Assembly (NCBI GenBank): GCA_003024785.1
Contig: PUQB01000329.1
Coordinates: 62,001-126,000 of the forward strand
DNA: 64,000 nt
Source: Selaginella tamariscina
Lineage: Eukaryota; Streptophyta; Lycopodiopsida; Selaginellales; Selaginellaceae
Reading direction: 5' to 3'
Part shown: one piece after another, positions 1 through 64,000 of the stretch
Position numbering within the stretch: the stretch's first letter is position 1
How the letters are laid out: every line of letters begins with the position of its first letter
Position numbers and translations under genes: made by a program
Notes under the pieces: model-generated
Database searches by the model: none
What the model saw: the letters and a program-made list of their open reading frames with translations, nothing else
What the model was told of the DNA's origin: nothing

Positions 1-351
1 AGACAAAGTGTTTATGCGAGTTATCTTTCATTGAAGCATAGTTCTATACAACTGTTGCAGACTAAGAAGTGTGAGAAGCTAATCCTCAGTATGTTGTCCA
101 TATGAAATCCTTAAAAAGATTAATGTTGTGGCTTACAAGTTGATGCTTGAGGGAGTGCAACTACATCATGTGTTTCATGTGAGTCAACTAAAGAGGGCCC
201 TTGTATGTAAAGAAGTACTAGTACACTCACTTGAAAAGTCAAGGAGTCTGACCAAGAGGATCTTTGAAGCAACTTGTTATAAATAAAGAAAATCATCAAT
301 GTAAATCTTTACAAAGTGTACACAATTAGGACTTCTTCCAAGGGGAAGGAA
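1..351 (+). pseudogene. Ty3/gypsy polyprotein C-terminal remnant
   Basis: Translating about 112-205 on the plus strand gives a stretch ending LHHVFHVSQLKRAL. This matches the conserved end of the integrase/chromodomain-proximal part of plant Ty3/gypsy polyproteins (usual form: HPVFHVSQLK). No long open frame survives around it, so this is a decayed fragment whose upstream part lies outside the window. A purine-rich tract (AAGGGGAAGGAA, 340-351) directly precedes TGTTACAG and fits a polypurine tract in front of a 3' LTR. Confidence 0.65.
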
Positions 352-780
352 TGTTACAGTCAGACATTAGTCCATGGTCTTTGTCAAAAATTGACCATGA
401 TTGATCTCGTGCTTAATCTAATCACATGAGTTTAAGGGAAGCCCTAATTTGGAGAGTGACGGGAGTTGCATAGCATTGAAGTGGAATTCAACTTGTGCAA
501 CTCAAGGGTGAGCCAGCGTGCTCTAAGGTTAGGCAACATCTATATAGTAGTGCCGTAGAAGTATAACAACACACAAACATAACATACAAGATTCGGTTAA
601 CGAGCATGCCATAACATCTTAAGTTTGTTACATATAAGATCATTATGCATTAGGAGATCAATAATAAACTGTATAATAGACTCATTTGGTGCTTGTTTCA
701 AATTATAAAATTATTGTAATGCATCGTCAAAATCTTCTACTTTCCAAAGTTAATTTACTCCACTTGAAGAGTAAACCGAC
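352..780 (+). mobile_element. Candidate 3' LTR of the Ty3/gypsy remnant
   Basis: The sequence begins TGTTACAG immediately after a purine tract, as LTRs do, and contains a TATA-like CTATATAG near 537. The right end is not defined because no second LTR is in the window and no clear terminal CA with a target-site duplication can be picked out. The end coordinate is a guess. Confidence 0.4.
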
Positions 781-830
781 ATTGGTTGATGATAGGTGAT
801 TCTAAAGAGTAACATATAAAAGACATGTCA

Positions 831-1010
831 TGAACTTATGAAGGCATTGTGTAACTATAATATATAACAATATTAATGACGTGAACTAATCGAAGGCATT
901 GTGCAGCTATCCATCTATGATATGTGGCAATATTAATGAATGAGTTAATCAAAGTCATTATGTAGTTATTCACTCATGATATTTAGCAATATTGATGAAA
1001 TGAACTAGTC
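831..1010. repeat. Degenerate ~59-bp tandem repeat
   Basis: Units starting TGAACTNATCGAAGGCATTGTG occur at 831, 882, 941 and (partial) 1000, each ending in a GGCAATATTAATGA-like motif. Spacings are 51, 59 and 59 bp. No coding function is seen. Confidence 0.8.
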
Positions 1011-1325
1011 AATGATGAACATTTGCACCTAGAACACCTTAAAAAGGTTGAGGATGCAAGCATGGATTTGATTTAAAAGGGGCATGAAGTCAAGTTTTGA
1101 GGAGGAGAAGAAACTTGAGTTTATACTATGTAAATTAGTTGTTTAAAAAGCGATGCTCCATACTAATTATTATATAAAAAAAAAATTTAATACTAGTAAC
1201 CGTACAAAACAAGACAATTCAAAGAAACAAAAAGAATTCTTTCAAAACTTGTCTGACTTCTCCATGAGTGTGAAAATCACAAGACACAACGGAATAAATA
1301 TACAAAAAAAAATATATAAAAACTT

Positions 1326-1494
1326 AAATTCAAGATTAAGGTTTATACATACAACCAAAATATTTCTAATCATATTTAGTCTACATTATAAATTAATAGT
1401 CTTAGTTATAAATTCAAGATTAAGGTTTATACATACGAACTAAATATTTCTAATCATATTTAGTCTACCCTATAAATTAATAGTCTTAGTTATA
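1326..1494. repeat. 84-bp tandem duplication
   Basis: A unit beginning AAATTCAAGATTAAGG (1326) is repeated directly at 1410 with only a few changes. It lies in AT-rich DNA with no gene. Confidence 0.85.
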
Positions 1495-2556
1495 GGATTA
1501 GCCACACTATAAATATCTTTAGATATATTAATAATTTAAGCATATACCTTAGGTATATATCTACTTATTATAATACTTAAATATATTATAATAGTATAGA
1601 TATAAAACATTAAATATAGAATTATATAAGAAAAAAAACGTTATTATATATACTTATAATACTCATTATATGTATAATAAAGCTTCTATATAAACTTATT
1701 TAAAATAATAAAAGTTTTACCATTTGTATATACAGTCTCAACACACACACACACACACAGAGTCAATTTGGTTACTGGTAATATGGTAATCATACACCTA
1801 AGGGATGCTTGAAGGATAATAAGTTGAGAAATTACCCATCTTTTCTTCTTATTATAGCATCCTAAAGGGACGATCGTTTCTGCAAATGTCATGGTTGCCA
1901 GCTTTTGCATAATATTAATAATAAATAATACTAATATTAATATTTTCCTAATACTTAATTCGAGATAAAAAATATATTAAAGTTTAGTTATCACTCTTAT
2001 TATTAATTTATTCTATAGTTTGTACTTAATGTTACTTGGTGATATGAGATTCTACCGGTTTAACAATAATAATTAATATTGACTAATTATTTTTATTTTT
2101 ATAAATAATATATTTATATGAGCCATTTTAATTAAATTTAATAATAAGAATATGTCAGGTTTATGCACTTCCTCTTTTTAGTATACTTGAAGCGGCACTT
2201 GAGAAGAAGTTTAGAATTTACACAACTCTTCCGGTTCGCTCTGCTGTTCGATCGACTTATGTTGGTTAGTTTAAACGTGGTTATTCTTTGGTTTAACTAT
2301 TTTTTTGCAGGTTTCACACATTTCCATTTTTGGAGAGAGCTTCATTATAGAGTTCATAACTTACGTATGTGCACGGGCGTGTGGGTGTGCGTGTGTAAAG
2401 TAACTATACTGAATCCTAGTCAAATATGGTAAGTTTATTTATTTCTCCCCTTTATATTGTAAATGGTTTAACGGGTCATGTCCGAGAACTTAAACCCGGT
2501 GGAACTGAACTCATTAATCCTACTAGTAAAACACCTATGTGCACTGTTCATCCGCG
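1495..2556. other. AT-rich intergenic DNA
   Basis: Contains a short (AC)n tract near 1741-1760. About 2440-2556 still aligns with the 3' flank of the kinase copy at 10380-10480, so the duplicated kinase segment includes some downstream DNA. No gene is seen. Confidence 0.6.
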
Positions 2557-3420
2557 TCAAACCGCCGAAACAAACCTAGTATCGCGTTTAACCCCGGTGG
2601 TATTCCTTACAACCCACTCGTGATTCAACACTTGCTCAGGAGTTAACCTGGTCTTTGGATCCTTGTCCAACATACCTCTGATCAGATTCTTAACTTCTTC
2701 AGAGCCATTCTTCCAGCCATCTGGATGAAATCTAACACACTTGGAGGATTCAATGCTGTATAAAATACTCCTCACCGTGTTCCCGTAGAACGGGAAATAG
2801 CCACTGAGAATGCAATAGAGCACAACTCCAGCGCTCCAGACATCAACTTCTTTACCATACTTTCGCCTGAGCATCTCCGGAGCAAGGTATGGGAGCGTAC
2901 CAACCATCTCCTGCAGGTATTCATTTGCGCCTACAAACTCAGCTAGACCGAAATCTGCGAGCTTGACAGAAGAGGGATTATCATCACCTAACAAGATGTT
3001 CTTCAATGTGATGTCTCTGTGCACAATTCCTCTAGCGTGGCAGAATTGAACAGCCTCCATTAGAGACTTACACAAATCTGCACCTTCTGCTTCAGAGTAC
3101 ACCTTCCTTTTGCTGAATAGGCTACCTCCGCTGCAGAGTTCCATCACCATGTGTGTTTCCAAGACGTCTTTGTAAATTGCAATCAGATTTACTATGTGAG
3201 GATGACATTTCAAACGCTTGAGTATTATAGCTTCTTTGGAATCACGCTGAGTTTTCACTGTCTTGCATGCGAATTGTTCCCCTGTGGATCTCTCGGTGCA
3301 TAGCCTGGTTATCCCTGACGATCCTCGGCCTAGCTCAGGGCCCAAAGTGAACTTCTGATTCAGTTCTGAGCTAGTGCGAAAGCAAGGGAGTAGCCCACAG
3401 AAGTATATGCATATGCACAT
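2557..3420 (-). CDS. Minimal Ser/Thr protein kinase (PEPC-kinase/CDPK-like catalytic domain)
   Basis: A 287-residue single-exon frame that is almost entirely a protein kinase domain, starting at about residue 25. Visible motifs: glycine loop LGRGSSG, ATP-binding lysine in FACKTV, catalytic loop HRDITLKN, DFG in LADFGLA, APE in YLAPEM, and DVWSAGVVLY. There are no EF hands and no C-terminal regulatory tail. The size and order fit the plant phosphoenolpyruvate carboxylase kinase group within the CDPK/SnRK superfamily; the exact subfamily is inferred. The catalytic-loop lysine usual in Ser/Thr kinases (HRDxK) is threonine here. The C-terminus differs by one base from the copy at 10.4 kb, which stays open about 39 residues longer. 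A PPCK-like 3' intron or a frameshift could explain this. The first ATG at 3420 is used. The upstream DNA is a copied extensin promoter. Confidence 0.75.
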   Translation of the reverse strand: MCICIYFCGLLPCFRTSSELNQKFTLGPELGRGSSGITRLCTERSTGEQFACKTVKTQRDSKEAIILKRLKCHPHIVNLIAIYKDVLETHMVMELCSGGSLFSKRKVYSEAEGADLCKSLMEAVQFCHARGIVHRDITLKNILLGDDNPSSVKLADFGLAEFVGANEYLQEMVGTLPYLAPEMLRRKYGKEVDVWSAGVVLYCILSGYFPFYGNTVRSILYSIESSKCVRFHPDGWKNGSEEVKNLIRGMLDKDPKTRLTPEQVLNHEWVVRNTTGVKRDTRFVSAV

Positions 3421-3426
3421 TATATT

Positions 3427-3504
3427 GTTACAGCAATACTCTACTTGTATTATTGTTGCAGCATTACTCTACTTGTATTATTGTTACAGCAATACTCTAC
3501 TTGA
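3427..3504. repeat. 28-bp triplication in the kinase 5' leader
   Basis: GTTACAGCAATACTCTACTTG-type units begin at 3427, 3455 and 3483. The other kinase copy (near 9505-9530) has the unit once. The triplication sits exactly at the join between extensin-derived sequence and kinase sequence. Confidence 0.8.
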
Positions 3505-3518
3505 AGATTTACAGCCAT
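3450..3518 (-). other. Captured extensin start codon making a 22-codon upstream ORF
   Basis: The minus strand has ATGGCTGTAAA at 3518, the same start context as the extensin at 6066. It reads through the 28-bp repeats to TAA at 3450, about 30 bases before the kinase ATG. If transcription uses the copied extensin promoter, this would be an upstream ORF that lowers kinase translation. This is inferred from sequence only. Confidence 0.45.
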
Positions 3519-4079
3519 CTTACAGTGTTACACTCCTGCTTTACTGACTTAGATTATAAAGAGCTGCTGTTTCATATTAGTGTTTGCTAGATCTGTGAGC
3601 AACTTGACAAAACAAGTGGCATTCCGGACATCGTAGACAGGCTGTCTTTATTCTTAAATTGCACTAAATTATAGATAATTAATGCATTAAAATAAATGAT
3701 TTGTAGTATAAAGGAACAGTTAGTAGTTGCCCTTTGAACAAGTATGCAGTAGTTAATTATAGTGTACATTATAGTAATGCACCACGTTTGAAATCGTCGT
3801 GGTGCACGTGGGGTTCAATGGTCTTTAATATAATTTTATCAATTCAATATGTTAGTCAATACATTTGGAAATAATTGATATGAAAGAACATTCTGGGAAT
3901 ATTCATACACATAATAACTATAAATGCAATTTTAAAATAAAATGCAAATTATATTGAAAAACATTTATGCATTTGAACATTTAAGAACTGAGATTGCATA
4001 GAACTTATTTAGAAAACAATATACCGTCGTAATAGGTTTAAAACGATGTTGTAGGGGACATACATTATGTTCATTAAAC
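3519..4079 (-). promoter_or_regulatory. Inverted copy of the extensin promoter/5' leader upstream of the kinase
   Basis: The reverse complement of 3519-4100 matches the sequence before the extensin gene (about 5530-6065) and before the extensin pseudogene (about 10790-11032). Shared blocks include CTCTTTATAATCTAAGTCAG, which may be the TATA region, the repeated TGCATTAAT elements and the block around TTTCAAACGTGGTG. Kinase and extensin therefore share a promoter ancestor. Functional capture is inferred. Confidence 0.65.
3778..3806. repeat. Short perfect hairpin in the copied promoter
   Basis: TGCACCACG (3778-3786) and CGTGGTGCA (3798-3806) are perfect inverted arms with an 11-base loop. The other promoter copies keep only the TTTCAAACGTG half, so the hairpin is specific to this copy. 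Confidence 0.7.
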
Positions 4080-4960
4080 GGCATTAAACAGGGAGTTTAT
4101 TTACACTAAACATACTACCACGCACGCACGCACGCACGCACGCACTTCAACTAGACACAGATATACATATATAAGTTCACACATACAAACTCTCTCTCTA
4201 TAGGCTTATGAAACGAGCAACACAAACACATGCGCACACGCACGCTCTTTAACTAGACACATATATACATAAGTTAACACACACACAAACAGAAACTCTC
4301 TCGCACTTCAACTACACACAGATATACAAAGTTCACACATAAATACACAAACTCTCTCTCTGTCTCTCACGCACACACACACTCACTTCAACTACACACA
4401 CACAAACAGAAACTCCCTCACACGCTACACACAGATATACATGAATATATATAAGTTCACACACACACATGTATGTGTGTGTAGCATCTTCTTGAAACCA
4501 TCTCCAGCCCTGCATACTTGATACCCCAATCTTCAGGAACTCGAACTTATATATACTCATGTATATCTGTGTGTAGTTGAAGTGCGTGCCTGTGTGTGTG
4601 AGAGAGGGAGAGAGTTTCTGTTTGTGTGTGTGTGAACTTACACACACACACACACGCACACATATATATATATATATTCATGTATATCTGTGTAGTTGAA
4701 GTGTGCGTGTGTGTGTGCGAGAGAGAGAGAGAGAGAGAGTTTGTGTGTGTGTGTGTGTACTTTGTATATCTGTGTGTAGTTGAAGTGCGTGTGTGTGTGT
4801 GTGCGTGTGAACTTATATATATTCACGTATATCTGTGTGTAGTTGGTGTATGTGTGTGTGTGTGAGAGAGAGAGAGTTTCTTTTGCGTGTATTCATATAT
4901 ATCTGTGTGTAGTTGAAGAGCGTGCGTGAGAGAGAGAGAGAGAGAGAGCACCATTCTTCA
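4080..4960. repeat. Palindromic microsatellite block
   Basis: The left half (4080-4480) has ACGC/AC/CT repeats and several copies of CTTCAACTACACACAGATATAC followed by AAGTTCACAC. The right half (4550-4960) carries the reverse complement (GTATATCTGTGTGTAGTTGAAG with GT/GA repeats). The block is thus an inverted repeat centred near 4510. The same cassette occurs once more near 15765-15825. Open frames through it are repeat artefacts. Confidence 0.85.
4480..4545 (-). pseudogene. Possible PP2C phosphatase exon fragment
   Basis: At the centre of the palindromic block, about 66 non-repetitive bases translate to FLKIGVSSMQGWRWFQEDA. PPM-type protein phosphatase 2C proteins have GxSSMQGWRxxMEDAH near their N-terminus, so this looks like a captured fragment of one PP2C exon. 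It is too short to encode anything, and the resemblance could be partly chance. Confidence 0.45.
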
Positions 4961-6065
4961 TCTCCAACTTCACAGACGCGTTGTATGAGTTATTTAAAGT
5001 ATTTCAAATATATACACATTTAATATATGAAGTTTCACGAATGAATACTGTAAGCTGTTAATATGTTTAATTTATATAAACTGTCTGTTTAGTGCTGTTT
5101 ACAACATCGTAAAATTTTGTATATAGTATGTGTTTTAAAACCGCTTTTAAAATATTAAATTTAAAAATTCATAATCACAATATAATTTGCATTTTATTTT
5201 ATATAAAAAGGCCTTTTTTATTTCACATTTATAGCGTGTGTGGTATGAATATTCCCAGAATATATTCATTTGGATTATGCTATACGCTACACGTATTCTT
5301 TCATGTATCACGAATATAATTTGACTAAGTTTGCTGTTCATTCTATTAACATACTTTTAAATATCATTGAACTCACATGCACATTGACGACTTCGAACGT
5401 GGTGTGTTGTGTGTGCGCGTGCGCGTACATGTGTGTGTGTGAGAGAGAGAGAGAATATGCATCATATTCGACGTTTGCAGTTTCAAGTATATACATATTT
5501 AATATATAAAGTTCCACAAATGAACACTATAAGCCGTTAATATAAACTCCCTGTTTAATGCTGTTTAATGAAAATAAATAATGCAATATTTTGTATAAAT
5601 AATCCACCACATACCACATTTGTATATAGTATGCATTTTTAAACCTATAGAAATATTATCACGATCCTTCTTCTATAAAGTTTATAAATAAGAGCAATGC
5701 ACATTGGAATCGGATTTCAGTTATTAAATACTGAAGGTTCAATTGGTTCATGAATATTCCTAGAATATATTTCTTTAGATATACGCTACACGCCTAGCGC
5801 AAGATTTCAAACGTGGTGGATTACTATAATATACTGTATAGTAAACTATACATACGTATTCAATTGGTAACTTATTAGCTGTTCCTTTACACTACAGACC
5901 ATCATTAAACAGTGCATTAATTCATTAAACTATGTATTTTAGTGCATTAATTCAACATAGAGACAGCCTGTTTATGATTCAAGTTGCTCCTTAAGCAACA
6001 TATAGAACAGACAGACACTACATCTCTTTATAATCTAAGTCAGAAGAGGAGTGAAACACTGTAAG
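4961..6065 (+). promoter_or_regulatory. Extensin upstream region
   Basis: AT-rich DNA leading to the extensin ATG. About 5530-6065 is the plus-strand copy of the promoter block also seen inverted at 3519-4100 and again at 10600-11032. The three copies share CTTTATAATCTAAGTCAG about 35-45 bases before ATG, a plausible core promoter/leader. A (GT)n(GA)n tract lies at 5409-5454. Confidence 0.55.
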
Positions 6066-6788
6066 ATGGCTGTAAAATTGTTTTCACTTCTTCAGGTTCT
6101 GTTATTAGTGTCTGTACTACAGACTTCTAAATGTCATCCTTTCTATTACTATTCACCTCCTCCGCCTGAAGAATACACATACAAATCCCCACCCCCTCCC
6201 CCTCCACCACTGGAAGGATATACTTACAAATCCCCACCACCTCCTCCGCCTGCAGAGTATAGCTACAAGTCTCCGCCTCCTCCACCGCCTGCAGGGTATA
6301 GTTACAAATCCCCACCACCTCCTCCGCCTGCAGAGTATAGCTACAAGCCTCCTCCGCCTGCAGAGTATAGCTACAAGTCTCCGCCTCCCCCACCGCCTGC
6401 AGGGTATAGTTACAAGTCTCCGCCTCCCCCTCCGCCTGCAGGGTCTAGTTACAAGTACCCGTCTCCTCCTCCTCCGGTTCCTCGGCCAGTTCTACCACCG
6501 GCACATCCTCCATCGGAAGTTCCTCGGCCGGTTCTACCACCAGCGCATCCTCCATCGTTAATTACTGCACCGGCCAGTGCCTTCACCATCTCCTACTGCA
6601 ACAAAGCCGCCACCAACACGTCATGGTCATAGATGGAGAATTATAGTAGGATGTACTGTTGGTGCACTGGCATGTTTATGTGTCTGGGGTTCTGTGTTAA
6701 GAAGAAATACAAGCATTATCGTCTACCACATGCTGCATATACGTATGCTCCTGCTCCTGCTCCTCCTCCAGCAGCTGATCCGTATTGA
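6066..6788 (+). CDS. Extensin-like hydroxyproline-rich cell-wall protein, possibly membrane-anchored
   Basis: Start at the ATG at 6066: MAVKLFSLLQVLLLVSVLQT is a clear signal peptide. About eight SPPPPPP blocks alternating with YTYK/YSYK follow. Proline runs are hydroxylated and glycosylated in extensins, and YxYK tyrosines form wall cross-links. A PRPVLPPAHPPS duplication comes next. The simple frame stops at 6630. Switching frame by one base near 6555-6575 and back near 6680 gives PTATKPPPTRHG, a hydrophobic segment IIVGCTVGALACLC, a basic stretch KKKYKHYR and a proline-rich tail ending AADPY at 6788. The coherent tail suggests two compensating indels (error or mutation) and an intact gene with one transmembrane helix, which is unusual for a plain extensin. 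Expected location: secreted or plasma membrane facing the wall. Confidence 0.75.
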
Positions 6789-9243
6789 GTATTTCTAGCT
6801 CTCAGACTGTAAATGTTTATCATTGTAAATTTGGCTCGCGATTTAATTTGAATAAGGACCACATGTATTCTTCATTGTATAAAAAAATCAGTTAAACTTA
6901 TAATTATTATATAAATAACATAGACTTATTACAAGACAGCTTTAATGTTTTTGACTCTAACAATGATAATGATAATTTAACGTTAAAATATATAATAGTT
7001 TATAATATTAAATAATACAAATTTTGTATTTTATTAACTAAAGAACAATAGCTTTATGAGTTTTCAACATGTTAAAAAAGATATAATAGACCAGTTGTTA
7101 AAACACGGGTTTAAAAACATATTTCTATTGAGATGTTTAGTTCAAATTTATGTTAAATTGCACTCAAATTTTAACTCAATATTCTATTTAATACATAACG
7201 TTAACAGATATAAAACAATATACACACAAGAACAATGTATATTTTGCTTGATGCTAACTCATACATGTGTCAGCATGTACATCCATGTATATATCCATAC
7301 ATACATGTGTGTGTAACGATATATATTAAGTTCTCACATTCATAGAATAACGAAGTATATATAATTGTAGAATGAATATCTATTATGCAGGAACTGATAT
7401 AATATGCATCTATTCTATTATAGGTTAAAAATTATATATACTAAACTAGTACGTTTTAATTGTATATTCACGAAGTGTAAGCAGTATATATATAATATTA
7501 AAAATTTGAAAATATTATACTATATTCATGAGAATAGTGATTAAATTAACACGTTAAATTGCAGTAGCTTCCAACCGTGTGTTTCCAATCATCTGTAAAA
7601 GTTTGTTATATTTTAATTTATTTTTGTGGGTTATATATTATTTAGAGATGTGGACCAACTAAATTATAATTTAGATAATATTATTGATAATAAAGTGTTA
7701 ATATTGTGTTCAAATTACAGTATGTGACTGTATATATCATCTATTACGAAGGACAAACATGACTAATACACAACTTAATAGAACATATATTAATATACAA
7801 CTTAATCAACATATATATTTCATCTATTTTTATTTTTGACTTGTATGTGTGTGTGTGTGTGTAAAAATCTATGTATTATATGGATATTACACGTTGAATA
7901 TATAAAGTCAATATAATGGTGGGTTAAATTTAATTAGTTATGTTTTTATATGTATTCATTGTGTTAATATTCTTTACTAAATGAAATTAAAAGTAAGATT
8001 AATATCAAGTTGGATCTTTTCTAGATGGTATATATATATTTAATATATCTATACTTTTTGCACACACATTATACATAATTAAATTTATATACTCTATATA
8101 CTTACACCTTTTAATAAAATTCAGAATTTATTATTTTTTAATGTTTCTTTTAAATTTTGATTTACAATTAATTTAAAATTTATATTAAAAAATTTAAAAT
8201 CTAGACTTTACAAATTTAAATTTTAAATTAATTTTGATAGTATAGAATTAACCAATATATTCTAATGAAAAAGCTATATTTTACTAAAATGCTATTACTT
8301 AATTAAAAATTAATAGTTAATTAACATATATACAGATAGATACTTTGAGACTATGAGGCTGAATTAACACGATTTTAATTTCATATTCTGTAAAATTATT
8401 TAAGATTGAAAACTGTGACTAGGAAAAATATATATTACACATAAATCTCTGTGTATATAATAAATAGACACATTATATATATTTCATATGATTATTAATA
8501 AGTATGTTTTCATTATGTTCTTATTATTTTAAAACATGTTATTAAAATATATTAAGAAGTTTAGATTAATTAAAATTCAATGTGATGTTTTATATACATG
8601 TATAAAATGTTTATGTATACAATTATATAATATATTAAGCTACTAAACTTTCACAAAGATCATTTTGAAAATTTCTTTCTGATTGTAATTTTTAAATTAA
8701 GATTTATCTCTTTTTTCTTAATTTTATTAAATTGAATTTCGAAATATAAAAACTTCAGTTGAAGTTCTTATATTAAATTACTATAAAGATATTTCTCTAT
8801 AGTATATAAAAAAAAAAAGAGAGAGAAAAGAATAAGATTTGTTATTCAGAAAAAGGATATTCGAAAAGTCTTAAGCTCCAAGTTTCAGGTAATTTTCGCA
8901 CACACACTCTCCAAGTTTCAAAGTAACTTTCACACACACACGTATATTATTATACAACCAGTTTACACCTATAAATATTCATATATAAATTAAATTATAA
9001 TATCCAATAACCATTTATACTTATCATAATGTATGTGCAAATAATTACATAGTAAGTTGGAGATTCTGATTGTATAATCTGGTTTGACTATAGAAATGTT
9101 TAAAATATAATATGTGTATATATATAATCCTCCGCTATTATAAACTCTTGGTTTGCCTACATAATACTAGTTTATATTAAATTTAATGTTGAAAAGTTAA
9201 AACTATATTATTTTCTAATACTTTCGTATATATCTATCTAACT

Positions 9244-9284
<41 letters not shown>

Positions 9285-9490
9285 TCTATATATATATATA
9301 TAATATATATATATATATAAAATTAATCAATCTAATTACGTGTGATGTACATCATTATGCTTAGTTCTTACATAATTTGGTTGAGTACACACAACAAATA
9401 TCCTTTCGACACGGCTGTCCTTTACTAAGTCTCTTTAGCAATAGCAGTGGACAATTGAGTACACATACCATTCAACACTATACATAATCG
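6789..9490. other. AT-rich intergenic DNA with simple repeats
   Basis: No gene is supported. It holds scattered TA and GT tracts, a (CT)n(TA)n compound microsatellite at 9247-9320, and a block at 7890-8480 that recurs in inverted orientation at about 12480-13045. Confidence 0.7.
7890..8480 (+). repeat. Left arm of a diverged inverted duplication
   Basis: Blocks such as ATCAAGTTGGATCTTTTCTAG (near 8009) and ACTGTGACTAGGA (near 8410) recur as reverse complements at 12925-12955 and 12525-12545, in mirrored order. The arms are clearly diverged. Confidence 0.65.
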
Positions 9491-9536
9491 AAGATTCCGG
9501 AGAGGTACAAGTAGAGTATTGCTGTAACGATATTAT

Positions 9537-10499
9537 GTGCATATGCATATACTTCGTGGGCTACTCCCTTGCTTTCGCGCTAGCTCGGAACTGAATCAGA
9601 AGTTCACTTTGGGCCCTGAGCTAGGCCGAGGATCGTCAGGGATAACCAGGCTATGCACCGAGAGATCCACAGGGGAACAATTCGCATGCAAGACAGTGAA
9701 AACTCAGCGTGATCCAAAGAAGCTATAATACTCAAGCGTTTGAAATGTCATCCTCACATAGTAAATCTGACTGCAACTTACAAAGAAGTCTTGGAAACAC
9801 ACATGGTGATGGAACTCTGCAGCGGAGTAGCCTATTCAGCAAGAGGAAGGTGTACTCTGAAGCAGAAGGTGCAGATTTGTGCAAGTCTCTAATGGAGGCT
9901 GTTCGATTCTGCCACGTAGAGGAATTGTGCACAGAGACATCACATTGAAGAACATCTTGTTAGGTGATGATAAGCCTTCTTCTTCTGTCAAGCTCGCGGA
10001 TTTTCGGTCTAGCTGAGTTTGTAGGCGCAAATGAATACCTGCAGGAGATGGCTGGTACGCTCCCATACCTTGCTCCGGAGGTGCTCAGGCGAAAGTATGG
10101 TAAAGAAGTTGATGTCTGGAGCGCTGGAGTTTGCTGTATGCATTCTCAGTGGCTATTTCCCGTTCTACGGGAACACGGTGAGGAGCATTCTATACGGCAT
10201 TGAATCTTCCAAGTGTTTAAATTCATCCAGATGGCTGGAAGAATGGCTCTGAAGAAGTTAAGAATCTGATTAGAGGTATGTTGGACAAGGATCCAAAGAC
10301 CAGGTTAACTCCTGAGCAAGTGTTGAATCACGAGTGGGTTGTAAGGAATACCACCGCGGTTAAACGCGATACTAGGTTTGTTTCGGCAGGTTTGACGCGG
10401 ATGAACAGTGCACATAGGTGTTTTACTAGTAGGATTGATGAGTTCAGTTCCACCGGGTTTAAGTTCTCAGACTTGTTAAGGCCTTCGTTATGCTTTTGA
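9537..10499 (+). pseudogene. Decayed second copy of the protein kinase
   Basis: The whole kinase coding sequence of 2557-3420 is present in opposite orientation but cut by several small indels. Compared with the intact copy it loses a T near 9715 (GATTCC to GATCC), a G near 9827, and a C near 9918. It gains a T near 10004 in front of the DFG codons, and has further changes near 10130 and 10216. The catalytic loop still reads RDITLKN, so the lysine-to-threonine change predates the duplication. The 3' end stays open to 10499, about 39 codons beyond the intact copy's stop. No full-length kinase can be read without correction. Confidence 0.85.
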
Positions 10500-10599
10500 T
10501 TGAGCTAGAATTTGCATTTTATTTTATAAAAAAGGGCTTTATTATTTCACATTTCCAAATTTATATGTGTTCCTTAGCATTCTAAGGTCTTACAAAATA

Positions 10600-11032
10600 T
10601 TGTTTCTTAATATAATTAGACTAAGTTTTGCTGTTCATTTATTCAAGTGTATTGACTAACATATTAAAATTATATTTTATACATTTCTTTACGAGTGCGA
10701 CCAACCATAAGGAAATTGAGCATGATTATTTTAAATACACATTTGGCAACAAGCATTTAAATATCATTCAACCGCCGATTTCAAACGTGCATACTATAAT
10801 ACACTCTATAGTAAACTACTGCATACATGTTCAAATGGACAATTCCTTTACGCTACAAACCATCTATTTTAATGCATTAATTATCTATTTTGTAGTGCAT
10901 TAAATCATTATTGTATGATGTCCAAAATGAGACTAGTCTTGTCAAGTTGCTCACAGATCTAACAAACACTACATATGAAACCAGCAGCTCTTTATAATCT
11001 AAGTCAGTAAAGCAGGAGTGTAACACTGTACG
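10600..11032 (+). promoter_or_regulatory. Third copy of the extensin promoter block
   Basis: Matches 5530-6065 and the inverted 3519-4079, including TCTTTATAATCTAAGTCAGT and TTTCAAACGTG. It leads into the extensin pseudogene at 11033. Confidence 0.65.
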
Positions 11033-11300
11033 ATGGCTCTGTAAAACAAGTTTTACTTATTCAGGTTCTGTTATTGGTACCTCTAAATGCCATCCTTACT
11101 ATTCAGCTCCTCCGCATGAAGAATACACATATATAATCCCCACCTCCTCCCCCTCCACCACCGGAAGGATATACTTACAAATCCCCACCTCCTCCTCCGC
11201 CTGCAGGTTATAGTTACAAGTCTCTGCCTCCTCCTACAGGGTATAGTTACAAGTCTCCGCCTTCTCCTCCACCTACAGAGTATATTACAATTATCCGGCC
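11033..11300 (+). pseudogene. Truncated extensin pseudogene
   Basis: Begins ATGGCTCTGTAA, so the extensin start context meets a stop after three codons. Downstream, remnants of the signal region, then CCTCCTCCGCCTGCAG-type proline blocks and TATAGTTACAAGTC (YSYK) units can be followed to about 11290. After that, similarity ends in AT-rich DNA. There are far fewer proline blocks than at 6066. Confidence 0.85.
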
Positions 11301-13800
11301 CATACTGGTTTAGATAGATAAATTTTAAATCAATTTATATAATAAATTTTAATTATTTTAAATTAAATTAAATATATAAATTTAATCTTATACTCTTTAA
11401 TTTTATGAATATTTTTTCAATTATATTATATAAATTATTAATAATATATATTTAATCCAAAAAAGGTCTTTAAAGCTCCACAAGATACACTAGGGTGGGA
11501 AGTCGATCCCGGAAGAACTACCATCATATGCAGCCACGTGGCATACCTCACGGATGATCTTTGAACCTGCAAAGCTGACCTCGCTAGTAGTCATTTCAAA
11601 TGCCATAAAATGCTCAGAATTAAAGTCTACCCATGCACTTATATTATTTTATTAATTTAACGTCTATTTTCAACATTACTATTATTTAGTAATAGTAATA
11701 ATAATTAAATAAATTATTTTTAGTTCACGTACTATAATTCTAAAGCTTCTTATACTAGTTTTCACAAAATCTTCTAGTAAAGGAATAAGTTATTATCCAT
11801 TATTAGTTTAAATTAAATTTAATTTAGTAATAGCAATAATAATAAGCCTTATTTACTAGTTATTATGAAACTTTTTAGTAATCAGATTAATCTAAATTGG
11901 ATTAAGTTATCCCAAGTCAGAACTATTTATTAGTTCATAGAAATTTATATTTTATTATTATTCTTTATAATATGCTCGTTTTAAATTTTTATATATAGTA
12001 CTTAAACCAAACCAAAAAAAGAGTATACAATTATTGTCAAATTTAATATGATTTCAATATTTTATGTACGTTTTATTTATATTCATGTAAATGTACATTA
12101 AACTTAAGCATATGCATAGTACATATTAAAAAAATTTAAAATATTATACTATATTCAAGAGACTATAGTGATTAAATTTAAATTCAATAAAATTAAAAAA
12201 CAACATAATTCTCAATTCAGAATTTGACATGTTTAATGGTGGGAAAGAAATTGCCAAAAAAATATTTGTGAAAGCAATCAAAGTTCAGTGTATATTTATT
12301 TAGATTACATATCTATTGTATTATATTATTATATACATACAATTATTTATACTGTATATAAAACATCACATTGAATTTAATTAGTCTAAATATATTTAAT
12401 ACCATGTTGTATAAAATAATAAGAACATATGGAAACATACGTATATACACAGAGTAAGACACATATTTATACAGAGTATAGACACAAAAATCTATATATA
12501 CACGGAGATTTTGTATAATATATATATGTCCTAGTCACAATTTTCAATCTAATATAATTTTACACATAAAATATATCAAATTATAATAAAATTTTTCAGC
12601 ACTAGGATACATACATTAGAATATATATGTTAATTAACTATTAAATATATTTAAAATAAGTAATATCATTTTAGTAGAATATAGCTTTATCATTAAAATA
12701 TATTGGTTAACTGTATGATATCAAAATTAATTTAAAATTTAAATTTGTAAAGTCTAAAATTTAAATTTTTAAATTAAATTAATTTTTATTTTTTAAAAAA
12801 ATAATATTTTTAAATTTATTAGAAAGTAAAATTTCAATCATATAATGCACAATATTATAGTATATAAATTAAATGTGTATATATATGTGTGTATAAAGTA
12901 TAAATATTAAAGAATAGTATATAATACCATCCAGAAAAGATCCAACTTGATACTTTATAATTTCATTAAGTGCAGAATACATATACAAAAAAAACTAATC
13001 ATCATTATATTGACTTATATATTCACGCACATACTGTAATTTGATTAACAGTTTATATCAATAAAATTATTTTAATTAAATCTTTAGTTGGTTCACATCT
13101 CAATTTTTAAATTAAACAGTATAATCCACAAAAATAAATTAAATAAAACTTAATGTGTTATTTTTGAAATATAAAACTTTAATTTAGTTTTTAAATTTTA
13201 ACGACTTAAATTTACTTAAAGATATTCTTACAAAATTTATAACTACTAATAGACATAAAGTTTTGAAGTTAGACCATGGTAAATCATACATAATAAAGAC
13301 TCCCGTTGGTTTTCCACTTCATCAATGAAAAATAAGAGAGTTATAACTTAGTAAATCAATTTATTAGAATTCACCAAATGTAATTGGATTGACTAGTGTT
13401 TATTTTTTTTATCACTCTTTTAATATAATTTTCTTATTTTGCTGTTTGTTGCTATGCTGTTTTTACCCCCTCTCTCTCTCTCTCTCTCTCTATATATAAT
13501 AATATATATATGTTGCATTGAAACGATATTAATTTAATAAATTAATAAACTATATTAATTTAATGAATTATATTAAAAGGCCTTTATCTTTGTTAATATG
13601 GAGCTTATTCCACTCCCCAAAGCTTGCATAATTTCTTCATCATGGATTGAATATTTCAATGATATGTTTAAATACACACATGTAATTGATGCTTTTACTC
13701 AAAATGTTTTTGTAAATTATATTCACATTGTTCTGTATACAAATAAAGAGAAAAAACACTACATGTAAAAATAAAACATAAAAAAATTAAACATAAACTC
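11301..13800. other. AT-rich intergenic DNA
   Basis: No gene is supported. About 11465-11640 is less AT-rich but has no long frame. (CT)n(TA)n lies at 13470-13510. The inverted-duplication arm at 12480-13045 falls here. Confidence 0.65.
12480..13045 (-). repeat. Right arm of the diverged inverted duplication
   Basis: The reverse complement aligns with 7890-8480 in mirrored order, placing the kinase and extensin pseudogenes between the two arms. Confidence 0.65.
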
Positions 13801-13982
13801 TCATCTTTGCGTTCTCCCAAGCCGACATTTGTGGTGGTGGTGACATGTTTCTCTTACATGGTGGTGACATGTTTCGTGTATGCATCCATGTCTGAAAATG
13901 ATTCAGTGCCAAAGATTTAATTGCTTCATAGTCAGGCTCTCTACTGTACTTCTCTTTGTTATCTTTATAGATATCATCTACA

Positions 13983-15110
13983 TCAGTAACCGTCCACGAT
14001 CGCGTTTTCCGTCCTACTAAAACTTCTAATAGGTATTCTACTACAAAACATAGTCTCAGCTATCTTGCTAGGAGGGTTACTAGCAAAGTCATCCCACTGA
14101 ACTGGTTCATCATCAATATATACATCACCCACTATATACCATCCATCTAAGAATTTTGCATCTCCAACTCTGTTCTCAACCTCTCTCCTAGCCATGTTCA
14201 AATCCTCTTGTAAGTCTTTCTCATTTCTCTTCTCAATCAAAAAGTAAGAAGGACGTTGTTCCACAGTTAGAACATAAAATTTCTCTTGCAACTTATAAGT
14301 CTCAAAAGCCTCCTTTGTAATTCTCCCATCCCTTACTTCAATAGCACCGTATATGTGAAGTTGTGTGCCATTGCAAAAACACCCAATTGCATTCCTGCAA
14401 GATGTAGAATGTTCATCCTACCCTTTTTGGCATTTTCAAGTCCATATAAAGCACCATAACTAAGCAATTGCCATACAATTATATCCGACCATCTTCCTTT
14501 TTTCCCCAGCTCATCATCTTTAGCATACACTAATAACTTCCATACATTTTCTAATGTTGTTGCTGACTTACCACTAAATGAGAAATCTAAAGCTTCTCTT
14601 TCATGTAAAACAGACCGATCCTCATATCTTGTATACAAACTGAATACTGAATCTTGAGGTATTTCTTCTAATCGTGATACTTTGCTTCTCTTTTCCTCTT
14701 CTCTCTCACCTATGTGTGTAAGTGAGAAAACTTCAAGTCCTGTTGTATCATCTTTGACTTGCATATATTTCCTTAACATTTCCCATGAGGAACGAGTTGC
14801 CAAATAACTGGAAACAAATGAGAAAGCACAGGTCGTGCACGCATCTCTCCGTCTTTTGCATGTTGATATGTGCACATTGCTGCTCTCATAGTGGGTTCAA
14901 TGTAGTTCATTAAGATGTGAAAAGAACCTCTGGCTTTACATTTCCACCAATCTTTAGAGCTGGATCTAAATTCTTCCTCTCTCGTACGAAAGGAAGAATT
15001 GTGGATGACCTTCTTTTGTTTTGGGTGTTGCAGCATGAGGAGGTGTACAAGGAGGCTGACTCACCTCCTGTGAAGTAGAAGAGCTCCATTCTGTGCCATA
15101 ACTACTGAAC
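13983..15110 (-). CDS. Unrecognised protein, frame-broken
   Basis: Three overlapping minus-strand frames (about 15036-14773, 14875-14333, 14330-13983) read as one protein with single-base breaks. Near 14350-14330 the frame shift restores GTQLHIYGAIEVRDG, leading into ITKEAFETYKLQEKFYVLTV. The upstream part has WKLLVYAKDDE and DIIVWQLLSYGALYG. The C-terminal part is charged, with DEPVQWDDFASNPPSK. The N-terminal end is Ser/Thr/Pro-rich. No known domain is recognised. Codon-like conservation across the breaks suggests a real gene or a domesticated element gene that is decayed or mis-sequenced. A transposon-associated accessory protein is possible but unproven. Confidence 0.45.
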
Positions 15111-15429
15111 CCTAACCCTAAATCTGTCAAATCTAAAATACCTGTGATGGAACTGCCACAACCGGATGTAATCCGTCAGGCAAAATCCCACAACCGGATG
15201 TACTCTGTCGCAAACCAAGAACTAGGTATATAACCCTAAACCTAAATGACATTTTAATTGGAAGTTTATTTACACTAAACATATTAACAGCTTAATGAAT
15301 ATATATACATTTAATGACACGCACACACACAACACCGTAATTGAACCAGAATATTGTGATACAGTTTTTCAAGCAAACTTGAGCTACTACAAAACCGTTT
15401 ACTTGGCTGAATCCCAACTTACCCACCCA
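15111..15429. other. Short intergenic region between the unknown gene and the PPR gene
   Basis: Contains ACCCTAACCCTAAA (15110-15123), a telo-box-like motif common upstream of plant genes. A 30-bp direct repeat, CACAACCGGATGTA, lies at about 15159 and 15189. No gene. Confidence 0.5.
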
Positions 15430-15867
15430 CTAAACTCCATTAAACTCCCTTAAATCCCCACTAAACTTATTTACTGCTATCATAGCCTTGTCATGAACAT
15501 CCATTACGGACTCCATTAATTTGGCTGCCTTGTCACACCTGTAAGAGTAACACATGCTCTCCATTAGACGTGTTACTGTCTGTGACCCGGGATTTATCCC
15601 CATTCCATCATTTCCCGACAGAGTCTGGAAGCCATTCCCACCTTCCGCGCTTTTATCAATCTCTCAATCAGGCTTGTGTATGTTACCTATATAAAAATAA
15701 AACATCATTAGTTCACACACACACACACACACACACACCACACACACACACACACACACCACGCACGCACTTACTTCAACTACACACAGATATATATGAA
15801 TATATAAGTTCACACACCACACAGACGTCTACAGAGAAACTCATCTCTGTGTACATATGTATATATG

Positions 15868-15915
<48 letters not shown>

Positions 15916-16454
15916 TGATATTATACACACATGTGTGTGTATACTTACTGCGTTGGGGAGAATGCCGTTCTGTTTCATTTCACAAAACTTGTATACCGCC
16001 AAATCAAACTGCTCAGCCTTACAGAGTGCATAAATAAGAATATTATACGTAGCAGTGTCCGGCCCAGTGACGTGGCATATCTCCTCGAAAACTACCGCCA
16101 CCTCATGGTAATTACGCCCCTCGCAAATACCATGGAGAAGCGCATTGTATGCACGAGTGTCAGGGGATATTCCCATGCTCTTCATCTCGTTCAATAGGCG
16201 CTTGGCACGCGGCAGCTTCCGCTCCCTACATAGCCCGGCAATTAGCGCTGTGTACATGGCCACGTCAGGTGTACGGTTCTGCCGTATGTGCCGGAACAGG
16301 CGTACGGCGGTGTCCGTACGCTTGTTACGGCAGAACGTGTCTATCAGTGTTGTGTATGTTTGCTCCGTCGGATATGAACCTGCGTATCATACATATTTAT
16401 ACCCTATATACACAAAACACACGTACATATCATACATGCAGTATGAATACATAC

Positions 16455-16492
<38 letters not shown>

Positions 16493-18338
16493 GAGAGAGA
16501 GGAGAAGAGAGAGAGAGAGAGAGAGAGAGAATGTGTTTACCTGCTCGTTTCATAAGCCTATAGAGACCATATGCTTCTTCAAGACGATTCGCTTTACAAA
16601 GACCGTTGATTAGAGTGTTGTAAACTATGACATTGAGCTCGCAGCCTACCTGATCAGGTTTTAAGTAGGAAAGTAAGTAGAATAAAAACTCTCTCTCTCT
16701 CTGACACACACACACACACACAGCCGCAACCATAAACACATCCAAATTCTAACACAACAAGATGCATATATCTATCTACACACACAAATACATACTTTCT
16801 TCATCTCGCGTAAGACATCATACGCATCATCAATCCTGTGGGACTTGCACAAACCGTGTATAAGAGTGCTGTAAGAGACAACTGTAGGCTCACAGCCGCC
16901 TTAGCCATCTGTTTCCACAAGCTAATTGCCACTTCCAGCCTCCCTTCTTTGCAAGCTGCATTTATTAGGGTGTTGTACGTAACATCGTTAGGTGGACAGC
17001 CATCTAGTATCATCTCGTTCAAAAGTGCATAACCTGTTGAAATTCTAACATTATTATATATTAACCGTTCTATGCAGATTCTAATTCACATATCTATAGC
17101 TACTATAGACTATCACATGTATAATAATAGTATGAAGCTACACTGTTATACATCAATGTTATAAAACACACACATAACGTACGACAGACTAACGGCCAGC
17201 ATATTATAAATACACCAACATGCCAATGTGCATATGTTACATATATAAATACACGATGTATGTTAACATTTATGGCTTAGTTAGTATATGGTTAGATATA
17301 TACAAAGTATATATCTACGTACTTGTGTATGTTAGACAGAAAGTATGCATGATCCTTACGCACTGACACACCCATATACACGTACATACAGTAGATATAC
17401 TGTAATAAATCGGTATATGCCTGTGTGCTTATATAAACGGACTGGCGAGCGTATGTGCGTGTGTGTGAGAGAGAAGAGAGAGAACATATTAAACTAACCT
17501 TCATTAAAGCGATGAGCTCGACAAAGGCCATTAACCAAGCTAGTGTATGTAAACATCAATCTTTTGCTTGCGGGCTTCATTCATCAAGGAGCTTGAGAGC
17601 TTGATCAATGCGAATATTCCTGCAAAGCCCGTCCATGAGAGTACTGTATGTGAAGGAATCTGGACGACAGCCATTGGATTTCATCTCTTGGAAAAGCTCG
17701 AACGCACGATCCAACGCCCCATTCTTGCAGTACCCTCGTATTATCGATGTGTACGTAACTGAGTCAGGCCTTTGCATGAGGTACATTATCCGTACGGACT
17801 CGTTAAGCTTCCCTGACTTCGAAAGAGAATCTGTTTATATGTATTAGTAAGTGATTAATTATTAACTGCTTAATATATTATATAAACATCTCTGTCTATT
17901 ATTACACACATGTACAGTTATGTATGTATATAATGTCTATGGCCGTGTGATCACTTATAAGCATGTAATTTACAAACTCAAAGTCATAAGTATGTTTCTT
18001 GTGTGTCTGCGTGTGCTGTTGTTTTAAATGTTCAATATGAACTTTAGCAGGGATAGTTAACATAATACTTTACATTAAAAGTACAAAACTATCGAATTTG
18101 AGAGTTATTTGATATAATGCGAGTTTACACATACATGATAAATAATAAATATATAGATATGAGAGAGAGAGAGAGAGAGAACACGGGTGCAAGCATAGTG
18201 AAGATATATACATTCACCTGCAATTAATAGATACTGAACTTTATGTATATACGTGCCCATGTACAGTAATATACAGTTATATATATCGAACAATTATACA
18301 GCATTATAATGTGCTGAACTGAATGCTAGTGCTGGATG

Positions 18339-18379
<41 letters not shown>

Positions 18380-19049
18380 ATTGTGTCTACAACACTATGA
18401 TAGTGGTGAATGGTGGCTCCATAAAAACTGAGGCATGTCATACACACAACACACACGACACGCACGCATGCAAAACATATGACATGTTACCCTTCTGGGG
18501 CTAAGTATGAACATATAGCCACAGACGTATGTATGTTACATATATTACCTATACAATGCACCATATCAAACAATGATATCAGATGCTTCAGTCCGATATG
18601 AGCCCCAGTAGTAGCATTCACCACCAGCATAGGTATGGAACAATATATATTATATTCAAAGACTGTATATATACAGCATTATATTATCTACACACACACA
18701 CTTAGACATGGATCATATAACCATATAAATTGAACAATGTGTATTACCTATGATAGTGGTGAATGCGTACTTCTCGGGCTCAATACCGGACTGAAGCATG
18801 TGCCTAAACAGGAAAACTCCTGCATTAACGTTCCTTGCCTTGCATATCCCATTAACAACAACATTATACAGAAAAGCGGGAAAAATTGTCCCGTCCGGGA
18901 CTTAGCACACAGAAACGAGAATGCCGCATTGACATCCCCGACTCGAAGATTGCAAGCAAATGTGCACTCTCGGGACTCGCATCACTCGGGAGATGGAGAT
19001 ATCTTCGGAATCCGACGGGAATGGACTTCGATTCCTTCAGCAGCAGCAT
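15430..19049 (-). CDS. P-class pentatricopeptide repeat (PPR) protein, at least six exons
   Basis: Exons inferred from PPR continuity and GT..AG sites, 5' to 3': about 19049-18748, 17830-17499, 17033-16796, 16649-16541, 16379-15949, 15686-15430. All five junctions keep phase (e.g. TTIID/SLSKSG, NEG/YALL, MKK/VGCE, RAG/SYPT, NA/VTYT). About 15 tandem 35-residue P-type motifs are visible, such as VTYNTLINAACKEGRLEVA and VVYNTLINGLCK-like units. There is no E or DYW tail. Family role: sequence-specific RNA binding, processing or stability in plastids or mitochondria. The 5' exon is poorly resolved and no transit peptide can be judged. Single-base losses break the frame in the first exon (about 18880-18940), near 17575 (GAAATG to GAATG), near 16905 (AAGGCGGC) and near 15635 (GGGG run). 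They lie in homopolymers, so error or recent decay are both possible. Confidence 0.75.
15716..15925. repeat. Microsatellite in the last PPR intron
   Basis: A long (CA)n block (15716-15765), a copy of the CTTCAACTACACACAGATAT cassette also seen at 4.1-4.9 kb, and a (TA)n run (15880-15913) fill the intron between the last two PPR exons. Confidence 0.8.
18395..18440. repeat. Decayed echo of a PPR exon end inside the intron
   Basis: CTATGATAGTGGTGAATG (18395-18412) repeats the exon/donor region at 18749-18766. Together with exon-like sequence near 18550-18630 (reverse strand, GLKHLISLFDMV), it suggests small internal duplications in the 17831-18747 intron. Confidence 0.45.
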
Positions 19050-19936
19050 CTACCTGCGAAGAACCCTAAGGGTTTAAGAACCCTAAAACAGAGTGTATAT
19101 CAAAATTTTATCAAAAGTAAAAAATGTTTATTTAAACAACAAAGCAGTTAATTCTGTTTTATGTTGTTAACAGTTTTGACTAATAATAATTTATTAATGA
19201 TTATTAATAATTGAATATAAAAATACTACGATATTAAAAATAAATTTAATTCCTGAACAAATCTCATCTTTAGATTTTTTGTTCTGTAGATTTTCCAGAT
19301 CCAACGGGGTAGGACTAACCACGTGCCGCCCTCGGAAGATGGCCATCTCTCACACTTCCGTCCACATCCATTTCTGGAAACATATCCAACCGTTGTACGC
19401 CACGTATATTCCATCTCCCAAAAATAATTATTTCTTAATTATATCATTGGTCCTTTCCGTGTCTCCCACTGTGGCCCTTAGTTCATCATAAGAGCTGTCA
19501 CGAAAACAGGCGAGTTAGATTCCAGAATCTCTACATATTATCCATTGCAGAGTGTTCAATATATATCACCAATCCGGTAAGCAATTGTTTTCAAATAATA
19601 AAATTCAATGGAACGGATCCTCTAGAGAATGTTTTCCTCATACCTAATTTTGAAAATTATTTAATCTTTTGCATATGAATTTCCTATCAATTTGTTCTCT
19701 TAGAAATGCCCAGCAGAAATTAGGTTTTTTTTATTTAATTCAAATAATAATGAAAGATTTTATTAACTACTACGGGTAAAGTTGTCCACCAAATTGTAAC
19801 TTATTACCATATATTACTATACCATGTGGTAGATTTTCCACCGGGACCTATCTTGTTAATCCAGAATACAAATTAAATAAATTATTATTATTATTATTAT
19901 TTATTTAAATAGGTTTTTGCTACGTAGGCGTACTAA
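19050..19936. promoter_or_regulatory. Shared upstream region of the PPR and ATI-like genes
   Basis: The two genes diverge from here. It contains telo-box-like AACCCTAA motifs next to the PPR 5' end (19068-19090) and a CACGTG G-box at 19320-19325 within a less AT-rich block (19290-19420). Which gene each motif serves cannot be told. Confidence 0.45.
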
Positions 19937-21031
19937 ATGGATTCAAGCAGCGAGAGCGAAGGAAGTGCAGGAACGGGAGGGAGCAGACTGGAGTGGGAGG
20001 TGGTCGGATCCGATCCGGACTCCGGATGTTCCGAAGCAAACCATGACGAACAGTTGCACGAGCACGACGTGCATGTACACCCTCAACACTTTGGTAACGA
20101 CGACAACGACAACAACAACAACTCCCAGGGACAGACGGTTCAGGACTGGATTGAACCGTCTGTGTCCGAGGAGAACCTGCACCATCAGGACATGGAGCTG
20201 CTGTCTTCCCTCGTCTCGTCGGTGCTGGAGGGGAGTCCCGGGAAGGCGGAGCTCGATGACGGGCTACAGAAGGAGGTACTGGCCGAGTCGGGATTTTCTT
20301 CTCTCGTTCCCCAGGACGTCCACGGGAACGTGTTGAGACCCGAGGAACAGGAACAGGACGAGGGAACCGAGCACGAAACCGCGCTCGGTACGTGGAAGTC
20401 GAAGGTTTCGATGTGGAGGGAGTGTATCAAGCGAGCCAGTACCATCTGGTCCATCACTATAGCCGCTGCCTTGATGGGGCTTGTTATATTGGGACAGAGA
20501 TGGCACCATGAGCGCTGGCAGAACCACCATCTTCGTATGCAATTGTGCTACAAAGACGAGGTATCATGTCTTTTAGGAATATTTTTTCTCCATATATATG
20601 TGTGTGTGTGTGTGTGTGTCTACTTATATATACGCATATTTCATGCTTGTACATTTGGATAGGAAGAAGCTTTTATTGTTTGCTTTATGGCCTCTAGCTT
20701 TAAGTAGATTCCACGTTTCTTTGTCTATTATTGTCTTTATATTGTGACCGTCTAACGTATATGTACCTGTATGTGTGTATATATATACACACACATACAT
20801 ACACGACATGACGTACATGAGAGAGAACGTTCGTTCCTTTAATAATTATATTGAATATTGATATATTGTATATATACATATACGCACACGCACACCCACA
20901 CACACACGGTTTAACAAGGTTTCTTTTATTTTATATAGAAAATTAGCCAGCTCTTATTTCAAATTGCGCGGTTAAAGGAGTCAGTCTCAGGCAGAAGAAG
21001 GGTACCAGTGATTAAATCAAGTTCTACATGA
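19937..21031 (+). CDS. ATG8-interacting protein, ATI1/ATI2-like
   Basis: Two exons, 19937-20560 and 20939-21031 (GT at 20561, TATATAG before 20939), encode about 238 residues. Near the N-terminus LEWEVVGSD contains WEVV, an ATG8-interacting W-x-x-V motif in the same place as in Arabidopsis ATI1. A long acidic, disordered region follows, then one transmembrane helix within IWSITIAAALMGLVILGQRW. The conserved HERWQNHHLRMQ and a C-terminal KISQLLFQIARLKESV segment come next. Arabidopsis ATI proteins, a little longer at about 260 residues, bind ATG8, sit on ER- and plastid-derived bodies and deliver cargo to the vacuole during carbon starvation. Here that function is inferred by family. The first intron begins with a TA/GT microsatellite. 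Confidence 0.85.
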
Positions 21032-21570
21032 TAATTATTATAAAAAATGGAAAAAGAGAATTATGTGTTTTTTAAATGTCAAATTTTAAATTTAAGCCCT
21101 AACCCTAAAACAGAGCCGTCCATACGTGGCACGAGCTAGGCACGTTGGATGAACGCGTGAGATTCAACGTAGGACGGTACGCGTACGGATGGATCCTGGC
21201 TCAAAAATGTGGACAACCTTTTTAGGGCGCGGAGTGGAATACAGAGAAAGATCTCCGTTGAGCGCCGCCAAGCCGCCAAAGAGCATTGGAGCAGACGAAG
21301 AACAGGCAGGTTTGGGCAAGATAATCTCCCTATAATCCCACATAAATCCCTTAATCTCTCTCGAATCCCCGTCCCGCACTTAGGTTTTCAATCCGTGGCC
21401 TGTGTGTTCACGCTGTTCTTTCGAGCGCCACTAGATTAGTCCCTCTCCCCAAATTTGTTTTTTTTTTCCGATTGTTTTATTGGTTTTTGTTTCCCTTTTT
21501 TCTGTATTTCTTTTTTCATTTTTTTCAAGTTCATTTTTGTGTATATTCAGCAATCAGATCTTCTGCTCCA
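21032..21570 (+). promoter_or_regulatory. Alba gene upstream region and 5' leader
   Basis: Contains GCCCTAACCCTAAAA (21096-21110), a telo-box typical of translation- and RNA-related plant genes. A less AT-rich block (21110-21400) and a T-rich stretch before the ATG probably form the 5' UTR. No coding sequence is supported. Confidence 0.5.
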
Positions 21571-21698
21571 ATGGATTCATACCATCGTGTGGACAAGCCC
21601 CGCCCAGAGACCCCAATTAGTGAGAATGAGATTCGGATTACCACCCAAGGGAAAATGCGTAACTACATCACTTATGCCACCACCCTTTTACAGGTACT

Positions 21699-21786
<88 letters not shown>

Positions 21787-22349
21787 CGTATATATGTTGG
21801 TAAGTGGTTTATTTAATTTTATCAGGACAAGGGTGCATCTGAAATCGTTCTGAAGGCAATGGGTCGTGCCATAAACAAAACCGTCACCATCGCTGAGATT
21901 ATCAAGGTCCGTTATTTTCCATATATATATAGAGAGAGATGTAATTCCATGTATCTTTCACAGAGGAGAATTGCGGGGCTGCATCAGATTACGACAATAG
22001 GCTCAACTGATATTACGGATGTATGGGAGCCACTTGAGGAAGGACTAAAAACGTACTCTTTTTTTTTATTCATTTGTGTAGTTATATACTATCATATGTA
22101 GACTATGTCGAACTGCTGTACTATGTGATTGCAGGATCGAGACCACGCGTCATGTGTCAATGATCACCATCACACTCTCTACGAAAGAACTTGACACAAC
22201 AAACATTGGGTATATATTTACAAGCTTATATAATTAACAATAATTAAATAATAATATGCTGTTTTCATTTGTATAGATACCAGCCTCCAGTATCTGCTGA
22301 TCAGGTGAAACAAATTGCGGACTACGATTACGAAGGTGGAGGTAAGCTT

Positions 22350-22417
<68 letters not shown>

Positions 22418-23299
22418 ACTTACAAGGTTTATTTGGATGAAGCTTCACCGCGTGGACGGGGACGGGGCCGTGGTCGTGGCAGGGGCGGCCGAGGAAGAGG
22501 TATTTTAGATCATCATATAAAAAGATACATGCAAGACATATTGTATATATATACACACATGTTTTTGTGTTAATTGAAATTGTGTTGTTTACAGGTAACG
22601 CAGAGTATAATAATGCCGAAGGGGATGGGTATGTGCCACGTGGACGTGGGCGTGGTCGCGGACGTGGAAGGCGTGGACGCGGCCGTGGCCGTGGGACTGA
22701 GTATGTTCCAGATGGTGCTGGCTATGATGAAACTACTGAAGCTCCACGTGGTAGAGGTACTTTTAGCCGGAATAATTTATGTATTTATACATATGTTCTC
22801 TTGTTGCGTGTACATCACTTAATATGTGTATTTGTTTGTGTATATGAAATCATGTATCGAGCTGTATGTATTGCAATTATTCTCTTTTAGGACGTATATG
22901 GTAGTATTATGTATGTGTCTGTCTCTCTCTCTCGTGTGACTATATCCTTCGGGTGTTAAATTTTTTTCTTTGGTGCGCTTCTCTATACGTTTGAATATAC
23001 ACATTTGTGTCCACTGAATGTTCTGTGATATATATGTTGTGTGTGTGTGTGACTATATACTGTCTTGTAGCGTTAATATACTCCTATGTGTGTGTGTGTT
23101 ACAACTACTTACAACTACGTTAAATATGCATGGATTGGATCGCATTGTCTTAATAAATTGTTTGGTGTTGTTTCTTTTATATATGTATCGGTTTATATGG
23201 GTGTAAATATATACATTTGTGTGTTGTTCATGGTAAATATATGTTTGTGTTGCATTTTGTTGCTGTATTCCATATTACACTAAACTATATGCACATGCA

Positions 23300-23336
<37 letters not shown>

Positions 23337-23448
23337 ACACACACAACAAGATCGTGTACTAACAGAGGTGTATACAGGGCGTGGGCAGATGAGACCAAGG
23401 GGAAGAGGGAGGGGGCGTGGTGCCCAGGCAGATGCAACAGCAGCATAG
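21571..23448 (+). CDS. Alba-domain DNA/RNA-binding protein with RGG tail (ALBA4-6 type)
   Basis: Eight exons: 21571-21693, 21826-21906, 21964-22052, 22135-22209, 22277-22341, 22427-22499, 22595-22756, 23378-23448. The N-terminal half is an Alba fold: ENEIRITTQGKMRNYITYA, KGASEIVLKAMGRAINKTV, RRIAGLHQITTIGSTDITD, TRHVSMITITLSTKEL. It is followed by GYQPPVSADQVK and DYDYEGG, then three RGRGRG blocks split over exons 6-8, ending ADATAA. This matches the long plant Alba proteins related to Arabidopsis At1g76010 and At1g20220. The family binds RNA and R-loops and acts in stress granules and mRNA regulation. Exon 6 is one base too long for the frame (TTTATTTGG region, 22427-22436), probably an error or a slightly different acceptor. 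All other junctions keep frame. Confidence 0.9.
21700..21784. repeat. (TA)n(GA)n compound microsatellite in Alba intron 1
   Basis: Begins six bases after the 5' splice site. The same (TA)n(GA)n structure follows the donors of intron 2 (21920-21940) and intron 5 (22350-22417). Confidence 0.9.
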
Positions 23449-24607
23449 GTTTTGATATGTGTCTAAGGTTTGCAGCGGGTTAGACTTTGTTTACTATGTG
23501 TTTTCTTTTTCTTGGGTTTTTATTTTTGGCTGTGGAAAAAGCAAAATGTATTTTGAGTTGGGATTTATTTTTTATATTCATTATATGTATTCTTATACTT
23601 TTGTAAAAAATACTTTAGCTTAAATTTTATTTAATATAACATATATTAACCTTTGTATTTACCCTACAAAATATTTATATATTTATCATACAATTGTTAT
23701 AGAGCATTAAAATAATTAAATATTTTTCAGTTTCATTATATTTTTATACATTATATTTTATGATTTATAGTAAACTATTTTATTATTTAGTTAGTTGCTA
23801 AACACTCTAAATAAGAAATTTAATCTTATAATATACAATATATAGTTTATGTACAATATATGATATATATTTATAATGAATTCAAAATTTATTATCTAAT
23901 AATCTATTGTTTTAAATTTTAATTAAATCAATTTTTATAAGTTGAAATTTTTAAACTAAATTTTTGAATAAAGTCCTGAATTTTAAATTTCAATGATAAC
24001 TTTTTAGATAATTATTTGAAGTAAATATAAATTTAAAGGATGTAGTCTCACATGTTCACAAAGGTGTATTTTGATGTGTTATAAATAAAATTATATTTAA
24101 TGAAAAAACTTTATTTTGTTATTGTGCTATTGAAAAACATATAAATTTATATTTATACACTGCAACATAAAAAAAAAAAATTCAATACGAACCAAACATT
24201 ATACATTATTTATATAATGATATGATATTATATAAGTTTAGATTATGCCATTTATACATTATATATACAATTAAACTTTATATTAATAGCATAAAATGTA
24301 AACTATATTAATGTATGTATGTATTTACTACATATCACATGAATAAAATGTCAATTAGATTATTGTTTTATTATAATTAATAAGTTAAAATATATAATTC
24401 GGTTATGGAAAATGACATATTTCTTATTTTCTGTTATCAAGTTTTTTTTTAATTATTAATATTACTTAATTATAAGTTTAAATAGCATTTTCAAATTATC
24501 ATTATATGTTACATTAATAATTTATAAATGTGACGTGTGATGATATAAAAGGACAAATTTCTAATATTTATTAATTTATTAATTTAGATTTGATAATAAT
24601 TATATAA

Positions 24608-25030
24608 ATGAAAGACCTTTAAGGTTAATGCATAAGATTTTTATAATTTTTTTTTATAATTTGTATATAAGGTTTTATATATTTTTTAATTTTTTGTGAA
24701 TTTTAATATTTATTAATTTATTATTTTTATATTAACTTTTATTTAAAATAAAAAAAATGTATACATAAAAGACCATTAAGGTTAATGTGTATTGTTTTAC
24801 ATGTTTTCTTAATTATTATATAAGTTTTAATATATATATATATATTTTAATTTTTAGTATTTATTAATTAAAACTTTTATATTGATTTTCACTTAAAAAG
24901 TAAGAAATACGTACATAAGAGACCTTTAAAGTTAATGCATATGGTTTTTATATTTTTTTTATTTATACACAAGTTGTTTATTTCTCTTGGTTTTTAGTAT
25001 TTAGTTTAATTTATTATTTAATACTTTATT
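24608..25030. repeat. Three ~155-bp tandem units
   Basis: AAAGACCTTTAAGGTTAATG-like sequence appears at about 24611, 24767 and 24917. Each is followed by a T-rich stretch and a TATTTATTAATT-type end. Confidence 0.75.
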
Positions 25031-25047
25031 ATAATTTAAAATGGAAA

Positions 25048-25124
25048 GCCGCATCACCTCCTTCCACATCACCTGCCATGTCACTTAAAGTGATGTGGCA
25101 GGTGATGTGGAAGAAGGTGACGTG
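25048..25124. repeat. 76-bp near-perfect inverted repeat
   Basis: Arms of about 38 bases around TCACTTAAAGTGA (centre 25087) differ at about four positions. The internal motif CCACATCACCTGCCA pairs with TGGCAGGTGATGTGG. It is GC-richer than its surroundings. It could be a small MITE remnant or a transcribed hairpin. Confidence 0.8.
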
Positions 25125-25399
25125 GAGGGATCGTCCCATGTTTTTATATTTTATTATTTTTTATAAATTAAGAAAAAAGGCTGTTATTAAAATATTAATA
25201 TAACACAACTTTCTTTATATTTAAAGCAGACGTTATGTTATGCATATAAGTACATGGATATATAGCATATAAGTAAATGAAAAGCATTAAATTTAACTCT
25301 CTTTTGTTAGTTATTTTATAATAATAAATTCATATTACAACAATCTAGAGATTATAATCTTTGTTAATTATAATTTAAGTTAATTTTTATTATTAATAA

Positions 25400-25405
<6 letters not shown>

Positions 25406-25454
<49 letters not shown>
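25406..25454. repeat. (TA)n microsatellite
   Basis: About 24 uninterrupted TA dinucleotides in AT-rich DNA. Confidence 0.95.
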
Positions 25455-25458
<4 letters not shown>

Positions 25459-26521
25459 GTGAAATTTTATAATATTATTAAGTTTCAAGGTAAACCAAAT
25501 CTGCTACTGTAAATAACAGTAACGCTAGTGGCTTATAATAATTTGAAAAATGTTAATCTTAGTATATTTTAGGAACATATTTTAGTTAAATATTAAATTT
25601 ATTAGGGATGGATAGACAAACACTATTGTTAAATTTTAATTCATTATTTTGTAACTACAGTTATTTTATTTTAAAACTTAAGAATACAATAATTTAAACA
25701 ATAAAAACTATATTAATATATCTTTAAAATAATATAAATTTGAATTTATTATTTCTGCAGAATCTCATATATATTGCTTTTTAAAATTTAATCCTATACT
25801 ATTTTTATAATATTATAAAGTTTGAAACATAATAATTTTGAAAATAAACCAAAATATATTAATAATATCTTAATAAAATATTTAAGGTTATTCTTGTACT
25901 GCATGATGTAATTTACATTATTATATTATGAAACAACACATTTCACGTGTGTATTTATACCCACAGCAAGTGGCTATGAGGTCATTATTTCATAATAAAT
26001 GGCGTCATTTTATGTAAATATTTTACAGCTAAGAATTTTCATAGAATTTGACATGAACACAAATTAAATATAACATCTTACTCTTATAATCTAAATAAAT
26101 AGACAAACATTATTCTAAAAACATATTTTAATGAATTATTTAATTTCTATTATTCTTAAAACTAATAGTTTGATGGTTTTAAGTCGGTTCTAAATCCTTT
26201 TAAACTTAAACTCACATCCATGTCAGTTTAAAGAATTTAAGAAAAAAAAAAACAATAAAAATATATTTAATAGATAAGCAAATTTACTCATAATAATACA
26301 TTATTGTTGGCAGTGATTAATTTCAAAGAAAAACTTTTTAAACTGTAAAAAAAAGAGTTCTTTTACAGTCACACGACTGTTAAATATATATTTATAGGGA
26401 TTTAAATTCACTAACAATATCAATATTTATTATACTATAGCTATCATTTTTAATTAATTCACTTTGAAACATATAAAAAGTACTGATAGACACACAAATG
26501 AAATTTATCAAGTTCAGGTAA

Positions 26522-27315
26522 TTAAAATTTCAGTGTAACCGCATCACTCAGTTTGCACCACATGCATCCATGACCATTATGAGATGCATGCCATGTGTTA
26601 TCTATCCAACTCCATTTATCCATCTTCTTCTCACTCTCACTTCTGTCAGGAACAAACACTACCACCATCTCAGGCTTATGCTCATCTCTTTGTCTACTCC
26701 ATATCAAGTAGTAATCCTCTGTTTGTGTCACATTAGGCACTACATCTTTAGGCATATCACTATACATTCTCTCCCACATATCATCTGGCATAACACCAAT
26801 AAGTTTCCCATCCTCAAACACCTCAAAACACCTTTTCAGAATGGTTACCTCGTAGTTTACTGCATGACTATGCCCAATATCAAGCCCCTATATACCAACC
26901 CAGAAACTGGATTCCAAAGCCAATACAAACTTGTTCCATAGGTAACCAACAAAACTTCATTCTTAGACGATGGTAAAATATCCAAATATTTCCATTCTGG
27001 GGTTTCTGGGATTTCAAAGCTAACCTTGTCTTGTATATTCAGTATGGGATTATACATGTATATCCACCCTCTCTTTATCTTCTTAGTCTTCTGTATCCAA
27101 GGTGAGCTTACCAGCCACGTCATTCGTTTAGTTTCCCTCCTCTCTCTAATCAACCAGTACCACTCACTGCAGACCAAGCGAACCCTAAACAGTGTCGTAG
27201 GTGGGCACCTTTGTAAGATCGCTGCCACTGTGTCAGTTGGTACATCTGTTCTTGGTGTGCTTTTGTTCTTCTTTCTTTGTGTTGCAGGTGTTTTCAACCT
27301 CCTCTTTGGTGCCAT
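26522..27315 (-). CDS. F-box protein (one-base break)
   Basis: ATG at 27315. A basic N-terminus precedes an F-box: DVPTDTVAAILQRCPPTTLF then RVRLVCSEWYWLI (about residues 24-57). F-box proteins recruit substrates to SCF ubiquitin ligases. The C-terminal part has ...YLDILPSSKNEVLLVTYG then LYWLWNPVSG, which fits F-box proteins with a kelch or associated domain but is not specific. The frame stops at 26860. One base added to the GGGG run at 26885-26888 continues it as YRGLDIGHSHAVNYEVTIL, then FEDGKLIGVMPDD, to a natural stop at 26522, giving about 264 residues. A homopolymer miscount is the simplest explanation. It is divergent with the ALS3-like gene, about 210 bp apart. Confidence 0.75.
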
Positions 27316-27524
27316 TGCAATGGAAACCCTAAAAAGAAGGGTTAGACTTTTTCTAGAGAATATTCTTCATATGCCTTAAAAAACCTTTAGTATATGTGTA
27401 TACAACATCATTCAAATATATAATTAAAAAAAACATATATTAATTAGATTGAAGTATATACTTTCGTGGAGTATTCTCATAAGTGGATGGAATATGCTTT
27501 ATCTTCTTATATTGAATGTGCAGT
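27316..27524. promoter_or_regulatory. Divergent promoter region, F-box / ALS3-like
   Basis: About 209 bp separate the two start codons, so both promoters must lie in this short AT-rich interval. No specific motif is called. Confidence 0.4.
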
Positions 27525-29538
27525 ATGGCTATGGCGGATATCTCCCGTGCAAAGACGGTTTTTCTAAAGCGTGTGCTTAATAAAGAGAAACCGAGATGGA
27601 GACACGCTAGATGCTCGACATTATGTGTAAGCGTATGTATGGAAACAGCTTTTTAAATGTTTTAATTTTTTATTCTATTAAACATATATTTCCCGTGCTA
27701 CTTACAAACGGATTTGTTGTAACGCACAGTATTTAACAACTTTAAATAACATATATATATATATAATATAGTTTTCTCCTAAATTCATATTTGTTATAAA
27801 ATAAATATAAATTTAATCATTTTTTGTAATTTAAAAGCCCAAGTGTTAACTGGTGTATATTTAAAACGGGGTATTATGTAAATATGACAGATTTCAATAA
27901 TATATATGTAATTTTTCTTTTAAGTAATGTATATCAACTTTAAAATTAACTCTTTTCTTATGGTAAATAGTAAATATAGTTTTATATATCATTATTTGTA
28001 TACATGTACACGTTTTATTTATATACTAAACAATTAATAATTTATATGCTTTTTAATGATTTATTTATTTATTTGTAGAATGCAGTTTCATTGGGAATTA
28101 TTAAGCAAACCGTACTCTCAAAAGAATGTGGGCGTCTTATTGGGACGTTTATACCAGTCGTTCTTGCAGTCGGAGTTTCACACAAGCTTGATATCGGATT
28201 CGAAGGGGATATTCTGGTATCAATATTTCGGTCTTCTATACAACTTGTAGGTCTGGGATATGCTCTCAAGTTTATATTCGAAGGGGACAAGACATATCTT
28301 TGCTCGTTCGCAATTTTATTCATGGTACACATTTATTATATATATATATATTATTTTTAAAATATTAATACATTATTTATACTGCATAACATCGGAGTTT
28401 AACAGTTGTTTCTAAAGTAATAATAATATAGTTTGTAGAGATGATATGTATATGCATGACATACACACATGTATATGGTATATATATAATGTAAATATTA
28501 TATATACACGTTATAAATTCTTAGTATGCATTGGGATTTAACAGTTGCTTCTAAAGTAGTAATTAGGTGTTTTTTTAATATTTATAAAAATGATATGTAT
28601 ATACACATATGTGTATATGTCTATATATAAACAGGTGTGTTTTGTCTAGCTTGTAGTGTCAGGACACACAGCAGGAGAGAGATCAAGAGAGCTACCGAAG
28701 AGCAGAATAATAGCAACTGCTTCACTCACAATTGGGGCACTTGGGACACTTGCATTGATGATATTATTGAATGTATATGATTTTAAGGCGCGGTTTATCA
28801 TTCCCACTGCAGGTTATGTTATTGGCAACTCCATGAGCATGGTTGGATCCACGCTAAACAGACTCCGCAATGACATATACATCAGTCAAGGCCAGGTATT
28901 TGTTTATATATTTATATATATATATATATAATAATTTATTTAATATATTAATAAATATTTAAAAAATAAATTTCAGATAGAAGTAGCACTTTCTCTGGGT
29001 GCAACTCCGGCACAGGCAGTCCAGCCTTATGTCCGTCAAGCAGTGTTGCAAGGAATGGGACCGATTGTGGACTCCCTTAAGACAGTGGGTTTAGTATCTA
29101 TGCCAGGCTCGATGACTGGTATGCTCATGGGTGGCTCTTCCCCGCTCGAAGCCGTTCAAATGCAGATTCAGGTATATATGTATATGTGTGTGTTTACATA
29201 TGTGTGTGTGTGTGCATGTGTGTATGTACACACGTTTCTGTAGATATTGAGTTCAAAGACTGTAGATAAATGATGTGTTTTTCTAAAAATATTCATTAAG
29301 AACAGCCTGCAACTCGCCTGCATGAAGTTGGAATCGCTAGTAATCGCCGTTATAGCATTTAAATTTTATACTGTTAATATTGTGTGTATATATATATATA
29401 TATATATATCTACAGGTGCTGTATATGTTACTTGGTGCATCGGCTTTGAGCTGCTTATTTGCATGTTTCTTGGGGTGGAGAGTACTGTTTTCCAAACATT
29501 ACCAGCTTGAGTTTGCTGATAAAAGGGTTCTTTCTTAA
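27525..29538 (+). CDS. ALS3/STAR2-type ABC transporter membrane subunit (UPF0014 family)
   Basis: Five exons, all of lengths divisible by three: 27525-27626, 28079-28324, 28650-28895, 28977-29171, 29416-29538, about 303 residues. The core has multiple hydrophobic segments and family-typical stretches: VSGHTAGERSRELPKSR, FIIPTAGYVIGNSMSMVG, ALSLGATPAQAVQPYVRQA, DSLKTVGLVSMPGSMTGMLM and GGSSPLEAVQMQIQ. These line up with Arabidopsis ALS3 and rice STAR2. Those proteins pair with the nucleotide-binding STAR1 to form a transporter for aluminium tolerance and root phosphate/iron responses. The bacterial relatives are FetB/YbbM. Exon 1 (basic, WRHARCSTLC) is assigned only from frame and a GTAAGC donor and is less certain. 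Introns start with TA/GT microsatellites. Confidence 0.88.
29305..29350 (+). pseudogene. Small-subunit rRNA fragment of organellar/bacterial type
   Basis: In the last ALS3-like intron, CCTGCAACTCGCCTGCATGA followed by AGTTGGAATCGCTAGTAATC and GCCG matches the highly conserved 3' region of 16S-type rRNA (plastid or mitochondrial). About 45 bases are preserved and the flanks are not rRNA. This is most likely a tiny nuclear insertion of organelle DNA. Confidence 0.75.
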
Positions 29539-30742
29539 CTTAAAGTACGTATGTATGTGTGTGCGAGTGTGTGTGCGCGTGTGTCGGGGTTTATATACCT
29601 TTTGTGTACAGGTGTTATATATACAATGCTTTCAGAGGCCCATTGAAGACAATATTTAAGTCCAGGATAACCAAATCAGACCATACATATAAATACTATA
29701 TGTTTATATACACAGTTTTTTCTTCTTACTGTTAAAGAATTTAATAATAAATCTTTATAAAATTGTTAAAAAATTGTTCAAAGAAAAACGAGGAATCTGT
29801 TCGAGAGATGGGCCTGGTATTTAAAACATTTTAATTATTAATAATTAAAATGTATTTATATCTGTAAAATTGTATAACACAATTATACATTATATTAAGA
29901 TAAAACTGGCAAATAAATATTAGAAACTAATAATTTTATCAAAATATATATTTAAAAACAAAATAGTGGTATTCTATATTTTTATATAGAGGATATGCTT
30001 GAACGTAAATAAAAATATGTAATACTGAATAAATAAATATAATCAATACCTATTCAATTCAATAAATGTTGTATGTATGTATTGTAGCATTAGGAGCTTG
30101 AATTCAATCTATATTTAATGTTTTATTATAATGATTATTAAATAATAATATATTTTAAACATATAAGAATTCAAATAATAATAAGACAAAGAAAATAAAG
30201 AAGAGATGTTTACCCCACCAGATTCCCAGTAAATATATGTGTTTTCAAAATATAAATAAATCAATATTTTTGAAATAAAACGATGAAACTATTGATGCTG
30301 AAAAATAAAATTAATATACATTCCTTAAAACTTGTCACGCACACATAATCTCTCTCTCTCTCTATATATATAATATAGTTGAAATTTCTTTATATGTCTA
30401 TATAGTATATATAAATTTTTAATATTGTATATTACTGAATACATATACATATTGGGATTATACATTAGAATGTATCATATATAAATATGTATCTCCCTAT
30501 ACAGACACCCTCAATCACAATTAATTAGATTAATTAATTAATTTTATATTATTTAGAGGATATAAAAAACATATTGTCTACACACACACATATATAAGAT
30601 TTAAGTAATCGTGAATCATGTGAGAATCTCTCAAATAGATAAAATATGCTTTCTTTCAAGAGGGTATATTCCATCAATTTAAATCTCTTTGAATATAATT
30701 TTTATTGAAATTCAAATTGTGAAACATTTGAATATAAAGTAT

Positions 30743-30785
30743 AGTTAATAAAGAGGAATCAAGATGGAACCACGCTAGATGCTGT
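30743..30785 (+). repeat. Decayed copy of ALS3-like exon 1 end
   Basis: GTTAATAAAGAGGAATCAAG followed by ATGGAACCACGCTAGATGCT resembles 27585-27625 of the ALS3-like exon 1 and is likewise followed by a TGTATG-rich tract. This points to a local duplication of the exon/donor region. Confidence 0.65.
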
Positions 30786-32540
30786 GTATGTGTATGTATG
30801 TGAGTGTACGTGTGTATAAATGTTTTGATTTTATATCAAAATTTTAAGACATCTTCAAATTTTGATGTATATTACTACAGTAATTAACTTCATTAAATTA
30901 ATTAGATACACTAAACTCGCCACCTACAACATATATTACTACTGTATATAAATCTACATGTTTTGATTCTGTATTCAAAAATTTAAAAGCATCTTCAAAT
31001 TTTGATTTAAATTTATGTATGTATATATAACTACTAACTGTACTAAATTAAAACAATTCTCTAACATTTAAATATATACATGAATAGTTAATTAAATGCA
31101 TGGTGATACTTAAATAATTGTATTATAAGACTGTTTTGTGGTTTATGTGTAGTATAAAAGCGTAGTATTTTTATATATAGGATATACTAGAACGTAAATA
31201 AATGTAATATTCATAATGAATAATACTTTTTATATCATCCAAATTCAATTCAGCAAGTATAAAATTGAATGTAATTTTATTAACAATACGTTGTCCTTAA
31301 AACATCCAAATTGAAAGCATTAAAATTGAAAAAATTAAATAAACATAAAAATACCAGCTTTATGGAACAGATTATTAAATATTTTAAACGTATAATGTAT
31401 GTATATTTAATTAAAATAAAAGCTTTTTACTTTAAAACCAGAATATATTTTCTTGTTGTAGGACATGTACACACACACACACACACACATGCACACACAA
31501 ATATACTTCAAGTACGTGTGCTTATATGCAACAAAGACATATATTTATTAACATTTTATAATGCCGTATACAAGAATGTATTTATGCATGAGTGCAACAT
31601 GTTTTTATATTATGCAAGAAAATATTCCTATAATCTCAAGTGAATCACTTAATTTATTATTGAGTGTTAATTAGATTTAATACGATTAATTATTTATATG
31701 AATCCATGTTCATATACTACATATAAACACTATCTATCAAATAAGATAGTTATTCTACAAAGACTTTTGAGGTCATTTTGCACAGTGTGTACACCCACGT
31801 GCACACACACACAACATATGCATAAGAATATGTAGATACACATATATACTAAGCTTCTTATAGTATATACACATGGCATATATATGAATGTTAGTTTTAG
31901 TAAACCACTAATATCGTATATGTAATGGGGACATTGATTAATTGATTGTTTTCTTAATGATAAAGCATACTTCAGGTTTTACAATTTTAACATAAAGCTT
32001 AGTATTATCTTATGAAAATACTCAAGTAATTTAAACATAAAAAGCTTAATAATAATATTAATGTTATAACAACTCCATCCTCGAAGAGATACTTGTGCGG
32101 GTGTATGAATTGTAATAAATTTGTTTTGTTTTATTAAATAACCTTATCTATAAAATTTATAAATTAATTAAACATAATAATTTATATATATAATGCATAT
32201 TACCTGATTCTTTTTGTCATACGCAAAGCCCACTATATGTATATTACACACACATTTACATGTATATATGTGTGTGTGATACAATGATATATGTATAATC
32301 TTTCGTGTTAACCTGTAAGTAAACATAAAATATTTTGAAAGTATAAGTTATAACAATTAACTATCTCATATATATGTCAAATGTATATGTTATACCACAC
32401 GTATATCATATGTTCATACACGTACACTTAGCATACACATGCACATATATATTATCCACATACGCACACACGTACACACATCGAGGCAAAAAATTTAATC
32501 TCACGTTGATGTGTTAAATTTTTATTTGCAGAACACACTG

Positions 32541-32574
<34 letters not shown>

Positions 32575-33863
32575 TGAGATATAAGTGACTATCACTCGTT
32601 CACACGCATTGCCTTGTAATTTTGAATGTTACTTCTGTATATATATGCAATATATAATATTTAGAAATATATATTGATATTTTTATAAATACGTATATTT
32701 TTATATAATAATAAAAAATTAAAAAATTATTAATAAATTTTAATTCATATGTTATTATTTTTAAGTGATCCAATTTAACATATACACATATTCATTATAC
32801 ATATATATGTAATAAAGCACACACATGTGTATTCATATTAAAAATTTAAAAACTTAAACATGTGTTCTCACCTTCTACAATTTTAACACTTTTAAATAAA
32901 TATACACGTATAAGTGCTGAATAAAATTTAAGTTGTTCAATTGGTATTCAAATCTCCTTACATTAAATATATAAGGTATTATTAATATATTTTAAGTTTC
33001 TTACTATTAAAATTTTAAAATTCACAATTTCAGTATAAATAATTTTGAACCATCCAATTAAGGTACATTCTACTTCATACAATATTATTAATATCTTTTA
33101 CTTAAAATTTTTCAAAATTAAAATAGATAGCTTTGAATAAACAATGTCTTAAAGATATAGTTTATTGCCCTTTTATGTTGAACATAATTTAAACATTTTT
33201 AAGAATACAAAGGCTAAATTAAAATCTATCATAAGGATATGCCTTAATGGTTTTATTTCATTTTCAAATTATAAAAAGTTCTACAGGTTTAACAATTAAT
33301 AAACATGTTTTACTTAAATTATTTAACTTTAAAGTTCAGTTGAAAGAAAATAAAATATCTTAAGTAAGGGGGTTTGGACATAATAATAATTGAATGTTTA
33401 TTTTTATTTAAAAGGTTTTAACAATGAATGTTAAAATCTTAGTAATATTTTAAATTTAAGGTACATAAAGTATATGTTGAAAATAAATTTACGTTTTATT
33501 TAAAATTTATAACATTAAAAAATTAAAATATTTTCATAACGTTCTATATTTCAAACATGTGTGTTTATTTAAATTATATATTAAAATTGTCATAACTTTA
33601 GCGTTGAAATACTTTATTACATGCATATATGTATTACATGTATTTATTATATATATAGACCTATATGTAAGTTTAGGGATATATATATATGACCATATAT
33701 ATATATAGACATATATATAAGTTTATTAAGTGACATCCATGCCCGGCATAAAGTATAATATGTAATTATAATCAACCTCAAAAGTAGAAAATAAAGTCAT
33801 AAAGTCAAAATTATAATAATTATGTTAAACTCACCATCCAATGATTTATATTCAACAGTTGTA

Positions 33864-33958
33864 TTAAGGATAACAAATTCAAAAGTTCAAACACTAGCTT
33901 AAATATAATTCTTAAGGATAACAAATTCAAAAGTTCAAACACAAGATTAAATATAATT
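33864..33958. repeat. 48-bp tandem duplication
   Basis: TTAAGGATAACAAATTCAAA begins at 33864 and again at 33912, with about 45 of 47 bases alike. Confidence 0.85.
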
Positions 33959-34243
33959 AAAAATTGGGTTAAGATAATAATTAAATAATAATTAGGTTAA
34001 GGGTAATTGGGTTAATTATTATTAACTCACCAGGTTAAATATAACAATTAAGTTAAATATTCATTAATTAATTACTAGTACACATTTTATATAGTTTTTA
34101 TTATTTTACGCAATAAAGAAATTTAAATTTAAATAAATTTAATTACTTATTTACTTATAACGATTATACGGAATAAAACCTTTTTAAGTTTTAAACACCA
34201 CTAAAGGGACGGAGGCACATTAAATTAGGGTTAGGATACGAGG

Positions 34244-35880
34244 ATGAAGCGGCAGAGAGCGCATGGCCCTAACGAGGAACACGGAGCGTGTAGGAGGCAA
34301 AGGATGGATGAGAATCGAGAAAAGACAGGTAATATTGAGGAAATTTTGGCAACTGAGAAAGAAGACATCCCTAATTGGGAAGCAAGGATGCAAATGGGAG
34401 ATGAGTACGACAATTTCAGTGTCGATGAATTATATAGAGAAAGTTCCCAGGAAATTGTGGCAAAGGGAAATCCTGAGAAAGAAGACATCCGTAACTCTAA
34501 AAGAGAACAGAAAGAAGACATTGAGCGTGAGTACGATAATTTAAGTGAAGACAGCGACAGAAAACGTATGCAAAGGATGGATGAGAAGGGTGAGTACGAT
34601 AATTTTAGTGAAGACAGCAACAGAAAACGTATGCAAAGGATGGATGAGATAGATGAGACAGAAGGAGAGCAGGAAATGGCAGATGAGGACGATAATTTAA
34701 GTGAAGACAGTGACAAGAAGGATGGATGAGAATGGTGATGAAACAGGTGAGACAGAAGAGAGCAGGAAATGGCAGATGAAGACGATGAGGACGATGATAA
34801 TTGTAATTACTTTCGGCCCAAGTTTAAAAGCAAGGCAGAGGAGGAGAGATTTAGGAGAGCTATGTGTGATGTTCAGGAGGAGACCTATAGGACCGAGGAG
34901 GTAGAGCAGGACAAAATCCTTGAGAGGAGGTTCTACAATAGGAGCTCTGTATGTGGTGTTCTGGAGGACTTTGGAGAGGACATTTTAAAGCCTTTCAGAG
35001 AGGGCAAGAACCGTGTGGTGATTGAGGAGGTACCTTCTGCCCTGGACACTTGCACTGGCTTAGCTCGCATAGCGCCAACCTACAGGTACGAGCAGATTGC
35101 GGTGAACTGGAGTGAGGTAGTCGGACACTCACCATTGGGCCGATAGCTGACACAGAGCATATGGAGTACGTCAAGGAGCTGCTGGGTCTTGCCGGGAGCG
35201 GTAATTCGATCTCATCCGGAAGAAGATGATCAAGTATTGCCTCAGGATCTTGCAGAACCTGACCTGGCCCGATGGCATGCCCTTGTTAAATGAGGCCCAA
35301 CTGGAGAGCACCTTGCTAGAGGTGGCTGCCAGAGGCAACCTGCGCAAGGGTAGTAGGGAGAGCAAGGTTGCTAGTTACGAGCGGGGTGTGCAGACGGTGG
35401 CAGCTTGGAACCTGGGAGATGTAAATGTGAGTTTCATAGATGACTGCCACTGCCATGGCAACGAAGAGCTTCTCAAAGATTTTACAGCGTGGTCCATCCA
35501 GGTTCTTACAGCGTTCGATCCACCATTATGTTATGAGCTGAACAAGCTGGACTTTGACACTGAAGATCTGTATATGGATTCCGTGCCTATGGCTTATCTC
35601 CATGTGGAGATGGCAGTTGTGGAAGGCATAGTTCGCCGTGGGGACAAGTCGCTGCAATGCCTGGGGACGTCACGACCGTGCTGTTATCAGTGCTACCAGG
35701 TCATCCACATCCTCAACGAGCATCACGGGTATAACATCCGAATCAAAGACTGTGGCATGGAGTTGAATGGTTCTGGAAGATACCGACCTGCCTCCGGATA
35801 TCAAGACGGATGTCCTGCATCGACTCCACCGTGCACTTTCCCGAGCCGTTTCCGACGCCTTGCAAATCTCTACTGCTTAG
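34244..35880 (+). CDS. Deaminase-like protein (OTT_1508-like signature) with acidic repeats, frame-broken
   Basis: ATG at 34244. The N-terminal ~190 residues are highly charged, with repeats of EYDNFSEDSNRKRMQRMDE. A middle region follows (KFKSKAEEERFRRAMCDV, then ...IGPIADTEHMEYVKELLG). The C-terminal domain has LHVEMAVVEGI (HxE, 35601-35609), then LGTSRPCCYQCYQ (PC..C, 35676-35693), and in shifted frames WFWKIP and DLPPDIKTDVLHRLHRAL ending at TAG 35880. HxE plus PCxxC with a downstream W-K-x-P fits zinc-dependent deaminases, closest in pattern to the OTT_1508-like family known mainly from fungi and some bacteria. Family assignment is inference; substrate is unknown. Frame changes near 34719, 34755, 35130, 35215, 35765 and 35780 are each one or two bases. 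The gene is either eroded or mis-sequenced, and fusion to acidic repeats is unusual. Confidence 0.5.
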
Positions 35881-36369
35881 ATAGTGTGCTACTACAATAT
35901 CAAAATATTATAATATGATGTTATAATTTTATTATATATTATTTTAACAATAATTTTATTGATAAATTGTAATACGCACACTGTTAGATAAATTTTTAAG
36001 TTTATTATAGTTTATTTTTATTTTAATTATTAATTTCTAAAATTTTATTATCTTTATTCATATATGTAAACACGGTACATTTTTAAAATATTACAAGTAT
36101 ATACTGTATCTTCATTATTTCCGATTTAATACAAAATAATGACCTTTAAGAATATAACCAACTCCTCTCAACACTCTGGTGTATGTGAGAGAGTGAGATT
36201 ATATATATATTTATAGGTGTACAGTTAATGTCTTTACATATGTAAAATATATGTAAGCCTGTGTGTGTAGACTTAAACAAAACATACACACACACTAGAT
36301 AATATAGCAGAATGTAGAGGTACCTAGACTACATATATTCACTCATGAATATAAAATTATAATGTAATA

Positions 36370-36448
<79 letters not shown>

Positions 36449-39400
36449 GTTATTTCATGCCTATTGTTATGTGCACGTGTGGCAAATAGGATATGTAAAC
36501 TATATATTTGCTTGAGTTTTAAATACATACATACATACAATTTATAGAAAAAAAATGTAGTATTTTAATTAATTTATAAGTTTTCATAATTTTGTATTTT
36601 ATAAAGTTAATTTAATAAAACATAAGAAGTAACGTTTCATTAAAGTTAAATTTAAAATAACGTAGTTTATATTTTAATTAAATTTTAATAAATTATAATT
36701 TAAGAGTGAAAAAAAGAAATTAGTTACTCGGAAGAGAAAATAATGACCTTTTTAACTGAGTTTAATCATCCAGCATTGTTTTTGAATACACAATCCAAGA
36801 ATGTAACCAACTCCTTTCAACATTCTCCGGTGTGTGTAAGAGAGAGAAAAGATTTTATATGTTTATTACTTTGTATCGTACATCTTATATATAAATACAT
36901 ACATCCATACGTATTATTAAACTTTTAACACAGGCTGGAATATGATTTATAAAGTAATGACTTGCACATGAATATATCAATTTATAATATATTTTGCACA
37001 TACGATTTGTATGCTAGTTGTATTTGTATATTCATACATAAATATGTATATATACACGCATGGTAAATATATCTATAGGGACATATAAGTTCATATATAT
37101 ATATATATATATATAAAACAAAGATGTTTAAATTATATGTACACCTATTAGAATTGATATGCATAATAATCTATATAATGAATTATGATACACAGTGAAT
37201 TACTATATGCTTATAGTCTATATAAACGGTGAATATATTATGGAAATTACAAATTCTTATATCCATGATTATATGCTATATGATTTAGATACCTGTTTGT
37301 AAATATTAATAATGAAAGTTATTGTAATAAGAGTCTAAAAAACAATTAAAAAAGAGGGATGCAAAGGATAGATGAGTTTAAAATAATTCAATATATATAT
37401 TTTATAAAATAATCGGTGAAGTCTTAAAAAGCTGGTTATTTAATGGTCACATTATATTTATCATTAACATTTATAATCGTTTTAAAAAATATACCTGTAT
37501 ATAAATATGTGTCTGTATTCATGCTTATATCACTTTTGATTTTCACTTGTGCAAATGTGTACGTATACAGATATATATTATATATATTTGTGCTTGGGCA
37601 TGTATGTGTGTACATATTGGTAATTATGATTTAATAATTAACATTATAATGTACTTACCTATTTGACAAACGAATACCTATAGCTTCCGGTTTTACCGTG
37701 TTTAGTACTAAGTCTGACCTATTATATTCACCTTCTATTAATTGAATCGTTTACAAATGCCAAGCTTTCTTTGTAACTTGATAATATATTATTTTTAATT
37801 ATATATTTATCTAAATGAAATTAAATATGAAATATTATATATGAAGCCAATTAATAGTGGTATTCTCAGTTTTATCAAATCAAAAGTGAAAGATTTTAAG
37901 CGCAATATTAATGATATAAATAATAAAAAAAAATTACTGGAAAAACGAATTATATCCACACACACACACACATAGATATATATTCTGATGTTGTGGTTTT
38001 TAATATTAGAATCTACACCTATTAATTACCTTAAGCAAGATGAACATGGTTTGACACTTGTTAAGGCATGGATAATTGATTAAGGCACTCTCAATCAATA
38101 AATAGGCATTGTATTAGTTTAAATTATTTAATCGATTAAATATTTTTGTGTTATAAGATCACACGGTCCAATGTGTTCCTTTGTTTTTATATATAGATAC
38201 ATACATATACATATAGATACACACACACATATATACTTGTTTAGCACGTTTAACAGTTCCCCCTTCCCAGTTTCTTTCTCAACTCTGTTAGAATCTCCAG
38301 TTGCCGAATTTTCCTCAATATTACCAGTCTTTTCACAACTGCTCTTTGCCGTTAATTATGTCACATAATTTATGTGTCCTCCTAATTTTATATCCTTTAT
38401 TTCTTTTATATAACGTGATAGTAGTGCATATAAATCTTAAATTCCTTTATGTGCATATAAATTTATTTATTTTTTCGTATTTTGAGATTTTTTTTCAATT
38501 TTATGTCTGATTTTGTCAAATACTATTAATTTCCCTTATTTTTATTAATAGAACTTTGAATGTTTTTTAAATTTAAAATAAATGAAAACTTTAATATAAT
38601 TAAAATAATATATTCTTTAAGCAATTGTATTTGAACTCATGTTTAGTGAAGAAAGATTTGGAAAGAAAATACGATATGTACATGTATTAGCTAACCAAAA
38701 ATATACATACATACATACATATATATATACACACACATACACACACACAATTGTAGAAGTAAAGTACACCATGATGAAGAGATTTGTATTTAGATATTTA
38801 TATATGCGTAAAAGGAATTAATAATTATAAATTATAATAAAATGAGATTTTACAATTTAATTATATATACTAAAAACTTTCTAAACTTACATGAGCTTTA
38901 TACTGGAGGGAACAATTGTATGGCGTCCCATTCATCTTTAAAGAAATTTAAAAACTTATACATATTTACTCAGGGTATGAAAATTAAGCAGATTAATATA
39001 TTATGGATTTAGTAATTGTGAGTGTTAGGGATACGAGAATAGGTATATTGTGAATGGATGGACTAAATTTAGTTCCAATCGGACGGTTCATATGTTATAT
39101 TATTATAATTAATTTATTACTTAATAGGGTAATACCATGTATATATGTTATATATATACACATGTATTTACAAATCTCACATTATCATCCCTTTTGGGAA
39201 AAGGAAAAGTTTGATGTTGTAAATCTAATGAAACATCTACAGCTTCAATTGGGTGATTATAGATTGTCATAAGAACTTAAAGTTCCCATAGAATCAACAA
39301 TGTAGTTGTTGACAACCATAATAGAAAAAACCCAAAACCATGGCATAAACATCAATCAATTACAAAACCTTGATGAAGCAATTGCAGCTTCATGTGCAAC

Positions 39401-40173
39401 TGGCAAATGTTTAAACTAACCTCGAAGCCATAACTTTTAACCAAAGCAAGGGACTTCGAAAGCCACTATAGTCCATAAAATGTCATTATAATAAATGATA
39501 CATCTTACCTCTAAGTTTGCCCACCGGCCATCCTTTAAGACCATTGTTAACTCAAACTCACAATGATCAGCATAACTTACCTCTGCATCTTCCCTTTGGT
39601 TAGCATTCAAGACTCATATTAATTTGAACTTATGACCTTCGTCTTCATCCAACACCACACATGGGAGGTTAGACTCACTCCATTCGTCCTCCACATCTTC
39701 TTTATCCTTTCTGCGAAGGAAAAAAAGTCCATTACCACATCCATTCGGCTTCACTATGCTGGGTCGGATGTTCTATTTAGACTTGCTATGCTCATCCTCA
39801 CATATTGTTTGTTATCGCTCCACTATCGTATCCACTTGTTCTCACTTCATCATCAGGGTTGGACTCTTGTTTGTCTCCTCTACCCCTCCTTCAAAAAAAA
39901 AAAGTTTGAAACGTCAGGGCAAAGAGGAGAAAGCGAGAAAAATTAAGGAAAAAACATTATGGAAGAAGAAAAATTAAATAAAGAAGCATAATTTTCAACA
40001 ATTGTCAAGGCGAAAATGGGGAAATAAAAGAAAAAAATGTGCTCAAAGCTTGAATAACAAAGAACTTCATGTTATAAAATGTTCGGCCACCATAAGATAA
40101 GTAAGAGACTCACACTACTCAGCCTCCTCAATACACAATTCACCATTTGAGATGAGAAAATCAATAAAAAAGT
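35881..40173. other. AT-rich intergenic DNA with microsatellites
   Basis: Holds a long (TA)n at 36373-36445, a direct repeat around ATAATGACCTTT...ACCAACTCC (36136 and 36738), a GATGCAAAGGATAGATGAG echo (37359) of the deaminase-gene repeat, and the gene fragment at 38258. Around 39600-39970 there is less AT-rich sequence ending in an A-run, possibly an old retroelement tail. No gene is firm. Confidence 0.6.
38258..38345 (-). pseudogene. Fragment of the deaminase-like gene N-terminus
   Basis: The reverse complement contains GGTAATATTGAGGAAA and GGCAACTG in the same order and spacing as 34328-34360. It is a short duplicated piece of the acidic N-terminal coding region, inverted, 4 kb downstream. 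Confidence 0.7.
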
Positions 40174-40605
40174 CTATACTCTCTTAAGGGAATAGAAAAA
40201 CTCCTCAGCAACAACGATAAGACAAAGACTCTCAATGGCACTCATAATCGGGGAAATACACTCAATCCGAAATTCTGGTAAAAGTGACTCAACCTTTGAA
40301 ACATGGGATTTCGTAACACCAGAAACAATTAAAGACTCTAAAACAAAAGCAAGATTCTCGACTTCACGTACATGCTCAACATCCAAATCAGTATGAGAAG
40401 GACATAAAACACTTAACTCAATATTGGATTGAGAATGAGAATCGTAAGAGTCACAAATGATTGACATGCTAGGAAAAGGAAATATTGTAGATGAAAAAGA
40501 AACACTAAGAATATGAGAAGGTGGTTTAGGCTGAGAAATATGAAAAGGTTGGGAAAGAGGGAAAGGCAAAGAAAGAGAATCAGATGGCAAATTACCGAGT
40601 GACAC
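40174..40605 (-). CDS. Unrecognised Ser/Pro-rich ORF, probably transposon-related
   Basis: A 143-codon frame with a Ser/Pro/Leu-rich N-terminal half (SLPFPLSQPFHISQPKPPSH) and a more structured C-terminal part (VENLAFVLESLIVSGVTKSH). No domain is recognised. It abuts the inverted-repeat transposon segment, so an element-encoded gag- or ORF2-like protein fragment is possible. It could also be chance. Confidence 0.3.
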   Translation of the reverse strand: MSLGNLPSDSLSLPFPLSQPFHISQPKPPSHILSVSFSSTIFPFPSMSIICDSYDSHSQSNIELSVLCPSHTDLDVEHVREVENLAFVLESLIVSGVTKSHVSKVESLLPEFRIECISPIMSAIESLCLIVVAEEFFYSLKRV

Positions 40606-40698
40606 CTACTCCATAAAATCTCCAACTCATCCACATAGTTATCCTTAAAGAACTCAAGCTCAAACTTCTTATCACAATCAAGAATCCACTCAAGCTCA

Positions 40699-41752
40699 TG
40701 TTCTTGCAGTTTGAGACACTACAAGTGGTGAACATCTTGAATGGTAAAGAAACCATTGGAAGAGGCATCATCAAGGAAGCCAATAGAATGGCAAAGCTTC
40801 ACAACAAGTAAGTTTTCTATAGTTTTGAGGTTCTTTATATCACTCTTTTGCATGCAGGCCTCTGGGGGATCATGATGTTGCACTTTCTGTAATAGCTGTC
40901 TCGCCAGGATATGAGCGTATGAAGGTTGATTCAGGGGATCCTGATTGTTCCAACTTGGGAAAGTGTTTAACTTATCATGGAGTGTTCATCCGATGGCCAT
41001 GGTGTAAGATTGAGTCAGTTGAGCCGTTTCAGAAGGTAAGTTTGTTGTTTAATTGGTATTTTGGTTAACAATTTTACATGCAGCTTCCATTGGACTTTGT
41101 TGATCTTGTAAGAAGAGAACAAAAGCAGAGATTGAGACAATGTGCAACATGATCATCCCAAACTTGACAAGGAAAAAGCTAAGAACCTATCTCAATACAA
41201 TGACAAAGACTGAACCATGGACATACATAGGTTGGATAGATTTGGAACCACTAGTGCTCTACACCTTTTTTGTTGAAGAGAGCATCGGTCTCGGACATAT
41301 GCGTATTGAGTATGAAGACTGGAAGAAGGCTAAATGGATTGAACTCAATGTGTGTAACTTTTGATAACATTAATAAAATAAGTATTTTACTAAAATCAAC
41401 AACGTCTTATAAGTAGTCCTATTATGTATTTTATAAATGTAACTAAAAATGTTTACTTAAAAAAATGATATATGTGTTTTAATTGTAAAATTAATTGAGC
41501 GGTTAATTTCTATATAAAACACATGTGTTTAATACGTATATTTTTAGCTGAATTAATACAAAAACATAATTTGAAGTTACATATAAAGAAATCTAAAATA
41601 TTATTGATGTTGTTGTGTTTTTATATTGTAATAGAAATATAAATTTATACTTTATAAACATATCAATAAAACATAATAAAAAGTAACTACTACAAGTAAC
41701 TTTCAAAAACAATTGTTAAAAAAGCCATTACAAAATCATATGTTATTGTGAC
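40699..41752 (+). repeat. Left arm of a 1.05-kb inverted repeat of transposon gene 2
   Basis: A plus-strand copy of three exons, two introns and the 3' flank of the gene on the minus strand at 43155-42105. Exon pieces begin near 40699, 40858 and 41082, with the stop of the last near 41364. Differences are few (e.g. 40949 CCTGATTG versus CCCGATTG in the other arm), so the duplication is recent. Confidence 0.9.
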
Positions 41753-42104
41753 TAGAACAAATAATAATTTATATGTGGTTTTATAATATGTTTTTACCTT
41801 ACACATACATGTTATTAAAAATGACAAGTTCTGGTCATTACAAAATCAGAACAAGTGGTGAACATCTTGAATGGTAAAGAAACCATTATTTTTTCTTTGT
41901 TATGTTTTATGATTTTTTTTGCTAGGAGAAGGAACAGGAGCAAGAGCTTACACAAGACAATGAAATGGAACATGATGATGAGCCAAAGTACATTCATGAC
42001 TTGGATGACGTTCACGACGACAAAAACAAATAATGGTTTATATGTGGTTTTATAATATGTTTTCCTACCTTACACATACATGTTATTAAAAATGACAAGT
42101 TCAG
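41753..42104. repeat. Spacer of the inverted repeat, with a direct repeat and an exon scrap
   Basis: Two copies of an 80-bp piece (about 41754-41836 and 42020-42104, GTGGTTTTATAATATGTTTT) flank a plus-strand scrap. The scrap joins ACAAGTGGTGAACATCTTG to GAACAGGAGCAAGAGCTTAC and GACTTGGATGACG, in an order different from the gene at 43315-43090. This indicates the arms formed by a break and template switch. Confidence 0.8.
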
Positions 42105-43155
42105 GTCACAATAACATATGATTTTGTAATGGCTTTTTTAATGATTGTTTTTGAAAGTTACTTGTAGTAGTTTTCTTATTATGTTTTATTGATATGTTTA
42201 TAAAGTATAAATTTATATTTCTATTACAATATAAAAACACAACAACATCAATAATATTTTAGATTTCTTTATATGTAACTTCAAATTATGTTTTTGTATT
42301 AATTCAGCTAAAAATATACGTATTAAACACATGTGTTTTATATAGAAATTAACCGCTCAATTAATTTTACAATAAAACACATATATCATTTTTTTAAGTA
42401 AACATTTTTAGTACATTTAGAAAATACATAATAGGACTACTTATAAGACGTTGTTGATTTTAGTAAAATACTTATATTTTATTAATGTTATCAAAAGTTA
42501 CACACATTGAGTTCAATTCATTTAGCCTTCTTCCAGTCTTCATACTCAATACGCATATGTCCGAGACGATGCTCTCTTCAACAAAAAAGGTATAGAGCAC
42601 TAGTGGTTCCAAATCTATCCAACCTATGTATGTCACGGTTCAGTCTTTGTCATTGTATTGAGATAGGTTCTTAGCTTTTTCCTTGTCAAGTTTGGGATGA
42701 TCATGTTGCACATTGTCTCAATCTCTGCTTTTGTTCTCTTTCTCACAAGATCAACAAAGTCCAATGGAAGCTGCATGTAAAATTGTTAACCAAAATACCA
42801 ATTAAACAACAAACTTACCTTCTGAAACGGCTCAACTGCCTCAATCTTACACCGTGGCCATCGGATGAACACTCCACGATAAGTTAAACACTTTCCCAAG
42901 TTGGAACAATCGGGATCCCCTGAATCAACCTTCATACGCTCATATCCTGGCGAGACAGCTATTACAGAAAGTGCAACATCATGATCCCCCAGAGGCCTGC
43001 ATGCAAAAGAGTGATATAAAGAACCTCAAAACTATAGAAAACTTACTTGTTGTGAAGCTTTGCCATTCTATTGGCTTCCTTGATGATGCCTCTTCCAATG
43101 GTTTCTTTACCATTCAAGATGTTCACCACTTGTAGTGTCTCAAACTGCAAGAACA
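42105..43155 (-). repeat. Right arm of the inverted repeat
   Basis: The reverse complement matches 40699-41752 almost throughout. The outer ends are TGTTCTTGCAGTTTGAGACA and the inner ends GTTATTGTGAC. A transcript through both arms would fold into about 1 kb of double-stranded RNA. Confidence 0.9.
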
Positions 43156-44737
43156 GGTATGTTGTAATGAAATAAATATTATTACAACTGAAAACAATAT
43201 CTTCTTCTCCCAAGTCGTCGTGAACGTCATCCAAGTCATGAATGTACTTTGGCTCATCATCATGTTCCATTTCATTGTCTTGTGTAAGCTCTTGCTCCTG
43301 CTCCTCTCCTAGCAAAAAAAATCATAAAACATAACAAAGAAAAATACTACTTTAAATCACCTCCAAGGCCGTGACTGTTACTTCACTCTTTTTCTTGGCT
43401 CTTTCTCCGATCGTTTCTCTTCATTATCACCTTCATCATCCTGCTAAAACAAGTGTGCACACATATAACTTTAAAGAGAACTATGCAATGCTACTTACAT
43501 CCGGCACAATACGACGTCTCGTCTTTAGCCTCTTTGATGCTGGCACTTCTTCATCGTCACAACAGTCCGCTTTAAGAAAGTTGCTATCCATCTCACAATC
43601 AGTAAGACATTCAGGCCAAGTAACAACTTCCTACAAATATATGTACACATTAGATATATCTAGAAAAACATGTAAAAGGTAAAACTTTACTTCCTCAGTG
43701 ATCTGTGATGCTTCTGAGCCCGTGAGAGGTACAAACGCTCCAGAACTGAGGCCGCTAACTTTACTTACCTTCACCTTCAACATTATGATGTTGGATTCCA
43801 CGTACCAGCTTTGAACAACTCCACGTCCCACAAGCACCTCACGCTTTATAAAGAATGGTTCCCGCTTCCTCCTATTCCTGAAGAGTTGCTGGCAGAATTC
43901 TACGTGTTCCAAGTCAAGTACTTTCTTGAAACCTACAAGAACCACCTCCGAAACATTGTAAGTATATGAGCGAGTATGAATTGTCCTTGATTGTGTTAAT
44001 GTTTGTTGGAGCCTTTGACGTTTCCCATGCAGGAATATTGCAATGCGTTGAGAGACCCACTCCACAGGAGTTGTAAATGGTTCATGACCTTCAAAGACAA
44101 TGGGCTGCATCTTCCCCGTGCTAACAAGCTCTTTTGCCAAAGCTTCCCGTGCAGCCAAATTCTCCTTTTCATTTTTTCCAAAACCCACACGATCAAAAAG
44201 TGGAAACCGCTCTTCGCATGCCAGCCGGATCTCCCTTAAGTTCCCAGACATTTGCTCATACTGTTCCTCCCAACCAACCGCATCAAGTCCGCTGTGTGAG
44301 TTGAAGTTGTAGTTCTTGAATAAAACTTCTTTTGAAGGCACCTCCCCACGGACCATGAGACCATATTTATGCTTCTTTTCCACCCTTTTGGACCTCTTTG
44401 AATGCCGTTTCACTCTTGTCCCTGGAGACGCTTGGGTAGGTGATTGAGACACATGACTATTTTTGTTGACGCTGGAAGGTGTTTGCTTGGGGTTCACCAC
44501 CTTCAAACTCTTCGCTATGCTAAAAAGCTCCGCAGCTGACCCATAACAAAGGCCCAACTTAACCCAGTGCTCAATGTCGAGGTGAACAAAGCTAGAGCCA
44601 CGGATCTTTTGGCTTACCAAAACAGAATGAATGCTATCCAAGTCCTCCGGTGCACCATGGAAATGCTGCTTGATATGGGTGAACAAAGCCTTGCTATCCC
44701 AAGCTTTGCTCTCCTCCAACAAACTTATGGATGACAT
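42487..44737 (-). CDS. CACTA second protein, Transposase_24-like (Ptta/En/Spm family)
   Basis: Starts at ATG 44737 (the frame opens at a GTG at 44770 after a stop), or upstream if spliced. Exon 1 to 43691 encodes WDSKALFTHIKQHF, a basic patch RVKRHSKRSKRVEKKHKYG, and an element-specific region. The exon 43632-43499 encodes EVVTWPECLTDCEMDSNF and an acidic/basic tail. Further exons give EEQEQELTQDNEMEHDDEPK, then IGRGIIKEANRMAKLHNK, then LGDHDVALSVIAVSPG and GVFIRWPRCKIEAVEP. The last pattern (G-G-I..., LG...V.V, I-x-WP) matches the C-terminal domain of plant Ptta/En/Spm Transposase_24 proteins. The final exon (42777-42487) ends IELNVCNF. The right-arm copy of this exon has a stop where the left arm reads TEPWTYIGW. 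The role in transposition (TNPA-like DNA binding) is inferred. Confidence 0.6.
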
Positions 44738-45150
44738 GAACGGCTGCTTAACACAACAGTTGGAGAACACGGTGGAGTGGGAGATAGAAGCTTAGTAGGA
44801 GAGCTCGGAGATGAAGATGGAGATGAAGATTGAGAGAATTTATGATACTTTGGAGAGCGCTCTGCCGACTGAACACCACTCACCATCATTAAATGTGTCT
44901 TTATAAGAGACTCTAATTATACTTGGGAAGTCTAAAAAAGACATATGTTTATTTAATAGTTTTATTTACTTACATTTGAATTTTTAAAATAGACATATGT
45001 TTATTATTTAAAAGCTTCGTTTAATTACATTTACTTTTAATACAGTATAAAATAACAACCGTACCTATATGGTGAATTCAGTTGAACTAGGAAATTACAG
45101 ATATATATTATTACAGATAATAATTTCATTACAAATAATTATAATGATAA

Positions 45151-48100
45151 TTATAAGTGTATTTTATTTGTCGGAATAAAAACTTTTTTTCCGCTTCGTC
45201 TTGCCTCCATGCAAGGAATGACCTTGACAATGCTTTCCCATTCCTGTGGTTCTTTCTCCTTGTAATTTTCAATAAGAACCCCTTGTGTGTGCTTGCAACC
45301 ACGTAATATATACTTGTTTGTCTTCAACATTAACAGTGTTAATAAGAGTACCATTTTTCACCGATGGGAGCGTACATCTCCATTCTCCATCTCTAGGCCA
45401 GACTGGAACAATGCCAGGTTTACCAAGCTTCAACAGTGCCTTTGGCAGTTCAGCTATTCTTGTCTCCATTGCAATCTTATATCCTGGTCTCTTACCATCA
45501 CGACAAGGCAGCACACATATTTCTCTAAGTATCTTGGACACTGGTAGAATGCTGCTATAATCAAATCCTTCAACTTCTTTGTGCAGAATTCTCATCCCGG
45601 TAGCAGCGTCAACCTCAACCTCTCCATCCACTACACTATACCATGTACTCACCTGCAAAGAACATAACCGTCCCTGTACAAATGTTTGCTGTGAATACAA
45701 ACTCCAGCTTCGCAATGTACTCAAGCAAATTGTCTGGAGCTTCAACAACAATGTAGTCCCCCTCACTAAAGACCGTGTCAGCTACAAGTACTGATGAGTA
45801 CCTTTCTATGGTCTTAGATGACAACTCATATCTAAACGCTGCTAAAGCTTCTTCTTCCTCCTTTGATACATGTCTCTTGGTAGACCTTCCAATGGCTATA
45901 CCTTTGCTAACGAACTCATCCCAGCATGTGTGTTTGCTAAACAGACGTATGTTCTTTGCTAAAGTTTGTGTTGGAACGCATATGTAACCATCTACAAAGA
46001 CATGTATGTTACATTTATAACTTCTCAATGTAAACAAATTTACCTGGAGCTCCTCCTTTGCAATATAATGCAACAAGCTTTTCCCATCGCGTAGTAGGAA
46101 GTAATCCATCACAGTCAATAGATTTCAAGTTCATTAACTTTGTAAAAAAGGTTCTGCAAAATGTTTTAATACATAATCTTTAAAAAAACAATGAAAGCAT
46201 ACCTTTGTAATGCTCTGGTGAAGGATATTTCCATTTCTTTTTGGTTTGTGCAGATACGATTCACTGTAGCAAAGAAGCGTTCAAATCGGTAGCACCATAA
46301 CAAGTCATGATGACCAAATCGCTCAACATCTAACAACATGTGAGCTGCTCCAACCATATGCTGGACAATAGATTTGTTGTCTCCAAAAGCAATATTTGAT
46401 CTAACACGCCATGAAAAAAGAAGAGTCCTTGCAGTTGATATTGTTTCTTCATTCCAGCCATGAGTTCTACTGTAATCATAGAATAATTTTGTTATGGCTG
46501 ATAGCACCTGCATACATATTATTTTCAGTTTAAGTACATGCAACACATATTTACATACCTGTAAAATGTCCCATAGAGCAGGATTTACAAGTCCTTCCAA
46601 AACATAGAGGCTATAGACAGCACTGAAAGTCTGGTGTTCATCTCCTTTCCAGTTACCTGGTCTGCATGTAGGATTTTCAGGAGCACGTTTCTTACGGAGG
46701 TAAGGTGTTCTATGCTCCAAAGCAGTCTCCAACCTGGTTGTTAAAATTCTTTTAGAAGTCTGTGAAGAGATCTCTTCCCAGCAACTTTCATGTGCCTTCT
46801 TTAGAACTCCCAGAGCTAAGTGATGCATTACGTCTATAGTAACATCACCAACAATCTTGAAAGCCTGTGTAGTGACCAAACCATATAATTCTGTTGATCC
46901 ACGTACACCTGTCTCTCTTTGTGTCTCTTCTCCTTTGTTCCTTTTTTGTAGACAACTTTCATAATCAGCTTGAGTGCGAAGAGGATCTGGTTCTCTAGTC
47001 TTTAACCACACATCCTCAAACTTACCTCCATTTTCACAACGTACATGACAATATCGGCAAGGTAGCAATCCGCCTATTGTATAAGATTAAAAAAGAAAAA
47101 GTTTGGAAAGTGAAAATGTACCTTGTGACAGTTTTGTAATATCACATTGAGCCGGATGGTCTCCAACAACAGCAAGTGTCAATACGCGTAAGTTGAAAGA
47201 TCTATCAAGTTGCAAGCCGGGGACATCAATTGCATACTGAACTGGAGTTCCTTCGACAAACAAATCATTCAACTCCGCAACTAGAAGTTGTAGATAAAGA
47301 TCGTACTTGTCAGGACCATCTGGAAGATCTTCAGTTGTAAATAACATAACTGGTAGAACCATGTGTTTAACCTCTGGAATAGCGTTCTTACCACCATTTA
47401 CCACCTGAATGTTCAAAGACATGGTGCTCCTTGTTCTCGTACTTGTGGCCTGAAACTTGTCCGAATGAATGATCACGGCAAGGTTTCTGGGATCACCCTC
47501 TGCGTATGCCCCAGAGTACATAAAGATGTTACCACAGATAGAGCAAGTCATGCTTCCATTCTCTGAACGTGTAGCAACAACGTTGTGTTCAGTTGGCCAG
47601 CAGTGGAACATTGTCTTGCAGGTGGGACATTGTTGTGGAAGTTTCCACTGTGCACCTGGAGTGAAAAACGATTGATACTCACGCCACTTGCTACCATGCC
47701 AAAACTCTTGCATTTTTGAAGGTTGCTCATGCGTATGTTTTCCAAGCCAATCCTTTCTCTCTCGCCATGGCTGTAGGAAACTCCAAGCTACTGTTCTTGT
47801 TGACACTAGCATTTGAAGCCTAGCTGCAAGAGGGATGTACATGAACTGCTTTGCATCCTTGCGGATGTTTAAACATGAAGCACATGACACCCGGTTTGCT
47901 TTAGTGACTTGAGCTTCATCGTCTTTAATTTTTGGAAATATATATGGTTTGTCATCCTTATGGTAACACATTGCATATCTGTCAACCTCTGGAGCTCCCA
48001 AGTCTCGGCAGAAGCGTTTCATAGTCTTCACACTAGTTGGAACCTTATGACCATTCAACTTCCCTGACCAGTTGTTTAACGAAGCTATCTTTGATGCAAG

Positions 48101-48703
48101 TCCATCTTCTTTAAAAGCAGTTTGTAGACTTCATTAGCTAATGCTTCAGGTGCTCTGTGTTGTTCAAACAAACTTGCAAGGTCAAGAATAGAGAATAAAA
48201 CAGCATCATTCACGTCAGCAATCCTTTCTGTGGATGCAACTGTATCAAAATCTGGATCATCAAATGGATTTTGTACTGCAATTTGTTGTGGCAATGGCTC
48301 CATACACACCTCAACATGCATGCCGTCATCTATTTCATTCTCCCTTGTATTTGGCAATGTTTCTTGTGTTTCTTCGTTGTAAATGGAACTGTGGTTTTTT
48401 GTTGTAAGGCACCCCCTGCTTGTGATTGAAGTATTTTTCTTTTAACATCCGCGCAACCAAATGCTGCCCATATCCTGTTCTAGAGTATTGCACCCCACCT
48501 AGTTCAGGATTTCTAGCTTTACAAAGTTGACATCTACAAATCCTGTAAACATTTGTAAACCTTTTTCTTGAAGATGCTACATGCAACAATTGCTTGTCGC
48601 ACTTTCTATGATAATCCCTTGTTGGTCTAGGAACCAATTTATAGCCACATTCCTCACTTCGACACAACTTGCATTGACAAATTACCTTGTTCGCAGGTGC
48701 CAT
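45151..48703 (-). CDS. CACTA TNP2-like transposase
   Basis: ATG at 48703. N-terminal part with CQCKLCRSEECGYKLVPRP and CRCQLCKARNP, Cys-rich and zinc-finger-like. Then the Transposase_21 (Tnp2) region at 48058-46166: DLYLQLLVAELNDLFVEG, SFNLRVLTLAVVGDHPAQCD, intron (47121-47074), LLPCRYCHVRCENGGKF, LYGLVTTQAFKIVGDVTIDV, MHHLALGVLKKA. A DUF4218-like part has FGHHDLLWCYRFERFFATVN. The C-terminal region (46118-45151) has VFVDGYICVPTQTLAKNIRL and YILRGCKHTQGVLIENYKEK. The order matches plant En/Spm TNP2 transposases, which cut and join element ends. Apparent breaks near 48360, 48100 and 45300 are single-base shifts or small introns. Activity cannot be judged. Confidence 0.8.
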
Positions 48704-49003
48704 ACCTGAAAACCTAACATAACTAAAAGATATATGTAAATAATAAACTTAGAACTAAAACATAATACTCAAATAAGTAACAAATACAAGCCCTATTTAA
48801 AAAACATATCAGAAAAATAACATGTTATTTTATCTTGTTTACACTTCATACTCCCAAATCACATATTATTTGTTATAAATAACAATAAACAATAACAGTT
48901 AAACAAAAATAATTTCTCTCACCTCTTGTTACAATCACAAATTATAAATGTTATTTTCAAATATAGCTTCTTGCTGCTATTTTTAGAATGGGGTCCCCGT
49001 GTG
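48704..49003. other. Transposon 5' flank
   Basis: AT-rich sequence that probably includes the 5' end of the CACTA element. No CACTA terminal motif was located. Ends near GGGGTCCCCGTGTGAGGGG (48990-49008). Confidence 0.4.
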
Positions 49004-49308
49004 AGGGGTTTAGGGCGTGGGGTTAGGGCAACCCTAGGGGTGTTTCTACACATATTCGATATGCTAAACTCACGGAACCACTTAAAAACCTAATCGGGAC
49101 ATGGAAAACTAAGGTAAGAGTTTTTTAGATGAAAGTGCTAACTTCGCCTAGAGTTTCTTACAAATACCTAATGACACCGGCTGGACCATCACTAAATATC
49201 TAAGTGTACTAAGCAAGCCTATTTCTACACCTAAGGCTTATTAACATAGTTCAATAGGTAACAACAATCAACATCCAAAGTAAAAAGGAGTCATAGTAAA
49301 AACTATGA
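49004..49308. repeat. ~300-bp direct repeat, left copy (candidate LTR)
   Basis: Shares GGTTTAGGGCGTGGG, CGCCTAGAGTTTCTT, AATACCTAATGACACC and AAAAACTATGA with 54269-54556 in the same order, at roughly 85-90 per cent identity by eye. The ends are not TG...CA, so it may be only part of an LTR. Confidence 0.75.
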
Positions 49309-52300
49309 CACACTCCTTACTTTTGAAAATGTCAACATCCTTGTTGACGTCCAACTCCAAGACTAGATAATGTTAAAGAAAACTAGTCAAAATTAACATA
49401 TCACTCTATGCGGAGTCAACCAAAAGTTCACATAATTTTTATTACCCCCTTTGCATTATACAAAACCAAGTATTTTAGAACCGTTGTTCACTGAGTTGTA
49501 AACTTAGCAGCCGAAGCCGCCACCTGCGACATGAAGTCACTTGGAGACCTTTTGCACATCTGCAAAGTATATCACCCGATGCAGCCAACATGGTTAATTT
49601 CTTTACTTAACTAGAATTTATATTGGAAGCTTCTAGTTAGTGTTACTGCTGGCCCCTTGGTTAATAAGAAATAAAGCCTCACTTTATTTATGAATAATAA
49701 TGTTATTGACGACCTTGTTGTCTTAGTGCACAACAAGCACTTTGAGTTCATCTCAAATGCTTAACCCAACGCATTCGTGTTTCTTGGAATTTCTAATGGT
49801 TCCACATGTTATGGTATTGTAGCCTCACATTTCTGCATCCCTCGGTGTTTCTCATTACCCCTTTACACAAGGGTCTGCTACTATACCTATCCCTCGTTAA
49901 TATATAACTACGCAAGACTAGGTATGAGACTTTTATCGGAATCAAGCTCTTTTCCAATATAAGAGTATTATTCGTAAAACCATGTTCTTTGTAAAAATGT
50001 CAATTTAGCCTGAGGCGATCACATATACGCATGGCTGTACACATGTATACAACAAGGTCATGCCAACTTGCCAACTGCCATTCACTTGGTGTGTTATTAA
50101 ATTGAGTCAAATCTGCGACTAAGTACTACTATTCATCTTTCACAACTCAACCAATTCCATATAAGCTAACATACCTTTCTTAAAAACCATTGTGAAAACC
50201 AGGAAATTCAACCCATCTTTAGTGCCTTAATCGGCGATCTTTAGATAGCATGTGTCTTAATTGACACTCTCATTGTTCTTATTCAGCAAAGAGCACATCA
50301 TACTAAATGATATTCAATAATTTCTAACTCTTTATTTTACTAAGTTCAAAATACTGAATTTCAAAACTTAGTTTACTTAGAATACCACATGCCTTCATAA
50401 TATTATATCCATTTTCAACTCTCAAATTAATTATGTAAATGTCCCCTAACATTATACAAAGTATAACATTAAATCCACTAATTTGAACAACTAGTGTTTT
50501 TGACAAGCAATTTTAAACTAATCCTTATTCCATAAACAATTATAATTTTAATATTGATACTCTTGAACGGATAACAATCATTTTAATGTTCAAATTTCAA
50601 GTTTCATACTAGTTGTTACATTAACGGATATGACTTTACAATCATATCAATTTATCAAAATGCAAGAACTATAATATGTACATGGTTTTAATTTATATGA
50701 ACTGAACTTTAATTTTAAGATGGAAATATAATGATACTTCAGTATTCTGAAGAACTGTTCAGAGACAAAAAGGGATTATGAATTAGTTTTCAATTTATCT
50801 AACTGATTTAGTAAGATATTATTTTTCACACTAATGTTATCATGACATTGAAGTGCCACACTAACTTTATGTTTCAATTATATATCATAATTTAGGAGAT
50901 CTCCCCAAACATGAATAAAATATCTAGTTTAGTACGTCGAACTAAGATACACTATTCATTCTAAACACCTAGCAATTCACAAAGTATCAGATTGCTCCTC
51001 AAGTAATGTATTAGAAACGCTTCATTTCTCAACTAACTTGAAAATACGTTTCAAGTTATTATACTAAGGTAATGTCTTACCAAAGTGTTGAACTCAGATT
51101 TGCTTGAGTCTTTATATTTCATGATTATGACCACCTCATGTGATCATAACCAAGTCTTAATATTGAGCGTTCCAAACTCAATATTCAAGAGATATTATAT
51201 CATACTTTGCAAGTCATTTATAACCAATTTTAGAAAGATTGTCACAAATACTTTCAAAGTCTAGAATATAAATATTTTAACATATAAGGTGATAGAAAAC
51301 CTCATATTTTCTTATTGGATATTGGACTATACGCTAAGAACATTATATCATAATCATCAAGAAGGGAGACCATCTTCTTGAGCTAAATTAAGCAACTCTT
51401 CTTTGCACTTACATGGAAATTAAACCGAACTCAAGGAACACCATCAAGTCTTGAATCAAGAAAAGTTTTACTTTTCTATATTTTAAAGGATTGAAGATAT
51501 ATACTTTATATGTTTTTTAAGTGCTCACATTTGTGATTATGATGCAAAGTCAAGAAACCGTCTTTTTTGAATAATCGTATTCGATTCTAAAATGAAATTG
51601 ATATTGAAACCCAATATAAACTTTTAATTCTTATTGAATACCGATTATCTAAGGAGGTACATGCACTTAAACCTTCAAAATGTATACCCGACTATTACTA
51701 GCTCATTGATAATTTTCAACATAATTTATCAAACTTATTAAGTTTCCTTACTTAGTCGATAAGCAAAGTGAAGAACCCTAAATTGCTCTTCTTAGCCAAG
51801 GAATCACCCTTATTTAAGAGCTTATCCTCACATTGCAAACAATGTTACATTTCAAGATCAAAGAGTTAACAATGAAAATGCATAAGTGTGTGTCAAAAGC
51901 CTTCACTATGTAAGTTCTTCATTACTAAAAAAAAACTAAAAATGTAAACATATGTTTTCAACATTCTTGTTTTTGGTAGATCATGCCATCTACCCCAAAA
52001 CTGTATCAATAAGGATGTAACATTAAACTCATCTACTACCAAAAGCTATTATTCATCTTATTCTCATAATCCCACATGAGACAACTTCATAATCAAGTTA
52101 GTTGAGCTAACTAACTTGAATATAAAGTGCATGCTTACAACTAATTAAGGTTTCAAGTTGTACATGTTCAAATCAAGTGAATTGAACTTAGTAAACTATT
52201 CCACTTAGTGTTACTTGCAGCTAGTGTCATCAAAACATTGCGAACATCGAACAATATTTTGATTACATTAAATTTTGAACCATATTCATCATATGCTAAT

Positions 52301-54268
52301 ATTCGATTTTCTGTTGTACTGTAAGTTCATCACCATAGTTTGCTTCTTGAGTTACACTCTCAAAAACATGCACTATAATGAGAACTTATTTTACAACTTT
52401 TGTCAAATGTAGTGTTCACTCTTATGTTTGAATATGCCCTTTTTTGAAGTCAAAGACACACATTTGAACATAATTCTTTCCTCGTTTGAACATTATTGCT
52501 GAAATTTGATAATGAATCGACCTAAGCCAAAAATCAACGAACATTGTTTGTTTTCAAATCATGTGTTATCCCAAATTTGAACACTTTAAAGAAAATACAA
52601 AAAAATAAAATCAATAATGTGTAAACTTGGCATATCACACGATCCACTTCACAAGACTTAGTTTGTAAGCCAGAACAAACTAACACGACATGTCTTGTGG
52701 AAGTATATAGTAAAGTAACTTGAACAACCATAAGGTAAAGTAACCTGGTCAACCATAAGGTAAAGTAACCTGGCATACAACTTAAAAGTTGCCTTCCAAG
52801 TGCTACCTTCGACATTAAAGTCCATAACCACACCCACTTACCAAGTAGGTGTTCCCTAAAGAGTTATATATCTCAGGACCAACTCTTTACACAGAATTCA
52901 GACATGTTTATCGAAAGTGATAGAGTACTTTAAGAATTTAGAACTAACTAAACCCTAAAACACACTACACTTTAGGCAATCCTACTGACCGTAGAGAATA
53001 AGCTTCGTTATCAATTGTCAGAGTTTTAACTCAAAGGGCCAACATGTGGCAACATGTGACTGTTAAGTGGCCATCCGGCGTCATCACCTTGGATGAGCAA
53101 TACTAAGTCTTCTAAGATGACCTCAAGAGTCTGACTCAGATGCCTAATTAGGCAGAAGGCTTAGTCCTACTTTAAGTCCCTTAAACTAACTATCCCCCGA
53201 ACCCTAGAGAATAACCTGAGTAGACTTTAAGATTCTTTCCCAATAAACCTAGACAGGCTCATGCCCTAACCTTATCAAGGAGATGTGCCTTACACATACC
53301 CCGTGACAGAGCTAAGGCATCGTCACTTACCCCTTGAAAAATCACCCTCATCCGGGCGTACAACCTCTTTAGGGCAACAAGGGGTACCTTGAACCACAAC
53401 TAACCCTTGAGGATTTGAGTGGCCAAGTCATACCCTAAACTTAGGGCTAGTACTTAGTGAGGACACAAGTGTGCGTCATAGGCAAACACGAGTGTTCTGC
53501 TAAGCAAACTCCTCAAGCCAAAGCACACCTAGTTCCGAGACCTAACCTCCCTTGAGCTTATGCCCAAGACTTAGCACCTTAGTGCGAGCACAAGCATGCC
53601 TGTTTGTTAGAGTATTCAACCCCTTGGTGACAAACCCATGACACAACCTCAAAGGGCGTGCCTTAGGCATTGTATTGTGTGCCATCTAAATTAATGCCAC
53701 ATGAAGATGTGACATTGTTTCCCAGATATGGGCTATCATGCCATAGCCCCTTGGATTCAACAGTTGCACTAGGTGCCACGAATGCGGCTCTCAATGCCAA
53801 CTCTAGAACCCTTTGTTATCCCTCAGGAACTCCATAAAAAAACCCTATCAATTAAGAACCCACGACCACAGTTTAAACAAGGACACGAACATGCCCTGCT
53901 TAGCTGTGAGTGTTGCTCTTAACTTGATGTGGAGGAGGAGGCTAGAGACAAGCCTCAACCTCTGACCCTTGGAACGTGCATTCCGACAAGACCTTCTAAG
54001 CATAGATTTGTCAACGTCAACCCCGAAGTGGGACGTACCCATGTTATCTGGAAGTTAGGGCGGCACAATAGAGGGTTGTACTTTAACGACACAAACTAAA
54101 GCTTGCATCGGCATAAGAGCAACGAACTTAGTTATGAACTTAGTTATGAACTTAGGAACTCTCCTACATTTCCTATTTACATAAGTGGGCTGACACGGAA
54201 TCTCATTCCCAGAGGGAATATACTTGGTGAGTTAATTAATGACTCATTGACCCTAAACCCTAACTTGA
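49309..54268. other. Non-coding interior between the direct repeats
   Basis: About 5 kb without any long frame or recognisable protein, and less AT-rich than the gene-free DNA to the left. It could be the interior of a large non-autonomous retrotransposon derivative. A 25-bp triplication (TAAAGTAACCTGG) lies at 52711-52774. Confidence 0.5.
52711..52774. repeat. 25-bp tandem repeat, 2.5 units
   Basis: TAAAGTAACYTGG...ACCATAAGG begins at 52711, 52736 and 52761. Confidence 0.85.
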
Positions 54269-54556
54269 GGGTTTAGGGCGTGGGCAACCCTAGGGTGTTT
54301 CTACACATATTTAACATGCCGAACTCACCCAAAAACCTAATCGAGACATGGAAAACTAGGGTAAAAGTTTTCTAGTTGGAAGTGTTAGCTTCGCCTAGAG
54401 TTTCTTGCAAATACCTAATGACACCCGACTAGACCATCACTAGATATCCAAGTGTACTAAGTGGGCCTGTTTCTTCTACACTTAGGGCTTATCAACATAA
54501 TTCAGTATGTAACAATAGTCAACGTCCAAAGTAAAAAGTCATAATAAAAACTATGA
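54269..54556. repeat. ~300-bp direct repeat, right copy (candidate LTR)
   Basis: See 49004-49308. The flanks of the two copies are unrelated, so the repeat ends sharply at both sides. Confidence 0.75.
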
Positions 54557-54629
54557 TATGTTCGGTCCTTGACCATACGAATTAGGATATGTGGCTTCCA
54601 TATCTCTAATTCGCTTATGTTTCAACCCC

Positions 54630-55126
54630 TCACAAGTCAACGGGGATTTCCCCATTTAAAGATTTGTATGGTCATGAACTCGTGTTGCCGCCAGCAATTG
54701 GCATTACTCCTCAAGAGGCATGGTATATGGATGGGCATATGTGGTTAGAGCATTTGAACCAAGTCCTTCCTCTGTTGTATACTCAAGATGGAGAACAGTT
54801 AGCCCAAGCACAAGAGTATCAACATCAGACTTACAATAAACAACATCAAATGCCACCCAATATCAAGTAAGAGATTTGGTTCACATTAAGTTTTCGAGGC
54901 TAGGGATCAAATACATGAGCAAGGTTTCAGCCGCTATGGATTGGGCCATAGAGTGTTAAAGAACAGTTGGGGACACAAGTGTATCACTTAAAGCGTCGTG
55001 ATGGCATTCAGGAGTCACAACAGGTCACTCATGTGTGTCAACTACTACCATTCCACCATTGAACACTCATCTAAGGAGGAGGACAACCTTGATAGGTAGA
55101 TGTCACGTCTTGAGAGGGGGATGATA
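54630..55126 (+). pseudogene. Ty3/gypsy integrase C-terminal remnant
   Basis: SPFKDLYGHELVLPPAIGIT matches the TPFxxLYGR motif near the end of gypsy integrases. It is followed by EHLNQVLPLLYTQDGEQLAQ and QAQEYQHQTYNKQHQ, the usual helical AQxxMKxxAD-like stretch. The frame ends at 54870. Further scraps of the chromodomain-side region follow, then a purine tract GAGAGGGGGA ending at 55126. Confidence 0.75.
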
Positions 55127-55440
55127 TAAGATTCCATGGTATATATGCAATATATACACCACATAGACTCCGCCACAAAGGCGCCATTTGGCACTAGGAT
55201 CTAGGCACACTAAAATTTTAGGAAATAGCTAATCTGGGCACCAAGATTTACCAAGCGCCAGGTGCGCTAACATTGGCATGGACACTTAGTATAAATGCCT
55301 TATATGAGTCAAACCTAATTAATTCATATTTGGTATTCGCACATCTCTCAACATCATATACATATTATAAATATTTAAAATGTATAAATATATAAAGAGT
55401 TCTATTTTTTTATTTTCTCACTATGTAACTCTTGAACCAT
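55127..55440 (+). mobile_element. Candidate 3' LTR following the gypsy remnant
   Basis: Begins TGATATAAGATTCC directly after the polypurine-like tract and has a TATA-like TAGTATAAATGCC at 55289-55301. The right end is not resolved, and no partner LTR with this sequence is in the window. Confidence 0.5.
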
Positions 55441-55475
55441 AGTCTCCCAATAGTCGACCACATGCTTATATAGTT

Positions 55476-57726
55476 CTAAGTAACTAGTTGCCTTATTAAA
55501 ATTCTTTGACATCGATTTTGAACCCATGCCACATATTTTTTGATGCCATCAATAATAACCTCTTGTTCCTTGAGCTGGGCACTCAATGGAATAGGGTCTG
55601 GTTGTCCTTCTAGGAGAAGTGGCTTCCCATCCTCTCCACTTTTGAACAGCATTAAGCCCTCTTTCGGTAACCACTCCTGCTCTAATGGCCGTAACTTGTA
55701 CTGCATAATAGGTATACCATCTTTTATGGAGAAAAAGAATTGTATCGGCACAAGGTGACCAACTAAAGAATCACTCCCCTCTTTTATATACTCCTTGAGA
55801 AACTTTTTAAAGTTTGCACCTCAGTCACAAGCAAAGCACAACTTTTTTTGGAGATGCAATCTTCAAAAAGATCCATCATATGCGGTAAGGTAAGTGCACT
55901 TGTCTTTTTGTACAGCTGAAGACCTTGCTGAAGAAAGCATCAATATCTTCATGAGTGTGACCAACCATAAGGAAACTGAGCGTGATTGTCTTAAACACAC
56001 CTTTGGCAACAAGCATTAACAAGTATGCTAGCACATCTCTAGAAAATAAAAGTAAGTATGAGCTTGAGAAACCCTTAAGTAAAATGATTTACCTATTTTT
56101 GTAAAAGCAAATGACGAGGAAGCTTATTTGATGTTGAGGACACATGTACACTATTTGAGCTAGATCCCTCTACTGAACCAGAACTCTCAACAGGCCCATC
56201 TATTTTTTGTGTAGGCTGCTGACAATGCCTCTCATATTCCCAAGTAGCCTCAAGTGTAGACGTGTTCATGAGAGCATTATGTAAAGGTTGAAGGTGTTGT
56301 TTCTTCACTTTGAGATCACTAATAGGACTTGTTTGTGAGTGGGCTTCAAGGTTTCTAAAACACATGGCCAACGACCCAATAGTGAAATTGGAGTCGCTAG
56401 ACCAATGTGGAAGTGAAAAGTGTCCATATGACTCACAACCGTGTCCATGTGTTAGCACACATGTCAATAAAATAGAAGTTTCATGACATTTCCAAGGCAC
56501 TTTGGTGTTGTAACGAGCTTTGGAATGTTGGTCTTTAAATGATCCATCTTGTCATGGATCAAGCACAAGTACTCTGATGGGGTGACACAGAAAGCATGTG
56601 GTGTGCATAGTACTGAGACCAACAAGTTTGTTGTCCAATCATGTGGGACTCCAAGTGATCTCCACCAAGGTTTTTGCACAAGCCTCTGCAGCCTTCAATG
56701 ATGTCAAGTGTCACACTTGGAAAAGTTAAAGTGTTTTGCAATCTCCACATCCTTAAAATGAGTATTCCATATGTTGTTGAAGGTACCATTGCAGATTGCT
56801 TGAAGCCCCATCAAACTGAGGCACTTGTTCACATATTCACACTGCTTCAATTGAGTGTAAATTGAAGGCAAAACCTTGAGATTTTCCCTGACCCCTGCAT
56901 TTGTGGTTCAGCATTTGTGAGGCATGATCCTGTCTGCATTTGCTTCTACAAAGCCTTGAGTATCTCTATGGCTACCATAATGTGAGAGTGGGTTTTGACC
57001 AAGCGAGTGTTCCTATGTACTGAGGTTCGCGCTCCATCTAGCCATTCATCCCTCCGACGGTAAAACGTGGTCTTGGGATCCCATATATAGTGTACCAAGC
57101 TTTGAAGCAGATGGCCACCTTATTAAAACCATGGATGTACTCTAATAATATGTGTTCGAGGCCATTCCATCAATACACCTAGTTAGTAAGCATATACAAA
57201 CTCATGCCTTTGCTTTTGGTGAGCATACGAAAGACATGTCTACATTGGGTAATTTCATTCTGATCTACCATTTGACAACACTTCTTCTGCAGCAGTCAAT
57301 CGTGGCAATGCTCATAACACTTTTGGAAGATGTAGAATCCATCTTGACCCTCTTACCGAAACTTGCAAGGGAAGATCTGCAACCCATGAATCGCCTTTTT
57401 CTTACAATAGGACCAATGTAAGGGATCTCTTCAAATATGGGTTATTCTTCCAGATTGTTATTATTGAAATCCAACCCAAAATATGTTGAACCATCTTGCC
57501 GTCTTAATTCAGATGTTCGCCACCTCACAAGGGATTCAGGATGCAATGTGCCATTAGGTGAAACCTCTGTCACAACTACACCCATGAAGTCAGCCCCTAG
57601 TTTCTCTTCTGACACTACTTCCATTGAATTTATAGCTGTGATGATGCCTCTCCCAACCTCGATCTCATGAAGAAAGAGAATCACCTCATTCATCACAGCA
57701 GGCAAGCCATCATCTGGTGAACTCAT
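55476..57726 (-). pseudogene. Remnants of a second CACTA-type (Transposase_24-like) gene
   Basis: The frame 57726-57442 has VILFLHEIEVGRGIITAINS and GADFMGVVVTEVSPNGTLHP. These share VGRGII and G-V-V-V-x-V-S-P spacing with the gene at 43315-42830. Minus-strand frames at 56500-56093 and 55751-55476 may be other exons (KPLLLEGQPDPIPLSAQLKE), but these are not matched to a family. The reading frame is broken throughout. Confidence 0.45.
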
Positions 57727-58120
57727 ACTACTATTTGTTTGTGACTCTGCATATCCTGTGTCAGCCTTAACTTATTCCACAATACAGGAGAACCCTCCTT
57801 AAATTCCATTTCCAAACCTCAACATGCTTGCAAATGGTGTTCAACCATACGTACACACAAGATCCTTGGGCAATATTGTGACATGATGCATTATTATTTC
57901 AAACTTTCAAAATTCCAATGCCAACTATCTCGTTGTTCCGAAGAGACATACTTTATCTCCAATATTAAACATATTGTTCTACACATAAATAATTGTGTTA
58001 TTTATGATATCTGTTTATGCAATATTTCTAAGAAATCTGAATTGCGGGTGCTTAATAATATGCATGTGCAATAATACATAATTATGTATAAGGATAGTAT
58101 CTCATGCTTGATTAATACAA
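57727..58120. other. Intergenic DNA before the palindrome array
   Basis: Ordinary AT-rich sequence. No gene or repeat is recognised. Confidence 0.6.
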
Positions 58121-58125
58121 CTGAT

Positions 58126-58970
58126 GGGCGGGATTAATCCAGCCACGACTCCCTCCGACGAGGAACGGTCGACGGGAAAGTGGCGATGGGATTAATCCCG
58201 CCGCCACTCTTTTCAACGAGAAAGGCCGGCGGGATTAATTCCGCCGCCAACTCTACCCCTTCGGAGAGAGGCAGCAGGATTAATCCCGCCGACTCTTCCT
58301 CATCGAAAGGAGTCGGCAGCGGGATTAATTCCATCGCCGGATCTTCCTCGTCGCAGAAAGGCGGTGGGATTAATCCCGTCGCCGACTCCCTCCAATGACG
58401 AAGAGGTGGCGGGATTAATCTCGCTGCAACTCCCTCTAACGAGGAAGAGACGGCGGGATTAATCCCGTTGCAACACCCTTCCACGAGGAAGAGGCGGCGG
58501 GATTAATCCCGCCCACAACTCTCTCTGAAGCTATGATTTCCTTCGGAGAGATCTCGAGGGGGTGGCGGAATTAATCCCGCTAATGCTTTTCTGCGTCCGA
58601 AATTGATCAGCGGGATAAATCCTACTCACAAATATTTAAAACAGGGAAGTGGAGGCGAGATTAATCCCGCCACTCCTTCTCTGCCTCTTAGAATGGTTGG
58701 CAAGATTAATCCCGCCAACAACTCTTTCTAATAAATTCTGGTAACTCTTCATCTGTTGAGAGAGTTATCGGCAGGATTAATCCCGTCGCTCTTTTTCAAA
58801 GGTGGAGAAGTATTGTCCGGAATAATTCTACCATGGTTATTAAAGAGATGGTGGCGGGATTAATCCTGCCACCTCTAAGAGGCGAAAAGAAATGGCCGGA
58901 TTAATCTCACTGCCTCGGCTAATAGAGAATATTAAGTAAGAATGATGTTTAAACGGGATAAATCCTTAAC
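58126..58970. repeat. Palindrome array 1: 18 units, mostly 45-bp period
   Basis: Each unit centres on GGATTAATCC, in the best copies extended to the perfect 18-bp palindrome GGCGGGATTAATCCCGCC. Core starts: 58131, 58189, 58232, 58277, 58322, 58367, 58412, 58456, 58500, 58568, 58613, 58658, 58703, 58774, 58819, 58857, 58898, 58956. Eleven of the seventeen spacings are 43-45 bp. Spacers are of the type CCACTCCCTCCGACGAGGAAGA. Units decay towards the right end. It is GC-rich compared with both flanks. Confidence 0.95.
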
Positions 58971-61080
58971 GGAATATAATGTAATCCTAATGCATTCATA
59001 AACCCCTAAATTATGATTTTAAGAGAGAATGTAAGAAAGTGAATCTTTATAAGTATTTTTAAATTTGTTTATAATATTTACTTGTAAACAGCACTGAAGA
59101 CACCATGCTTTCCTATAAACAATAGCACTCAATTTAATGTTGCTCTTAAGCTGATCACTATCAAGAAAAAAGAAAATCTGAAGAGTGAAAATTACAGAAA
59201 TGAAGAAACCTTTGCCAGAAAAAGAACCAGATCTGAATTTGAGTGAAAAATTAAATGTATTTTCAAATTTACATGTCAAATCGACAATACTTATGTCAAA
59301 AATTCAAATTTTTTGAAAAAAACAAAAAATAAAATTTAAGATGAGTTAACACAAATAACTAACACTACTCTCCAATTCCAATGAGTGTTATAAAATTGCA
59401 TTTAATGTGATTCAAATGATTCAAGCTGTTTAATATTACAAAATTTTAGTAATTATTCTACATTCTTAATATTTCAGTATATATTATTAAGTTTATATTT
59501 ATATATATATATATATATATATACTTATACAATAAATAAATTGATATATTATTATGTATCATTTAAAATATATTCATAGTGTGTTTATTAATATTATTTT
59601 CTTAATTACTCGAGTAATTAAGTTACATTTTCTAATATTAATGGGATATTCTTTATTATTTTTTTAATATTCGAAGAATATTCCAATATTAAACCTGATT
59701 ATCATAATTAATTTAGTTAATTATTTACATTTGTATATATTAATAGGATTTTCTCAATTAATTTTTTATTATTTCAAGAATATTCCAATATTAAACCTTA
59801 TCAATATTAAATTAATTAATTATTAAAACTATATATGGCTATATATTAGATAAAATGATATATTATTATGTATAATTTAAAATATGTTCATAGTGTGTTT
59901 ATTAATATTATTTTCTTAATTATTCAATGTTTGTTTTGCACACATATATAAACACAAATTGAATCATAAATTTATATATACACATGCACACGCATTAGAA
60001 GCATTTACAGAGACACATATGCACACACATGCACAAGCCAATGAGTGGATCACAATATAGATAAAGCATCTAGCTTTGTATTTATGATATAGAGTTTAAA
60101 ACCAAAACCAAAACCAAATATTTATAATTACACACACTCTACACTGGGACTTACATATGTTTAGTGTTTAGAGTAAATAATTAGAAAAATGTGCATGCAT
60201 TTAGTTTATATTAGTATAAAGATTTTATACTAATATATATATTATGTACCATATAAAATTTAATAATAAAATATTTGCATTGGGTTTAAACCCTAAACCA
60301 AATTGGAGAGATATGTTGCTTCTTTATTGAAAACATCATGTTCAACTCATGTATGATCCATATGTACTCAGTCTGTGTGTATGTAACACATTGAATTTAC
60401 ATATATAATATGTATGTATGTCTGTGTGTATACATGTGTGTATATATATATGTGTACTAATATATGCAATGTGTACGATTTTAATTTGTTAACACTCTCT
60501 CTCTTCTCTCATACATACACACTATGCATGATTCATAATATGTAGTCTGTCTCTCTTTTCTCATACATACACACTATGCATGATCCATAATATGTACTGA
60601 TGTTACAATATTATGTACTATGTATATATGTTTGTGTATAATATGTGTATGTATATATGTACTAATATATGCAATGTGTACAAAATTAATTTTTTAACAC
60701 TCTCTCCTCTCATATATACACACCATGCATGATTCATAATATGTACTGACGTGACAATATTATGTACTATGTACGTATGTCTATGTGTATATTATATGTG
60801 TATATATATATTGCTACACGTGAAAATTTAACAGTCTCATAGACACACATATGTTAAACCGGTGTATGTGATACACCCACACACCCACGCACACACAAAT
60901 TTAAAATTATGATAATATAATGAAAGAATATTCATTTAGGATCAATATATATTTTATTCTTTTTAGGGTTTAGGTATATTCTTAAAAGGAATATTCGATT
61001 AGGGTTAATATATATTTTATTCATTTTAGGGTTGAAATATATTTTTAGGGTTTCAAGAATAAAGGCGGCGGTAGTGGATT
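58971..61080. other. AT-rich spacer with several direct repeats
   Basis: ATATATTATTATGTATNATTTA...TTATTTTCTTAATTA occurs at 59541-59612 and 59858-59925. TCAAGAATATTCCAATATTAAACC-like sequence occurs near 59670 and 59775. CATACATACACACTATGCATGA occurs near 60510, 60560 and 60715. AGGGTT motifs lie at 60965-61050. No gene is supported. Confidence 0.7.
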
Positions 61081-61651
61081 AGAACGGTTGTGCCATAGAT
61101 GTATAAATCTCTCTCAAAAAGACGTGGCGATGCAAAGTGGGGCAGTGGTGCAGTAAGGTTTGAAGGTGCATTCAAACAGGTGAAATCTCTCTCTCTCTCA
61201 CACGCACACTCTGGTGTATATTTATTTATCTATATTTACATATACATTTATATATGTGTGTATCTTAATAATAAAATTTATTTATCTATCTCTCGCACAC
61301 ACATGCACACTCCTGCATATATATATGTGTTGTGTGTGTGTGTGTATGTGTGTGTGTTGTTTATCTATATAATTTTTATTTATTTCACTCACACACGCAT
61401 ACACATGATATACATATACACATATATATATACCTAGATACATATATACATACATATATTATGTGTGTGTATATGTATAATTTTATTGATTTATTAGTTT
61501 TATCTCTCGCACACACACGCACACTCCTATAATATATATATATGTGTGTGTGTGTGTTGTGTGTGTGTGTGTTTATTTGTATAATTTTTATACACAATAT
61601 ACATATACACATATATATATACCTATATACATATACATATATATACATATA

Positions 61652-61738
<87 letters not shown>

Positions 61739-61888
61739 ATGTGTGTATCTGTATAATTAAATTTATTTAGCACACACACACGATATACATATATACATAT
61801 ACATATACATATGTGTGTGTGTATGTGTATAATTTTATTGATTTATCTATCTCTGGCACACACACACACACACATGATATACATATCC

Positions 61889-61931
<43 letters not shown>

Positions 61932-62015
61932 GTGTTTGTATTTGTATAATCTTATTGATTTTTCTATCTTTAGCACACACGCACACTCTCGTATATACAT
62001 ATACATATATGTGTG
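61081..62015. repeat. Repeated microsatellite cassettes
   Basis: The cassette TTATCTATCTCTCGCACACAC followed by GCACACTC and a TA/TG tract recurs near 61190, 61280, 61495, 61845 and 61965, joined by (TA)n, (TG)n and (TACA)n runs including (TA)n at 61678-61729. Many long open frames on both strands here are repeat artefacts. Confidence 0.9.
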
Positions 62016-62150
62016 TGCGCGGGATTAACGCCTGGGCGGCAGGATACATATACATATATTGTGTGCACGAGATTAACGCCTGGGCGGCAGGATACATATA
62101 CATATATTGTGTGTGCACGAGATTAACGCCTGGGCGGCAGGAACATATAC
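62016..62150. repeat. Three 50-bp tandem units at the edge of palindrome array 2
   Basis: GATTAACGCCTGGGCGGCAG begins at about 62022, 62072 and 62123, each followed by ATACATATACATATA. GATTAA and GGCGG recall the half-palindrome of the arrays. Confidence 0.85.
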
Positions 62151-62164
62151 ATATATTGTTTGTG

Positions 62165-62960
62165 CATGGGATTAATCCCCTGCTCTTTGGTTAGCCCCGT
62201 TGGTGACGGGATTAATCCCGCCGCCCAGGCCCTTCACGCAGGTCATGAGCGACGGGATTAATCCTGCCACCATGACCTATGTGGAGGGCCTACATGAAGG
62301 GCGGCGGGATTAATCCCTCCACCCATATATATGTGTGTGTGCGCATGATTTACAAAAGGGCGGCGGGATTAATCCCGCCACACTCCGCGCAGCCCATGGG
62401 CGGCGGGATTAATCTTGCCGACCCTTCTATGCATGGTGGCGGGATTAATCCTGTCGTCCCTCCGAGGAGGCGTGAAAATGGTAGAAGGATTAATTCCCTT
62501 CACCGGGCATAGAAGGGGTGGCAAGATTAATCCCGCCAACTGCCATTATCCAAATGAGAGTGTCCTGGGCGGGATTCGTCTTGCTCACCAGGCATGGAAG
62601 GAGTGGCGGGATTAATCCCACCACCCTTCTCTGTCTCTTGAATTTGTGAGCCAAATCAATCCCGATGACTTTTGTCTGAGACGGAGAAGGGTTACCACAC
62701 ACTAGTTCAGGGACTGAGAAGGGTGGCGAGATTAATTCCACCATCCCTTCCATGGTGGGCGAGATTAAATCCCGCCACCCTTCTCTTTCCCTTGAATGGA
62801 TGTGCCAAATAAATCCCGACCAGTTCTCTCTAAGACTGAAAAGATTGTGGGATTAATCCTGCACACCCATTCAGGGGATTGAGAAAGGTGGGGCGGGATT
62901 AATCTCGCCACTCCTTCTATGCCTCCTGAAGGGGTGGGTGAGCGGGATTAATCTCGCCAC
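62165..62960. repeat. Palindrome array 2: about 18 units, looser spacing
   Basis: Cores of GGATTAATCC or close variants start at 62169, 62209, 62255, 62307, 62366, 62406, 62442, 62487, 62524, 62572, 62609, 62653, 62729, 62763, 62809, 62850, 62896 and 62945 (spacing 34-59 bp, one of 76). Several keep the full GGCGGGATTAATCCCGCC. Spacers differ from array 1, often CACCCTTCTCTGTCTCTTGA-like, so the palindrome is the conserved part. Confidence 0.95.
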
Positions 62961-63070
62961 CTTCCATGTGAATATATATGTGTATTAATATATATAAGTT
63001 GCATATCTCATTTTATTTATTTTTATCATCTTATCATAATATTTTGAGTAAAAGCCAATAAACTATGTGA

Positions 63071-63157
63071 AATTGTCCAAAGCTCACATTTGTGATGATT
63101 TTAAAACCAAATGTTATCAGTCTTTTGCACTAGCACAAATGTGAGCTTTGGACAGTT
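63071..63157. repeat. 24-bp-stem hairpin
   Basis: TGTCCAAAGCTCACATTTGT (63074-63093) is the exact reverse complement of ACAAATGTGAGCTTTGGACA (63135-63154). The match extends to 24 pairs with one G-T, around a 39-base loop. It sits just outside array 2. Confidence 0.9.
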
Positions 63158-63289
63158 AATCCCATCCACTTCTCTCTGAGACAAAGAGGGGTGTATGTGA
63201 ATTTATCTGTGTAATAATTTTGTATATTCGGGTTCTACAAGTGTGTGTGCGTTTTATATGATTTGTATTCATAGTGTATTTGGTTGACA

Positions 63290-63965
63290 ATGGCCCGTCA
63301 TCGCGGCTAGCCGGCGGGACGCCCACCGACGCGGACGAGCGATTGGACGAAGCGCCGGATAAGGAAGGTACTTCAGGTACGGACTGATGGCGATCGGTGT
63401 TAGGCGGCGGCATAACCAGGAAAGATCCGATCATCCGGACCAACTACCTAGGGTACGAAGGACAACACGTTGGGGAGGCGCATAAATGTGACAGACAGGA
63501 CTCTGTCACCAGGCGGCAGACCAGTGGAGAGCGCCACCTGTAGCTAAGGTCTAGCAGTAGGTACCCCACTATATAAGCCGAAAGGCGGGTAGTGGGTCGG
63601 GGTCTTTTTGGAGTCAAGTCTGCATCTTATATCTTGCTCCACTGTCGGAGATAGTTTGTACTCAGACAAGCAATATATATCCATTTTCCTTCTATTCACC
63701 CCACAAGCGGGCGTTCCCCGCTTGCCTAACTCCTGGGCCCCGCAACACTCTCTGCCCAGTCATCTCAGTAGAACTCCAATTTACCTGTACCCAAACCCTC
63801 GCGGCGTCCGGGTAGAGGCCATCAATACCTTCCATTACTCCTGAGGTGAGGCCCGGCTTGCCGGCCGAACCCCTGGGGTTGGACGCCCTCAACAGCGTCT
63901 TGGCGACCACTGCAGCTTCCTGAGAAGCACCACATCTAGCATGTGGAGTCCCTGACGACCATTTG
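63290..63965 (+). mobile_element. GC-rich LTR-like sequence (5' LTR of an element leaving the window)
   Basis: Base composition jumps to GC-rich at about 63290. A TATA box TATATAAG lies at 63570, followed by a transcript-leader-like stretch, and the sequence ends near GACGACCATTTG. TGGCGACCACAGAGGGAT (63966-63983) resembles a tRNA primer-binding site, which begins TGG. The LTR boundaries are estimates. Confidence 0.5.
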
Positions 63966-64000
63966 TGGCGACCACAGAGGGATAGATAATACACACAGAT

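Follow-up and report, generated by a model that had tools for sequence, protein, structure and literature searches.

A palindrome of 18 bp is repeated in two arrays near one end of the window, the window being the whole stretch of 64,000 nucleotides analysed (C648:62001–126000 in an assembly of 300.7 Mb with plant gene content). The first array, called R, adjoins a broken gene for a DUF7869 protein, and the second, called L, lies on the side of a second gene of the same mobile element (Table 1). The central region between them is also found in other copies of the element that have both arrays. The first-pass annotation, made from the letters of the window, had counted eighteen palindromes in the R array and missed the L array. 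The R array is found where it had been placed. It holds 17 cores, and a further decayed one is visible in the sequence near 58953, but only eight carry the exact string GGATTAATCC. This string occurs 16 times in the window, eight times in each array, whereas 100 shuffles gave 0.10 on average, so that chance is no explanation. The full 18-mer had been described as frequent, which is overstated: it is found once per array, and in the R array in one of the 17 cores, at 58496. No core was found elsewhere in the window at up to 5 mismatches.

Table 1. Positions of the palindrome arrays and of the features around them, counted from the first nucleotide of the window.
Feature	Positions	Strand	Basis and remarks
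Transposon copy, part in the window	55427..63280	-	From alignment to copies A, B and D; gene-side end missing beyond 55427
Broken DUF7869 gene	55479..57972	-	DUF7869 in two pieces (E 1.1e-15 and 0.003); open frames
Array 1 (R array)	58127..58911	.	17 cores, ≤6/18 mismatches; adjoins DUF7869 gene
Central region between arrays	58912..62164	.	AT-rich, microsatellite-rich, non-coding; from composition and tandem repeats
Array 2 (L array)	62165..62958	.	16 cores, ≤6 mismatches; second-gene side
Nested LTR retrotransposon, 5′ LTR and beginning	63281..64000	.	LTRs C648:125294–125961 and 132644–133313

The successive spacings of the R array are 58, 43, 45, 45, 45, 45, 44, 44, 68, 45, 45, 45, 71, 45, 38 and 41 bp. 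The spacing of 43–45 bp that had been given as the prevailing one holds for 11 of the 16, while the others lie between 38 and 71 bp. A coding repeat was rejected because spacings of 38–71 bp break the frame, and helix phasing because the modal spacings of 44–46 bp do not make a whole number of 10.5-bp turns. The DNA around the array is AT-rich, as had been stated, but the array itself has a GC content of 43–57%. When its units are aligned, the core carries a mean of 1.49 bits per position versus 0.47 and 0.41 in the two flanks, in agreement with the earlier statement that the core is better preserved than the spacers; the profile is ungapped, and varying spacer length inflates this contrast somewhat. 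C>T or G>A accounts for 33 of the 39 mismatches in R-array cores, and A/T sites are hit in 2 of 102 cases. The fraction of transitions is 0.83 in the core versus 0.46–0.50 in the spacers. Methylation decay was rejected as the whole cause of the pattern, since the spacers have changed in all ways despite the C>T/G>A bias of the core.

Both arrays align to their own reverse complements over long stretches of hundreds of bases, as is inevitable for palindromic units repeated in tandem, and spacers are present in both orientations. Such symmetry would also be seen if the palindromes were kept by cruciforms or hairpins, by hairpin RNA or by template switching, with no sequence-specific binder, and some spacers of the R array do fold locally better than shuffled ones. 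However, folding of the L-array spacers is weak, and the two arrays keep the same letters, not symmetry alone. Maintenance by structure or homogenisation is regarded as quite improbable. Two other repeats were seen beside the L array. Between 61190 and 62175 of the window, CA/TA/TG-rich repeated units with inverted symmetry are followed, next to the array, by a 49-bp unit with GATTAACGCC in 3.7 copies, and a short inverted repeat around TTGTCCAAAGCTCACATTTGTG was noticed by eye at 63081–63157.

The genome search for the 18-mer that had been proposed in the first-pass annotation gave 27,128 exact copies of GGCGGGATTAATCCCGCC in the assembly, with 0 for the reversed control, and in the copies fetched the arrays belong to one DNA transposon. 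Among the matches listed (the first 100, all on contig C1) there are at least six array pairs, 3.6–4.5 kb apart start to start, and at least five further groups without a partner at the level of exact cores. These copies align with one another far past the arrays. The 200 kb fetched around them contain 114 cores at up to 2 mismatches, of which 109 fall within mapped elements and the other 5 are beside another partial copy. R arrays hold 15–20 cores at all nine loci having one, and L arrays hold 14–33 at all eight.

The ends of the element were read by comparing four regions, one of which contains two copies in a tandem duplication. From the end positions, the element measures 13.56 kb in copy A2, 13.64 kb in D, 13.8 kb in C2 and 14.8 kb in B. 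Its inverted terminal repeats in copies A, B and D are ATGCACGTTGTAACTAAAGTGGGCATG on one side and ATGCA[AT]GTTGTAACTAAAATGGGCATG on the other, with small variation. The terminal pattern is present at 4,444 ends genome-wide at up to 3 mismatches, with 0 for the control, and with two ends each this would amount to about 2,200 elements. Four of the seven copies in which both junctions were read have an exact 4-bp target duplication (TAAT, ACCA, TTAT and ATAA, three of them AT-only and the fourth being ACCA); the other three, C113, C91 and B, have none. Two genes face outward from the central non-coding region, and one array lies on the side of each gene, in copies A1 and D at the gene-facing edge of the AT-rich DNA. 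The duplicated region (G000, C1:895001–933265) carries the element within an 18.65-kb tandem duplication of about 98% identity.

An element bounded by the two arrays themselves (58.1–63.2 kb of the window) was considered and rejected: the inverted-repeat search gave mostly the cores, no convincing inverted repeats bounding the two arrays were found in the window, and the true ends are seen in the copies. Both the anatomy and the copy number are direct observations, and the array is almost certainly one of the paired internal palindrome arrays of a high-copy DNA transposon of about 13.6 kb with inverted terminal repeats and 4-bp duplications. The earlier suggestion of a subterminal repeat region was right as to a DNA transposon, as these repeats and duplications demonstrate, but not as to the position, since the arrays are internal: copies A1 and D have them about 5.1 and 3.8 kb inside the two ends.

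The palindromes could be sites of a transposition complex, bound by transposase or an accessory protein that helps to assemble the cutting complex, in the manner of TNPA on CACTA subterminal repeats. The arrays are element-specific and conserved, and they resemble the dense palindromic motif described for soybean Tgmt*, in which 24 subterminal repeats within 732 bp form 12 palindromes (PMC2613891). Nevertheless, they lie kilobases from the ends, and what stays constant is their distance to a start codon; this function is considered unlikely. Membership of the CACTA (En/Spm) group was rejected as well. It was hinted at by Transposase_23 and tnp2 matches below cut-off, but CACTA elements such as Tgmt* are reported with subterminal repeats, CACTA termini and 3-bp duplications (PMC2613891), while here the repeats are internal, the termini are ATGCA and the duplications 4 bp. 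The tnp2-like gene is located outside the mapped element, where its frames occupy 43631–48748 of the window on the minus strand (Transposase_21, E 3.2e-4, below cut-off).

By its termini and duplications the element is a DNA transposon. Sola2 is reported to have short inverted repeats and 4-bp AT-rich duplications (PMC3627910), and Sola1 is reported in plants (PMC9033089). Compared by termini and duplication, the present element shares short inverted repeats and 4-bp duplications with Sola, although one of its four exact duplications, ACCA, departs from the AT-rich type described (PMC3627910). Duplications of 4 bp are also made by other superfamilies (PMC10045372), and their length would be compatible with Sola and equally with these. 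Sireviruses have been described as carrying palindromes with a CGG–CCG signature, clustered in groups of eight or more at two places per element (PMC2829016), and CGG...CCG is present in this core too. They are LTR retrotransposons, in contrast to the present element, and Sirevirus membership was rejected on its inverted terminal repeats and on the lack of any reverse transcriptase among the Pfam matches of the open frames scanned.

The copy in the window is older than the other copies compared, is truncated, and is split by an LTR retrotransposon. Its gene flank differs from theirs by 6.8–8.1%. The LTRs of the nested retrotransposon are 91.2% identical and its insertion is marked by a GTATT duplication, the junctions of which were read by eye. 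Beyond the window, the other side of the transposon copy resumes after the retrotransposon at C648:133314–138093. Except for one 42-bp match, the window lacks a counterpart to the last 1 kb or so of copy A1.

The start codon of the DUF7869 gene in the window (57970–57972) lies 154 bp from the nearest core and is preceded by the splice-acceptor-like TTTATGTGTAG. The same distance is observed in other copies, where the start codon of this right gene lies 152–154 bp from the last core in eight of the nine R arrays, with the splice-acceptor-like TTTATGTGCAG before the start in seven of those eight and TTTATGTGTAG in the window copy. With this fixed distance and motif, the R array belongs to the promoter, to the 5′ leader or to an intron in the leader. 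Other copies have intact frames of the gene. Its protein matches DUF7869 with E 1e-26 in one copy, a domain that is not annotated as a transposase and for which the literature searched gave no mention. Genome-wide, the right protein has at least 300 matches (the best 150 of 4,249 candidates scored), and the open frames among them extend to as many as 1,092 codons free of stops.

The left gene is oriented the opposite way; in copy D, about 0.4 kb separate the L array from the beginning of its first open frame. The C-terminus of its product has an NIF-like phosphatase domain (E 4.7e-11). For the middle part of the protein, at least 150 matches were obtained (the best 150 of 5,151 candidates scored), 11 of the 150 with a stop. 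The two proteins show a weak N-terminal similarity, with 11 of 37 residues identical and E 1e-4 in a single comparison. The window protein has a weak match to Transposase_23 (E 0.0024, below cut-off), but neither the frames of copies D and L056 nor the left protein repeated it, and a shared N-terminal domain thus depends on the one short alignment. Within the frame of the left gene, a lone core-like site with 2 mismatches was seen at six of the six loci inspected (L051:499, L053:290, L054:450, L055:411, L056:698 and L059:6848).

The middle part of the left protein resembles ParB, by eye only, and the AT-rich centre has palindromes on both flanks. These features would suit a replication or partition site, with an AT-rich centre between iteron-like palindromes and a ParB-like protein of the element. 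However, the pieces tested matched no ParB or replication family (Pfam, NCBIfam and PHROGs at lax thresholds), no PDB sequence and no plasmid, and the 4-bp duplications suit the insertion of an ordinary transposon. We regard such a site as highly improbable. A bacterial or viral origin was also rejected. The exact core occurs in 49 bacterial stretches and one viral contig, of which L011 is the only one with at least three cores at up to 4 mismatches, and no relatives of either protein were found in the viral contigs searched. At L011:1782–2483, on a bacterial contig (Anaerolineaceae), there are four core-like palindromes with up to 4 mismatches; these were taken as unrelated.

Conservation confined to the core was observed both between the two arrays and between copies. 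In the three copies tested, cores of the L and R arrays are 84–87% identical, and the spacers, which the two arrays hardly share, score −0.04 to −0.07, close to the −0.10 to −0.11 of shuffled ones (sd 0.11). Over 131 L and 120 R sites, the information falls steeply outside the 18 bp; sites and cores were picked for their likeness to the consensus, a choice biased towards conserved cores, and misaligned units could inflate the divergence of spacers. Of the 36 pairs that the nine R arrays form, 32 have a core less diverged than the spacer and 4 do not. The pooled divergence of the 36 pairs is 5.8% for the core, 10.9% for the spacers and 3.7% for the adjoining gene flank; that the core exceeds the flank speaks against constraint. 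Between sublineages (L052 and L056 versus the other non-window copies), the core has diverged by 3.1–8.2% and the spacer by 12.8–17.5%. For instance, one such pair has 9 differences in 267 core positions versus 51 in 377 spacer positions (p 7e-6), while core and spacer have diverged alike in the two close pairs tested (p 0.45 and 0.77); all pairs given p values were picked after the divergences of the 36 had been inspected. The pattern appears to fit constraint while the elements are active and neutral decay afterwards. The first-pass annotation had expected a constrained site and not a passive satellite, and this behaviour of the core is supported by its retention, common to both arrays, while the spacers diverge.

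Arrays at gene starts could also serve to capture a host factor. They would then be enhancers, with their GGCGGGA and TCCCGCC halves bound, for instance, by E2F/DP or their ATTAAT centre by a homeodomain protein of the plant, giving expression in chosen cells. Both candidates come from short motif resemblance, as noted in the first-pass annotation for GGCGGGA (E2F/DP) and GGATTA (K50-type homeodomain), and an animal-type K50 homeodomain is an unlikely candidate in a plant. The core amounts to about 29–31 bits over 18 bp, a sum inflated by the selection of sites, and this is long for the usual dimer of a host factor. All 109 + 5 near-exact cores in the 200 kb are in or beside copies of the element. 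On the other side, arrays of a palindromic CGG–CCG motif in Sirevirus LTRs are described as thought to be cis-regulatory (PMC2829016). Capture of a host factor is again judged unlikely.

In the explanation that we consider best overall, and on which we are evenly balanced between belief and doubt, the internal arrays of the transposon would be clustered protein sites at its two promoters. We infer binding, binder and effect as follows. Each 18-bp palindrome would be a site bound by a dimeric protein, and the clusters of cores would serve the two promoters of the element as operators or enhancers, a proposal given a little less than even weight. The likeliest binder would be encoded by the element, either as the product of the second gene or through the N-terminal stretch seemingly common to both proteins. 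Its role may be to keep the genes of the element expressed or unsilenced, like that of VANC proteins on the motif arrays of VANDAL elements.

VANDAL21 of Arabidopsis is the closest parallel. VANC21 is reported to bind short motifs that have multiplied in tandem, both upstream of the VANDAL21 transposase gene and in introns, with repeat numbers that vary between copies (PMC5735166). Both are large multi-gene DNA transposons in which the repeat number varies from copy to copy (PMC5735166), and here too the motif arrays, of 14–33 cores in L and 15–20 in R, lie in non-coding DNA at the genes of the element. In contrast, the VANC21 motif is described as 9 bp long, non-palindromic and in one orientation within the array, and its binder is proven (PMC5735166), while here the motif is an 18-bp palindrome and the binder a candidate. 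The present element also differs in its 4-bp duplications, and the VANC-type domain DUF1985 is absent from the Pfam matches of the frames scanned, a subset of those of the element.

The composition of the R array is of interest for silencing. Its spacers are without a deamination footprint at nine of nine loci (CpG observed/expected 0.67–0.89, TpG+CpA 0.48–0.66), in contrast to the strong footprint of the right gene (0.28–0.41 and 1.44–1.51, respectively), as would be expected if the array were kept unmethylated. The composition of the R spacers may, alternatively, be an effect of purine tracts. In L-array spacers, deamination is not clearly lacking; their CpG observed/expected of 0.42–0.63 is below the 0.62–0.77 of the left-gene side.

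To our knowledge, few plant transposons carry a sequence-specific regulatory code of their own. The literature searched gave no plant paper, by title, for the core and its sub-strings. Control or anti-silencing by a sequence-specific system that the transposon itself encodes may have been invented here a second time and independently, in which case two divergent proteins with a related N-terminal stretch would recognise a fully specified 18-bp palindrome arrayed at the promoters of both, a reading that we hold to be rather doubtful. If it is true, 27,128 exact sites have been spread by the element in a plant genome of 300 Mb. The candidate site is long and exactly defined, there are two candidate proteins, and many copies have long open frames; anti-silencing outside VANDAL becomes a question that DNA-binding and methylation assays can address. 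The family also offers sublineages in which the site stays and the spacers turn over.

Other repeats are present in the window. An inverted repeat of about 1.06 kb with 97.8% identity, along with a further pair of 132 bp with 98.5%, lies at 40699–43344, and an inverted duplication of 96% identity that includes a protein kinase frame joins 2477–3449 and 9506–10475. Direct repeats of 82% identity at 49006–49308 and 54269–54556, about 5.3 kb apart, are perhaps the LTRs of another element.
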